A stretch of 64,000 nucleotides of DNA from Escallonia rubra (Eukaryota; Streptophyta; Magnoliopsida; Escalloniales; Escalloniaceae), in contig JAVXUO010001548.1 in assembly GCA_033065855.1 (NCBI GenBank), forward strand, positions 496,001 through 560,000, in the 5' to 3' direction. Positions 1 to 64,000 of the stretch are shown piece after piece. Made by a program: the position numbers and the translations under genes. A model generated the notes under the pieces. It was not told the origin of the DNA, ran no database searches, and saw nothing but the letters and a program-made list of their open reading frames with translations. The number at the start of each line of letters is the position of its first letter. The stretch's first letter is position 1.

Positions 1-37
1 TGCGGCGGAGGATGGAGGTCATGAGCTTGGTGGCCAT
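1..37 (-). CDS. Possible N-terminus of a gene running off the window (partial)
   Basis: On the minus strand an ATG at 37-35 lies in a near-ideal plant context (CACCACCATGGCC) and opens a frame that reads MATKLMTSILRR to the window edge. A short, basic, hydroxylated start of this type would fit an organelle-targeting peptide, but only 12 codons are visible and no family can be assigned. The bases upstream (38-260) would be its 5' UTR and promoter and hold no other convincing coding signal. The call rests on the start context alone, so this could be chance. Confidence 0.35.
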   Translation of the reverse strand, partial: MATKLMTSILRR

Positions 38-259
38 GGTGGTGGAGTTAGGGTTTTGGAATTTAGGCTTTCGATTGCAGTGTATTTTGGGGGTTGAAGT
101 AGGGAGGCTGTATTATTAACCAAAAAAAAAAAAAAGGTAGGGAGGCTGTGGGTGGTTATTGAGAATTGGGAGACGGAGAGAGGCGGTAGGCGGTAACCGA
201 CCGGAAATACGTGGGACTTTTGGATGAGAGTCGTGGCAAGGTTACAACCTTTGGACAAA

Positions 260-1360
260 ACAAGTTCAGTTCAATTGCACTTTGCTCATACAATTATGGA
301 AACGCTTACAATACTTTCTTATTCCACACTCTTCTTTATCCCATATGCTTTGATTATTAAAAATTTGAGAGTTGGAGATCCAATTGGATCATATTATTAA
401 TTGTTTATTTGACTTACATATTAGTTAATTAAATAACATTATGAGCCTATTTAATTTTAACATTCAATATACTAATTATTTAGAGTTAATCTCACTGCTC
501 TCTCTGTATAAATATTTTTTTTCTTGGAGGTTGTGGGTGATCACACAACTCTATCCATATAAATATCTCTTTTTTTGGAGGCTATGGCATCATAATTTTT
601 TTGGCTACCTTTTGCCTCCTAGTCTAATAGAAAAATAAACAACTCTATTTCATAATCAAGAATAGAGAAAAATAACGAAGATCAATACCAAAGAGGACAC
701 GTTCGCTTTCGCATCTTAGTGCTCTTTCATAATCGAAATAAAAGTTTTGATAATCTATGACTTCCTTCAAGTCCAGTGAGTTCTAACCCCTCTTGTTTTT
801 ATGTTTATATTATTGTAAGATTCTAAAGATCTTGATTATGTGGTTAAGATGAATGATACTTCTTTCGTCCTACATAAATTGATTCATTTTTTTTACACGT
901 AGATTCATATATTGTGTGTTTTAAATTCTACCATTTAGAGAGAAAGGAAGTGAAGACAGTGGGCAAGAGAGAGAAACTGAGTTAGTGAAGTGTTAAATGT
1001 TATGTGTATAGATATAGAATAAAAAAAATTAGAAAATGGGTCATGAGAGAGTAAATAAGTTGGTGTAGAGTTAAATCTGTAGAAAGAAATAAAATAAAAA
1101 AAGTATAAAAAATGAAAATACCTACAGGATTTTTCTTAATTTTGAAAGTAAGTAATTTTTGTGAGACGAATGAAATATAATTTAATACCTTTCGTATTTG
1201 CAACATGACTAGTCATGTTGCCAAGACTAGGTACAATTTTTCGTCAAGGCAACACATGCCTTAGGATGGGTGTATCACCTAATATATATACTAGCTTTGT
1301 TTGTTTTGGCAAAAAAAACATGTATCCTTTGATTGTAATCCCATCATGGTGAGATAATGA
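260..1360. other. AT-rich intergenic DNA, nothing recognised
   Basis: Low-complexity AT-rich sequence. A short repeated motif (ATAAATATCT/TTTTTCTTGGAGG type) is seen around 508-580. There are no convincing ORFs, RNA genes or transposon termini. Confidence 0.6.
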
Positions 1361-1370
1361 AAAATGTTAT
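1361..1370. repeat. 10-bp target-site duplication (left) of the MULE-like element
   Basis: AAAATGTTAT; its exact partner is at 6314-6323. Confidence 0.75.
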
Positions 1371-1494
1371 GGCTAATTACACCTATGTCTCTGACGTTAG
1401 GGTATAATTACAGTCAAAAACACTAAGTTTCAAAATGTAACATACCGTAACCACAAACGTTAAAAAAGTAACATTTGTATCCATCCGTCAGGGT

Positions 1495-4400
1495 CAGTGT
1501 TGTTAAATGCGCAGGCGCACCTAAGGCGCAAGAGGTCCCTGGAGCCTAGGCGCGAGGCGTAAGGCGCAGGCGCGCGCCTTTCGAAGCGAGGTGCAATATT
1601 AAAAAAAAAAAAATAATAAAAATAATAATACACAAAAACAATAAATTATGTAAAAAAAATAACATGACAATTAACAAACTTTCAAACACTAAAAAAAGTT
1701 TCAAATTCCATCGCATCATAATCTAACAAGTTTCCAACATAAGATAAGTCTTAAATCCAGTAAAAATAACAAATCACCAAACACTAAGTGAACATAACAC
1801 CAACATCCTCATCATCGCTAAGGGCCAAGGCAACAACATTTTCTTCAAATGGAATCATAGGCTCCAAGTCCGGTAGAGATTCCTCCTCGACTTCGTCTTC
1901 TTCATCGACCACGTGAGCTGAAGGAGTAGATCTACTTGATGTGGCAGCCCCATCTGATGACGACCTTACACTTCTTGCTGTTGACCTCGAATGGTAGTTC
2001 GGCTCCATGCCACCTAAAGGGTCACTTTGAAACACGTCACCGTCTTCGTCTGCATCTTCATCCGGCCTCCCAAGCAACCATTCATTACTTTCATCGATAT
2101 TATCCAATAAAATAGGATCAATTGTGTCACGTGAATTGTATCGTCGCTTTAACGCTCTATTGTATTTCACAAACACCAAATCATTCAAGCGACTTTGTTC
2201 AAGCCTATTCCTTTTTTTGCTATGAAGCTGTAAAGTACAATACACAAATTGATTACTAGTCATTGAGTATGAAATAAATACGAATTTTAGCATAAAACTT
2301 TACTAATAGATTATAACTTGTTGGACTCACATGCTAAAAAACGCTCCAGTTACGTTCACAGCCAGAAGCACTACAAGTGAGACTCAAAACCTTTATTGCA
2401 AACTTTTGCAAGTGAGGCGTTGATGATCCGTACGAAGCCCACCATTCCGCTGTTCAATAAATAAAAATTGCAAAACTAATAAGTGAAGTAACTATTCATT
2501 AATTTATACGTTAGAATGAGCACTATAAAACAAAAACAAAAATTAGTACCTGGCGCTTTTCTATCTCTCATCCTCTTTGACATGGAATTCCCAAATAGAC
2601 CATTCGCTCTCTTATACTTACTCAATTCAGTGTCAATTGCATCTTGTACTGCCATATCAGGGTTCAACCTTTGAATGCAATCATACAAACCCGTCATAAC
2701 TGTTTCATCACTCTCAATGTCTGGGGTAGAGTAATAGTACTCCGGGTTCAAGAAATAACCAGCTGCATGCAAAGGACGATGGAGTTGAACACTCCATCTA
2801 CTATCAATGATCTCATAAACCTCCTTGTACTTCAATTCGTTCCTTTGAAAAGCACTTGTAATAGCATCTTTAGCTTTATCCATAGCCTTGTAAATGTATC
2901 TCATTAGAGGTTTTTTCTCACCATCAACCAATCTAAGTATCGGAATAAGAGGGCATGCTACCTTTAAAGTATATACAACATTGTTCCAAAACGAAGGCAT
3001 TAATACTATTTTTTTTTTTTTTTTTCCTTGTAGTTCCTTTGACCATTTGTTATTGGCCCACTCTTCCGATGTAAACATTTTTTTCAAGTTATTTTGCTCT
3101 TCATGAATCATTGACAAAGTGATAGTGGCAGTTGCAAATCTCATTTTGTCAGGCCTAAGCAACTCTCTTCTTGCAAATTTCCTTAACAAGTTTACCACAC
3201 CCGAGCGATTATATATGTAACCGTTCAAAACAAGAGCCTTTTGAAATGTTGACTTCATCTTAGGTAACTTAAATATGTCCTCTAAAATCAAGTCAATGCA
3301 ATGCGCAGCACATGGTGTCCAAAACAAGTGTGGAAAATCACGCTCCAATAACTTGCCTATCATATAAAATTGCAAAAAATAAATTAATAAAATAAATATC
3401 AGACTATCTAGTATCTAATAATATTGTACATTTGTTAAAAGTTAAGTTACTTTATCTATACTATGTGTAAAGATTTAATAACTTGCCTTTTTGTTGTTTG
3501 AGTCACTGTCAGTGACAACTTTAACCGCATTCTTCGGCCCCACCCTTTCGTTAGTCTTCTTAATCAAATAATCCATCTAGTATCCGGTCTTTGAATGTTC
3601 GGAAGCATCAACAGATTCAAGAAACAAACTTCCTTTAGGACTATTCGCTAAAAAATTAATCAAATTCCTTTCTCTATTGACCTTCCAACCATCGCACATA
3701 ATCGAACAACCGGTTTTCTCCCATTCTTCTTCATGATCCTTCATCAGTTTACGCGTATTATCCACCTCTTTCTGTAGTAGGGTAACCCTAATCTCATGAT
3801 AACTTGGTGGCTTCAAACCCGGACCATACTGCCCAATAGCTTCAACCATAGCTGAAAAGCTGTCAGAGTTCACGGCATTGAATGCAATCCCCACATCATA
3901 AAAAAATCTTGCTATTGCACTACAAGCCCGTTTTCTCATCTCCTTTTTTGCTTCTTCATTTTCAAACACCGTGGATTGCTTCATCTTTCTCTTTCTCACT
4001 ACCTCTTCTGGATCCGGGGTGAAGTACACGTCCATTGGACCCTTAGCCTTAGGATTCTTACGAGAAGATTGACAGGAACTCCCAGTTGATGAAACTCTTT
4101 TTTTCTCAATATCACAACTACATCGTCGTCCTCGTCCTCGTCTTCCTCATCATTGAAAACATTATCAAAACCAGGGATGCACTTAGCTAGTTCTTTCTTT
4201 TCTTTGATAGACTTTAGCACTTCTTTCATCTCATCTTTAACATGTTCTGGACACTCTCGGCACGTTGAAGCATTCCTATAACCTCCAGCAAGATGTTGCT
4301 TATGTCGATAAATACCGCCCTTAGTAATTTTATTACAAAAATTACAAGTGACTGCATTTTTGTCGCTTGGATTAGAGATACGTCCATATTTCCAAGCTGG

Positions 4401-5219
4401 GTCCTTTGTATCCGTACTAGGCGTCGTCGACATGTATATTCCTACTATATTCCTACAATTGAATTATATGATATCATAACACTAAATCAGCAATCTCATT
4501 TCATGCAATCTCATTTTCAGCAATCTCATTTCATAATTCATATACATAAACATGTTCAGCAATCTCATTTCAATCTCATTTCATATACATAAACAGTTTC
4601 AGCAATCTCATTTCATATACATAACATGTTAAGCAATCTCATTTCAACAGCCAACAATTTGCTCAATTTTCAGCCAACAACAGCCAACAATTTGCTCAAT
4701 TTTTAGCCAACAACAGCCAACAGTCCAACACTCCAACACTTGAAGAGGAAAAGGAACATGGAGAAAAAGCTCACCCGAGACTCGAGAGAGACCAGCAATG
4801 GAGAAGAGGACCAGCAGAGCAGCTGCGACTGGACGGCGACGGGTTCTGCGACTGGACGGCGACGGGTTCTGCGACTGGACGGCGACGGGTTCTGCGACTG
4901 GACTGGACGGCGACGGGAGAATGTGTGAGAGCTTTGGTCTGGATCTGGAATTGCGACGTGAATAAGCAGATTTTGGGGTTTATGTTAAAGAGAAATCGAC
5001 GGCCATGGTGAAGCCACGAAGTCCAATCCAACGGCTACAAGATCTGCGCCTGGCTGTGCGCCTCCACCACCGCTTCGCGTCTGGCGCCCAGGCGCCTAGG
5101 CTCACTGGGCGCGCGCCTTCTTGAACGCGCTGTGCCTAGGCCTAGGCGAGGCGCTGAATGGGAGCCTGGGCGCGCCTTGCGCCTAGGCGCGCGCCTAGGC
5201 ACGCTTTTTATAACCCTGA
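1495..5219 (-). mobile_element. hAT-superfamily DNA transposon, degraded autonomous copy
   Basis: The ends CAGTGTTGTTAAA and (reverse complement) TCAGGGTTATAAAA are imperfect inverted repeats. The flanks GTCAGGGT (1487-1494) and CTCAGGGT (5220-5227) match at 7 of 8 positions, as expected for an 8-bp hAT duplication. Both subterminal zones (1505-1590 and 5040-5205) are packed with GCGCCTAGGCGC-type palindromic motifs, typical of hAT subterminal transposase-binding repeats. The element carries a BED/DUF659/hAT-dimerisation transposase on the minus strand. Tandem repeats lie between the gene and the right end: AATCTCATTTCA-type units at 4490-4640 and a 23-bp unit (GCGACTGGACGGCGACGGG + TTCT) repeated three times near 4824-4895. 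The insertion site lies inside the MULE-like element. Confidence 0.88.
1784..4433 (-). pseudogene. hAT transposase pseudogene (BED zinc finger, DUF659, hAT C-terminal dimerisation)
   Basis: The model has four exons on the minus strand: about 4433-3483, 3356-2550, 2449-2331 and 2227-1784. The first starts MSTTPSTD and contains a BED finger (CNFC near residue 30, then a histidine/cysteine pair, HKQHLAGG...CREC). DUF659 follows (SIMCDGWKVNRERNLINFL, DASEHSKTG). Exon 2 holds the hAT core (HLFWTPCAAHCIDLIL, SFWNNVVYTLKVACPLIPIL). Exon 3 holds the dimerisation motif (CSASGCERNWSVF). The tail is acidic. Damage: a frameshift at the 7-base T run at 4098-4104 (A7 in the coding strand), a TAG at 3577-3579 where the family continues MDYLIKK, and a TAG at 2334-2336 immediately after NWSVF. 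Everything else reads well, so the loss of function looks recent. This transposase class cuts and pastes DNA in the nucleus. Confidence 0.88.
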
Positions 5220-5227
5220 CTCAGGGT
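5220..5227. repeat. 8-bp hAT target-site duplication (right)
   Basis: CTCAGGGT, against GTCAGGGT at 1487-1494. The uninserted sequence is preserved in the paralogous element near 35371-35385 (TCCGTCAGGATTCCGTCC). Confidence 0.75.
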
Positions 5228-6323
5228 TCCGTCCAAAAAGTATAATTTTCATCATTACGTATTTTAAAAATGTCAATACTGCCCTTGTACAATATATCCT
5301 AAATAATTTTTATAATTTTCAAATTAAACCCTAATTTTTTAAAATTAGGGTTTGAAACTAATTTGCAAATTAAGCTTTTGAAATCTTGAAATTAGGAGGA
5401 TTTGAAACTCTGATTTAAAAATTCAGGTTTCAAAATCAACTCTAATTTAAAAATTAGGGTTTTGAAACCTTAAAATTAGGGTTTCAAAACTCTAATTTTC
5501 AAATTAGGGTTTTAAAACCCTAATTTTCAAATTAGGGTTTCTCTTCTCCAGATTTGATCTCGCCGCCCACTACCTCACCTCACGCCGCCGGCAGCCCCAG
5601 CCCCCTCCCTCGACCCATGTCGCTGGTAACCCAAGCCCTCTCCCTCCCTCTCCCCCTAACCCACGTCGTCACTGCCCATACAAGCAGAGTGGTTTCAACT
5701 GGATTTCAGTCGCGATGAAGATCGACCTCCCCTGTTAAGAGATTGGAAGGTTCCGCTGGAATTGATTGAATTTGAGGAGTGAACGCCATTAGAACTCCAT
5801 TTGATTTGGATCCTTGTGCACTTACAGTTCAAATTGGAAGTCAAGTCGAAGAATTACAAAAATGCATTGTTGGCTGATCTGTTCATCATGAATAACATTC
5901 ATTACGTGGTGGCGGGGGGCGGCGTCGAGGATTTAGTGGTGCGATTGGTGTGTGTGTGTGTGTGTAAAGTTGAAGAGGAAGACAGCGGAGCTCGGGGCTG
6001 ACGGGGTGGAGGACTTTCAGCCGAATTTCAGTCAAATTCGTCGCGGCGACGTGGTGGTGGTGGTGGAGGAATAGAAGATGATGGTGAGGCAGTGAAAAGC
6101 CCGTGGCCCCCAAGTTTGATTTTCTGTTTTAGATGAAGCAATGGCATTGAAAAAAAAATAAGGTTTCAACTTAGAGGCAATAAAGTCTTTTCATTAAAAC
6201 CGTTAGAATTTTTTAAATTTCGTTTGGTCAACGGACATAAGTGTAATTATTGCAAACTATTGTCCTTATCTGTAATTATATCATAACCTCAAGGACATAT
6301 GTGTAATTAGCCTAAAATGTTAT

Positions 6324-6662
6324 GTTAAAGAATGAGACAGTATTACTATAACATAATAACTAACATAGGGCTACGCCTAAGGCGGTTGTTTAAAGCAGAC
6401 ATCCAAATAATGTAATTTAGTTTTGCAATAACACAATTAAACATAACGTGGAGAAAATGATTAAATAATACGATAAAAGTGTGGTCTAGTTTCAATCATG
6501 TTGTTGAGAAGGTTCATCTTAAACAACTTATCCAAGTTACAATATCAGCATTTCTACTTCCATAATTTCTTATTCTCTTGAGAAAAGTTGAAAGCAGTAA
6601 AATCACTCCCTAATGTTCATTGGAACTTCAGTTAAAAGAGGATAGGATATAAGGAGATACAT
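6324..6662. other. Intergenic, nothing recognised
   Basis: AT-rich sequence without coding signal, between the MULE-like element and a hAT MITE. Confidence 0.5.
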
Positions 6663-6670
6663 AGAAAGAG

Positions 6671-7210
6671 TTAGGGGTGAGCACGGTTCGATTGGTTCGG
6701 TTTGGAGGCTAAATATCAAACCGAACCGACCAACCTCAGTTTGAAAAAAAAAAAAACCGAACCATGGTTAAACGGTTCGGTTTGGACGGTTTAATCGGTT
6801 TTGGCTAAATTCAATTTTGTGCAAATTTAGCCCCAAAAAATTAATAACTTATACATGCTAATAAGTTCCAAAAAAACTGATTTTTTTATCATAATTAATA
6901 ACACTTGGTGAGATGTAAGTGACGAGTGAAAAATGTGTGTTATGTCAATAATTTAGGATTTATCACATTTTATATGAGTGGTTAGACAACTAGGGTTAGT
7001 GAAAAATAACTAAGATTAGGTAAAAATATAGATATATTATATTATATACAGTTGGTTCGGTTTATGCGGTTTAAAAAAATCCGAACCGAATGTACTGTTT
7101 GGGAAAAAAAATTCAAATCGATTGATTTTTAGATTGGTTTGAAAATAGACAGATTGATTGATTCAGTTTTCACGATTGAATCGGTTTCAAAGGTTTAAAT
7201 GTTCACCCCT
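6671..7210. mobile_element. hAT-type MITE with 8-bp TSD
   Basis: This 540-bp non-coding element starts TTAGGGGTGAGCACGG and ends TGTTCACCCCT. It is flanked on both sides by AGAAAGAG (6663-6670 and 7211-7218). Its subterminal zones are rich in GGTTCGGTTT and AAACCGAACC, giving strong fold-back potential. No ORF is present, so mobilisation would need a transposase in trans. The hAT assignment comes from the 8-bp TSD and the TAGGGGTG-type end. Confidence 0.85.
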
Positions 7211-7218
7211 AGAAAGAG

Positions 7219-8283
7219 CAATAAATCAATACTATAGGGTGTGAAGTGTAATTTCCTTTTTTGTCCATTAATAATTAAGCTTTCTTTTGGTTTTAGAAGT
7301 GATTGAGACGTGTATTGAAGCCAATTTTTTCATCGAGTTGCCACAAAAGTTCCCATGTTTAGAAAATCATATTGAATGTCATTATTACCATAAGTTGCCA
7401 ATGGTGAGCACATTGTGACAAGCAAACTAGAACTGCAAATACTTCTAAATTTTGCTCGTAATCTATCGTCGTCATTTTTCTTCCAATTGGGAGTGTTCAC
7501 AATTTCGGCACAAGATCAAAAAATGAACTTTCTTTGAAATGTATCAAACTACAAAGAACAATCACTTTACGTTGGTTTCTCACTCACAACGAAAGCAAAA
7601 TCGCTTTCTCATATTACAAATCATTCCAAATTCATGTCTCCCGCGCACTTCTTCGGCGCTACATACTTGTTGACTGCCATAAAATGGACAGAAGCACACC
7701 AAACGAAGATTAGCCAACGACTCTCCAAATGTGATAAAGCAATTCCCATATGAAGAGACATAGGCACATATCCATGCGCAAAATAGTAACATCATTGAGG
7801 AGATCGATTTCATCTCTAATAAGATGGAACCAACTGCTTACATAAAGAGACATAAAGGACAGACAAATTCTACGAGAGATGACTGAAAAAAATAAGAAAA
7901 GAGAGGTGGACGACAAGGTCTTTCACGGAGAAAGATACCACCACTCCAACCGTTGACGACGATAAAAAGATCACTTACCATATCATACTTTAGCCAAAAA
8001 AATAGAAAAAAGCATCGTAGAAGATGGTCGGAAAATTTATGAATAACTAGTTTTGAATCCGTGCGTTGCACGCAAAAACATTTTTAATAATAATTAGTGA
8101 AATGTTCATTAAGGAAGGTCATATATGACTATTAGTAACAATAATAAGAATAGTAAAAGCGATGATGTGTGCAGGTTGTAACAATTACAATCTAACCAAA
8201 CTATAAAGTTAGAGTTACAACACTTGTGTTTCAACCAATTTAATAATCATCGAGTGAAAAATCTTAAGAAGAAAATTTAAAAT
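7219..8283. other. Intergenic, no gene recognised
   Basis: No credible coding sequence. Near the end, a 36-base block (8009-8046) recurs at 8867-8902 and flanks the hairpin region. Confidence 0.5.
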
Positions 8284-8423
8284 AGAAAATAGTTTACGAA
8301 GTTTTTCATCAGTAACATTCACTTTGATGCCTCCAACGCTGCAAAACAACACTTCACTTATACTATTTTGTTTGGTGCATCAAAGTGAATGTTGCTGATG
8401 GAAAACTTCGTCAACTATTTTCC
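8284..8423. repeat. Near-perfect inverted repeat (47-bp arms, about 46-nt loop), miRNA- or MITE-like hairpin
   Basis: Left arm 8284-8330 and right arm 8377-8423 match at 43 of 47 positions, and two of the mismatches would be G-U pairs in RNA. The arm centre reads CATCAGTAACATTCACTTTG. The length and pairing resemble a plant pre-miRNA or a very small fold-back element. A second, weaker inverted match lies between 8361-8381 (TATACTATTTTGTTTGGTGC) and about 8457-8477 (GCACCAAATAAAATAGTATA). No transcript evidence is available. Confidence 0.75.
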
Positions 8424-9385
8424 ATAGTTACGTTAGAGTACTTATTCAAAACAACACTGCACCAAATAAAATAGTATAACATACATGGCCAAAAAAATTA
8501 TCCATTTGGTCACATTTTGGGCTCGTATCGGGGCCATTAATGTATTGCATGATAGACACTTCACTAATTTAAAACTGCGTGATAAAAATTTAGTAAGAAA
8601 ATTGGTACAACAGGAGAAAGATACAACTAATGCAATCACAAACATATAGGATTCGAACCTCATTGTAGTTGCCAGAATCCCAAGTTCTTTGCCTTTTTTA
8701 GTGTAGCCCTACCTGGAAAAAAAACAGTTAATATGGATTTAAAATCTATCCAAAATGCTAATTTACTTTTTATTCATTATGATTGTCGATTCTTAATTAT
8801 AACACAATGAACAGAATTCGAAAGGCAATAGTCATTGTAGATTAGGTGCAAAGGACCTCATCTAGAAAGCATAGTAGAAGATGGTCGGAAAATTTATGAA
8901 TAATTTGTACCAAAGATGAAACATTGTCTTGAAAGACTCCTTTTAGACTTGAATCCATGAATATGCCTGCCTAATAGGACGACTGCACATATCAACCGGC
9001 CTTAACATGCGCCGGGTCAATGACCATCGCAGATCCAATTTCTTAGAGATTGTTTAATGATAATGGCAAAACACCAAATTCTTACCATAAAAAATCACGC
9101 GCAATAAAGAACGGAAACACCAACTCGAAGAAAAGGTTGGACGCTCACAATAATTATATATAAGCATCGAAGAGGCCTCGAACTGCTCTACTTTGCATTC
9201 TTGCAGATCCAATCTAAGTTGTACCTTTCAATTCATTGCCTGTAACTTGTGAGTGAAAAACAGGGAAAAACACGCCCTGCTTACCTCTCTTGACAAACAC
9301 ATTCAACCTTCCTTAATTGCCCCATTCGACCAAACACACAGGCGTTCATCATCATTGGAAGTTGTGTAAAGGTGTCATCTTTCTC
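8424..9385. other. Intergenic DNA upstream of the acidic-protein gene
   Basis: No ORF with coding character. It includes the second copy (8867-8902) of the 36-base direct repeat and the distal promoter of the gene at 10407. Confidence 0.5.
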
Positions 9386-9391
9386 CGTGGG

Positions 9392-9400
9392 TTATAAAAG
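9392..9400 (+). promoter_or_regulatory. Candidate TATA box of the acidic-protein gene
   Basis: TTATAAAAG lies about 65 bp upstream of a good splice donor (CCAG|GTGAGT at 9459-9466). This fits a short non-coding first exon at roughly 9425-9460. Confidence 0.5.
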
Positions 9401-9460
9401 GTGGTTGCTTTCTTTTGCCTAATCATTACTGGGATCGACGCGCTTGTTTCGTTGCCAGGT

Positions 9461-10379
9461 GAGTTTTTCCCCTAGACTTTCTTCTTGCCAATTTGGTAAA
9501 GTTTATCCGTTTGTGGGTGGTTATGAATGCATCATGCCTATTCGTATAGAAATATGTTGAAAGCAAGTGCAGATCTGTGCGAATTTTTGCTATGTCCTGA
9601 TAATCTCTTATGAATACTTCGTGATTCAGATTACCCTGGGATACAGTTAATCATTGTTTGTCGGATTTTTGGCAATTTTGAGGTTCATTTTGGTGGTGGA
9701 GTGTTTAGGGATCAAGTGTTTCCATGTGCATTGCCTGTCTCATCAGCTATCCGTGCTTTGCCTGTTTAGCTTTGAACTGGGTATCATTCTTTGATGTCTG
9801 CTAGGTTAATTAGGACAGGATTTTAGTGCGAGTGTAAGGCATTTATGTAAGCTTGAGATGTTTTGATGTTGTGGAATGTATGTTTACTTGCAGTCTTCTT
9901 GATGTCTCAGACTTCATTGCATCCACAATCTATTATGGCCTGGAAAAGAAAAAGGGTCGGATCTAGATGCCTTGAGATTGTAATTAATACGAACTCAATT
10001 AGTAAAATCTACCATCTCTATCTCTCTCTCTCTCTCTCTAGAAAGGTGATCGTCAGGGCATGTTTCCTTTAATTTTTTCCCCACAATATTGGAACCTGGG
10101 TGTAAAACTTGTTAGTAGTCTTATTGTGCCTAGTTTCGCTCTTTGGTTCTTGCTAGCTAATTTCATTAACTTTTAATGAGCATTGTATTGTAAGTGATGA
10201 AAAGTATTTACCATTGAGTTCGAGGATGCTCTTTGATTTTGCCTTTAGTTCTCCATGATTTTTTGTTTCTCTTTGATGATGATTTTGCATAAGCAGAAAT
10301 TTCTCTGATGCCTTTTTTTTTTTTTTTTTTAACATTTTGAATCTTTATTGGATAGAGTTGAAGGTTTCAATTCCAATAG
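9461..10379 (+). other. Probable 5'-UTR intron of the acidic-protein gene
   Basis: The donor is GTTGCCAG|GTGAGTTT near 9461. The likely acceptor is TTCCAATAG ending at 10379, with an alternative AG around 10353. The interval is T-rich, lacks coding potential and contains a CT microsatellite at 10018-10039. The coding ATG follows 28 bp after the acceptor. First introns in 5' UTRs are common in plants and often raise expression. The boundaries are inferred from splice motifs only. Confidence 0.55.
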
Positions 10380-10406
10380 CGTACATTCGAGGCTTAGAGA
10401 ATCATC

Positions 10407-12284
10407 ATGTTCAAGCTATCGCCAAGGAGGAACCAGAGAAATAAAGGATTTAAGGTTAAGCATGTTCTTCAGATCTGCTTATTGCTAGGCATTTGCATTT
10501 GGCTGCTTTACCAAGTTCAGCACTCCCGCAATAAGAAGGCGGCATACGGAGATGGGGCTAACAATTCAGAGAAGATGCAGAATGGGAATGATATCATTAA
10601 ATTGGGAAGAAAAGACCTCGAACCTCGAGTGGAGGATACAATCGAGGATGAGAGGCACAAGGATGAGCAAGAAGAAGAGGACAAGGGCAAGCATTCTGAT
10701 GGCAAGAAGCCTGAAGAGGAGGAACATGAAGAATTGACTCTAAGAGAAGGAGATGGGGATGGTTGGAAGTCTGAACATGGTGAAAAGGAAAGGGAAGGAA
10801 AGGAATATGAGGGGGAAGAGAACACAGAGAAAGAAAGAAAAGACGAGGGTGAAGATGGGAAACATGAGGATAGTGAAGTAAAAGAGAGCAGTGAGAGTAA
10901 AAGCGAGGAGGGTGAAGAGAATGATAACAGAGAGGAAGTGAGAGAAGAAAGCAATAAAGAGGAAGGTGGAGAGGAAAGTGAGGCAAATGATATCAAAGAA
11001 GACGAAAATGAAAAAGAAGGGAAGGAAAGAGAAGAAAATGACATCAATGAAGTTAAAGGAGAGGATAAAGTAAATGAAGATGAAGAAACAAAAGAATCGG
11101 AAACTGAAGATAAGGGAAGTGAAGGAAATGACACTAATGAAGATAAAGGGGAGGACAAAGTAAATGAAGGAGAAGAGACAAAAGAAAGGGAAACGGAAGA
11201 TAAGGGTAGTGCAGAGGAAGAGGAGAAGAAAGAGGGTAAAGGTACTGAGAGGGAAGAGAGCGGAGAGAGAGATACTGAAGAAAATGGAAAAGAAGATACC
11301 AAAGAGAACGAAGGTAAAATTGAGAATTCAGTATCATCTGAGGATCATATCCAAGATGGAAATCTAGGCAGTAGTGAGGGTGCACGGGAGGAGGATCACA
11401 AGGAAGAGAATGCCTCTAGTGAAGGGGAAAACTTGAATGAAAAGGAGCAGTCTGAAAGCAAGGGACTGGATAAGTCCGAGGAGAGCAACACCAGTAACAC
11501 CGATGCAAGAAATTTAGAAGAGAATGAGTCACCAGACTCGAACATTAAGGAAAGTGAGAGTGAAAAGAATGATTCTTCAAATGTGGCATCCAATGAAGAG
11601 AAGGGTAATATGAGTAATGTCTCAAAGACAGGGGATAGCTCCAATCCTGATTCATCGGGAAAAGAATCTGATGAACAGCAACAAGGGAAAGATAACTCAT
11701 CAGAGATGAATAAAGAAACACAGGATTCAAGCACACATAATGCAGACACGAATTCTGATTCCACTCACGTTGAAAAAGAAACAGTAGATAATGTTGTTCC
11801 TAATGGAGAAAACTTGCAAACTGTTGCAAAGGAGCAAAGTGAGGAAGCAGGTGCTACGGGCAGTGGCGAAGGATCAGATCTCAATTCAGCTCCGTCCACA
11901 ACAACTCCGAACACTGATTCAGCCAATGGAGATTCCACAGATTCCTCTGTTAATGTTGAATCCAATTCATCTACAGGCACAACTGATTCTTCAACTGGTA
12001 AGGATGATAATAGTTCAAATCAGAAACAGGAGCCCGGTACCACTTCTGAAACAGGACCAGGAGGAGAAAACACGTCAAATCAAAATGGAAATGCAGACTC
12101 GGGCGAAAACAAACCAGTTGAGTCCACAAATGACAATGTTGATGCTGGGCTGCAGGATAAAGTCGATGCATCCAGTTCTTCGGTTTCCCAAGAAGAGAGA
12201 GAGAAAGATGCTCGAAGTGAACTGGGAACTTTGCCTGAGAGCAACGTAGAAGGGGACAACCATAAAGTCGCAGTTGCGAAGTGA
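10407..12284 (+). CDS. Highly acidic single-pass membrane protein, dentin-sialophosphoprotein-like, 625 aa
   Basis: A single uninterrupted coding exon. The N-terminus is basic (MFKLSPRRNQRNKGFKVKH), followed by one hydrophobic segment at about residues 20-38 (VLQICLLLGICIWLLYQV). That suggests a type II or signal-anchor protein with a short cytosolic basic tail. The remaining ~580 residues are almost entirely Glu, Lys, Asp, Ser, Asn and Gly with no globular domain, and are probably disordered. A 30-residue unit around DKVNEDEETKESETEDKGS (about 212-241) is repeated at 242-271, from a 90-bp tandem duplication at 11040-11219. The C-terminal third is Ser/Thr/Asn-rich. Plant proteins with the same basic-plus-TM start and acidic tail are annotated as dentin sialophosphoprotein-like or glutamic-acid-rich; no biochemical function is known to me. 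The start is supported by the conserved-looking N-terminus and upstream intron. Confidence 0.85.
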   Translation: MFKLSPRRNQRNKGFKVKHVLQICLLLGICIWLLYQVQHSRNKKAAYGDGANNSEKMQNGNDIIKLGRKDLEPRVEDTIEDERHKDEQEEEDKGKHSDGKKPEEEEHEELTLREGDGDGWKSEHGEKEREGKEYEGEENTEKERKDEGEDGKHEDSEVKESSESKSEEGEENDNREEVREESNKEEGGEESEANDIKEDENEKEGKEREENDINEVKGEDKVNEDEETKESETEDKGSEGNDTNEDKGEDKVNEGEETKERETEDKGSAEEEEKKEGKGTEREESGERDTEENGKEDTKENEGKIENSVSSEDHIQDGNLGSSEGAREEDHKEENASSEGENLNEKEQSESKGLDKSEESNTSNTDARNLEENESPDSNIKESESEKNDSSNVASNEEKGNMSNVSKTGDSSNPDSSGKESDEQQQGKDNSSEMNKETQDSSTHNADTNSDSTHVEKETVDNVVPNGENLQTVAKEQSEEAGATGSGEGSDLNSAPSTTTPNTDSANGDSTDSSVNVESNSSTGTTDSSTGKDDNSSNQKQEPGTTSETGPGGENTSNQNGNADSGENKPVESTNDNVDAGLQDKVDASSSSVSQEEREKDARSELGTLPESNVEGDNHKVAVAK

Positions 12285-13139
12285 TAATCCTTTTGGAGTT
12301 GGCTTCTTTCACATTATACAGCCATTAAGATTTTACTTTTTTTTTTATTTTCCCATCTTTGTTTCCTCCTCTTTTTTACCTGCAATGCTTGCAGGTACAT
12401 GCTTCATAATGCAGCACGATTGTATAAAAACTATTGCGTCAGTTTTGCACAAAAGTCGACTAAGATCAGATCAGGGGCTTTGGCTTGAAACCTGTTGTTG
12501 AACTTGTTATTACTAGCAGAAGCATCAGAATAATGGACATCACTGTTTGATGATTATATGTCCTGCTAGAGAACTTGTTACTAGCTGCCGTTGCGCTTGC
12601 GCTCACTGGCACCCCAACCATCATCGACCCACTGCCGGCAATCACCCCACGTACCACCAGTACGTACCCGCAGCCATCACCACCCCCAACTGTAAAGCCA
12701 TCACCACCTCATCACCGGACACTTCATCACCGGCATCCGCCACGTTACATTGAAATGAAAATGAAGACCTGATCTTTCTCCCCTTCTTTCTCTCAATTTT
12801 GACACATGTTCTATCTTTCACTTTATTTTATACTTACTTATTCAGTTTATCAATTGAATCTAAATCTGGGCTTGGTTAACATCGTTAATTTGTAGGTTCT
12901 AGCCGATCTTCTATCCTGGAAGAAGGTAGATGAAGTATTGCTATCTTGAGCCCAAGAATCGATGGAGCATAAATATGCCCAGCATTTAGAAAAAATCGCT
13001 ATGAAAAGGTTTGGTTTGGTTTGGTGGTGGAACAATTAAATGCAGTGAAAAAAGGGACAAAATTATCTATATGTTTTTTAACATAAACGCTAACAGAGGG
13101 TCCAAATTAGGGACATGGCAAAGTACAATAACTATTTTA
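12285..13139 (+). other. 3' flank of the acidic-protein gene
   Basis: Contains the probable 3' UTR. The stretch 12560-12770 could encode a proline-rich fragment (for example ITPRTTSTYPQPSPPPTVKP), but it lacks an in-frame ATG and is not called as a gene. Confidence 0.4.
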
Positions 13140-13145
13140 ACCAAA

Positions 13146-13330
13146 ATAGAAGTTAGGGACTATTTTTTTTTTTTTTGATAAAGTTGAGAATAACATTGAT
13201 AATAAAGCGCTTTTGCAGTGATTACAAGAGATGCCATACGGTTAAAAACAAAAAAATGTCATGACATTCCCGTGACTCGTTATACATGACCAAAAAGGTC
13301 GATACAAACAACAAACCTAATAAACTTAGA
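13146..13330 (-). mobile_element. 3' end of a LINE-type retroelement (minus strand), poly(A) tail
   Basis: A run of 15 T at about 13146-13160 is followed by GATAAAGTTGAGAATAACATTGATAA. On the minus strand this reads as the plant LINE terminus TTATCAATG...CTCAACTTTATC-poly(A). The same tail type is seen at 41680 and 63160. The 5' extent is unclear; sequence up to about 14330 may belong to it but has no recognisable reverse transcriptase. Confidence 0.5.
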
Positions 13331-16085
13331 CACATTACAATTGAATTAGAGCAGAGCATATCCTACACTTTAACTCACCTTAAAGTAACATGCAAAATTT
13401 ACAGGTTTAAACGGAACATAAAAGAGAACAAAATAAAAGGTGCTAACAATAACGCAGACAATCGGGAACCGCACGACACCAAGGTGAGTACACTGTATAA
13501 GAGTCGCATCTCACCTCCCAGGATTTACAACGCCGCAATGTCTATCCTTCGACTAAACCGTAACAAATCCGAAACAAATTGTTGCAATACAGGGCTTAGG
13601 AAACACAAAAGATCCACTACTTACCAACCTTACCAAAGTAGACACACACATGATGCTCGAACCTAGAAAAGATCCCTCAAACCCCACCCCCACCCCCAAA
13701 CCCTCCGGCCCCTGAACTGATTGCCCAAAAACCCTAAGAAAATTCTCTCCCCCTCCCCTGGTCCCGAAACCCCCCCACTTCAGCCCAGCAGAACTTACCC
13801 CACCCTTACCCCCCTCCCCCAAGACCCTATCCCCCCTACCCCCCTCTCTAGACTCCACGGACTCCTAGAACCAACCCCAGAACCACGACTAAGCCTCTCT
13901 ATCCCGAGCCCTCCTGCTACTACTAGGACCAAACAACCAAACCACCAACCCGAACCTCCACCACTAAGGAACAAGAAACATATGAGAACGGAATTTAAAA
14001 TCTGAAGGAGAATTAAAAAATGACAATAAAAAAACCCAGCGAGAATCCGGTCGCCGCCGGTGATATTTCGGTCACCTCTGGCGAACGGTGGAAAGAACGT
14101 CGATTGAGCAGATCTACGAAGATCGACCAAAATCAGAGACATATCTTGATGTCGCCGTCTCCGATCAAATTCCGGTGAGACGCCTCGCCACTGTCCTTCC
14201 GCCTCTTGTACCGCCGGCCACCAACTGATCACTTCGTAAATATACCACCACAAAAGACATAGATAAGGGCCTAAAATGAAGCTTCGGAGTGGCTGCCGCC
14301 CCACACGCACGGAAGCACGGTAGAGCGGCCATGGTGATTTCTGTGTGAGTGGTTTTTAGAGAGAAGACAGAAAGAAAATGTTTTAGAGAGAGGAGTGTAT
14401 TTCTAGTGAGCCGGTACTACTTGTTATCTCACTATTATAAACATGTCGGAATACTTTGGGCAACTAAAGTGATATTATCCCTACTTTCAAGTATTATTCT
14501 TTGACAAACATGTTATTAACTGTTTAAAATTAGCTCACATTCTTTAAAAAACAAAATCCTCTCTTGTACAAATCCTAGTAGTGCTCCTCACCATCGCCTC
14601 ATAGTGCGTACATGTGCATGAGGCATTTGTCTGTCTCCAGGCAACATATCTTTCTAGTCTTAGGGTCGTTTTGTAGCTTTCTTTGTCTCCAGTGAGGGTT
14701 TTGTCGAGATCGGCTTGCTACTGAGATAATGATTCGATGGCAGCAGTGTGGGTTTTGGAAGCAATCTATGATTTGTGTTGTCTTTATCGATGGCCGGTTA
14801 TAAGTGCGGTAGAGGCAGCAGTGACGTTTTGTGTGTTCACAGCATAAAATTATATTTGTAATTAGTGGATATCTTGATTTTTTCCCTCTAACCGAGAGAT
14901 CCATGAATCGGGATCCTGATGTATGGGGTCGAGTGGTTTCTTGGCCTTTAAACTTAGATTTACAAAATTCAACCGTTGAAAATCTATCCGGACAGAGCAT
15001 GAAAGGAAGCCTCCAGGCCGGGGATCAGTGGCCAGTCTCTGAAAGTAGCCGGAATTGTTGCCGGTGTAGCGGTCAAACAAGATGGCTAGTCGGTTCGAGT
15101 CAGATTTTTCGCTGGACTTCGTGTTTTGCTTAATGATTGCTTTTATGTGGTCTCAGTCAGCACAAGAACTGACTTCGGCTTGCGGGAAGCCTTGGGATTT
15201 GCAGGCGTGTTGTTGCTCAAGTCGACGTTCTAGAGTCTTCTCTCCATGCCTTTGGTAATCAGGGGTAGTTAGCCTAGTAGCTCCTAGCTCGTGGTGTTTT
15301 AGTTGGGTCCTTAGGTACACTTATGTGTGTTTTCTTTTGCACTTTTTTGTCAAGGTTATAGATTTGGAGTTGGTGGAGTGGTCGTGGATGTCTGTGGGGA
15401 AGGAGGATGGGACCTCGGGAGGCAGTGTTCGATCGATTACGTATTAATCAATATTTGATTGATTGGTCTAAGATCTTTTTGACTATTATTCAAAAGGGCA
15501 GTATGAGGTGGGGTTAGGGGAAGGGGTAAGGGCTTTCTTTTTATCATTAATTCTAGGTTTAAGCCTCAATTTAGTGGCTTGGAGCGGGTTGTCTATCCAA
15601 CTTGTCATAGGTTTCAATGAATATGATTCGGGATGAGGTTGATTATTTTGGTTTTAGATGTCCTTCTAGAAAGTCAGAGTCCAGAATATTGTTGTGAGTG
15701 TCTGAGGAAGGGTGTTGGGCCTGCAGAGTTAGTGTGACTTGCTGGGGTTGAACAATTTGGTAGATTCACTCACGATCGTGGAGCCTCTTGCGCTCCTCTG
15801 ATTGGTCTTTCTTGGTTTAGTTTAAAGGATATTGATGTCCCCCCCTCCTTTTGTTTTATGGCTTTCGTGTTGCATTCGCTAGGGCTTGTACGTTGTCCTC
15901 TATTATAGCTTAATGTCGGGCGGGGTTCTTAGTTTGTTCCTGATACAGGGGGTAGTGTTGTTTTGGTGGCCGTTTACGATGAATATCCTTCAATTGGATT
16001 TTATTAAGGATTAAGGTCCAAATATCAAAGCTACACATTGCTCGCCACACTGTTTCTTGCCTTGTAATCCAAATAAACTTATAGT
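13331..16085. other. Non-coding or degraded sequence, no gene recognised
   Basis: C-rich sequence at 13680-13960, then G/T-rich sequence from 14590. Several ORFs of 60-170 codons are open but low in complexity and match no family I recognise. It could be remnants of retroelement untranslated regions. Confidence 0.4.
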
Positions 16086-16090
16086 TATTT

Positions 16091-18892
16091 TGTCACGACC
16101 CGAACCCACGGGCAGGCCCGCGAGCTAGGCACGTGACCGGCTGCAGACCCAATACACTCCAACCAAGGGCTCTGCCAGGCCTTACTACAATCCTGTGACT
16201 CCAAAATAATTCTAATTTACGGACCTCCAAAAATTCAAATAAAACTCTCATTACATGTCTTTAAAATTTATAAAGAAAACTTGAGGAGACCTAAGCTCCT
16301 TACATCAGTTCAAGCATAACGTAAATTAACATAGACTAAAATGTTCGAATAATGGACACTCATTATTCTAAAAGTTCTCTTCGGGCACTACTCCCCCGTG
16401 TGGCTCATACGGCTCCGCTTCCCTTAAGTCATCACCTGAAAAATAAGGAATGAGCGAAAGCCCAGCAAATACACCAGCCATGTTCCTAAAATAAGTTTGA
16501 AATTTCTAAAACATGCCATGTGTTTTCTTTCAACAAATCAAACATTCGGTTATTGTCATTCGTAAAAACGTCCTTCATATACATATACGCATATACATGA
16601 AATTTACGAAGAAAAGATGTTCAAATCTGAGTACAACCATCGTTCATTCCATTCACATCAGAAACATATATTTCTTTTCGTAGGTATGCTGCGGTCAGCG
16701 TACGAGCCCCCTGACTAGGGCCCGAAATCCCTCCTACACCCGGGATAAAATAATCATGTGGACGCAAGGGCGCACCACCAGCCATAGTACTATGCATCAA
16801 CGTATGAGCCCCGTTGACCAGGGCCCGAAATCCAACATTCCCCCGTTGGATATGGGGCACAGCAACCAAAACGAGTTTCATTGCTCATTAACATGTACTC
16901 AGTAAAATTTTATGACTCACACGACATTTCATGGCATTCTTTCAAATTACATTTCTCATCAAATATTTTAGAAATAAAACATATGCAGAATCAATCTTTG
17001 AACTTCAATTGATCAAATCATAAATACATATTATAGTTTTTGCAAATAAATATACGGAGGAACATGACAGGGGTACTTACCTCGCTCAAAATCTGTTTCT
17101 GGTATTTGCTCAAATGCCGGCCCTAACTCTTGACTATCAAAACCTAAATAACAAATCACATGAATGTCATTTATTGTCGCTCGAGCACGTTTAAGTATTA
17201 GGTTTCTTTTAAATGAGTCAAAGAAAGAAACTGTTTACAAGAATAGCCCTTTTTAGCGACACTTCTTTGTTAATTTCTTAAAACTAGACTTTCCCTCTCT
17301 AAACACAGTGCCTTCTTCTCCACCATTAATCCCATTTGTCTCTTCCCACTTCACCAGTTTATATTACACCCTCACATACGTTTTATACCCATTTCTATAC
17401 ATCACTCATACACTTACTCCTCCCAAAGCTCAACACCCATTACAAGCACTCTTGCACTACTGGTCACACACACTAAACCACAGAGAAATACACGCATACT
17501 CTCACCACACTCATGCACTTCACAGTTTCCATCTACACAACCCCCCACTTCCACCTTCGCTCATAAGCACAAACTAACCACACATACAATACACACACAC
17601 CCAGTACACTTACCTGCGCAGACTACACACCACCTTGTTCACACACACACACGTTCACCCTAATGGTCACAAACCAACATACCCACAAGTCAATACCCTT
17701 TCCCTGTGCACGCCCCATCATCCTTGCCAACCCACAGCAACACCATCAACTTATACACCATAAAATACCCAGTACAAGCACACCCCCACTACTGCCTTAC
17801 GGCAGCTCATCTCCTTCCCCAGTTTCGTTTCTCTCTTGCTGTTACACTCACCCCTTTATCTCATCCAAGAAATATTACACTACACAGCACTCACGCACAG
17901 CTACAACTCACTCATATACCTACACAATGTACCATATATTTTCCCACTGCAGTCCCCATATACAAGGCATACTCATTCGACACTACATCGCAGGTTGCTC
18001 TCTCTCTCTCTCTCCCTGAACCCACAACTCCGTCATAGATACTGTCTTTATCTCGGCCGCAACTATTGGGTTTGCTTCTACCTTCATGCGATCCTAGACG
18101 GTGCCCTAAGTCATATTCCCGACAGCCATGGCCGTTCATGGCTCCAACCCGTACACCCGTGACCACCATGCACTCACCCTACCCAGCACTCTCATGGCAT
18201 TATACTAAACCCATTAAAACACTCAGCGATTTCCTCCCCTCTTTCACATATTCTCACAGCCAAAAGTGTACGTACCCATGGTCATATATACAATACAATA
18301 TTGAAATCTAACTAAATTCTGGAAGATAAGAGAGAAAAAGCCAAGAGAGAGAGCTTACCAAATTGCTATTGATCGCCTAGCTCTCATCTGTCTCCCGATG
18401 TCTCCCTTTAGGTTGAGTCTGACGGCTAAGTTGGCTGCCCCCACAATCTTATATATTTATATGAGGGGGTGAAAACCCTAGTTAGAATTGTAAGGAACCC
18501 TATAAATCATTGGTCGCTAAAACTTCTAACCCAACTTATTATCATAAAATAAAATGATCCAAGAATAAAATACTTACGACGAATCATGTGTTAGCAAACT
18601 TATTAAAGACTGTCACGCTAACCCACTGACTACTTGTCGCTTAAAATGTCATAAGTTATTGATTCGCTAATTGCTACTAGTACCTCAATCGTTGTTGTTC
18701 ATAATTTTTATCTTATGATTTCAAATTTATTTCTAAGATCGTAATTATATGTTCCCCAATTTTGTCGCTGTAAGCCGCTCAAGACTAATAATAAACCAAG
18801 CTAGGTGAGGGTTCGACGCTAAAAGTTTATTTCGATCTGAGTGAGTACTAATAATTATAAAATAAAAAGAAAAGAAAATTTCAGGCATCACA
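16091..18892. mobile_element. Solo LTR, 2.8 kb, Gypsy-type, with 5-bp TSD
   Basis: It begins TGTCACGACCCGAACC and ends TTTCAGGCATCACA. The exact 5-bp flank TATTT is present on both sides (16086-16090 and 18893-18897). No second LTR, gag-pol, primer-binding site or polypurine tract is found next to it, so it is a solo LTR left by unequal recombination. The TGTCACGACCC start is shared by many plant Gypsy LTRs, and the length fits long-LTR lineages. A CA/CT-rich stretch lies at 17400-18020. The short ORFs inside are not genes. Confidence 0.85.
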
Positions 18893-18897
18893 TATTT

Positions 18898-19413
18898 GTG
18901 CTAGCCCTTTTAAATTTTTGACCTGTTCTTTTTAAAATGGTGACGAGGAGTCATAATAAAGTTGGGATTTAACAGAGGTAGCTTTTGCATTAGTGACATG
19001 GCCCCCTAGAAGTTGACTTTTATATTCGTTCAAATATGAAATGAAGAACACATTTTGCTAACATTAATAGTTATATGGTATAACAATTGGGGAAAGTTGA
19101 CAATTTAGGGCTAGTTTTTTGCATTTCCTTCATTTCTATGTAGAAATGGCAATTGACCAATTAGCCAGGCCTTGCAATTGTGTATTGACTCCATACTTTC
19201 ATACCTGTAATCTAGACCCACTCATAACTAGGTATTCCATACTTTCCTACGTAAGTAGTAAGCCACTCCAAACTAGGTATTCCAGATATCAACTCGGCCT
19301 GTTCCGCCTTGCTTTTTCTAATTTTAGTAATTTAAAGCAAATTATTGAGAAAAACAACTAAATAAGAAAGAGTAGCATTGATCAAAACTTGTATTACATT
19401 GTCAAAAATAAAT
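18898..19413. other. Intergenic, nothing recognised
   Basis: AT-rich sequence between the solo LTR and the long-TIR element. Confidence 0.5.
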
Positions 19414-19818
19414 GGGCTAATGCCAAAACTGTACCCTAAAGTATCACCTCAGTATAACTTAAGTACCCAATATTTCAAATGTCCAGCTGTTAACAGAAGC
19501 CGGATGCTGTTAAAAAATTCAAGGGCAAAACCGTCATCATGAAAAAATACTAGTCTGTATTTAACAGTCCAGGTGGAAGTTGTATACTTGTTTTTCCTCT
19601 CTAACTCTTTTTTATTCCTTACTTTCTATCTCTCCCTCTCTTCTCCCTCCATCCCCTCTTCTTTAATTCAGCTCACACACACACAACTCCCCCCCCCCCC
19701 ACACACACATACAAAGTAATAGCCCCACATATACCCACCTGTAATACACACACAACCACTCACATATACACCCACTTGTAACACACACAACCCACACAAA
19801 AACACACCTACACACACA

Positions 19819-21828
19819 TAGGGATGGCAATGGGGCGGGTCGGATGCGGATCTTATGAAATCCGTACCCGCCCCGGTGGTCCTAAAACCTTGCCCCGCCC
19901 CGCCCCGTCACCGGGTCATCTATGTGCAATACCATAACCGACCCTAAGTTTGTTTAGAAAACCCGTCCCCGCCCCGATCCGCCCCGGCCGTCCTTGTAAC
20001 ACGCCAACCCCGTAATAACCCGCCCCGACCCGCTTGGTTTTCCATATTTTTTTTTCACTTTAAACATGTAATACAAAACTGCATCACAAAAAATAAAATA
20101 CACAAACATCAAATTAATGTCCGAAAATCATAAAAGACATATTAATAGATTACATCATAGTTCAAATCAAATGTTCAAATAGATTACACCACATTTACGA
20201 AATAGTTTAACGACAATACAAACGCAGCAAAGCAATCCCTGGGTACTCAATTAAGCTCCCCTTCACCAAGTCCTTGCAAGTGTCGCTAGATGTAGTGGTG
20301 ACAATGTTTTGATGCCTGTGTAAAACCATAATTGCAAAGGGAGAGTAAGGCAGCCTGAGGATGAACAAAAAAGACAGATACTTAGCTAACACAAAATTGC
20401 AATAATTGGTTGCATCAAAAAGCATTTTTTGATTAAAAAAAGCATTTGCGACTACATAAAGTATGCTTCTAATTCAGTCGATTGCAACTCCAAATTATGG
20501 TAAGTATCTCATGAAATCACGACTGTGATTATATCTATAGTATTGGCATTGAACTTTTCCTAGGCAGGTGCATTCAAGCACTTGCTCAAGTGCAAAAATC
20601 ATGCATGTCCTAATATTGAACTTTGAGAGCAAGTATAAAAATCCCAAGGGTAAAGACTAGATCATCAACCACAACTTAAAATAAGCATCAAACTGAAGAA
20701 TCCTGAGATTAAGTAGCAGTAGAAGTAAAAACCTAAAATTAAAGACATGTCTTAACCTAACTTTTCCCTGTTGAGGATGGTTTCCCTTGCAAAAGTTCAG
20801 CAAATATACAAACTAACAAACCACATGTCAAGCTAATGAAGATTATCTGAACCTGAAAGTTTACTGTAAAAATAAAATCTTTGAAGTCTGATAAGCTAAT
20901 TTATTCATGATAGTTTTGTGCATAAAAAACAGCTAATTTACAATTCAATCACAAAACCAAAAAGAAGAAGAAGAAGAAGAAGATATAAAACAGTGACTCA
21001 AAAGCTAATTGCTAATTCATGATTGAATTAAAACTGTGAAACACATACCAAATAGAGCAATCACAATCATCATGTCCTTCTCTTGATCTACCGATTTACA
21101 ACAATAAACAAGAAAACATAGCAAGATTTGGAATCATCATAGACTTGAATACCATAAATCATGGAAATTGGAATGAATCCAATCAAGCTGTTGCAGTAAT
21201 TTCTCATCACAAGAATTCAGTTTACAAAGAGAACATACTAAAAAGGTTGGCAGTAGAAAAGTAGATGAGCTAATTAACCTGGATGTAGGGGAGGTGGTGG
21301 TGACAATTGATGGTTGACGGTGGATGCCGATCAACTCTAGACTCCAGTCCGTGGTATGGTGATGACGGTGGAGGTGGACTGACCATGCGGTGATGGTTAC
21401 GATCTTCGGCCGAGGTGGAGGTGGATGGGTTTGGTTATGTTGGGTGGTGGTGGTGGTGGTGGTGGTGGTGTGGTGGTGGTGGTGGTGGGTGGTCGTCGGT
21501 TAGGTGGCCGTGATGTTTTCGGGGGAGAGGGAAAGAAGATCGGAAGAAGGGAGGCGGTCTTTGGTAGGTCGGCAAGACTGAGTAAAGACATAACAGTTTA
21601 GGGTTTTAGATGAAAGCTATATATATGCTTAAATGAATGGCTAGGATTTATTAATGCTTAGGGTTAACATACCGGGGCGGGTGCGGGTCGGATACCGGGG
21701 CGGGCTGGGAAGAATACCATACCCGACCCTAATCCGCTGCGAATTTTTAAAAAAATTACCATACCCGTCCCGTAACCTGGTCAAAGTCAAAATAACCCGT
21801 TCCTAACGGGGCGGGGCGCACACACGTG
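19819..21828. mobile_element. hAT-type element with one truncated terminus
   Basis: The left end TAGGGATGGCAATGGGGCGG is the same terminus as in the complete element at 59771. The right end stops at AACGGGGCGGGGCG, about 45 bp short of the expected mirror terminus. The flanks CACACACA (19811-19818) and CACACACG (21829-21836) are compatible with an 8-bp TSD but lie in CA repeats. A promoter-like stretch and a short minus-strand ORF (21591-21397, MSLLSLADLPKTASL, then proline-rich) sit at the right. No transposase domain is present. A GGT-repeat block is at 21445-21490. Confidence 0.7.
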
Positions 21829-21896
21829 AAGTTCAAATCTAGTTATACAACACAAACAAAATGAATATATGAAAAAAGGCAAGAAAAATGGCGGCA

Positions 21897-22160
21897 TACT
21901 AACCAGCCAAGGAAAGAGAAGGCAACATGCAAAACCACCGCCTGAAATCCAATACCAGCATTGAGATTATAAAAAGCAGTATAATGGGCATTCCCGTTAC
22001 GACATTTAGTAATGGAGAGCTAAGCGTCTTAAGGATTGACTTGGTGAGGTGACTCATTTCCTCCAAGTAACTCTTCATGTTAACCAACACCCTCTTCATC
22101 GACGTACCGATCGGGCTTAAGAACCTCGGCGATATAAACGAAGTCGGCATCCACATGGAT
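21897..22160 (-). pseudogene. Captured exon of a lysine/histidine (amino-acid) transporter-like gene
   Basis: On the minus strand one frame reads SPRFLSPIGTSMKRVLVNMK then SYLEEMSHLTK. After a 1-nt frame change it continues as NP-stop-DA-stop-LSITKC RNGNAHYTAF YNLNAGIGFQ AVVLHVAFSF LGW. This is the region before and at the first membrane segments of plant LHT/AATL1-type transporters (family pattern KGYLEEVGHLTKL.PQDAWLPIT). It ends at a GT donor (GGCTG|GTTAGT), the exon boundary expected for the family. Two nonsense codons and one frameshift make it non-functional. It lies between the arms of the long-TIR element, so it is best read as transposon-captured coding sequence. Confidence 0.8.
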
Positions 22161-22461
22161 GACTTCTCTTCCTTGGACCCGGCCAGCCTTGACGACCTCT
22201 GGCAAGAGGGAGTCAGTATCTCACTGTGGAAGCCCTCGGAGTTGCCAGAATAGATATCAGCTCCGTCTATGGTTGTTCTTCCATTGCCTAAATAACTGTG
22301 TTTTGTTGTTTCCTTGGTGTTCTATAGTAAGTAGATCTTCTGTGTTTGCTGGAAATATGGCAGTGTGTTGTGGAGCTAGCTTAATGAGCTGGTTGAGGAA
22401 TGTGAAAGTGTGACTACTGGTGAGGAGTGTGTGTGTTTATGTGGGTTGTGTGTGTTACGAG

Positions 22462-23093
22462 TAGGGCTGTATACGAATCGAGTTCGAGCCGAATAGGGGT
22501 GTGTTGAACTCGGTTCGTATATTTTCAGTGACGTTTAAGCTCGGCTCGTGTTCGTTTAAGAGCCAGATATGGGTGTTTGAACTCGGCTCGAGTTCATCGA
22601 CGCACAACTCGGGCTCGACTCGGCTCGTTTGTGTAAAGAAGCAAATTGAATCAACAATCAGAGAAATAATCGGAGAAGAAGCTGAAGTCGACATGTTTCT
22701 GAATCTTCACAAAGATCGAAGATTTGGAGTCGTAGAAGATCCCAGATCTCATCCGGGGTGATGGGTGTGCGTGAGAGTGAGAAAGAGACGGTGTGTGCGT
22801 ATATATGTGGAGGAGTCACACACATGTGTGTCTCCGATCTTTCATTCACCGGAGATGCGTACGCGCGCGTGTGTGTATGTGTGTGAACTATGAAGAAAAT
22901 GAGAAGACAGGAAATGGATTTGCGGCTGGGGTAAAAAAGAATGTATTAGGGTTTTCTAAAGATAGGAAGAGTTGGGCTATACTTTGGGGCTTTTTTGCAC
23001 TCTAATTTTATGGCTTAGGTTGCATGTATAAATTGTTTGGATATGTTATTGGGCTTGGTTTTAAGCAAATTAAGTTTAAGGCATCCATGCCCT

Positions 23094-23130
<37 letters not shown>

Positions 23131-23351
23131 TAATTCTCCATCCTTTGAACATAAAAATATGAAGTTATTATATAGACAAGTTGTTCACGAACATATTCAT
23201 GAAAACTTTGAAGTGTTCGTGCTCGGCTCATTTAATAAACGAGCTCTAAAATGCTGTTCATGTTTGATTCGTATACAAACGAACATGAACGAGCTCTGAA
23301 AGAAACGAACCACGAGCTGTTCTTGAAGAGCTTGGTTCATTTACAGCCTTA
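22462..23351. mobile_element. hAT-type MITE nested in the right arm of the long-TIR element
   Basis: The ends are TAGGGCTGTATACGAATCGA and (reverse complement) TAAGGCTGTAAATGAACCAA. The flanks (T)TACGAG (22455-22461) and GTACGAG (23352-23358) form a slightly decayed TSD. The subterminal zones are rich in GAACTCGGCTCG and CGAGCTC motifs. A CA microsatellite lies at 23096-23125. The ends are of the common plant AGGGCTGTA type. Confidence 0.75.
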
Positions 23352-23900
23352 GTACGAGTGGGTGTGTTTTTGTGTAGGTGTGTGCATGGGTGTGTTATGT
23401 GTGTGCGAGCGTGTTGGTTTTATGTGTGTGTGAGTGTGTGTGTGTGTGAGTGTGTGTGACGGGTGGGTGTGTGGGGCTATGACTCTGTGTGTGGATGTGT
23501 ATGTGTGTGTGATGGGGGGTGGGGGGTGTTTCTCTGTGTGTGTGTGTGAGAGCGGTGTGTGTAATGTGGGTGTGTGTGTGTATGTGTCCGTGCGTGTGTA
23601 TGTATGTGAGCTGAATTAAAAAAGGGGGGGGGGGGGAGAGAGAGAGAAGAGAGATAAAGTAAGGAAGAAGAATAGTTGGAGAGAGAAAACAAATAAACAG
23701 CTATCATCTTAACTGTTAAATAGTATTTTTTCATAATGATGGTCTTGCCCCAGAACTTTTTAACAGTATGCGGCTTCTATTAACGGTAGGACTGTTTTGG
23801 CCCATTTTTTGAAACTTAGGTACTTAATTGGCACATTTGAAACGTTGGGTACTTAAACCGTACTAGAGTGATACTTTAGAGTATAATTTTGGCATTAGCC

Positions 23901-26250
23901 TAAAATAATAAATAAATGCATACAGGTGAAATTAAGTACCAAACAAATGTAGAAATTCTCATATACCATGCATATGTCTACTAAACAAAACATAATATAT
24001 TTTAATTTATAGGACTAATAAAGGCAGATAACATGTCAAAGCACATTAATTACCGAAACCCCCTGGATCTTGTCTCAATTTTTTGTACGAAAATCCAACT
24101 TCAAGCCTGCTCAATGTCATAATGACCAGTTCCAAATGGATCAGATCGGGCCCTTATTAGTATTGGTCAACTTATTATCCCTATTTCTATCACCGTTATA
24201 TTCATTTTTTTCCTCAACATTGATAGTGGTGGCGGTGATTGATTGGTGGGTTGCGTTAGTAGGTGATGGTGCGGCGCTATCTTGAAGTGGTGGAATATGA
24301 TTTTAGTTTGTAGATTAAAGCTTGAAAGAGATCATTTCAGAATTTTGAAGGGTGGGGTGAGATGATGACATGGTAAGGCAATGTGGCACTGCCGTGTCAT
24401 TTTTTTCGTTACTCTTTTCCTATTGGCAGTCTTGCCCCTGGATTTTTGGACAGCTATAAGCCTTCATTAGATGACATACTCAATTAGGTCGAGAAATAAA
24501 CCTAATTACGAGTTTGATACTTATTAAACGTTAGGTACTTGAGCTGAATTTGGTGTATACTTTAGGGTACAAATTTGATATTTGCACTTGTTTTAGACTA
24601 GTTGTACCACTTGGAAGTTATACATGTTTTGACAAAAGTTATATATGTTCTGGCATTAGGATTAGCTATCAGCTAGTTGAGCTATTAGTTGGTGTTACAA
24701 AAAAAATTACCAATCACAAAGAAATAGTGGGCTAATACAAATGAGCACCGATAGATATGAGTAATGTGTTTATTTTTCTTTACTTGTGTTAAAGCATCTT
24801 ATAATCCAATCACAACCGGCCAACCTTAGCTCCGCTGCCACTCAAAGCGCACAACATTGCCTTTGCCATTAAAACCCAAGACTTAAATACCCATCCTAAA
24901 CCCGTTGCCGCCACCTAAACCCCGTCAACACCTCCACTCACATCGGAATCCCATGACCAACCACCCATCCAAACCCCATCAACACATCAACAGCCAATGA
25001 AAGCATAGATCCTGCCTCCCTGCCCAACCCTGCCATCGCCATCGCTACCAAGTACCACCCAAACCTCATATACACATCCGGCCACCAAAAGCCTAGATCT
25101 AACCACCCAACATTGCTACCATCCTTACCCATAAACATCTCCTGCCACCATCTAACCTCAACATCAACCCTTTGTGTGTTTGTATGTGTGCAAAGACGAT
25201 TTTTGGTAGTCAGATATGGATTTGAATACGGATTTGGGTTTGAGTTTGTGATTTGAATGAATTTAGAGAAACAATTGGTGGTGCTTGGGATTGTGGCGGT
25301 CAGTCGTGATGGTGTGGTTTGGTGGTGATTGAGAGAGAGAGGAGGGGGATGGTTAGGTGGTGTGGTTTGGTGGTGATGGAGAGAGAGAGGATGGGGATGG
25401 TTAGGTATCAAACCGTGGTGGTTTGGGTGGTATGGAAGAGGAGGTGGATCAACCACTATTAAAGGTGTCATGGCTGTGGTGGGATAGTGGGGTTGTGGCA
25501 CTGGGGTCATGCAAGATTGTGGCATTAGGTCGAGTTGTGGTGGTAATGGCATTCTTGCAGTGTTCTGGTGGTGTTGGGGCAATGGTTTTGCAGGATTATG
25601 GTGATAAATGGTGTTGCAATAGAGCTATCATGGCGGTTGGCTAAGGTAGGGGTCATGGCTATGGTTATGGTGGGCTGTGTCAAAGAGAGAAGCATAGCTG
25701 GGTTTGTGTTTTAGAATACCTTTTGGAAATTTTCAAGTTTATCTCTAAATTTTCGAACCACACAATTGAGTCAATAGAGTTAAAAAGTAAACCTAGGTAC
25801 TGAATTGGTACAACTTAACCACTAGGTGGTATTAGCCCCTAAACCAAACATAATTTCAATAGAAGTCAAAATTACTTTGACAAAAGTCAAAATTGCTTTA
25901 ACTGTAGGTCTAGCCATATGAAACCGTTAATCACCAGGAAACTGGCAGAATGAATCAATAGTCTTTTTCAACAAGCTTAAATCATCCACTGCCGAGTTTC
26001 CGTTCAATGCCTAAATTATCACGAGCAACCAGATCACGTCTTTCAACCGGGAATTCGTGAAATATTATTATGCTGCAAACCCAGCTGTGGCATTAAGGAA
26101 AATGGAACATGAAAAGATTGAACAACATCCACATTCCACATACAGCCAAAAGCTATGGTCCTATTGAGAGCAGGAAGGAAGTCAAACATCTTTCAAATCT
26201 TCAAGGTAGTTTTGAAATGCTAGTCTAGTGGCCGCAAAAACAATGAACCA
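23901..26250. other. Intergenic DNA with diverged relatives of the 19.4 kb element
   Basis: No gene. The stretch 24390-24600 ends in ATACTTTAGGGTACAAATTTG and resembles the right arm of the 19414-23900 element. Ends GGGCTAATAC near 24731 and GGTATTAGCCCC near 25846 may delimit another diverged member. Repetitive GGTGGT/GAGAGA tracts lie at 25280-25420. The open frames on both strands here are low complexity. Confidence 0.45.
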
Positions 26251-26295
26251 AGAAATTCTTATTGCGGAAGTCTCCACGATGTTGCAGTTGAAGGA

Positions 26296-26330
26296 TTAAT
26301 GTTCCTTCGACTCAAAAAGGCCATCTGGAC
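26296..26330 (-). CDS. COX6A: COX6a exon 4 (C-terminus and stop)
   Basis: A 35-bp exon after the acceptor ATATGCAG. It encodes (G)PDGLFESKEH and TAA at 26298-26296. The PDGLFE continuation of FPWG is diagnostic and joins in frame. Confidence 0.9.
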
Positions 26331-29300
26331 CTGCATATCATAAAAGATCAGTTTTTGTCAAATGAACGGAAAAGATAATGCATGAATCAATTTTTCAATC
26401 TCAAAAGAAACAAAAATCAAGGATTTATGAGATCAACACCACAGTGATAGGTTCAGAGCAAAAAGTGCTCCTTAATTACAAGTATTCTCCCACTCAGAAG
26501 AGAGTAACATTCAACGACACACTTGTCTTGGCAATCTCGGACAACTAAAACTATTAAACCAGGAAAACAAGTGATTGCAGATACACAAACACTGCTGGAA
26601 AACCAAGATCTTGCAAGCCCCTGGATAACTTATCACACTTGTTGAGCAAGTATAAAATTGATAGAAGTTCTGTCAGTTATAGGGAAATGCAAGTCCAATG
26701 AACTTGGATAACTAGAGTAAGAGATCAAGACACCAGATCCTTATGATGAAAGGTAGCTTTTATGATAAGTAATCGAACACTAATGCACAAATGCTCTACT
26801 ATACCTCAGTAACAAATAGACAATGCATCAAATATACACTAATGAGTTCAGCGTAGAAAGTGCTCCTCAAGTAGAAGTATTCACCCACTTCCTCAGAAGA
26901 GAATAATGTTTACGGAAACACTAGTCTTGGCAATCTCAGATACCTAAACTATCGAACTACGAAAATGAGTGATTGCTGATACACAAAAATTATGCAGAAC
27001 GAAGATACTGTAAAGCCCTATATAACTTATCACGCTGGTTGAGCAAGTGTAATTGACAGGAATTCTTTCAATAATAGGGTGAAGTCAGAGTAACCCCTTA
27101 AAAGAGTACAAACAAGAGTACTTCCAAAATTGGTACATTTGCTCAGAATGCTGTTTTGCGTAAACGTAATTGCAGAGCTCTATAAGGGTCTGACATGTGA
27201 CAAGAACACACAAATACTTCCATAATTAAACTCATATTATCGAGGACATACAATTGTAACACTAGCATGAAATACCTGCAATAACACAAAAGTCAAACAA
27301 TATAAGGGAAGTGCTTAATGCACACCTTTTATGCTTATCAACACCACATATGACACAATGGTATGTGTAATGTTAAACTTAACAATATATTGCCAACCAC
27401 GTGCTATTCTTCCTATATGGTCCTGAACAACAAATGAGTGCCAGGTAGCAAATGGTTTGGTGCAAACATAAAAAGGTTTGCACGTCATACAAATGGTATT
27501 GTCGATCCATGTGACATGGATGCCAGGTTTGAAATGCAGAAACACTTCTCAGGAAAAGCAGGGTAAGGCTATGCCACAATGGTTGCAGTCCGCCCTTCAT
27601 GTTTTTAAGCCATATTGCTTCGTTGTCTATCCTCTCACCTTGAAGTGACATAATTGCTGTTGTCTTCTACCTCCACCGAACTTGAGGACAACCCTTAGTT
27701 CTCTAATATCGAACATCAAGCATCCACGTTCCTCACCACAGCCCTTCTAATGTCCCAACGTTAGGCCAAGGGTGTCCTTCTTCAAAGTACAACCAACCAC
27801 AAAATAAAATCTTGATTGTGGCAGAAAATAAAAAATTTCATCTGTTTCTCTGCCACATATACTGGAATACATAAAACACGTGATTATCATTCAAACAAGC
27901 ATTAGTGATTGCAAGGGTTGTGCAGTAAGTCGGTAACAAATCAAACTGGCTTCTACACCTCCATCTTAAATTTATCCAGCAGAAAATATCAGCACGAGTG
28001 ATTACAACAATTCACTAATCTAAATGTTCAGTATTGAAGGCATCCACACACTCCACTTCCTATAACCCTCGACGGTTGGCCACATTTTGTTTACATCAAG
28101 CAAGCACCATTGATACCACTGACTTTTATTTTTTATCTTCCACCTTCTGCAGTTTGTTACTCTTTTGTAAGTTCTCTGCTCGGGCACCAGATCCCCGAAT
28201 CTTAGGTCCTATAAGTATATACGTGTTCTTATGAATGCTTAGTGAGTCAGATACATGAACAAAACTAACAGAGGAAAAGACAAAGGCAGATCTTTCTTTG
28301 ACTGCCAAATACATAAGAAAAAGGACACCAAATCATGCAACCCGTATGCGACCCAACAGCTAGGATATTGAGCATCCAGACCCATCCTAAACAAGTCAGG
28401 AAATAACAAAAACAAAAGATTTAGCTTCAAGAAGAAATGTTCCATGTATTCCAGTGCCCCTCTGCTAGCCCAAGGCAAAGATCAAGCCCTGATGACTACT
28501 TATCCCTGCATCCCCTCCACCCTTCTAAGCACATCTAATGCTAGTTTTTCCAGCTTTACTACAATATGATGACAGCTTCTTAGAACATGATAATAGCTTC
28601 TACTCCCCGTATCATCTGGTTCACCTTACACACCACTCAAAATTACCCAAATTTTTTTTCCACCTTTTCACTTTTCTATCATTCTAATTATCTTCTTCTT
28701 TATAAACTTGCATCTTATATTGTTTCAAGTACGACAGCCTCAACCACAAGATATCAGGACACCAAAATGATGACAATTAAGCTCCCCTTGCTCAGCATAC
28801 TACACTTAATCTAATTTTTTCAAAACACATGACCTATGGACATGTACATACGCATAATTTCATAACACATGCATACCCTCGTGCATTGTACAACACGGTT
28901 GATACTTCTCTGAGACATAATGGTCAAAGTCACTCATAAAAATAGTTCCCACTGCCGATCCCAACTCATTTGAGCCAGCTTAAAAAACAACCCCCCATGC
29001 TTAAGAATGTCACTCTGCATCTATACATCACATGCAGTTACATTTAAGGTCATACTTGCCCATGTTGGATTGTCATTATAAAAAGATCTACCCCATGTAC
29101 TCCTTAGACCTAATAACCAAATGCTACGATATAATATGGCCTGGTTTCCACTAAAATTAGAAAGGCACCATCTCAAAACCATAAACTACAGCAATCAACT
29201 GTTAAACAAGCGTTAGAGAGAAAGCTTGTCCTTTCCAACACCAATTAAAAAATTGGCCACCAGGTAACCTTGTTACACAGGCTGTGTTTAGGTGTCCGCA

Positions 29301-32300
29301 TCGAACATGTGTCTGAGTGTCGAACTCGCCTATTTCTGATATTATAGGACACTGGGACACAGATCCAAATTTGGACACACAGGGACACATGTAGAACATT
29401 TAACTCCAAATAAAACTTTATGTGAGATTGGTGCAAGCTACAAGGGTGGATATAGGTATTATAGAAATAGTAAGTATAAGATGATCTTGTCATGCTGTGT
29501 GGTGGAAAAGAAAAGGAGAACACATGAAGGTCATTTATGAAGACTCCCCCCCCCCCCCCCAATCCACCCCCACCACAACACACCCAGATCTAAACTCTAC
29601 GTCTTCTCTTCTTCGACCTTCATTATCTACCATCATACATGACAACAAATTCGCAGAGATGCCTATCTAATCGGCAGTGTTGAGAGATATAAACCCCATA
29701 TTGGGCATCAATCCCACATGGAGTAAATAACAAAAGATAATTCAATATAGAAGTCTTGCAGACCTCTCCTCTTATTGCCAATCGGTTTGAGTTGAATACT
29801 TTCACATGGTATTAGAGCCGATCGATCTAAGCCCAGTAGACAATTCGAAGATTAGTTCCTCACTATCACCCAATCAATTTCTCCACGCGCTAAGCCCACT
29901 CAAAGATCAGTCGAGCCACAGGTGATGGGGCGTATGAGAGATATAAATCCCATATCGGGTATCAATCCCACATCGGGTAAATAACAAAAAAATAGTTTTA
30001 TATATAAACCTTGTAGGCCTCTCTTCTCATTGCCAATTGGTTTTGAGTTGGATGTTTTCACAGGCAACACGGCATGTCCCGTACGGATCTGAGATCGGTG
30101 TCCGCATCGTGTTGTGTCGTGTCGACAACAGTACTTTTGCCCCAAGGTGTCGAGTCCGTGTAACATAGCCTATAAAAGATCCCCTAATAGATCAAATATG
30201 TAACTGTAATCAAATGATAATACGAGTCTCCTGCTCACTAGACTTCCTATAACGCTGAATCCATTGCATGATTCTGACCAACTGGCTGCTTTTATTGCTT
30301 CTCAACCTAACTTTAGCACAGTTTCTCAAGCACAGCAAGAAATAACGGATATTAAGTAGTAACATAAAGAAAAAAAAACTCTTCTAGATTCTTAGGCCAC
30401 ATACAGTAGCGGAGGCAGCGGGGGGCGCGTGCCCACCTGCTGCCTTCTTCTCTCCCGTTTACTGTTTAGGGTACACCGGAAATGGTGCCCTTGCCGCCGA
30501 CATGGATGAAACCGCCAAATCTGAAATGAAGGTGGAAGAAGGAAGAAGAGAAGGCACAATAGATGTGGTCCATGGTGGTCGATGGTGATACCGACATATA
30601 ACACCAATCATTACCGTGAAGCGGCCTTGGTTCATCAGAATGGTGGAAAGTGGGCTGCCTTGCCTTCTGTTCTGTGTGATTACGAAAAGAGAAAATTTCC
30701 TTTCTTGTCTAATCCAGAAAGGTGAAGGGAGAAGGGAGGGAGGGAGAGAAAGAGATGGAAAACAAGGGGCAGGCTGATGGTTTTGAGGTGATAGCTCAGG
30801 TTCTTTTAGGGATGGATTTTGATTCATGCATTAATTTAATTAACGGTCAAGATTTTCTGAAAGAGCTCCATTTTTTAATTATGTTTCTAATATATGATGT
30901 TACGGTAAATGAACACAAAAAAGGAAAATTTTACTGGAAAAATGTATGTGATGTTTGCTGAAACGGCTAAAAAAATACGATACTTTTATAAATTACACTT
31001 TAATTAGGGTTCACATAAAAGACACATAAAAAGAACGACACTCAATTAAATGTCCTAGACGGCCTTTATACTATAGTTTGTTGTAGTGAACGCAACTCCA
31101 ATCTTTTTCTCTTTATTCATCTCAATCTTTGTTTCTCTTATTCTTAATATAACTATCTTGTTAGGTGTTGGGTTTTGTATATTGTAAATGAAAATAACTT
31201 ATTGCGGAGTATAAGATTGTCCCTTTATTTCTTTGTTCTTTCATACCTGTAGACATATCATGTGTTCGACAAAATGTAGGATACAAAAATTAGGAAGTCT
31301 ATTTTGATCTAGTAAATGCAGTTATTTCTAATTTGAAATTAAATTGGCACACACAAATCTTTGGGTTAACTTGCCCTTGGATTTACCAAGGTCAGAAGCG
31401 AATGTATGAATTTGTTACTTATAAAATTGTGGATGATTCACTCATGCCCTTTTGACCTACGGTGGTTTGAGTTGTTTGTTTCTTGGGTTAATACATTGTC
31501 ACAATATTTAGGCTTAGAATTTTTTTCTTCTTTGTTAATTAAGTGCCCACCCCGTGTATAGTTTCTGGCTCCGCCATTGGCCACATGCAGTTATCAGTTG
31601 TCAGGATGATGCTCTGAAACACGGGGAGAACACCACATAATGTTGCCTGTTTCTAAATTATCAGCATTGCATAAAACACATGACGATGTATGAAACTGTT
31701 ATACAATACACGACGACAGAATAAACAGCATACCCCAAGGAAATTCCTTGTTACGGATGTGCAGGTATGGGTACGGCTGCAAAAAAAAAAATTATGAAAA
31801 AACATATGAGAAACCATAAAAGGAGAATAAGTACTAGTTTTATCACAACAAGAGGTGAATGCCCTGTACAACTTTAGTTGCACAAAAGGCAAAGATAAAA
31901 CGCGCATATGTTGAGAAGACTCAATGGATAGAGTAAGATATCACAACAAATCTTACAGGGGGCGGGTCAAAATGGTGATGACCCTTTGATAGCTGATAAA
32001 CTGCCAAAACAGTGCACGTAACTATCCCGGCATAAGTAATCTTCTCCCACTTTGCCGCTTCAGCTGCACGTATACAAGATCGACCATTCAACATAGCATT
32101 CTTTTTCTTATCTTCATCAAATCAACTCATACAGCACAATAAATCATCCACACAACCGCATAAGGGAAAATGAAAACCCCAGAAGTAGACATATACGCAA
32201 TCTGAACATAAATACAAACCCCAGACAAGGTCAATAATAAATGAATTGTTGTTACCAAAGACTGATTAAAGAGAAATTATTGATATACGAGCAGATACAA

Positions 32301-32446
32301 AAAGAGGAGGATTTGAGAATCATACAGGCGTCGTCGTGACGGGCGGCAGAAGCAAATGTACGCTTGGAAGCTGGGGCTCCACGGGCTGATGCGCTACCAC
32401 CACGAAGGGCGGTTCGCAGGCCGGATCTCACCATCGCCGTCGCCAT
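26296..32446 (-). CDS. COX6A: Cytochrome c oxidase subunit 6a, mitochondrial (four exons, 101 aa)
   Basis: A nuclear-encoded accessory subunit of respiratory complex IV in the inner mitochondrial membrane. Coding exons are 32446-32326, 32063-31957, 31776-31734 and 26330-26296. Exon 1 gives a presequence rich in Arg/Ala/Ser (MATAMVRSGL RTALRGGSAS, then SKRTFASAARHDDA). Exon 2 gives SEAAKWEKITYAGIVTCTVL and AVYQLSKGHHHFDPPP, with the single membrane helix ITYAGIVTCTVLAVYQL. Exon 3 encodes PYPYLHIRNKEFPW, the COX6a signature. Exon 4 encodes GPDGLFESKEH and the stop. All junctions have GT/AG sites and keep frame (phases 1, 0, 1). The length equals that of plant COX6a. Intron 3 (31733-26331, 5.4 kb) is unusually long and holds several mobile elements. 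A CACTCGT-free CACGTG core lies 5' of the start at 32525. Confidence 0.93.
26451..26686. repeat. Direct repeat copy 1 inside COX6a intron 3
   Basis: About 236 bp beginning GTTCAGAGCAAAAAGTGCTC, with landmarks CACTTGTCTTGGCAATCTC and TATAACTTATCACxxTTGAGCAAG-like ends. It pairs with 26846-27079. Confidence 0.8.
26846..27079. repeat. Direct repeat copy 2 inside COX6a intron 3
   Basis: Begins GTTCAGCGTAGAAAGTGCTC and shares ordered blocks (CTAGTCTTGGCAATCTCAGA, AGTGATTGCTGATACACAAA, TATAACTTATCACGCTGGTT) with copy 1, about 395 bp away. Identity is roughly 80% by eye. Confidence 0.8.
29279..30171. mobile_element. Small TIR-like element enclosing a TRIM (tentative)
   Basis: The ends AGGCTGTGTT (29279-29288) and AACATAGCCT (30162-30171) are inverted repeats. 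GGTGTCCGCATCG also occurs near each end in the same orientation (29291 and 30092). No clear TSD is seen. A 14-base C run lies at about 29547-29560. This could simply be repeat DNA that received the TRIM. Confidence 0.4.
29678..30062 (+). mobile_element. TRIM (terminal-repeat retrotransposon in miniature), complete
   Basis: The 5' LTR is 29678-29806 (TGTTGAGAGATATAAACCCC ... GAATACTTTCACA). It is followed directly by a tRNA-Met-type primer-binding site TGGTATTAGAGCC (29807-29819). A short non-coding middle leads to a purine-rich tract (AGGTGATGGGG, about 29920-29930) and the 3' LTR about 29933-30062 (TATGAGAGATATAAATCCC ... GATGTTTTCACA). The flanks GGCAG and GGCAA match at 4 of 5 positions. 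Total length is 385 bp with no ORF. TRIMs move with enzymes supplied by other LTR elements. It lies in the sense-opposite orientation inside COX6a intron 3. Confidence 0.85.
30406..31578. mobile_element. MULE-like non-autonomous element with 11-bp TSD
   Basis: The termini GTAGCGGAGGCAG and (reverse complement) AATGGCGGAGCCAG are inverted. The flanks GGCCACATACA (30395-30405) and GGCCACATGCA (31579-31589) differ at one of 11 positions. A TSD of 9-11 bp points to a Mutator-like element. The 1173-bp interior has no transposase; GC-rich sequence at 30410-30760 could be captured DNA. It lies in COX6a intron 3. Confidence 0.78.
31734..31776 (-). CDS. COX6A: COX6a exon 3 (HIRNKEFPWG signature)
   Basis: 43 bp. 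A poly-pyrimidine tract and GCAG acceptor precede CCGTACCC. The donor is TTGGG|GTATGC. It encodes PYPYLHIRNKEFPW. Confidence 0.93.
31957..32063 (-). CDS. COX6A: COX6a exon 2 (transmembrane segment)
   Basis: 107 bp. The acceptor is ACGTGCAG|CTGAAG and the donor is CCCCCT|GTAAGA. It encodes the AKWEKITYAGIVTCT helix region. Confidence 0.93.
32326..32446 (-). CDS. COX6A: COX6a exon 1 (start codon, mitochondrial presequence)
   Basis: Forty codons plus one base. The ATG is at 32446-32444 in context AAAATGGCG. The donor after GACGACGCCT is GTATGA. Confidence 0.92.
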
Positions 32447-32524
32447 TTTCGATCGCTACCAAAACTGTTAATCGACTTTTGAGACCAATTTTTGTGTGCT
32501 GGTGAAGACTATAGAACAAGTTCG

Positions 32525-32530
32525 CACGTG
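32525..32530. promoter_or_regulatory. G-box core CACGTG upstream of COX6a
   Basis: CACGTG lies 79 bp upstream of the COX6a start codon, within the likely 5' UTR or proximal promoter. G-box cores are bound by plant bZIP and bHLH factors. A role here is only inferred. Confidence 0.35.
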
Positions 32531-32874
32531 TAAAGAAAGTCGGGGTTTGACACGTATGAAGGCAAATGGTGTACAAATAATTAACTGCTCATAAAATCTT
32601 TATTTTTGCATCAAATATTCTGGAATTTTAATTTTGCCTCCTAATTTCTTAAAATTTCAAATTAATGCTTAAAAACACTAAACGACCTCGAGACATCACA
32701 TTAATTATTGTTCAAACAGGGAGGCAAAAAGGTCATTTTGGCAAAAAAAATCATTTTTCTTCTAATTTCACTGTGATACTTAAGAAAATCAATGACTATC
32801 ACTTACATGAGAATTTTTTACATACACAAGCTGTAATACTTCATACTTGGCGGGTGTCTCCTGAACCCAACAGG

Positions 32875-34026
32875 TAGAGATGTCAAAAGGGTCGGGCGGC
32901 CCTAAAACGGCCATAAATGGTGAACAATGCGGCCCTGGTCCATAGGGCCAGGACCAAGCCGTAAATTTTTTTCAAAAAAGCCCGGCTCAGCCCTGCCCCA
33001 AAAAGGCCCGAGTCAGGCCCGGCCCCCTTTTCGGCCTTATTCTGACCCTGTCATTTGGCCTTAAATCTGGCCCTAAATCATTTTGAGTTACTTTTTTTTC
33101 TTTCCCCTTTTTTCTCGTTCCTCATTCTCTCTCTTTGTCATATTTTTCTCTTTTTATTTAACTTTTTGGACATGCACATTTCTTTTCAACTCATGATGAT
33201 GGTTCCTACTTCTTTATCTACTTTTACTTGCAATCCTCCACTGTATTAGTTTCATGAAATTATGAAGAGAAAATATATGTTTGTTTGTCAAGAAACTAGA
33301 AACAACACAATTTAGGCAATGAAAATGGAGAACATAACTCCAGAAAGCACGAAAAAATTCATGATAAAAGTGGTCTAATGATGCATGCTTCAATGAGATA
33401 CCTAATTTTACGTAAAATGCAAAGCTAGAAGTATGTTTAAGTGAAATTTTTTAGAGATATGGTGAAACTGGTAATGGCATGTGGTGGGTGATGGGTGTTG
33501 GTAATGGCGACGTTGTGAAGGTGGTGGTCGGTACGTTCCTGGTAAATCGTTAACGGTGGTGTGTATGATGGCGGAGGTGGTGGGTACCTTGTTGTTTGAC
33601 TGTTTGTAATAGTGGTGGTGGTCATGGTAACTGGTGGGTGGTGATGAAACAATGAGGGGTTACATTCAATTATCTACGTTTAGAGAGAAATTTCAGAGAC
33701 AGACATCAGCAGTCATATCCAAGATCGAGTTCGCAAAAAAAATTTGACTTGTAAATTGAAAACATACGTTTGCTCTGGTGAAAGACTGTAAAGAATTGAG
33801 AATGAAATGAAAAGAATTGGGAATGAAATGTTGGAAATGCAATACAAAACAGGAATTAAAAAAAAAAACATAGGCCTGGGCCCGGCCCTAAAGTTAGGGC
33901 CTAGGGCTTAGGCCTAGACAGGGCATCCGTTTCCTAGCTTTGGGCTTGGCCCGGTTTCTAAGGCCCAAACCCTAAATGGCCAGGCCCATTTTTTGGCCCT
34001 CTGGGCCCGGCCCTTTGACACCTCTA
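32875..34026. mobile_element. hAT-type non-autonomous element with exact 8-bp TSD
   Basis: The ends are TAGAGATGTCAAAAGGG and (reverse complement) TAGAGGTGTCAAAGGG. The exact flank CCAACAGG occurs at 32867-32874 and 34027-34034. The subterminal zones are full of GGCCCGGCCC and GGGCCGGG motifs. The 1152-bp interior has no transposase. It inserted about 430 bp upstream of the COX6a start codon. Confidence 0.88.
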
Positions 34027-34034
34027 CCAACAGG

Positions 34035-35123
34035 TATTGACACATCATCTTTTTAGGTGATTTGACATTGGAAACCAAATTTGATAAGTCATAAACACAT
34101 TCACACATCACACCATCAAAATTTTATAAACTAAAAAACCAACCTCTAAAGTTTAGGAGCATGTAAAATCGATCTAACTTAAACTTTTACTAGAAATCCT
34201 CGTACATGACGTTCCTAACCAAAGTAGGAAGTAGCTCAAGGAAACTCGTACCAGAGGTTTTTAAAGTTGTTAAGTGTAGTAACTGCTAAGTGACAGTGTT
34301 TGTGCGCCAGAGTTTAAAGAGATACAATATAGAAAAAAAGAGTTTCTCTTAACCCTTATGTAATTGCCCTTTCAGAGTGAATAACATGTCCTTGTTTTCA
34401 TTACTTGGTTTGCTATTTTTTTTTTTTTGCATTATTATATTCTCGACGTTGATGAGTGTTTGATTATAGGCTTTAGCCGATTCAGAAGAAAGAATGACGT
34501 CTAAGCTATGTATATAACATAACGATTGCAAAGAGCATACAATTTATATTTTGTGAAGTCGTGGATTTATTCCTGCTGTAATCGTCTTTAAGCCATAAGG
34601 CTGCTCTGCTAAACTTCTATAACTGTTTTTATTACCAATGGTATTCTCTTATTACCAAAAAAAATTATATATGTCAAGTTGTAGAAAAGCTTGAATATCG
34701 AAGAAAAACAGGAGAAGCATGGCATAAACGAGCTCAAAGACTAACTGCGACACAAATGTAATTAACATTATGCTTTGATAATACAATGCAGGAATAACGT
34801 ATACATAATACGAGGTTGCTAACATAAATTACAGTTTAGTAATATACTAATGTTTGCTAATATTTCATTATATTTTTTCGTATGTCAAGATCAAAATAGA
34901 CAAAAATACTAGGTGTTTAATCTAAATTTAACGGACGTTCAAATAATTGGATACTGACTCTTAATTAGTAAATAGAGCATCAATCAAGACGTGTAAAGGA
35001 GTACAAGATCGAAAAGAATGTATTGGATGGATGGCCGAGCCTTTGGCTATATAAAGTCAAGACCGAAGTGCTAAAATTGAAATCTTCAAGCGTTTTGCCC
35101 TCATGACCTTATAATATAAGACC
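34035..35123. other. Intergenic; possible LINE tail
   Basis: No gene. TTATTACCAATGGTATTCTC followed by TTATTACC and A8 at 34630-34668 looks like the 3' end of a plant LINE or SINE on the plus strand. Otherwise the stretch is AT-rich and unrecognised. Confidence 0.4.
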
Positions 35124-36800
35124 AAGGCTCTGTTTGACAATATATATATATTTTTTCAGTTTCCAAAAAAAAAAAAAACTAAAGAGTAGTTAAAATTTTT
35201 TTTTACAAAAACAAGTGGGTGTTTAATAACCAAGTTTTTTTTTTGAGTTTTTTTTTTTGCTAATTACATCAATGTCCCTGAGGTTATGGGATAATTACAG
35301 TCAATGACACTAGGTTTGAAAATGTAACATACCGTGACCAAACAGGTTAAAAAAGTAACACTTGTATCTATCCGTCAGGATTCCGTCCAAAAAATATAAT
35401 TTTCATCATTACGTATTTTAAAAATGACAATACTGCCCTTGTACAGTTTATCATGAATAATTTTATTAATTTTCAAATTAGGATATCAAACCCTAATTTT
35501 TAAAATTAGGGTTTTGAAACCCTAATTTGAAATTTAGGCTTTTCAAACCCTAAAATTAGGAAGATTTCAAATCCTAATTTGAAAATTAGGGTTTTGAAAC
35601 CCATTAAATTAAGGTTTCAAAACCCTAATTTTCAAATTAAGGTTTCAAAACCCTAATTTTCAAATTAGGATTTCTCTCTCCAAACTTCTTCTCCAATTTG
35701 AAATTAGCGAAGTAGTGGCCACATCGCAAGAAGGCAACCAGTGGTGCCGACTCGCGATGAAAGGGGTGCCGTTGTCCTTGGCATATCGCAGTGCAGGGCA
35801 GCTGGCGACGTAGGATTTTGGCTTTGGAGATTGGGGTTTTGCCAATGCGTCGCAGGCGGTGGCAGATTAATCCCACCGACTGAGTAAGATTTCAGAGGGC
35901 GGGGGGTGAGAGAAGGGCCACGATTGGGTGAGGGGAGTTAAGAGGCCGCGATATCGGGGGAAGTGACGGTAGTGGCTGTTTCAGATCGGGAAGGAGAGAG
36001 AACGCCGGGATGTCTTGCCGGTTGCCTATGACAAGGACCACCAACCTTTGCTCAGATGGTGTGGATGTGTTCAATGAAACAACCATGGTGTTCGATGAAC
36101 GTTGGGATGTCTTTGGCAGGCTCCCTCGATTCTTTGATCGCGAAGGTGCCATGGTGGTGATCGCGGCAATGGCTCGTGATGAAAGCGTGGGGGTGCCACG
36201 GCGGTGTGGTGGTGGTGGTGGAGAAATTAAAGATGGTGGTGAGGCAGTGAAGCCCCCCCCCCCCCCCCCCCCCACCCCACCCACTCAAAACCAAGTTTGA
36301 TTTTCTGTTTTAGATGAAGTAATAAATGGCATTAGAAAAACAATAAGGTTCAAACTTAGAGGCAATAAAGTCTTTTCTTTAAAACCGTTAGGATTTTTTA
36401 GATTCTATTTGGTCAACGGACATAGGTGTAATTTGTCCAAACTATTGTCATTGCCTGTAATTATCCCAAACCTCAGGGACATATGTGTAATTAGCCCTTT
36501 TTTGTGTGTTTGATTATCCAGTTTTTATTTTGAATTTTTTTTATGTGGTGGTTTGCGGTGGCGGTGGTCGCCGAAGCTGGCCCCCGGCAGTCGCCGGGGT
36601 TGGGCGGTGGCTGCCGACGGTGGGAGGGTGGTGGTGGTCTAAAAAAAACCGAAACTCATTTTTGGAATTTTCAAAACAACCTTGGTTTAAAAACTAATTT
36701 TTTTAACTGAAGAAAAAAAAAACGAAAAACTGGTTACTAAACGCGTTTATTTTTTCTAATTTCCAAAACTAGAAAATAAAATCCTGTCAAACGGGGCCTT
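35124..36800. mobile_element. TIR element hosting MULE-like copy 2
   Basis: The ends AAGGCTCTGTTTGACA (35124-35139) and TGTCAAACGGGGCCTT (36785-36800) are inverted repeats of 16 bp with two mismatches. A mirrored internal motif also occurs (TTTAATAACCAAG near the left, GGTTACTAAACG near the right). The MULE-like copy 2 sits inside it. No TSD is resolved and there is no transposase. Confidence 0.55.
35260..36497. mobile_element. MULE-like TIR element, copy 2 (without the hAT insertion)
   Basis: The left end GCTAATTACATCAATGTCCC and right end (reverse complement GGGCTAATTACACATATGTC) match the copy at 1371-6313. So do internal blocks AAAAAGTAACACTTGTATC, ATTCCGTCCAAAAAATATAA and AAGTTTGATTTTCTGTTTTA. 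It lacks the 3.7 kb hAT, so its TCCGTCAGGATTCCGTCC at 35371 is the empty site. A T-rich context masks the TSD. A 17-base-plus C run is at about 36253-36272. The AAACCCTAA/TTAGGGTTT fold-back array lies at 35480-35675. Confidence 0.8.
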
Positions 36801-37260
36801 AGTGTACAATCAAACCTCAAGAAAAGTATAACCCGGTTCAACCACCGGACGAACCCATAATTCATTGTATTTCATTCATTAGTTAACAATCAGTCGATCA
36901 TTGCATCTTGTTATTGACGTATTTCCCTTAGGGAAAGACATACTTTCGCACCCACTAGCATAGTAACAAATTTGGTATTTGGGAACTATTCGGTACGTGG
37001 CAATAATTCGGAATTCGGGAATTATTTGGAGAACTTCACTATTGAATCGATAATAATACGGTGAAATAACAAAATTTGTATCGTAAATCGGGAATAATTC
37101 AGTAATTAATCGTTCAGGTTATAATGATTTTAAGTAGTGGGCCACTAGTTTCCCCCACAAAGGATGGTTTGCCAAAATAAAGGTGGAAGAGCCCAGCCCA
37201 GGAAAGGAAGACAAAATATTCTTTTTGATGGACAGTGTGTTTGACGATTAAATCAGCAGC
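36801..37260. other. Intergenic, nothing recognised
   Basis: AT-rich, no ORF of interest. TTCGGAATTCGGGAATTATT-type short repeats lie near 37005-37035. Confidence 0.5.
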
Positions 37261-37357
37261 TCCACTAGTGGGATATATGTTGCACTTTCATGTTCCGGTT
37301 CACACTCCATAAGATCCCTGCAGTCCAAAAACAGAGGTGTGCAAGGGTGTGCCAAAA

Positions 37358-37360
<3 letters not shown>

Positions 37361-37408
<48 letters not shown>
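37361..37408. repeat. (TA)n microsatellite, left flank of the palindrome-bearing element
   Basis: About 24 TA units abut the element start at 37409, preceded by GGGTGTGCCAAAAAAAA. Confidence 0.95.
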
Positions 37409-37410
<2 letters not shown>

Positions 37411-37518
37411 GCGCTGATCCGTTGATAGCGTTAGCAAAATAGGATAAGTTGCAAACGCGATCTGGCCGTCCATCCCGAAAGATGGACGGCCCAGCTCTTT
37501 TTCGTTTTTTTTAAGTCC

Positions 37519-37704
37519 GTCCGCTACATTATGTAGCGGATAATTTTTTGACAAAAATACCCTTTGTGCCCATCTGCTACATTATGTAGCGGACTATCGA
37601 GACTACTGTTCTGACTTTTTTTTAAATCTGTCAGCTACATTATGTCGCGTACAATTTTCTTATTATAATATCCTCAATTTCCATCCGCTACATTATGTAG
37701 CGGA
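37519..37704. repeat. Palindromic repeat cluster, four copies (left arm)
   Basis: The unit is GTCCGCTACATTATGT then AGCGGAC, self-complementary except for its central base. Copies start at 37519, 37573, 37630 (degenerate) and 37683. Confidence 0.9.
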
Positions 37705-37815
37705 CGTATTTTTTCTCTTTCTCTTTCTTTTCCTCATTTAATGTTCTGACGGTTTCCTTTCTCTCTCCTCTCTCTCATCATTTTTTCTCTTTCTCTCTCT
37801 CCTTTCTCTAATTAA

Positions 37816-37849
<34 letters not shown>

Positions 37850-37914
37850 TGTAGATCATTGTTTTGATCGAGCGGCAACCGATTTCTACTCTTTCCTCAT
37901 CTTAATTTTGACAA

Positions 37915-38275
37915 ACGTGGGCAAGATTTCCAGATCAGCATATAATCGTAATTCAGAGCTTCAGCAGTTTGTGCCGCACTGAAGTTCTTCAGAAGGGTAT
38001 AAGTTCCAGCCGCCACAAAATACACAGCATCAGACGCATGCAGTCTAGCGTAAGAAGCTGGGTAAAAGTACAGACGGACAAACTTGCGTCCAGACCAAAG
38101 CAAACTTTGACCCAATATCCGTGGTCCATTTCCGACCATCAGTATTGGTAGAATCCCCAGAACCCCCAGAGTCCAAGAAAATCTTATTAGTGGCAACAAA
38201 GTCAGCAGCCGAACTTAACCCAATCACAAAAGCCAACAACAAAAACGACGACGACGCCGAACTTAACCCCTTCAC
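37915..38275 (-). pseudogene. Captured FERONIA/CrRLK1L-type malectin receptor fragment
   Basis: On the minus strand the first part reads a signal-peptide-like SSFLLLAFVIGLSSAADFVA, then TNKIFLDSGG and NTDGRKWTTDIGSKF, the start of the malectin-like ectodomain of plant CrRLK1L receptor kinases. In another frame it resumes as SGRKFVRLYFYPASYARLHA, SDAVYFVAAGTYTLLKNFSA and AQTAEALNYDYM, a block that in this family lies about 50-60 residues further on. So a middle piece is deleted with a frame change. No ATG, transmembrane or kinase region is present. It lies inside the long-TIR element and is non-functional as a receptor. Confidence 0.78.
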
Positions 38276-38733
38276 CGTAGTGGGAGTACCGGAGCATTAT
38301 GGAGAGAGAGAGAAGTTAAGCCGGCAGATCTGGAGGATCAGCCTTCTGCCACGAGCTCTTCTCTGACGGCAATGGCGGCATCCTCGTCGCGGCCGACGAG
38401 CTCCTCTGACTGCAATGGCGCCATCCTCGTCTCGAGCGCGGAGCTGCACATGAAGCAGGCGCGTGGCGGGGGCGCGTCTTCGTGGGTGCGTTGGTTATGG
38501 TGGTCGGAGCTCGGGGAAGAGGCGAACGCATCTACTGCAGCGACGCCGGAGTAGAGCTCGGCCGTGATGTGGGCTGTTGTCATTACTGCAAGGAGGATGG
38601 ACAGGGGAGAGAGAGAGAGGAGAAGAAGAAGAAGAAGGGAGGGAGATGAGAGAGAAAGAGTCAGACATTAATGAGAGAGAGAGAGAACAATTAAACATGT
38701 CAGGAGAGAGGAGAGAGAAAGGGTCAGAAAATT

Positions 38734-38907
38734 GTCCGCTACATTATGTAGCGGACAATTAATCAGACAAAAGAGAGAGAAATGGTCAGAAAATTAATCA
38801 GAGAAAGGGTCAGAAAAAAAGTACGGGCTTTGTCCGCTACATAATGTAGCGGATGGGCACAAAGGGTATTTTTGTCAAAAAATTGTCCGCTACATAATGT
38901 AGCGGAC
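38734..38907. repeat. Palindromic repeat cluster, three copies (right arm)
   Basis: Copies at 38734-38756, 38832-38853 and 38885-38907. The last two carry ATAATG at the centre, i.e. the opposite orientation of the asymmetric middle base. Confidence 0.9.
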
Positions 38908-39019
38908 GGACTTAAAAAAAACACAAAAAAAAAGATCTGGGCCGTCCATCTTTCGGGATGGACGGCCAGATCGCGCTAGCAACTTCTCATATTTTGCTAA
39001 CGCTCTCAACGGATCAGCT

Positions 39020-39021
<2 letters not shown>

Positions 39022-39065
<44 letters not shown>

Positions 39066-39145
39066 CACTTTCATGGGATATATGTTGCACTTTTATGGCT
39101 AAATCCTTCGTGGAAAGCAGGGGTGTGCAAAAAAAAAATATATAT

Positions 39146-39194
<49 letters not shown>
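39022..39194. repeat. (TA)n arrays with repeated TGTTGCACTTT unit
   Basis: Two TA arrays (about 39022-39060 and 39139-39194) enclose two copies of TGTTGCACTTTCATG/TGTTGCACTTTTATG (39061 and 39081) and AGGGGTGTGCAAAAAAAAAA (about 39119). The same unit precedes the first TA array at 37270-37360. Confidence 0.85.
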
Positions 39195-39198
<4 letters not shown>

Positions 39199-39503
39199 AT
39201 GGAGCAGTTGTGGAAGTAATATTAGATCTTATATTGTTGGTCGTGAGTCCCGATCGTAGAGAAAAATCATTCAAAATGAGGATGATTATACGTATGGGAT
39301 AGAGATCACATTGTAGAAAAAAGTATTGACCCGGTTTCCCTCGCCATGTGACATCATAGGAGACCGAAGTTATAAAACGACATGATGAGTTTGTGCTTGG
39401 TAGTTTGGGGTTTGATAGTGCCTCATGAAGTCTAGCTTGGTGGCAAAGAAACCTCCCTCGCCTCCTTTTTAGCAAAAACTATGGAGTTACATCGACAATG
39501 ATC

Positions 39504-40990
39504 TTTTTTTTTTTTTTTTTGGTAAAAGGTCCCAAGTATTATTTCAAGTAAGCCATATGTACATAATACGAAATTTTGTTCTCCTCTGTACTCCTCATTC
39601 CATTCTCCCTCCCCAGTTATCTACTACCATACAAACAAGTACAAACTGATTACAAAAGAATTTGCCTATCTATTTCCCAAGCCTCACACAATGCAATGTT
39701 TATCAAGCTTGCAGGGGCTTTCCTCCAATTGTACACCCTATGCTTGACCCATTGTTGGATCACCAACATACACCCTTGAACTGAAGCTGCTTGTTTCTTG
39801 AATATCCGATTGTTCCTTTCTTGCCAAAGACCATAAACAACTAGGGCCAATACCACTTTACACAGTCTAGCCTTGAAGCTTTTACCTCTGAAATGATGGC
39901 ATGCATACTACAATGCTTGTTGCCATGATACAAAGCTGCCATTTACTTGCAGTTTCCTCAAGATCAGCTCCCATAGCTCTTTTGAATAAGAGCATTGCAC
40001 CAATAAATGATTTAAGGTTTCAGGTTGAGCATGACAAAGCTCACAAGTCTCCTCCTGTATCATATTCCAAGCCTTCAACTTAGCTTTAGTTCTTAGCCCC
40101 TGATGACATATCATCCACAGTAGCATTGAGCATTAGGAATGTGACTAGGGAACCACAAGAGTTTCCACCAGGTAACTACATCACATTTTGTCCTAATACC
40201 TTCATATGCAGACTTTATAGTGAATTGCCCACTAGTGTTTAGAGTCCAGATGATTTCATCTTGGTTTAGGACATTTGGTCTTGGAAAGCTTTCAAGTGCA
40301 GAGTTCAGATCATTCAAGGCATGTGATCTGAGTGTAGGTAATCTCCAAGCACCATTGTGTATAATTTCTTGGACCTTTGCTTCCATTTTCAATCTAGCAT
40401 CATACATAATCCTCTGTCCATACACTTCAGTCACCACCCCAATTGGATGCCACCTGTCCAACCATAACCAGGTTTTTTCCCCATTGCCTACTTTATGTCT
40501 TACAAATTGCTTGAAAAGTTCTCTGAGTTTGACCATTTTACACCAAGACCATGATAATATTGTGGGGGGGCTTAAAGGTCCATAAGTGTCTGCCTTTGAT
40601 AATAAAGATATGGCACCATTTAACCCATAATGTGTCCTTCTTGTGTGCCGGGTCCCATAAATGCTTACAAATAGCAGCTTTGTTCCACTGATCTAGTTTT
40701 TTGAGTCCTAGACCTCCGTCATTCTTAGGTAAACAAACATTACTCCAGGCCACTTTTGCTCCAGTACACCTAATATCATCTTCATGCCATATGAAGGCCC
40801 TTATTTTACTTTAAATCTGCTTAATAATCTTCTTTGGTAGTATAAAAATACTACACCAATAGATTTGCATGCTCAATAAAATAGACATTGCAAGTTGCAC
40901 TCTTCCAGCATATGACAGGTACTTTGTAGACCATGAAGATATTCTCTTTGTTATCTTCTTTACCAGATCTTACTTGTTTGTTATGCAGTA
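39504..40990 (-). mobile_element. 5'-truncated non-LTR retrotransposon (LINE), poly(A) at 39504-39521
   Basis: On the minus strand, broken frames encode the C-terminal part of a plant LINE ORF2. The end of the RT/thumb region (KVAWSNVCLPKNDGGLGLKK, 40770-40680) comes first. A region with GNGEKTWLWLDRWHP follows (about 40480-40440), then the zinc-binding RT-associated segment (CELCHAQPETLNHLLVQC, C-x2-C-x8-H-x4-C, about 40050-39995), then WQERNNRIFKKQA (about 39820-39780). The element ends in an 18-nt T run on the plus strand, i.e. its poly(A) tail. Several stops and frameshifts make it dead. It lacks endonuclease and most of RT. Confidence 0.88.
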
Positions 40991-41140
40991 TCACATCTAT
41001 ACTGATGCAGAACAGGAAGGAGAGATCTACTTACAAGCAAGGAACACCCTAAGAAGACTAAAATGAAAGGGCATTACTAGGAGACCAGTAACCTAGGTGT
41101 GTTTTGTTTACTTTCAGTTCATCTCAGCTGGATTATTGAT

Positions 41141-41570
41141 TGTTGAAAATGACAGCGGAGGCTCTTTAAAACAGCTTGAGAGTGAGAGTCAATAACTACA
41201 GCTTGTACGACGATAAGTTTGTCAACTGCAGCTATAGAAAAGTGGATATTAGTGTTGTTTAGTCTCAGATTTAGTCGATAGTAGCTGTTAGGAGAGCTTT
41301 AAATTACACAATAATTTATGCAGCAGCAACTAAAAGTTAGTCAACGTTAGTGTCTACAACTGCACTTCCAATTTTTCTTTTCCTCTATAAAAGGGAAGTT
41401 CAATCTTGTAATGAAGGCTGCTTTTAAATGTTAACAAAGTATCTCAGTTTGCTGAAGCAACTATCTGCCTCTCTTTTCTTTTAAGATTGAGTTGTGGGTG
41501 TTCAAGCTAGTTTCTTAGCTTGATTTAGCTCTCTGGTTCTCCTTCTCACTTGATATGTCCTTCATTTGCA
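41141..41570 (+). mobile_element. Copia-type LTR with adjacent primer-binding-site remnant
   Basis: The 430-bp unit begins TGTTGAAAATGACAGCGG and ends CCTTCATTTGCA. It has a TATA box (TCTATAAAAGGG, about 41385-41396) and downstream poly(A)-region features expected of an LTR. Immediately after it, ATCTGATATCAATA resembles the tRNA-Met primer-binding site TGGTATCAGAGC. So this looks like a 5' LTR whose body is deleted, rather than a solo LTR. No TSD is readable. Confidence 0.6.
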
Positions 41571-41678
41571 ATCTGATATCAATAACACATATCGCAAAAG
41601 ACATTCAAGATTGAACTAGGTCACTCCGCCAAGCGCCATCTCATCCAAGTTAATATCACTTCCCTTACTGAAACCTTC

Positions 41679-42010
41679 TTTTTTTTTTGTGATAAACGAG
41701 AGAGTGACATTGATAATGTAAAGTTACAAGATTTTCACTGAGTCATTCTGGCTTTACAAGTGTAGCAAGAAAAGTAAATACAGAAGTCATGACAATTCAT
41801 GACTATTATAATAATATTATTACACAAAACAAACTAACCCATCAACCTATCAATCTATGAAAGGCCGGTGATCCAAACAAAGAAATCATCGTCACTGCAA
41901 ATCCATTTCCTTCAAAAACAAACTACAGCTTTCAGTCCTTCACAGAGGTCGCAATGCAGAGTGACAATGCAAATACTAACTCTCCTCCGTAAAAAGGTAG
42001 ATTCCTGGGG
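41679..42010 (-). mobile_element. 3' end of a LINE-type retroelement (minus strand)
   Basis: A run of T at 41679-41690 is followed by GTGATAAACGAGAGAGTGAC and ATTGATAATG, the same terminus type as at 13146 and 63160. Only 3' UTR-like sequence is seen and its 5' limit is uncertain. Confidence 0.5.
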
Positions 42011-44290
42011 AGAAAACAGTGACAAGTACATCATCCTAAAACATTTGCATGTGCGGGAGATTTCTTCTACTTGTATTTCTATCCATCAGAAGACAATAGA
42101 CTCCAAATCCCAAAGGGCATTTCTTATTTGTCTGACAAAAGAATCACCAGAATGTTGTCACATACAGTCCGATTCTTGATTTCATGCGTACTCATGGCTG
42201 GCAGGTGTAGAGAAGAAGTTCCTTCTCTTTTGACCAAGATGGAATGAAACACACTCATCATCCTCGATAACACGTCACTCCTTAAGCCCTTCCCTAGTAC
42301 AAAGGTTGTCATGACAAAGCCAAAATAAGATGGAGTGCATGGAAATATTGCAAGAAAATCACCCACATCCGGAGTTAGCATAAGAGGCCTCAATCAATGC
42401 AAATACTCTGGCATTTTCTGAATGATATGAGACAGATTATCATAGGGCCAAACGTGTACTGAGATTCCACTCCGATGTGTTGTAGCCATTTCCAGTAATG
42501 CATAAACTATGAGATTAAGAACCTTCCTCCATTTTCATGAGCCAGTAGAACTTAATCATTTGAATTTCTGCTTCACAAAAGGAGTTGAAACCTATATTAC
42601 CGAAGGCACAGCCAGATTTAATCGGAATGCAAGCAAGATGTTCCTCGGTGCAATGATAAGATATTATGTTCATACTACTAATACTGACAGCAAACAGCAT
42701 GAAACTGCATATGGAAAGATGCACATGTATTTACTGTTCTCCAACTCTGAAAGATTATACTTCTAGAAAACCCAGACAATTGCATATGAGCCAAATACGA
42801 CCTTTTAAAACTGAGACCACTCCTGTACGAGGTATCACAGCTACCTTCAAACTATTACAAAATGAAATTTGAGAACAGCTGAGTCCTCAAACAGTTATTA
42901 TTGTAAATTAGGTTCTCTAACAATTAATCGGTTCCAATGTCATCTCTCCACCATCAAATGTAATAAAGTACCAAGTCCCATGCATAATTAGTCACATTCA
43001 CTAATGATTTATCAATGAAAGCATTAGATTATGATAAATGGTTAGAGGTACACTTATAGCTTTTGGTGACAAGAAAACAGAAAATGTGTCTTCAATGACT
43101 AGGTCACCAGAAATGAATACTGACGTCAAAATATATGCATTAGTAACATGCAAGGAGACGTGTACATAACAAAACTCTGAAAGCAAAATTTGAGTTCTAA
43201 AGGTAAGGAGATGTGTTCATCGCAAAAACTATACTTCCAATAAATTTACGCAGGATAGTAAGTTAAGCAGGCAACATAACACGGTAGCGGGAGCTAAATC
43301 TAAATCAAGCAAACCGATTATCTCGCATCCACTCTTTGCCATGACCCATGTTATAGAAACTTCAAAAGGAACCTTAACTTACTGAGAACCTAGTAAGGCC
43401 AAGAGCAATAACACGAAGGAAGATGGAAAAGGTCAACAAAAAGAAAAAAAGACCTATATAGACATAAAAGAGATTGGAAATGATAGCAACAGGAAAGAAT
43501 GTAAAAATGGCGAGGAAGAAATATATTCAGGCCTTAAAATTGAAGGAGATAGTGAAACGGGTATTCTTCCATGTAATGGTAATTTGAAACTTCAGAAAGT
43601 GCTAACCAATTAGGGACTCTGAAGCAAAGAAGTGAAAGTAAGATGAGAAGGTGCTGCAGCTTATAAAGTACATATATCTATGGCATGTAAAAGTTGGTGG
43701 TTAGGAACATTCCAAAACAAACCTATATACATAAACATCAATTTTAACGATTTCCATGTCTTTTTACCCAGAGCACTGCTTACTTGAGTCCGGTCCAGGT
43801 CATATATATTGGCCTAATCCCATCTTTTACGATTGTCAAGATCTTCAAAATTATGGAGTCCTGATGACCTCAAAAGAGTTCATTGATCCAAATGAGTAAC
43901 TACTCCAAAGTCCGGTTGTTTGGTTTATTGAGCATACTCCGCACATTTTCGCTACCACTATGAACGGATATTGACTTCCTTACCCTTATATAACTCGGAG
44001 GGATGAGAGTCTCGTTGGGGTCCATCACAATTTTCTTCATTTTATTTTATATGGGATGCTCGACAGTGCAAAAATCATCTGTCCAATGAATGAGGTGGCT
44101 TCTCCATCTCTAGCTCTTCTATTGCTGATTTGGATTTCTTCTTTGAGAATCTTAGTTATATCTCTAAAAGGCACTCAGACAATATTTGATGCTACAATCA
44201 TTAAAGCATGCAATAGAATATAAAGTCAATTGACATGTGCTTTATCGGATCATCGAATAGACGAATAGCACTCGGAGGAGGAAAGGAATG
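42011..44290. other. Intergenic, no recognised gene
   Basis: Two minus-strand frames at 42393-42124 (MRPLMLTPDVGDFLAIFP...) and 42724-42515 are open for 70-90 codons but match nothing I know and show no splice model. They are not called as genes. Confidence 0.4.
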
Positions 44291-44529
44291 ATTTATTAAT
44301 CCTTGAAATAAACTCAGACTCAGAGTTCTTATCCATGGTTTCAACCATGGAAAGAAAACATACCGACGACCAACAGAAACTGATAAAACAACAGAAAGAA
44401 AGTCAGACTGACTGGCTAATAAGCCAAGAGCTTGATGGACCAACCAACAACATCAACCAAAATTCAGATCTCGTAACAACAACTAAGACGAACCCTCCTC
44501 CAACGACTAATTCAGTAGCAGCACAGCTA

Positions 44530-45120
44530 TCAAGGATGAACACCAGCATCCATCTCAGCTGTTGTTGCAACATTCAAATCTATAGCTCCAGCATAGTTTG
44601 TCGAAGAAAGTGGTGCTGAAATAGAACCCCCGGCCAAGCACCTCGCAACCTGCATATCTACTACCTTCTTCTGAAGTCCTTCCCAAAGCACCTGCAATTT
44701 CATCAGCTGATCTAGGTTGAGCTCCTCAATTGGTGCATCAAACCAGAACTTCCTCTGTCTCTCCATTTGCATCTGCTTCAGCTCCTCGCCTCGTTTTTCC
44801 TCTGCTTCCAGTTGGTCACGGAGATAATTTAAGCGCTGGTTGAGGGCAGACAGATTAGCCCCATGCGAATCCTGGTTGTCATAATGGGGCATTGGGTATC
44901 GGTTAGAGAACCTGTTTGTTATTGTGTCAACACTAGGGTGGCCAAAAGAGAAGGCCTTTCCACCAGGTGAGAACAGAATTATAGCAACTTCTGCACCAGT
45001 TAAAGTACAAAGCTCACTGGCCTTCTTGAACAGGCTAGCACGGCGCTTTGAGAAGGAAGCCTGGCGAGCATTTTTTGTTGAAAACCTCTTCATTTGGATA
45101 TTTTTGCGACGAATGCTCAC
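44530..45120 (-). CDS. Type I (M-alpha, AGL62-like) MADS-box transcription factor, start codon damaged
   Basis: An intronless frame of ~197 codons encoding a nuclear DNA-binding protein. The MADS domain covers about residues 1-60 (RRKNIQMKRFSTKNARQASF, SKRRASLFKKASELCTLTGA, EVAIILFSPGGKAFSFGHPS), typical of the AGL62/AGL29 group that acts in endosperm and gametophyte. A coiled-coil-like C-terminal region follows (LNQRLNYLRDQLEAEEKRGE). The given coordinates open with GTG. The upstream codons in the same frame are ATG AAG TGA (45129-45121), so the presumed original start is cut by a stop at codon 3. The next in-frame ATG is at 45093-45091 and would drop the basic N-terminal arm. It is either a recent pseudogene or starts at Met10. 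A poly(A) signal candidate lies at 44292-44297. Confidence 0.8.
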   Translation of the reverse strand: MSIRRKNIQMKRFSTKNARQASFSKRRASLFKKASELCTLTGAEVAIILFSPGGKAFSFGHPSVDTITNRFSNRYPMPHYDNQDSHGANLSALNQRLNYLRDQLEAEEKRGEELKQMQMERQRKFWFDAPIEELNLDQLMKLQVLWEGLQKKVVDMQVARCLAGGSISAPLSSTNYAGAIDLNVATTAEMDAGVHP

Positions 45121-45179
45121 TCACTTCATCAAAAAGACACAGAAGGCTGATTGTCTTGAATGGGTTTGAGACGTTCTCA

Positions 45180-46430
45180 GGAGATCGTCCGTGATTTAAA
45201 GGCCAGGGGGCACTTTTTATTTGGTAAGTAATAATGCCTTACAAGATCATGAGAATCCTACTGCACTAATATAAATCTAATAACATTATGAACAATAAAT
45301 TGTTCTGTTGGCACAACTCAGCTCTAGTGAGTTTGCAGAAAAGGAGTTGGCTTAAATTAACAGACTACTAGTACTTCTGTGATATGTCCGTGGACATAGG
45401 CGCGTGGTAGAGATTCTAAACGCTGAATAAGGAAGACAGAGCAGAATGACAAAACAAGAATCCTAATACATGTAGTTGGCACAACAGTAGAAAGACTTAG
45501 GAGATTTTGTAAATCTAAAGGCAGCAGTGCCACCTCCAGCGATCATTTATATCGAAATCTTCAAATTTCTTATTTGGTATAGCCTGCTGGTACTTATGAG
45601 CAAAATTGCTAGGAGGTCATAGTGCGCACGATAGAAGATTTAGAATGGTAAGTGAGAAAAGGCTCTTGACAGAGCATAATGGTGAAACAGGACTCCTATG
45701 AGGGTAACTGCGAGAAGGCTTTGTCCAGTTCAGATGTGTTAAAGTATACAAGTTGAACAGCAAACCCCCCCCCCCCCCAGGCAGATTCACTACTAAGTAA
45801 TGCCCCCAAAATTAGGCAATAAATGTTTTTACATTCCTCAATTATATGTAATTAAATTAACGTGAAGAGACCAAAGAAAAACTGAGCCTACAATCTGAAA
45901 TGTTGGAAAGGGAGAACTAGGAATAAAGTTTGTGTATAAGAATGAAACTTTTTGCAACCCTGCCATTTAAATGGGCTTAGGGACTGAATTTCATAAACAA
46001 TTAGGTTTCCTTTTCTCGGAGTTTTTATCACTATTCTGTTGATCTATGGATGCTTAGAAAATGAGAATGTGCACCTAAACTGACAATTAATACCAATATG
46101 TCACTTATATTAGTTACTATACAACCCTAACTTGGAAATATTTCTGAATACACACACTCCAAAAAATGGCACTCTGTTGCAACACCTAAGTTGGCAATCT
46201 GAGAAACATTTTCAGTTTCATCTCTCAAATATGTTTAAACAAAAGAAGTAAATAAAAATTTAGTATGTTGCAATCCAATTACCAAAAAGGTAAAGTACCC
46301 AAAATAAAGATTAGATAAAGTCCATAGGTTATGATAATCAATTATCGCTTCCTACATAATAAATCCCATAACGTGAATTAAAAAATTGAGAAACCGAACA
46401 ATGTTGTATTGTTAACTTAAAGGACCCTCT
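45180..46430. other. Upstream region of the MADS gene, nothing recognised
   Basis: A T/A-rich element TTTAAA (about 45194-45199) and a run CCAAATAAAAAG (minus strand, about 45212-45223) are possible promoter parts. A C10 run is at 45765-45777. No other gene. Confidence 0.4.
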
Positions 46431-47475
46431 TAGTAATCATCATCATTACCATCTAAGCCTTTGTCCCAAACTAGTGTGGGTCAGACACTCACATATGAAT
46501 CCTTTCCTTCCATTATCCCTATTAAAGCACATGTTCTCTCATAAATTCCTTGCAATCAAGTCTTTTCTCATTACTTATGCACATGCTATCCTGTTCAACC
46601 CCTACCTCGTCTAATCCCATCAACTTGGTACAAATCACTTCGTCTTCGAAGGGCTCCGTCGGATAAGACCAAACCATATCAAGTAACATTCCCTCATCCT
46701 TTACTCAATTTTTTAAGGAAATCCTCATTTCTTATTCTATCCCTCCATGTGTGGCCGCACATCAACCTAAGGATTCACATTTACTCGATGCTCATCTTAT
46801 GTGTATGACATTTCTTAGTTTTCCAACATTCTTAACCATACACAATCATAGCCTCGATGTCGCCAACATAAAATTCTCCTTTCAAGTTCGGATGTTATTA
46901 GGACCATACAACACCCCATAAGCAAACCTCCATTGTGGCCAACCTGCTCTTATCCTGTAGGCAACATCCTCGCCAAGCCCTTCCTCCTTGTGCATTATTG
47001 GTCCAAGATACCTAAAGATATCCTTTTTTAGTTACTTGCTGCCCATCCATAATTACTTCCTCCCAGGACCTCCTCCTAGTTCTATTAAGATTGCATTGCA
47101 AGTACTCCGTCTTAATTCTGCTTACCCTAAAGCCTTTGGATTCTAAAGTACTTCTCCATAACTTTACTCTAGCCTCACTGTCTAAAACTATATCATCCCT
47201 AAATAACATGCACCATGGGACCTCATCTTGAATATTCTTCGTAAGCTCTCATCTATAACAAAATAAAATGATATGGGCTCAACGCTGACCCTTGGTGAAG
47301 TCCCATTGTGATTCAAAACTCACTAGTGGTTGCTCCGCTCTATATGTCCTTAATAACATCAGCATACTTGGTAGGCACTCCTTTCATTTCAATAATACGA
47401 TCTATATAAGTCTACCCCATCTACTGCATCATAGACTTAGGTGGTGTACTGCATTCGCATCCTAGTTCTTCTAAA
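46431..47475 (-). mobile_element. RTE-type LINE, 5'-truncated and degraded
   Basis: The minus strand carries the characteristic reverse-transcriptase block of plant RTE elements. GVPTKYADVIKDI and GLHQGSALSPYHF are near 47380-47270. MLFRDDIVLDSEARVKLWRS (47209-47150), with the family's catalytic ADD replaced by RDD, is followed by TLESKGFRVSRIKTEYLQC. The 3' end (46431-46490) reads GACCCACACTAGTTTGGGAC then AAAGGCTTAGATGGTAATGA, with an ATG-type microsatellite tail instead of poly(A). This is usual for the clade. There are multiple stops. Confidence 0.85.
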
Positions 47476-47519
47476 GCAATCCGCAATGTTAGTATAATAG
47501 CTTGAGCATGGGCTAGCTG

Positions 47520-50371
47520 CGACCTAAACTGCAATTGGAGTAACAATTCAAAAAGCTTAGTAATACGAATCAATTCCAACAAAGCAGAACTACGGAAATA
47601 TATAAAATACTACTTCAACTCTAAGCAATCTTGACTTATACATAGAGAAAGACAACTCTAAGTATCAATTAGTATAAGTAATAAGCATAAGCAAAAACCG
47701 TAAATAAATTTTGGCGTGCTAACCACAGAAGCAAAACTTAAGTCTGTAAAAAACTAAAATAAGTATATGAGCATGTGAAATTATGTTAAAGGCAATCAGG
47801 TTATGATTAGTTCTTTTCTTTTTCTCCTATAATGGAAGCAAGTTCATACCTTTGCTTGAAACAAGCTACCACAAGGTCTCCTAAGGGAGAACAGGACAAG
47901 CTTTAGGCCACTACGGGAAATAACTATTTCAGCTGCAAATTAGATACATAAAGCATGTCTGAAGAATCAACAGGATATAATTGCTCACTCCCCAGCAGAA
48001 GTTCATAACTTGCAAGAAATTCAAACTACACACCTGCCTGTCTCAGTTGACGAATCTGTCGGCAAGTTTCTCTAATGGCACTCGGTGTTTCTTTATTTGC
48101 TTATAAAAGTTATACCTGCCAGCCAAATTGGCTGCTCATAAAATATGGTACAAGAGTTTGCACAGCTCCTTCCTTGAGATACAAGGGTTACTATATATGA
48201 ACACTTATACACTTGGTAGTGTGTTTCTTTCCTTTTTCTTATTTTTGGCAAGGGTGGGGCTTTTTTACTAATGCATCTTTGTCCTACTGCCTACAGCGAG
48301 CAAAGTTACTAGAAGTAGTCTCACAACCTTAGGTCAGTAAGGAGTTTGAAAACTGGACACAAAAGGCTGGGCAAAATGTCCTTCGTGCTGAGCTTCACCG
48401 CAGGATATCAAAGAAGAATTTTTTAAACTACCTCGCCAAGAATGGAACATCAAAGATCATTCCTGTTTGTATATTCCGCATATAAAAGGCTTGTACCCCC
48501 TTTTTTGGTTATTAATCAATAGACTTAAATCCTGCGACAGCTAATAAATGTAAAATGTGCAGTATTTCTTTTTAGCACCAAATTTTCGATTTTTATGAAA
48601 GGGGTTCACACAAAGAGATTGTTAACTCGGCGGATTCTTCCCCTTGGAATGCCATGCCAAAAATTCACCTTTTGGCAACAGATATATGCTGTAAATGCAG
48701 CAATAAATTTCAACAAAACTGGGAATTACCTTGTAACGCTAATGAACTTCGAATCCAACTCAATTAACTTGCACACAAACAAACAATTTCAAGTGCATTA
48801 TATACCAAGTAAAAACTGAGGAATTAATCTCCAATCTGTAAGATGATCACGTACACATTGGAATGTGTATTGCAATTGAGCCCCGGGAATTCATCAAAAA
48901 TTCAATAATCGAAGTAAATAAACAGCATGGGCAATGTACAGCGAATGATAAGCACCTGAATAGACGACATGCTTGGGGTCCTACAACTAGGGCTTCTAAT
49001 GAAGTGCCAGTTCTCATAAACAAGGAGAGAAGTTTCTCTACATTTTACAGTCAAATAACCAAGATTTGTTAACATATAAGCAATAATTTGCAGTATTAGT
49101 CACTCCAGTAATAATATTACACATAGTTTTGCAAAAGTATGTAGACAGTAATTTGTGGTTGTTTTTAACAAATTTTACTAAAAAATATGTGGAGAATTTC
49201 AAATCATCAAAATAAATCCACAAACCGAATTTGAAGCAATTGATCAACGTACTTGGACCATAAAAAAACTCAAAATAAGAGTGATAGTGATGATATGGTA
49301 TAACATATGAATGAGATGAAATATTAATAAATTTTAGTGACTCCTATTATCTTGATATTTTTTAGAACCGTATGTTATCTATTTATATTTATATTTATAT
49401 CTGTATTTATACTATATATAAAGAGAAAACTTATTTTAGTGTGACATTTCTTTTGTGTTACCAACTACCTATGGTGACAAGTAGTATAAATTTTTTTTAA
49501 AAATGACACAAAATACATACCTTAAATGATAAATCTATAAAGGTATGTTTGATTTATAATTTAAACTTCATTAAAACTATAATTAAAATAAATTATAAAG
49601 CCTAAAATTGATATTACAAAAATATCATATTGCTAACTTTATTTGCACATTTTTTGTTTTAACAATTTAAAATTCATTAAAACCCAGTAGTTAAAATTAA
49701 ATCTAAATTTGATATGATGATAATATTTTGCTAACTTATTTTGCCAAACACATGACTAATTTATTTTTTCTGTAATTTAAAATTTATTTTTCGAATGTGA
49801 TAATAAACACTTACATGTGATGCTTGATTTTTTTTTTAACAAAATTAATATAATTAACTTTTTTTATACACGTATCGTGTGTGCCATAATGACTCGTATT
49901 TATGTATTTAAATCTACCTGGCATTTGATAACTTTTTGTTCTCCCGTGAATGAGAAAAAAATACCAAAAATAAAAACCATTGCCTACCCTTTAGAACCCA
50001 AACAAAATCGAATGGTCAACTTTCATTTGATAGGTCCGGGGGTGTCCACCAATGTTTGTCACTTGGTTAGCCATAATAAAAAATCCTAATAGCAACAATT
50101 AAGAGCTTGAAAATAGCAAAACAATCAAGCATAGAACTATACATATAGTTTGCTCATTCGTCGGTTGTTTTAAATCAAGAATCACACCACACCATGTATG
50201 GATCATGTGTATAGCAGTTTTAATACGTGACAAAAGATTATTATTAAAAAAAAAAATATTGCAGTTGTCATTTTTATAGTCACATAGTTATTTGTCACTA
50301 ATATGAAATTAGCGATAATTTTTATCATAACAAATGTGTTTGTTCTTGGTTTAAACGCTTTGGGTGGACTC
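47520..50371. other. AT-rich intergenic DNA, nothing recognised
   Basis: No coding signal. Tandem TATTTA-type repeats lie at 49380-49420. Open frames such as 48595-48819 are low-complexity chance ORFs. Confidence 0.5.
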
Positions 50372-50974
50372 TTAGGGTCCGATTGGCAAACGGAAGTGAA
50401 TTTAGAATTGAGAATTGTAATTCAATTCCAATTCCATAAGACTTGGAATTGAGTAGAATTTATAATTCCATTGATTGGTTAGCACAAAAAATTAGATTAA
50501 GAATTGAAATTGCTAAAGTAAAAAAATAAGAGGTAAGTATGCAACGAGAGTTTTATATTTTTCTTATCAAATCATACCCAACAATACTTCCAGCCCTGCC
50601 CTGCCCCGCCATATAGAATAGAAGAAAAAGAAAAGAAAAAAAAATACACACACGATTACTTAGGTACAAAAATGTAAAAATGCAACTAATTGATAAGAAA
50701 ACTTGAATTTGTAACCTAACAGCTGAATATTAGAACTTTAATGCTATGCTAGTACTTGACAACAAGAAATTATTCTTAAAGATAAAAATGTGCTTAGACT
50801 TAACACAATAAAGTGGCTCTTAAACGTAACAAGCGATTAACAAGTTAAATCAATAAGATAATAGCTCCTAAAAACCTAAACTTGAAAACAATTCAAAGAT
50901 AAGTTCTTTGTTGGCTCCATATCTTAAGTCTTATGAGTGCTAATTTACATCATTAACCATGGCTTCCTCAAGTG

Positions 50975-51640
50975 AAACGGAAGGGACATAAATGACTCAA
51001 ACTTCCTCGCGTTACCAGTCAGCACATCATAAGCTTTGAGCAACTCAACCTGATCCAAATCTGGCACCTCTGTTAACTTCTCATAATTGAAATCCGCACT
51101 TGCAATTGTAACTTATGATGCACATACCTTGTCAATGGCACTAGCCATTGAAGTAACAGCTGTAGCAAGTGCATCACTAGTCTGACTTCTCTTGCTTGAT
51201 GGTTGTAACTTAGTTGTAGAGGTTGCCTTTTGACGATTCGTGTTATCAAGATCTTCACTAGCCTCCTCTACATTGGAATTAGATGCCAGCTCATTGTAAC
51301 CTTCAACACCAGTCTCAGCTCCTTTCCCTGTTGCTCGATCTTGTCCACATATAGTTGATAAATCTTCCCAATTCTCAATTACCTTTCTTCTATATGGCTT
51401 TGCATCGGGATGATCCTACAAAAAGTAAATATAGAACTATATAAATAACGTTCCAATCGTTTAAAAAATAAGAGAGATTAATATGTTTTTTACCTAAACA
51501 TATGCGTTCCAAGCAGCTTCACTATAAACGCTAATCGTATTGGAATAACAATCCCACGAAAAGCCACTTTGGGTAACAACTTAGACATGCATTTGTGAAC
51601 GTTGCTTACACATGTATCTTGTGAACGTTGAACAGTGAAC
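50975..51640 (-). pseudogene. Myb/SANT-like (L10-interacting-MYB type) protein remnant
   Basis: Minus-strand reading gives SGFSWDCYSNTISVYSEAAW NAYV then stop. After an intron (TTTTTGTAG acceptor near 51416), DHPDAKPYRRKVIENWEDLS and TICGQDRATGKG follow. This is the conserved GFGWD...VWDAYI...HPDA...R.K..P.Y..L..I.G order of Myb_DNA-bind_3 proteins, which occur as host genes and as the accessory ORF of Harbinger elements. A TAG stands just before the intron where the family reads a charged or polar residue. A Ser/Thr-rich region and LDQVELLKAYDVLTGNARKF come after. The N-terminal Trp-rich part of the domain is missing. Confidence 0.65.
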
Positions 51641-52796
51641 CATGCATTAGCTAGTTATTAGTGGTCTTAAAAATCAACCACATAAAAGCTAAATCACAGG
51701 GTAAAACTGAATTTACTCTTTCCTTCCAGCTTTTGTTTGATTCTAATGATACAATTTGGTTGTTTCTTGGGTGACCAAAGTAGACACCATTCTTAACCAG
51801 TCAAACACAATCATCCCCTAATCACAGCCCTTATCATAAGATCATTTCCATATATACTTCAGATTTGCATGTCAGATTACATCTCACATGACAGACCACT
51901 GAATTTCTCTACGAATCACTGAATTTCAGGATACCACTACGGTAAACCGGCTCAGAGTAGAAACACCTTGACTGTCTAACAAGAAAAACATAGTTGCTTT
52001 ATACCTTCCGGCACAAAGGGAGTTTTTTTAGAAGTACGAACAATAAACAGAACAAATAGTTTATATGCATTTCATAATCCCACTGTTTACTACCATTTTC
52101 TGGACACTTTTTTCTTGTGATTAGAGACAGTGAGTTACTACGCTTTATGCCTGATATGAAGAAATTTTTGGACAAGTGACCTTTCACCACACCATGACCT
52201 TTTCAGATATTTTTTGCGGTAAACATCTTGCCCCTTTAAATATATTCTTTGTTATCGGTACAAAGCACCATCTTGCTAATTACCATATCGCAACCGATTG
52301 AATTTAACTTTTCTCGTTTTTCATTTCCTGAAACTAGTATTTCCCAAGATTAGGACATGAAACGTAAGCAGCTCAATATGAATATCATATATTCGCATCG
52401 AGTTTATTTGGGATGAGAGAGATATAAATGGCATAGCTGTTATCGTACCACATGAGACGAGACTGCCCTTCAGCAATACAATATTGCATGTATATCGAAA
52501 GTAGCTCTGTATCGCATCCATATCGACCTGACCGCATCTGTATCGACTTATAGTATGGTATCAGACAACATGATCGATTCATTCTGGCTTATTTTGACCC
52601 GGATCTGGGTCAGGAAAATCTGCCACAGATCACAAACTCAAATTTTCTACCTTTTCTAGAAAATGACGCTGACGCTTCACTTAAGTTTGAGTTCACTTCT
52701 AAGTTATTACAAAAAATTCAGGGGTCATTACAAAAAGGTCTAAGTGTACAGTCAATGCAATCGAATGAACAACGAAAAGGGGCAAGGACACTTACT

Positions 52797-52838
52797 TGCT
52801 TGAGAAGCTCCTCTTTTGTTGAAAATGGAGACCACTGC
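52797..52838 (-). other. Possible isolated exon (WSPFSTKEELLKQ)
   Basis: The minus-strand sequence between TATATTGCAG and GTAAGTGT reads TGGTCTCCATTTTCAACA..., i.e. WSPFSTKEELLKQ. Both splice motifs are good but no neighbouring exon joins to it. It is possibly part of host sequence carried by the Harbinger-like element. Function unknown. Confidence 0.3.
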
Positions 52839-53432
52839 AATATAGAATGGAAAGATTCGATGCTAAACTTTCTTTACTATACCAATGTGGAGTATCCCAC
52901 GTGCCTGTTGATGTATTAAGCTCATAATAAACCAGCAATATGCATGAGAAACTAATAGCTTAAACGTTGCCTCAAATTTGAGTTCACTTCTAATTTAGAC
53001 ACTTTCATCACCTATGTTTCATTAGGAGAAAAAGCCAGAAAATTCACTTATTCAGAATGCCGATTAATGAATTGCGTTAACTTGGCACTAGTAAGTGCAT
53101 GATTGCACCAAAAAAAACTAGTAAGTGCATGATGTGGTTTTACAGTATCTTTGCTGGACGATTTAGTCGAATTCACTAATCATCTACCATTGTTAAGGAG
53201 ACTAAAACCAGAGTAAAGAGGTCCTCAAGTTTCCTACCCCCTCCCCAACCCCACCTCGTAAAGGGCATCAACAGCTAACCAACAACTGTAGGCGAAAACA
53301 TCTTTATTAAACCTAACTAAATAAAACGGAGAGAACAAAACTAGTGAAAAACTAAGAACCCGTCCGCATGGCCCCTGAAAAACTATTATCCAAAGAGCAA
53401 CCCTTACACCCCCATAACCCCTGAGTCAAGCG

Positions 53433-53652
53433 CTAAGAAGAAGGCAGGAGAGATGTTTCTGAGGCGTGCAGTGAAAAGATGAGCAACCCAGCAGTATTTG
53501 ACCACCGCGGTTGCATCCTTGACCGGTCACCAGCAAGAATCTCAACCACTGTCTGTGATAGCACACTGATCCCCAAAAAGGTCCAAGCACCCCCTTTCAA
53601 CAGATAAAAACGGATCAAGACTTCCACATCCGGATCGTTGCAGATAAAGTCA
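53433..53652 (-). other. Possible 3'-terminal exon with poly(A) signal
   Basis: After a plausible acceptor (TTCATGGTAG) the minus strand is open for about 72 codons (CIDFICNDPDVEVLIRFYLL ... SLHASETSLLPSS, stop). AATAAA follows about 120 bp downstream (near 53303). The composition looks coding, but I do not recognise the protein. A purine/pyrimidine-biased leader-like stretch at 54440-54240 (CTTCTCCTTCTCTCTTCTCT) could be its 5' end. It lies inside the Harbinger-like element. Confidence 0.3.
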
Positions 53653-54667
53653 ATGCACACTACCATGAACAGAAAACTTTATTTTCGTCCACGAGAGAGT
53701 AATAACGATGCATCAAAATTAAACTGCACCACGAGACACTGGATAAACCTTCAATGATAATGATCTCCAAGGAAGTCGGCTATACTTTAACGCTATATTC
53801 CTTGATAGGTAATGCCTAAAACCATATGGAACTACGTGCGCCTTTTAAGTGAAAGATAGTAATAGAAGTAAGATAATCTCAAACTTCATTTATCAACTAT
53901 TTTATCAATTCCACAATTTCCAGAAATGGCTCCTACAATTTCCAATTTACAGAACTTCATTTAACAACTATGATGGGAGTTGGTTCCATAAGTGCGTGTT
54001 TGAATAATTCAAACTCAGTAATAAAATCCATCTCGACAATCTCAAGGTCTTAAATCTGGAGTCAAAAGAAGGCTTACACTCCGCGAGTACCATTGTCTTT
54101 CGTTTCCATGTTTGAAACACAGAAATCAAAGATACCCACACAGGCACACACATACAGAAAATTAAGGTTTAAAGCATAAAAATCAAACCTAGAACCTTAG
54201 CGTTGTTGTCGTCGTCGTCAATGTTTCTGTTGTTGTTGTGCAAACCCTAGATATGTCACCATCGTCAGATTTGCCATGGAGAGGTTGAATCAAAGAGAAG
54301 AGAGACGGAAGATTGACGCTGCCATGGCATTCTTGAATCAAATAGTAGAGAAGGTAGAGAGAAGAGAGAAGGAGAAGAATGTCTGAGCAGAGCAGAGCAG
54401 AGCAGAAATCGAGTGTCGAAAGACGAAACAGTGAGGTTGGGCCTTAATGGGTGGAATTGTAACGGGCTTGGAATTGCAAATTTGAAGTTGGGCCTTAAGA
54501 ATTGGACTGTAGGCTTTAAAATATGTTTTTAATTTTATAGAATTGGATATGAATTGTAATTTCAATTCTAAATAATTTGTCCAATCAACAAAATTATAAT
54601 TCTTAAGGTCCAATTCTAAAGTCTATTTTAATTCCAAGGCTAATTCCGTGATCCAATCGGACCCTTA

Positions 54668-56019
54668 GGGTCCGTTTGGAACCAATTCTTTTGGGATTTG
54701 GATTTCAAATTTAGAATTAGATTTGGAATTCAATTCACTTCTTTTTGTTTGGAACGAAAGGGAATTCAAATAACAGAATTTCAATTTTGTGTTTGGAGAA
54801 TAGAGGAAATGGAAAGGTAATAATTTTTTAGACAATTATATCCTTCATTTACGATGAAAAACAAATTACGGTAAATGGTTTCAAGTGTGCTAGTGCCAGC
54901 ACATGGTGGTGGTGGCGGCGGCGGCAGCACTGCACGGTGTAGCAACATCGACGGTGGTTGGGTGGTCAAGTGATGATAATGATGGTAGTCGTGGTATTGA
55001 GGTGTAACAAGGTGTAACTGGAGGTCGTCACCTGACGCCAATAGTGATGTCGGCGGCAGTAGTGGTGGCGGTGGTAGCAGTAGTGGTGGCGGTGGAGGCG
55101 ACAATAGTGATGGCGACGGTTGTGGTGGCAGTAGTGGTGGTGGCGGCGGTGATGGTGGTGGTGGCGGCAGTAGTGATGGTGGTGGGGGTGAAGGCAGTAA
55201 TGGCGGCAGCAGTGGTGGCAGTAATGGTGGTGGCGGCGGTGGTGGCAATAGTGGTGGTGGTGGTGGCAGTAGTGGTGGTGGTGGTGGCAGTAGTGGCGGT
55301 GGTGACAATAGTGGTGGTGGCGACGGTGGTGGTAGTGGCATTATTGGTGGCAGTGGCGGCGATAGTGGTGGTGGTGGTGGTGGTGGGGGTTGGGGGGGCG
55401 GTGGTGGTGGCGGTAGTGGTGGCGACGGTGATAATTGTGGCAGTACTGGCGGTGGCGGTAGTGGTGGGGGATGCAGTGGCGGTGGTGGTGGCAGTAGGGG
55501 TGGCAATGGTGGTGGTGGTGGCAGTAGTAGCAGTACTGTTGGTGGCGGTGGCGGTGGGGTAGAGGTGAGGGATGCAGTGGCGGTGGTGGTTGTGGTGGTG
55601 GTGGCGGTAGTGTTCGCATTGGTTGTGGCGGCAACGACAGTGGTAGTGGTGGCGGCGGTGGTAGTGTGGCGATGGTGGTGGCAGTGGTGGTGGTGGCAAT
55701 GGTGGTAGTAGTGGCGGCGACGACGGTGGTGGTGACGACAGTAGTGGTGGCGGTGGCAGTAGTGGCAATGAAGATGGTGGTGGTGGGTTCATTGTTGGAG
55801 AGATCCAGAAAAAAGGGTAAGATAGGTAAATAATTAATTTTAATTCAAGTAAATCGAAACCATGAAATCTGATAATTTTTCATTGGATTTCACATAATAG
55901 AAACAAATCCAGTCAAATCCCATGGAATCCAATTCCAATTTCTTTTTTTAATGTTCCAAACAACAAATTTTAAGGATTTGAAATGAAATCCCATCAATTC
56001 CATGGTTCCAAACACACTC
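54668..56019. mobile_element. Tourist/PIF-Harbinger-like non-autonomous element with TTA TSD
   Basis: The left end GGGTCCGTTTGGAACCA and right end (reverse complement GAGTGTGTTTGGAACCA) are inverted repeats flanked by TTA (54665-54667 and 56020-56022). The left TTA is the same three bases that end the preceding element. The 1352-bp body is mostly a GGT/GGC trinucleotide array. It has GGATTTGGATTTCAAATTT-type subterminal repeats and no transposase. Confidence 0.82.
54903..55785. repeat. Imperfect GGT/GGC/AGT trinucleotide array, ~0.88 kb
   Basis: Nearly all triplets are GGT, GGC, AGT, GCG or GAC on the plus strand. All long open frames in it (poly-Val/Ala on plus, poly-Pro/Thr on minus) are by-products of the repeat and not genes. 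The plus strand has strong G-skew. Confidence 0.93.
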
Positions 56020-56022
56020 TTA

Positions 56023-58290
56023 GGCAATTTTTGTGTAATTTGTCGTGGACGGGCATGTCAAGATCTGTGTAAACACAATTCTCAATAGTAAAAAGGTCTA
56101 AAGTTTGGTAATAGTGCCTTTTAACTTCTTCCCAAAATGATACGAGAGGACATGCAAAATATGCTATGATTTCTTTTGGCCTATTGTTTGAGAAATATTT
56201 TTATGCTATTTAAACTGCTACTCATAACTTACTTATTTCTCCTCTTAATTAAACCAGGTAGATAAATACATTAAACGTAGACATTTTGTCCTCATCGTGC
56301 TTAAAAAGATCAACTCCTTATAAACTTATAATACGTTAATAGTAAATTCAATGATGATACACACTTTGGTGAATGTTTTAAGAGATTAAACAATAGTTTG
56401 ATGCATCTATCAAATATATGTTTCCTTAAGGTAAACTAGAAGTATGCAAGTAAACACTGAGAGTTAGTTTCTGCGTGTTGCTGAAGACTTTTATAGTTGG
56501 GCTCTCAACATTAGCCTTAGGTCGACAATATGGAGTTACCACGTGTCCAAACGTGCCTATTTACCTTCTAATTCATGTAAAGTTTCCTTAATTTAGTTGG
56601 ACACCATCATGTGTTGAGACTGGATAAGACATTATTTTATCTCTCTGCCAAAGTTTTCATTCAGCCTTTTACATCTCTACCTACGATAACACGTAACACC
56701 GTTATGTAAATGAGTCTCGTGTCTTGTTTAAGTTCAAAATTAGTCACGTGTCAATAAGTCATTGTTTCTCACACTTTCGATAAAAAGACACCGACTTGCC
56801 TCGGAACGAACAAGCCTTGAGTAAGGTTTTTTTCCCAAGGCCAATCTTCTATTACTTGATAATAACATGGCATGTTGAGGTCTTAGAACAGATTCAACCA
56901 TGCTAGGCTGAATCATTCCAAGTATGCTTGATGGGAAAAATGCTTTAATTTGCAGCAGAGGATTGAAGTCCCACCCCCACCACACAGACAGGTTTGAAAC
57001 AGACCTCAAACTACACTTGCCGGAAATTACGGGTTAGAAGCTTAGACGAAGGGAAAGCTATGAGTGAGGTGGCCCTTTTGTTTGTGGGTCTCAAACGAAT
57101 CACGTCAAGGCTTTTAAAGTTTGTAGCCGAGGGGTGAAGACGAAACCAGAAGACTACCAACCAAGTATTACCCGGAAATTGCTTTTGTTTGGGACCCTAC
57201 AAAATCAGCAAGTCGGGACAAAGGGACTCAGAAATTTCTCTAAAGTTCACAGTAATGAAGGCCTGTGAGTAGTAGCGTAGTACTACGTTGTATTTCTTTA
57301 TGTCCTTGTGTTCAGGGCGTTATTCCTCCTCAGCTGCCATTTGGTTTGAAACCTTCAGACGCTCCTTAAAATTAACGAAAGTAATAATAATAACTAGACG
57401 GCTGCCTAAGGTCATCAACGTAGAGACAGAATGGCTTTTTATGCAAATCCACCAAGGTTGTCGCTCGGCAAATTCGCTTACAGAACACAGCCCCAAAATT
57501 CCGACCCTATGGCCCTTCCCGTTCTTTCTATTTTATTTGTTCCGGAAATTCTAGATGAGTATTAGCCTCCTATCATGAAAATTTCAGGATTGGAGACTAA
57601 CACGAATCTAATAAAACCAGGGGCTTTCACATGTGTTCGTTTATGATCACTTCATCCATGAATAGGCACTTGCTACCCGTCGACCAGACGGCCTAGCATG
57701 AATGTCTGGTGCGAGGGACAAGCTAAGATAGGGAAGAATGAAATGTCGAAGACACGAAACGCAACAAGGATTGCATAGTAATGAATTTCATCGTTGTGTC
57801 TCACAAATGCATTTCATTTTGCGTGCGGTTCTCTTATTTCTCTTAAACATGAGAGAGACGGTCATTTTATGAAAATGAAGATAGGATGAAGTCACGATTA
57901 CGTGTATTATTTTTTATGTCTAGAAAGCCGCTTCAAAAGACTTGGTATTCATACTAAACAAGAGCATCCCCTAAGCAAAAGGATACGGTATCTTGTACCG
58001 ATTGTTGATCAATTCAGTTTCCAATGGAAAGGCACAACCACAATGCAATAGAGTTGACCCAAAAAAGTCGAGCAAGTCACTTCCACACCTAGTCACAGGA
58101 ATAATATGTGTTTCTCGTGAGTTGCTGTTCATTCACTTCTCTCCTTTTGGAACATTTAGATTCAAATTGGCAGTCCCAAAGCAAGTTGCAACTCTTGAGT
58201 GCATACCGCGCACATAAAGTAAATGAATTACCACATAGGAAGCATGGCCTGATAAATTAAAACTTGAGCTTCATATTTCTATACCTTTAT
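56023..58290. other. Intergenic, nothing recognised
   Basis: AT-rich sequence with no coding exon, RNA gene or element end that I can support. Confidence 0.5.
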
Positions 58291-58350
58291 CTCCAAAAGA
58301 TTTATTTACAAGAAATGAAATGGCTTCTCTCCTAAGATGATGGCGACTCA

Positions 58351-59433
58351 CTAAACCTCAATAGAGTGCATGTTCATCAACTGCTTGATACTGCGATTTT
58401 GACCATCATCACACTTGCTTGTATACTGAAAGTCAAGCCAAGCCTCCCTGTCAACGCCACCGTCGTGATGATGATGATGATCCTCCGGCGGCAAGCCAAG
58501 CGAGTCCACCACATCCTCCGTGCTCCACCCAGCGCGCAACAGCCTGAGGGAGAGCACCCTCACGTGCCACACCACACCCCTTTCAGGCGAACACCTCCTC
58601 TCGCGGTCATGATCGTGGTACTCAGCCTCATCGTCACGGCCGTCCATCATCATCATCTCCCTCACGTCCTCCTCCTTCCACCCTCCGTCCCTCAGCCTCC
58701 AGCACACCTCCTCCAGGCACCCCCCCAGCTCCCCCCTCCACCACCACCGCGTCCCCCCACGGGCCACAGCGCCCTGCTCCCCCCTCTCCGCCAGCTCCGT
58801 CCAGAACGCTACCCTCCTCGCCTCCGTGGCAGCCCAGGCCGGCGCGTTCAAAAAGTTCGACAGCGTCGGCCGCTTCAAGCCCCCCTCCTTCCCTCCTCCA
58901 AACTCGACCTGCTGAAAGAACCCGGAAATGTCAAAGCTCCATAGCTTCACCTCCCCTCCGTTCACGTGGAAAACGGAATTTCCCGCCATATTCGGTACGG
59001 TCGCAATGTAGCAGTTCCGGTATACCGGCACGAGAACCGGTACGTTTCTCAAGAACCCTTTGGCCAGAGCAACCGCCTGGTCATCATCTTCTGGCCGATC
59101 ACCCCAAGATTCAAGCCAAAACCGGCTTCTTGACACTTCTTTGAGAATACCCAGAAAGGGGAGATTGGTGAGGATCTCGAGTTGTTGGGTCGATGAGGAT
59201 CGCCAGTTGGGGAAGCCGGGGCCAACGGGGAGGCCTTCTCGGAGGATGGAGCGGAGGTCGGGAGGGAATGTGAAGTGGAAGGCGGATTCCACGGCGGAGA
59301 ATTCGGAGTCGGATAGGCCGCCGGCGACGGGAATGTTGGAGCTCTTGAGGTGGTCGATGAGATTCTTGGCATAGGCGGCGAATGAGAAGCAGACCCGTCT
59401 CGGTTTCGTGACGGCTTCTACCGTCGTTGCCAT
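58351..59433 (-). CDS. Plant Knr4/Smi1-like (SUKH-domain) protein, 360 aa
   Basis: An intact intronless gene with ATG in good context (ATAATGGCAACG). After a basic leader, residues about 25-180 look like a Knr4/Smi1-type fold. An N-terminal helix (GLSDSEFSAVESAFHFTFPP) leads to DLRSILREGLPVGPGFPNWR. An ARAxxL-like helix and the strand motif YIATVPNMAGNSVFHVNGGE then precede the ending VKLWSFDISGFFQQVEF. The C-terminal half is plant-specific, with a Trp-rich helix (GTRWWWRGELGGCLEEVCWR), an acidic region, a second repeat-like helix pair (RLLRAGWSTEDVVDSLGLPP) and a His-rich run. SUKH proteins are cytosolic scaffolds linked to cell-wall signalling in fungi; the plant role is unknown. AATAAA lies downstream at 58301-58306. 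The coding DNA is clearly more GC-rich than its surroundings. Confidence 0.75.
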   Translation of the reverse strand: MATTVEAVTKPRRVCFSFAAYAKNLIDHLKSSNIPVAGGLSDSEFSAVESAFHFTFPPDLRSILREGLPVGPGFPNWRSSSTQQLEILTNLPFLGILKEVSRSRFWLESWGDRPEDDDQAVALAKGFLRNVPVLVPVYRNCYIATVPNMAGNSVFHVNGGEVKLWSFDISGFFQQVEFGGGKEGGLKRPTLSNFLNAPAWAATEARRVAFWTELAERGEQGAVARGGTRWWWRGELGGCLEEVCWRLRDGGWKEEDVREMMMMDGRDDEAEYHDHDRERRCSPERGVVWHVRVLSLRLLRAGWSTEDVVDSLGLPPEDHHHHHDGGVDREAWLDFQYTSKCDDGQNRSIKQLMNMHSIEV

Positions 59434-59655
59434 TATAAGTTGATCAAGAAGGCCTTAATCTGTCTGTGCATGAATCGCGCGCAGTGAGAGATCGAGAGGG
59501 ATAAGGAAAGAGGATAGAGGTTGAGAATGGAAGCAATATCGAAAATGAATTGGGGGGGCGTACTTAATGGGATTGGAGGGTATCCGCCCGAAGTGGCGGG
59601 GGAAGAAGTAGTCGTCGGAGTAAAATCGGTTTGATTTGGACTCTTTGTATCTATC

Positions 59656-59687
<32 letters not shown>

Positions 59688-59688
59688 A
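59656..59688. repeat. (AG)n tract in the leader of the Knr4/Smi1-like gene
   Basis: About 16 AG units on the plus strand (CT on the transcribed-strand sense), 220 bp upstream of the start codon. CT-rich leaders are frequent near plant transcription starts. Confidence 0.7.
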
Positions 59689-59770
59689 TGTTAGGAAAAG
59701 TTTTTCAAATCTTGACATAGTTTTTTTTGTCTTCTTTCAAAAATGAGAATTACTATGACTGAAATGAAAA

Positions 59771-60694
59771 TAGGGATGGCAAAAAAATCCGAACCCGCAG
59801 AATTTCGCCCCACCCCGCCCTGTTAGGAGCGGGTTATTTTGACTTTGACCGGGGCGTGGGGCGAGTATGGTTTTTTTTTAAAAAAATCGCAACGTGTTGG
59901 TCGGGTATGGTATTTAGTCCAGACGCCCCGGCCCGCCCCGCTATATTAACCCTATTCATCTTTTAATCATAGCCGTCCATCCCACACATATATAACATGC
60001 CCTTTAGCCCTTCAGCCCCCATTCCCCAAAACCCTATTTTTCAATCAATCTCTCTTTGCCGACAACAATGGTGCCGCACCGCCGTCATGCCTCATCTTCT
60101 CTCCCTCTCCTTCGCACCGTCGGTGAGACGGCGACTGACCTGCGAGGATGCAACTATTGACTGAGCTGCGCCGTCGCGATTGATGTTACTGCATCGTGCC
60201 GCACCGCCGTCGCGCCTCATTTTCTCTCCCACTCCTTCGCACCGTCGGTGAGACGGCGACTGACCTGCGACGATGCGACTGTCGACTGACCTAACGGCAC
60301 CGTGGTGACTGACTTGCGCCGTCGCGATTGACGTTACTGCATCGTGGCGATTGACCTGCACCGTTGCGACTGACATAACGGCACCGTCGATGACTGACCT
60401 ACGAAGCTGCGATGGACCTAACGGCACCGTCGGCGACTGACTCAACAGCCAGCCATCAGCAAGCCGTAATCTAGAAGAAGTGATCTGCTGCCAATTTCAC
60501 TGCCGTGATCTACTGCCAATTTCGCATCGTTGTGGGGCGGGGCGGGGCGGTCATGGGTTTTTTAAAGCATTTTAGGATCGGATATGGATTTGAGATTGTA
60601 CAACCCGGTGCGGGGCGGAGTGGGATTTCAAGGGTAGCGGGGCGGGTGCAGATCTTATAAGATCCGCATCCGACCCGCCCCGTTGCCATCCCTA
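59771..60694. mobile_element. hAT-type element, complete, with exact 8-bp TSD
   Basis: The ends are TAGGGATGGCAAAAAAATCC and (reverse complement) TAGGGATGGCAACGGGGCGG. The exact flank AATGAAAA occurs at 59763-59770 and 60695-60702. The 924-bp body has a promoter-like stretch, and then imperfect tandem repeats of CGACTGACCTGCGAC/GTGACTGACTTGCGCC type (60115-60440). No transposase. It is the same family as 19819-21828. Confidence 0.9.
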
Positions 60695-60702
60695 AATGAA
60701 AA

Positions 60703-61347
60703 TCGTGACATAATGAATAAATGTCATTAAAATATATTTTAACCATAAAAATTATCATTATAAATTTTAACAACATCGATGATACTTTTTGTTACAATCT
60801 CTTATCACTTAAACTTTTACAACAGAGATTATCAGAATTTTATCAGTTTATTATTAGTTTAGGTAAAAAAAAAAAAAAGAACCGTAAGAATATAGTTATT
60901 GACAGGATTCCAAGAAAATTAGACTACTGTGGAGAGTTAGACAGGAAATGACGTGATGTTTCAATATTATCTTTTGGACTTAGCTAATCTTTTGTCGGCG
61001 GCAATTTGTGAATTTCAATCGCGCCACGGACAATTTTTTTGTGATGCGTTAGGTGTTTGCGTTAAACATATGCTCTATTTTGGGAACGGGGGATTAGAAA
61101 TTGTAATCCTAACTCTAAATACATTTTTGGACCCATGAAACGAAAAATAAAAATTTGAAGATGTTTAAAATTAATGAAGGTACTAATTTCTATGTAGTAG
61201 TCCGAGGATAGTTTACGCAAGATTTGCTTGTATACAACTCTAAAGCATTATAGTGAGATTCACAATGAAGTGAGATGCACTTAACATCAATCTTAAGCAA
61301 CCAAAACTACGGTTAGCAAAGATTTATGATGAGATAAATATTAGAAG
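60703..61347. other. Intergenic, nothing recognised
   Basis: AT-rich, no features supported. Confidence 0.5.
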
Positions 61348-61648
61348 GGAGCTGATAAAATGACAGCCATGTCAACTTAGTTAAGTTGTCAGCGATGACC
61401 TGGCCATCGATGTTGTCGACGTGGACGGCCCAAAAATCTGCAATGTTTTTAAGTGAACTTCGTAGCCGTCCCATTATGGAGAGGACGGTAATTCACCGTC
61501 TATATAGACGTCCGTCCCATAATATGACAGACGACAAAAAAATTTTTTAAAACAAAAGTAGTCTGGCCGATCCATCTGTGATGGATAGACGGTCAGATTG
61601 CACTAATAACTTAGTTTAAATTGCCAATGCGGACGATAGGTCAGCTCC
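61348..61648. mobile_element. Small MITE related to the 37.4 kb long-TIR element
   Basis: The ends GGAGCTGATAAAATGACAG and (reverse complement) GGAGCTGACCTATCGTCC resemble the GGAGCTGATCCGTTGAGAG terminus at 39021. The inner arm GCAATCTGACCGTCTATCC parallels GCGATCTGGCCGTCCATCC. Length is 301 bp, with strong fold-back and no TSD resolved. Confidence 0.6.
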
Positions 61649-62218
61649 ATTATCTGAATAGGTAAGGTTATAACTCGCACAAGCATAAACAAATTCAAGC
61701 AAACCAACAACAAAAGTTACTGGGTTCCGTTTATGAGGCCACGAGAAAGGACGAACGGATCTGATGTTTTTCATTGTTGGAGCATGGATACGAAAAGCTA
61801 ATAAAAACCTTGGGTGTGTCACCTAAATCAGAGGATTGACCCCGGAAACATGCCCTTGAATGATGGTGGTATGTGGTTTAACTAATGGTTCTAGGGAGAG
61901 GCCCAAACATTCTTGATCATGACTGCATTTCGATATTCCCTTCAGGCCACCATCGTCTATTTACATTTTTTATTATAATCACTCATTCATTCTATTCGCT
62001 GAGTCCGCAGGCAGAAAACATATGATAATGCAAGACCCATGCTATGTAAATTACTCCATGCTTAAAAGGACTTCCTAAGATTTTTGATACTCTATGGTAT
62101 TGGCAAACCTCTGTCTTCTCTATGGCATGGTTATGGCCTGCATGCTCGGAACGTTGAAACAGAGGGTCAAAGACGAAAATCTGCGTAGAGATATACATAT
62201 TCAAGTGCAAATTGCATT
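61649..62218. other. Intergenic, nothing recognised
   Basis: No coding or repeat signal that I can name. Confidence 0.5.
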
Positions 62219-62222
62219 AACC

Positions 62223-62344
62223 CCAAGGGGTGGTGGAGATGGCAAAGGGCCTCGAGGTGTGACCTCGAGATCCCGAGTTTGAATCCCCATAACGGTAGGG
62301 TCATATACAATTACAGTTCTCACCTTCCAAAAACAAAAAAAAAG
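62223..62344 (+). mobile_element. tRNA-derived SINE
   Basis: The 5' tRNA-like part has an A-box-like GGTGGTGGAGATGGCAAAGG and a B-box-like GAGTTTGAATCCCC spaced about 45 bp apart, as in pol III internal promoters. A short unrelated body follows (GGTCATATACAATTACAGTT) and an A-rich tail (CCAAAAACAAAAAAAAAG). The structure is that of a plant SINE. No TSD is clearly readable. Confidence 0.75.
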
Positions 62345-63160
62345 TTTCATGAGGTTTTGAGTTACAACACCCAACTACTTTGAATGGAATTGCTTGCGAT
62401 ATCTAATAGCAATGCCGATAATGGTTTCCATTTGTTTCCATAAATGTGCCCCAGTCATTCGGGATTGCATGTTGGTCAAGGGAGAGAGATGAAGGTCGGC
62501 ATCAGTATTTGGCAACCAGCATATTATCATTCATCTTTTGCTGCGTCAATTCGATGTGGTGGGTTCTTTGCCGTCAGCTTGAGCTTTTTAGCTATTGTGA
62601 TGGCAATGGCATGGTCCGTGGGGTGTAACGAGCTTTGGTTTAATGGGTGGCAATGGTAGTGGTCTTTGGGCATGGTGGCGGTGGCAGTGACTCTAGGGCT
62701 TTTTGCAAAGACAAAGATAATTTAACATCTTACCAAATAAGCCAATCAGTGGAAGATTCTAGAGGGTAACAAAGTCTTTTGACAATTATTACGAGGGGAT
62801 TGTAATTTCTAATTTTTTAAGAGACTGAGTGCCTGAGTGTAGTAACTAAAAAGTCTCGTATCCGCTCACTGTAATTACCCCTATATATATTCCCCGGGCA
62901 GTCTCGAGGATGATGCGGCACAATGAAAGATTTTTAGTTAGTTATGGTAAAACAAAAAAAAGGGAAAATAAAATGCATAGTTGTATTCTAGTCTCTACTT
63001 TATCAAGTTCTCAGACCGGAAGGAAACTGGGGGCTTCATGTTTTTCTGCGAGCAGAGATCTTATCCATGGGATTGTATAATTTAGCGTTAAAGATCAAAG
63101 GAAACCACAGGTTTAGAAATAGTTAGAAGCGACGGCCGAGGCTACTTTTTATTTCCTTTT
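62345..63160. other. Intergenic, nothing recognised
   Basis: Open frames at 62444-62659 are short and resemble no family. Not called. Confidence 0.45.
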
Positions 63161-63260
63161 TTTTTTTTTTTGGGTAAATGAGGAAATTACATTGATAAGA
63201 TAAAATTACATTGTTTAATGTTAGCCTTATAGTTTCATAACAGCTTTATAATGTCCATGA
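63161..63260 (-). mobile_element. Short LINE-type 3' end (minus strand)
   Basis: A T run at 63161-63172 is followed by GGGTAAATGAGGAAATTACA then TTGATAAG, i.e. a plant LINE poly(A) terminus in reverse, similar to those at 13146 and 41679. Confidence 0.5.
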
Positions 63261-63269
63261 CTCTCTATT

Positions 63270-64000
63270 AAAGTACGACATACATTGTTGGGTCTGTTTT
63301 TTAATAACTTAAGCTTTTAGAACAGATCGTAACTGACAATAGTATCATCAAAGGTTGAACTAAAGACTTTGCCAAACCAAAGCTCTAATATTATGTTAAG
63401 TTATCATCTGATCTAAAAGCTTAAATTATTAGAGAATAAGCCCAAAAATTTATACAATTCTTTAACACTCTCCCTCGCGTACAAGTCTCTGATTGCACAC
63501 GGAAGACAATTTAAGGTGCACATCACCACGTGCAAATTATATCTCAAGTATATTCATAACATGGGCATAAGTTCTTCTCGGTGGATCTACGAGACAAACC
63601 ACAAACAATTTCTTTAAGTTTGCTAGCCAACCAGTTTCATACCAAATATCACCCTCGAGAAGACACTAACGTATTCCAAGCTCACGAGGAGACCTCAGTC
63701 AAAATGTTCCCAACACGCACCCAACACTGGAACAAGATTGAAGAGCGTGACCGACTTCCATTTTTCAAAAGGGAAAGCAAAAGAGAGAACGAAAACAACA
63801 CAAGCCCAACCAAGCTCACACCCGGGAATGATAGTCATGCTCACACCTTGACTAAGGAATGCAAGAAATCCACATTCAAAGTCCACTACTGGCCCCTCCC
63901 CCACCCCAAAAGTCTAAAACCATCTCCTGCCCCCAAAAGCCGAAGAAATTATTTTTCCTAAAATTTATTGAACGACGAGAGAATAATTAGTAACTCCAAA
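63270..64000. other. Degraded repeat and intergenic DNA
   Basis: ATAACTTAAGCTTTTAGAAC (63305) and its mirror ATCTAAAAGCTTAAATTATT (63412) form an inverted repeat, and TTTAACACTCTCCCTCGCGTACAAG follows. This looks like a worn repeat. No gene is supported in the last 500 bases. Confidence 0.4.

Follow-up and report, generated by a model that had tools for sequence, protein, structure and literature searches.

A 23-bp palindrome that recurs in one transposable element of Escallonia rubra is the conserved dyad of a large, recently active Mutator-like family that targets TA microsatellites, and it stands both in the terminal arms of these elements and in internal arrays of their largest members. 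Comparison of the sequences leads us to propose, with moderate confidence, that the palindrome is a dyad at which a protein encoded by the element, most likely its transposase, binds as a dimer, and that this site is needed in cis. The window analyzed here is the whole 64,000-nt stretch in which the element lies; its features are given below with a strand where one applies.

37361 to 37408: (AT)24 microsatellite, left flank
37409 to 39021: whole non-autonomous Mutator-like element, 1,613 bp, from GGGCGCTGATCC at 37409 to GGATCAGCTCC at 39021
37409 to 37425, forward strand: left terminus, family consensus GGGAGCTGATCCGTTGA
37428 to 37458, forward strand: left hairpin segment H1, imperfect in this element
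37459 to 37497, forward strand: left hairpin segment H2, with its core at 37464-37491, GGCCGTCCATC-CCGAAA-GATGGACGGCC
37519 to 37541: palindrome copy 1
37572 to 37594: palindrome copy 2
37630 to 37652: palindrome copy 3, 3 mismatches
37683 to 37705: palindrome copy 4
37936 to 38088, reverse strand: FERONIA-like ectodomain fragment (E 1.2e-14 against a solved FERONIA chain, PDB sequence search)
38093 to 38242, reverse strand: second FERONIA-like piece, N-terminal part, in another frame (E 5e-05)
38734 to 38756: palindrome copy 5, exact
38832 to 38854: palindrome copy 6
38885 to 38907: palindrome copy 7, exact
38934 to 38972, reverse strand: right hairpin segment H2
38973 to 39003, reverse strand: right hairpin segment H1
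39006 to 39021, reverse strand: right terminus, its CCC lacking the third C
39022 to 39061: (AT)20 microsatellite, right flank

The arms of the window element are inverted repeats, 89-96% complementary over two stretches, and besides the palindromes each contains two hairpin-forming segments, H1 and H2; an earlier sequence-only reading of this DNA had mentioned neither these segments nor the flanking (AT)24 and (AT)20. The element itself codes for no transposase. Pack-MULEs are non-autonomous MULEs that carry a fragment of a cellular gene, and the FERONIA-like pieces, for which a Pfam search gave no match, would make the window element one of them; it resembles Pack-MULEs in this captured fragment and differs in its preference for (TA)n targets. 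Elsewhere in the window, positions 61347-61648 hold what appears to be an older, diverged relative of the family (~302 bp, GGGAGCTGATAAAATGACAGC...GGTCAGCTCC) outside any (TA) run, with degenerate palindrome-like pieces near 61468 and 61514, the pattern for which is not above chance in the window. The same stretch includes two open frames on the reverse strand at 2476-4035 that match DUF659 (3.3e-25 and 6.2e-12) and that we take to be hAT-like transposase remnants, a reverse-strand MADS-box protein frame of 196 aa at 44530-45120 (SRF-TF 1.7e-21), and a snoZ199 C/D-box snoRNA match on the reverse strand at 21132-21217 (48.9 bits), the only Rfam match in the window at the gathering score.

The seven copies of GTCCGCTACATWATGTAGCGGAC reported by the sequence-only reading were all recovered in the window at up to 3 mismatches, where none is expected by chance (100 shuffles); six of the seven reported starts are exact, and 37573 should read 37572. 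Two copies have no mismatch to the consensus (38734 and 38885), three have one, one has two, and the copy at 37630 has three. Perfect self-complementarity except at the central base, as originally described, is a property of the consensus and not of every copy, with uninterrupted pairing outward from the center running from 4 pairs (37630) up to 15 pairs (38734). The four sites of the left arm are spaced by 53, 58 and 53 and the three of the right arm by 98 and 53, and the phrase said to separate copies in both arms is indeed common to them, the right arm carrying AAAGGGTATTTTTGTCA and the left arm its inverted form. Conservation judged from the window alone is mixed. Within the left arm, two 90-nt units differ at 5 of 46 palindrome positions versus 13 of 44 others (Fisher p 0.035); the outer arm common to both sides is identical at 44 of 46 positions in palindromes, 103 of 111 in the rest and 28 of 28 in the H2 core, showing no difference; and the fourth left and first right palindromes are alike at 21 of 23 positions, with 60-bp flanks that align no better than shuffles. 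Relatives of the element were therefore needed.

The palindrome is far from confined to this one copy; such confinement would have told against the earlier reading. The host assembly (566 Mb, 3,222 contigs) holds 3,131 exact palindromes, the reversed control giving 0, and 1,316 exact element ends GGGAGCTGATCCGTTGANAGCG (652 + 664; control 0), and the motif can be assigned to a single large Mutator-like family, in agreement with its first description as a family-specific site in a TIR element. We read 19 stretches at the first listed palindromes, 20 at listed ends and 6 at three large elements. Elements of ~0.9-2.3 kb with the same ends, the two further hairpin segments and several palindromes lie in (TA)n and frequently follow one another in series; their interiors vary, with some shared pieces, and one element of ~1.49 kb is present at two places at 99% identity. 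The terminal inverted repeats are long, as expected of MULEs, with best arm matches of 126-447 bp in 14 elements. TA repeats flank both sides in 20 of 29 element rows, counted by hand; in the nine remaining rows, L013, L016, L047 and L052 at least pair a true end with a wrong one, and in L010, L019, L022, L033 and L045 the TA repeats are one-sided or partial. An exact 9-bp target site duplication (TSD), TATGTATAT, is present at L034, and where an element has GGG and CCC ends and is flanked on each side by pure (TA)n, an odd TSD length fits in 11 of 11 cases, a count from which L021 was dropped (its pair spans two elements) and in which the C1 row, with its right end placed one base short, was not used. 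The rows against this are L038, which fits an even length better, L015 (8/9), L044 (7/9) and L033, which gives no fit. Even TSD lengths fit the rows whose GGG or CCC end is incomplete (the window element, C77, L006, L019 and L023), and loss of an end base could be the cause. On balance, the relatives have the TSD of 8-11 bp, usually 9 bp, expected of such a family, the TSD of the window element itself being unreadable.

Alignment of arms shows that the palindrome changes more slowly than its surroundings, where the sequence-only reading had named equal or faster change as the observation that would undo it. The search found 83 arms, 74 after removal of near-duplicates, and 67 were kept; the seven dropped by hand include three ends of ~220-bp elements, and a few poor rows remain (e.g., L008:1466). 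Over these 67 arms mean column identity is 0.955 in the terminus and 0.952 in the outer 6+6 bp of the first palindrome, compared with 0.669 in the T-rich spacer before the site and 0.715 in the spacer after it. The stems of H1 and H2 have values of 0.884 and 0.900, and the core of the palindrome taken alone is only moderately conserved (0.791). A count over 37 sequences, the window stretch plus 36 sampled loci but not the loci of the large copies, places 229 of 236 palindromic sites no farther than 1 kb from the end of an element. The spacing of neighboring sites peaks at 53-55 and 58 bp. The distance from terminus to palindrome is 112-115 bp in 49 of 67 arms, and in many short elements the palindrome stands ~28-50 bp from at least one end; this variability argues against a core site for end binding whose position is fixed.

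Short elements act as natural deletions. A search for two ends with 50-80 bases between them, in which the palindrome was not required, gave 32 rows at 29 places with matched spans of 74-101 bp, and a palindrome (at least 9 of 11 pairs) is kept in 26 of the 29 and lacking in 3, as judged from printed letters only, at most 80 for each. The longer class, with 170-200 bases between the ends, gave 46 + 55 matches, in many cases a single place matched on both strands. Of 13 stretches that were fetched, 12 from the longer class without a palindrome in the printed letters and one short exception (C1633), nine contain the palindrome, two have remnants and two have none, so that 4 of 13 lack it, L062 among them; C1633 is in this count and in the 3 of 29. 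The site is usually, not always, kept in short elements, and since several of these are copies of few ancestors the retention counts overstate independence.

A candidate autonomous element of ~11.4 kb, with family ends, lies between (TA) runs at C77:103798-115236. It contains an open transposase frame of 776 codons (L050/L053; first methionine at residue 12) with FAR1 (PF03101, 2.3e-13), MULE (PF10551, 2.9e-32) and SWIM (3.8e-4) domains, and thereby the MULE transposase of an autonomous partner; a search of solved structures found no relative of the whole transposase. On the opposite strand are frames that match PMD (2.1e-50 and 7.9e-17) and an Ulp1-type Peptidase_C48 (3.7e-05). Of 4,774 candidate transposase copies the best 58 were scored; they are 97-100% identical and 52 are free of stops, which points to recent spread. 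Two more large copies are C1 and C25, the latter read without its right end and with one stop in its frame; the main aligned blocks of C77 and C25 agree at 92-97%. Their palindrome cores are mostly of CATAC, TATAC and TATAT types, as opposed to the TACAT type of the window element, and neither is therefore counted as its exact partner. A forward-strand frame of 144 aa at L053 6775-7206 (C77:109574-110005), present in C77 and C25 between two palindrome arrays, gave no Pfam match and is possibly a further element gene.

In these large copies palindromes occupy the terminal arms (the right arm was read in C77 only) and also intergenic arrays. The first array, directly after the transposase gene, has 4 copies in C77 and 7 in C25, ~56 bp apart; the second likewise has 4 and 7, ~78 bp apart, and a pair of palindromes stands farther on from the first. 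The array spacers, ~33 bp and ~55 bp, together with that of the arms make three kinds. A fourth context, the pair after the first array, was rejected, its spacer being an inverted relative of that of the second array (0 of 300 shuffles). Comparisons among the three kinds are near shuffles, except for a few that score above most of them (2, 7 and 12 of 300), in T- and A-rich sequence; they suggest no clear relation, and the part plainly in common is the 23 bp. A further candidate, inside or beside the transposase frame (C77:106911, C25:128030, C1:13418), was dropped as a site and is not a palindrome. Tandem duplication is clearly how the arrays grow.

The arrays raise an alternative in which the PMD/Ulp1 product or the protein of the middle frame binds motif arrays in non-coding DNA and lifts silencing by the host in the manner of VANC proteins. 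Such an anti-silencing site is a less likely explanation, yet one to be taken seriously. It would account for arrays located in intergenic and terminal non-coding DNA, for their differing copy number (4 versus 7 in each), and for a motif that spreads as tandem repeats with array-specific spacers, behavior like that of VANC21 motifs in the portions of PMC5735166 and PMC10398659 available to us; the subfamily-specific cores would likewise parallel the differing motifs of VANC21 and VANC6. However, single palindromes are kept in elements of ~100 bp, whereas motif density matters for VANC21 (PMC5735166, in part), a paper in which the word palindrome is absent. VANDALs have degenerate TIRs according to the available part of PMC10398659, and the Escallonia family has long ones. 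Moreover, DUF1985 reaches an E value of only 0.042, below its cut-off, in the accessory ORFs of C77. From the sequence evidence we would rank binding by the transposase first and a VANC-like role of the arrays second.

The dyad symmetry of the site is maintained where its core has changed. Two-sided changes in the pairs of H1, H2 and the palindrome amount to 102 cells, compared with a shuffle mean of 44.7 reached in 0 of 500 trials and with 5-11 cells in slid controls; the number of pairs with a two-sided change (14 versus 10.7 in shuffles, 12 of 500 reaching it) and of further pair types (45 versus 41.9, 36 of 500) are unremarkable. Among 296 sites, pre-filtered for 8 of 11 pairs in a way that favors the excess, core half-sites of the same kind (TACAT, TACAC, CATAC and so on) face each other in 161, against 88 expected by random pairing, and the TATAC half-core is partnered chiefly by TATAT. 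The central base in these 296 is T in 153, A in 142 and G in 1. When sites were instead chosen by their outer bases (158), the 75 non-consensus cores have a symmetry of 0.765 versus a shuffle mean of 0.671 and maximum of 0.728 (2,000 shuffles). On a tree of arms built without the palindrome the homotypic cores require just 3 changes. In sum, the core symmetry is real and the independent change events are few. Two small elements bear on the extent of the dyad: in L068 (121-161), a ~240-bp relative, it is lengthened to a perfect 41-bp palindrome, TTTTTCGTC-(23 bp)-GACGAAAAA, and L062 has the flanks of L068 with exactly the 23 bp absent.

These compensating changes would also be expected if an extruded DNA hairpin or cruciform of the foldback type were the active form rather than a duplex bound in a sequence-specific manner. 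In keeping with this, folding of the arm at 37410-37705 is much better than that of shuffled sequence (z -10.7), and arms composed of hairpin chains recall the foldback structure of MuTAnT (PMC4486113, available in part). Nevertheless, the near invariance of the outer 6+6 letters and of the W center goes beyond what pairing alone asks, and the other two arm hairpin segments are somewhat less completely paired (87% and 92% of cells) than the palindrome helix (93.9%), so that we regard a cruciform site as improbable. The hairpin proposed at the outset finds no support as a strand-specific RNA form, G-T and A-C mismatches being almost equally common (24 versus 25, no strand bias), and none was found for a recombination site. 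A mutational by-product without function, in which template switching or gene conversion perfects quasi-palindromes and few source elements are amplified, could draw on the small number of independent core changes that the arm tree requires and the evident tandem expansion of arrays, but is very unlikely given outer letters conserved like the terminus next to spacers that are not, a site that most of the shortest elements examined still carry, and its recurrence among different spacers.

The mechanism that fits best is a duplex dyad recognized by a dimer, because the outer half-sites are invariant, the center is W, there is no G-T bias, and the distance to the end is tolerated. We infer that the 23-bp site, GTCCGC-core-W-core'-GCGGAC with its dyad on an A.T pair, acts in cis as double-stranded DNA, and that its two inverted half-sites are recognized by a protein that the autonomous element encodes, most likely by a dimer of the FAR1-domain transposase; the earlier suggestion of an operator-like protein-binding site is likewise best understood as a probable one, drawn from conservation and dyad symmetry. 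In the arms the site would help to build the transposition complex as an accessory or enhancer element whose distance to the cut is not fixed, and would in this capacity be required for transposition. In the intergenic arrays of the large element it may regulate the genes or chromatin of the element. A GCGG-type core is the target of GCM proteins. According to the part of PMC6000157 available to us, the FAR1 domain is one of the WRKY-GCM1 zinc fingers, and CACGCGC is the sequence recognized by FHY3/FAR1. Against the proposed reading, CACGCGC is absent from the palindrome consensus; it occurs in 13 of 67 arms, by eye in H2. More speculatively, one dyad could perform two tasks, as a transposition enhancer in the arms and as an array operator that keeps the element unsilenced through the FAR1 transposase or the PMD-Ulp1 product, a combination that we consider rather unlikely. 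If it were true, protein and palindrome core would co-evolve by subfamily, and the family would have a VANC-like system built on the FAR1/PMD pair instead of VANC.

Several known systems share parts of this organization, as far as the available portions of the cited sources describe them. MuTAnT/AutoMuTAnT of Medicago truncatula (PMC4486113) is similarly Mutator-like, with (TA)n insertion, a 9-bp TSD where readable, long modular foldback TIRs, and small non-autonomous copies beside an element with a Jittery-like transposase. Its TIR mask GGGGTTTGCTAGAACA, compared by eye, differs from GGGAGCTGATCCGTTGA, which sets the present family apart from MuTAnT proper; the accessible part reports no repeated 23-bp palindrome, and AutoMuTAnT has a single ORF whereas the large element here adds PMD and Ulp1 domains. 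SaTar of guayule and rice (PMC5907723) and the Ac-mMITEs of pineapple (PMC8449440) likewise target microsatellites and form clusters joined there, as do Micron and TAFT (as cited in PMC5907723, PMC8449440 and PMC4486113) in their targeting. TSDs outside microsatellites are 9 or 10 bp in pineapple (PMC8449440) and 10 bp in guayule (PMC5907723); the authors of the pineapple study found no autonomous partner (PMC8449440, in its available part), and neither PMC5907723 nor PMC8449440 mentions a palindromic internal site, the string 'palindrom' being absent from both. VANDAL21/VANC (PMC5735166, PMC10398659) is comparable in its family-specific motif arrays in non-coding Mutator-like DNA, which evolve by array expansion and between subfamilies. 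The VANDAL21 motif is, however, the 9-base YAGTATTAY in same-orientation arrays, as opposed to a 23-bp dyad that is also found in long TIRs and very short elements, and VANDAL elements have degenerate or absent TIRs where those here are long and well matched. Muta1 of Aedes aegypti (PMC5225508) has TIRs made of an imperfect terminal palindrome and repeated subterminal units, and non-autonomous copies with common TIRs and diverse internal DNA; it differs in its 12-bp subterminal repeats, 10-bp terminal palindrome and animal host, and (TA)n targeting is not mentioned in the portion of the paper available.

Each ingredient is known already, from Mutator-like elements that target TA and arms of the foldback type to captured fragments of genes and arrays of motifs. 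What appears to be new is a family with a new arrangement, in which a conserved dyad is used in arms and internal arrays. The exact motif is found in 0 viral contigs and in 0 genome contigs outside the host, and the open-licence literature gave no palindromic site of such elements with this sequence and nothing relevant for the letters of the motif or arm. A phage-like IMG/VR contig (L001) with a single CCGCTACATTATGTAGCGG palindrome at 1531-1549, a 19-base core match, was dropped as chance or terminator-like.

To our knowledge, how Mutator-like transposases recognize their ends is poorly known, and the FAR1/FHY3 light-signaling factors descend from such transposases. Thousands of conserved dyads, dozens of near-identical open transposase genes and one-site elements of ~100 bp make this family a compact test system, suited to asking which DNA the FAR1 domain recognizes and whether an element is protected from silencing by arrays of its sites.
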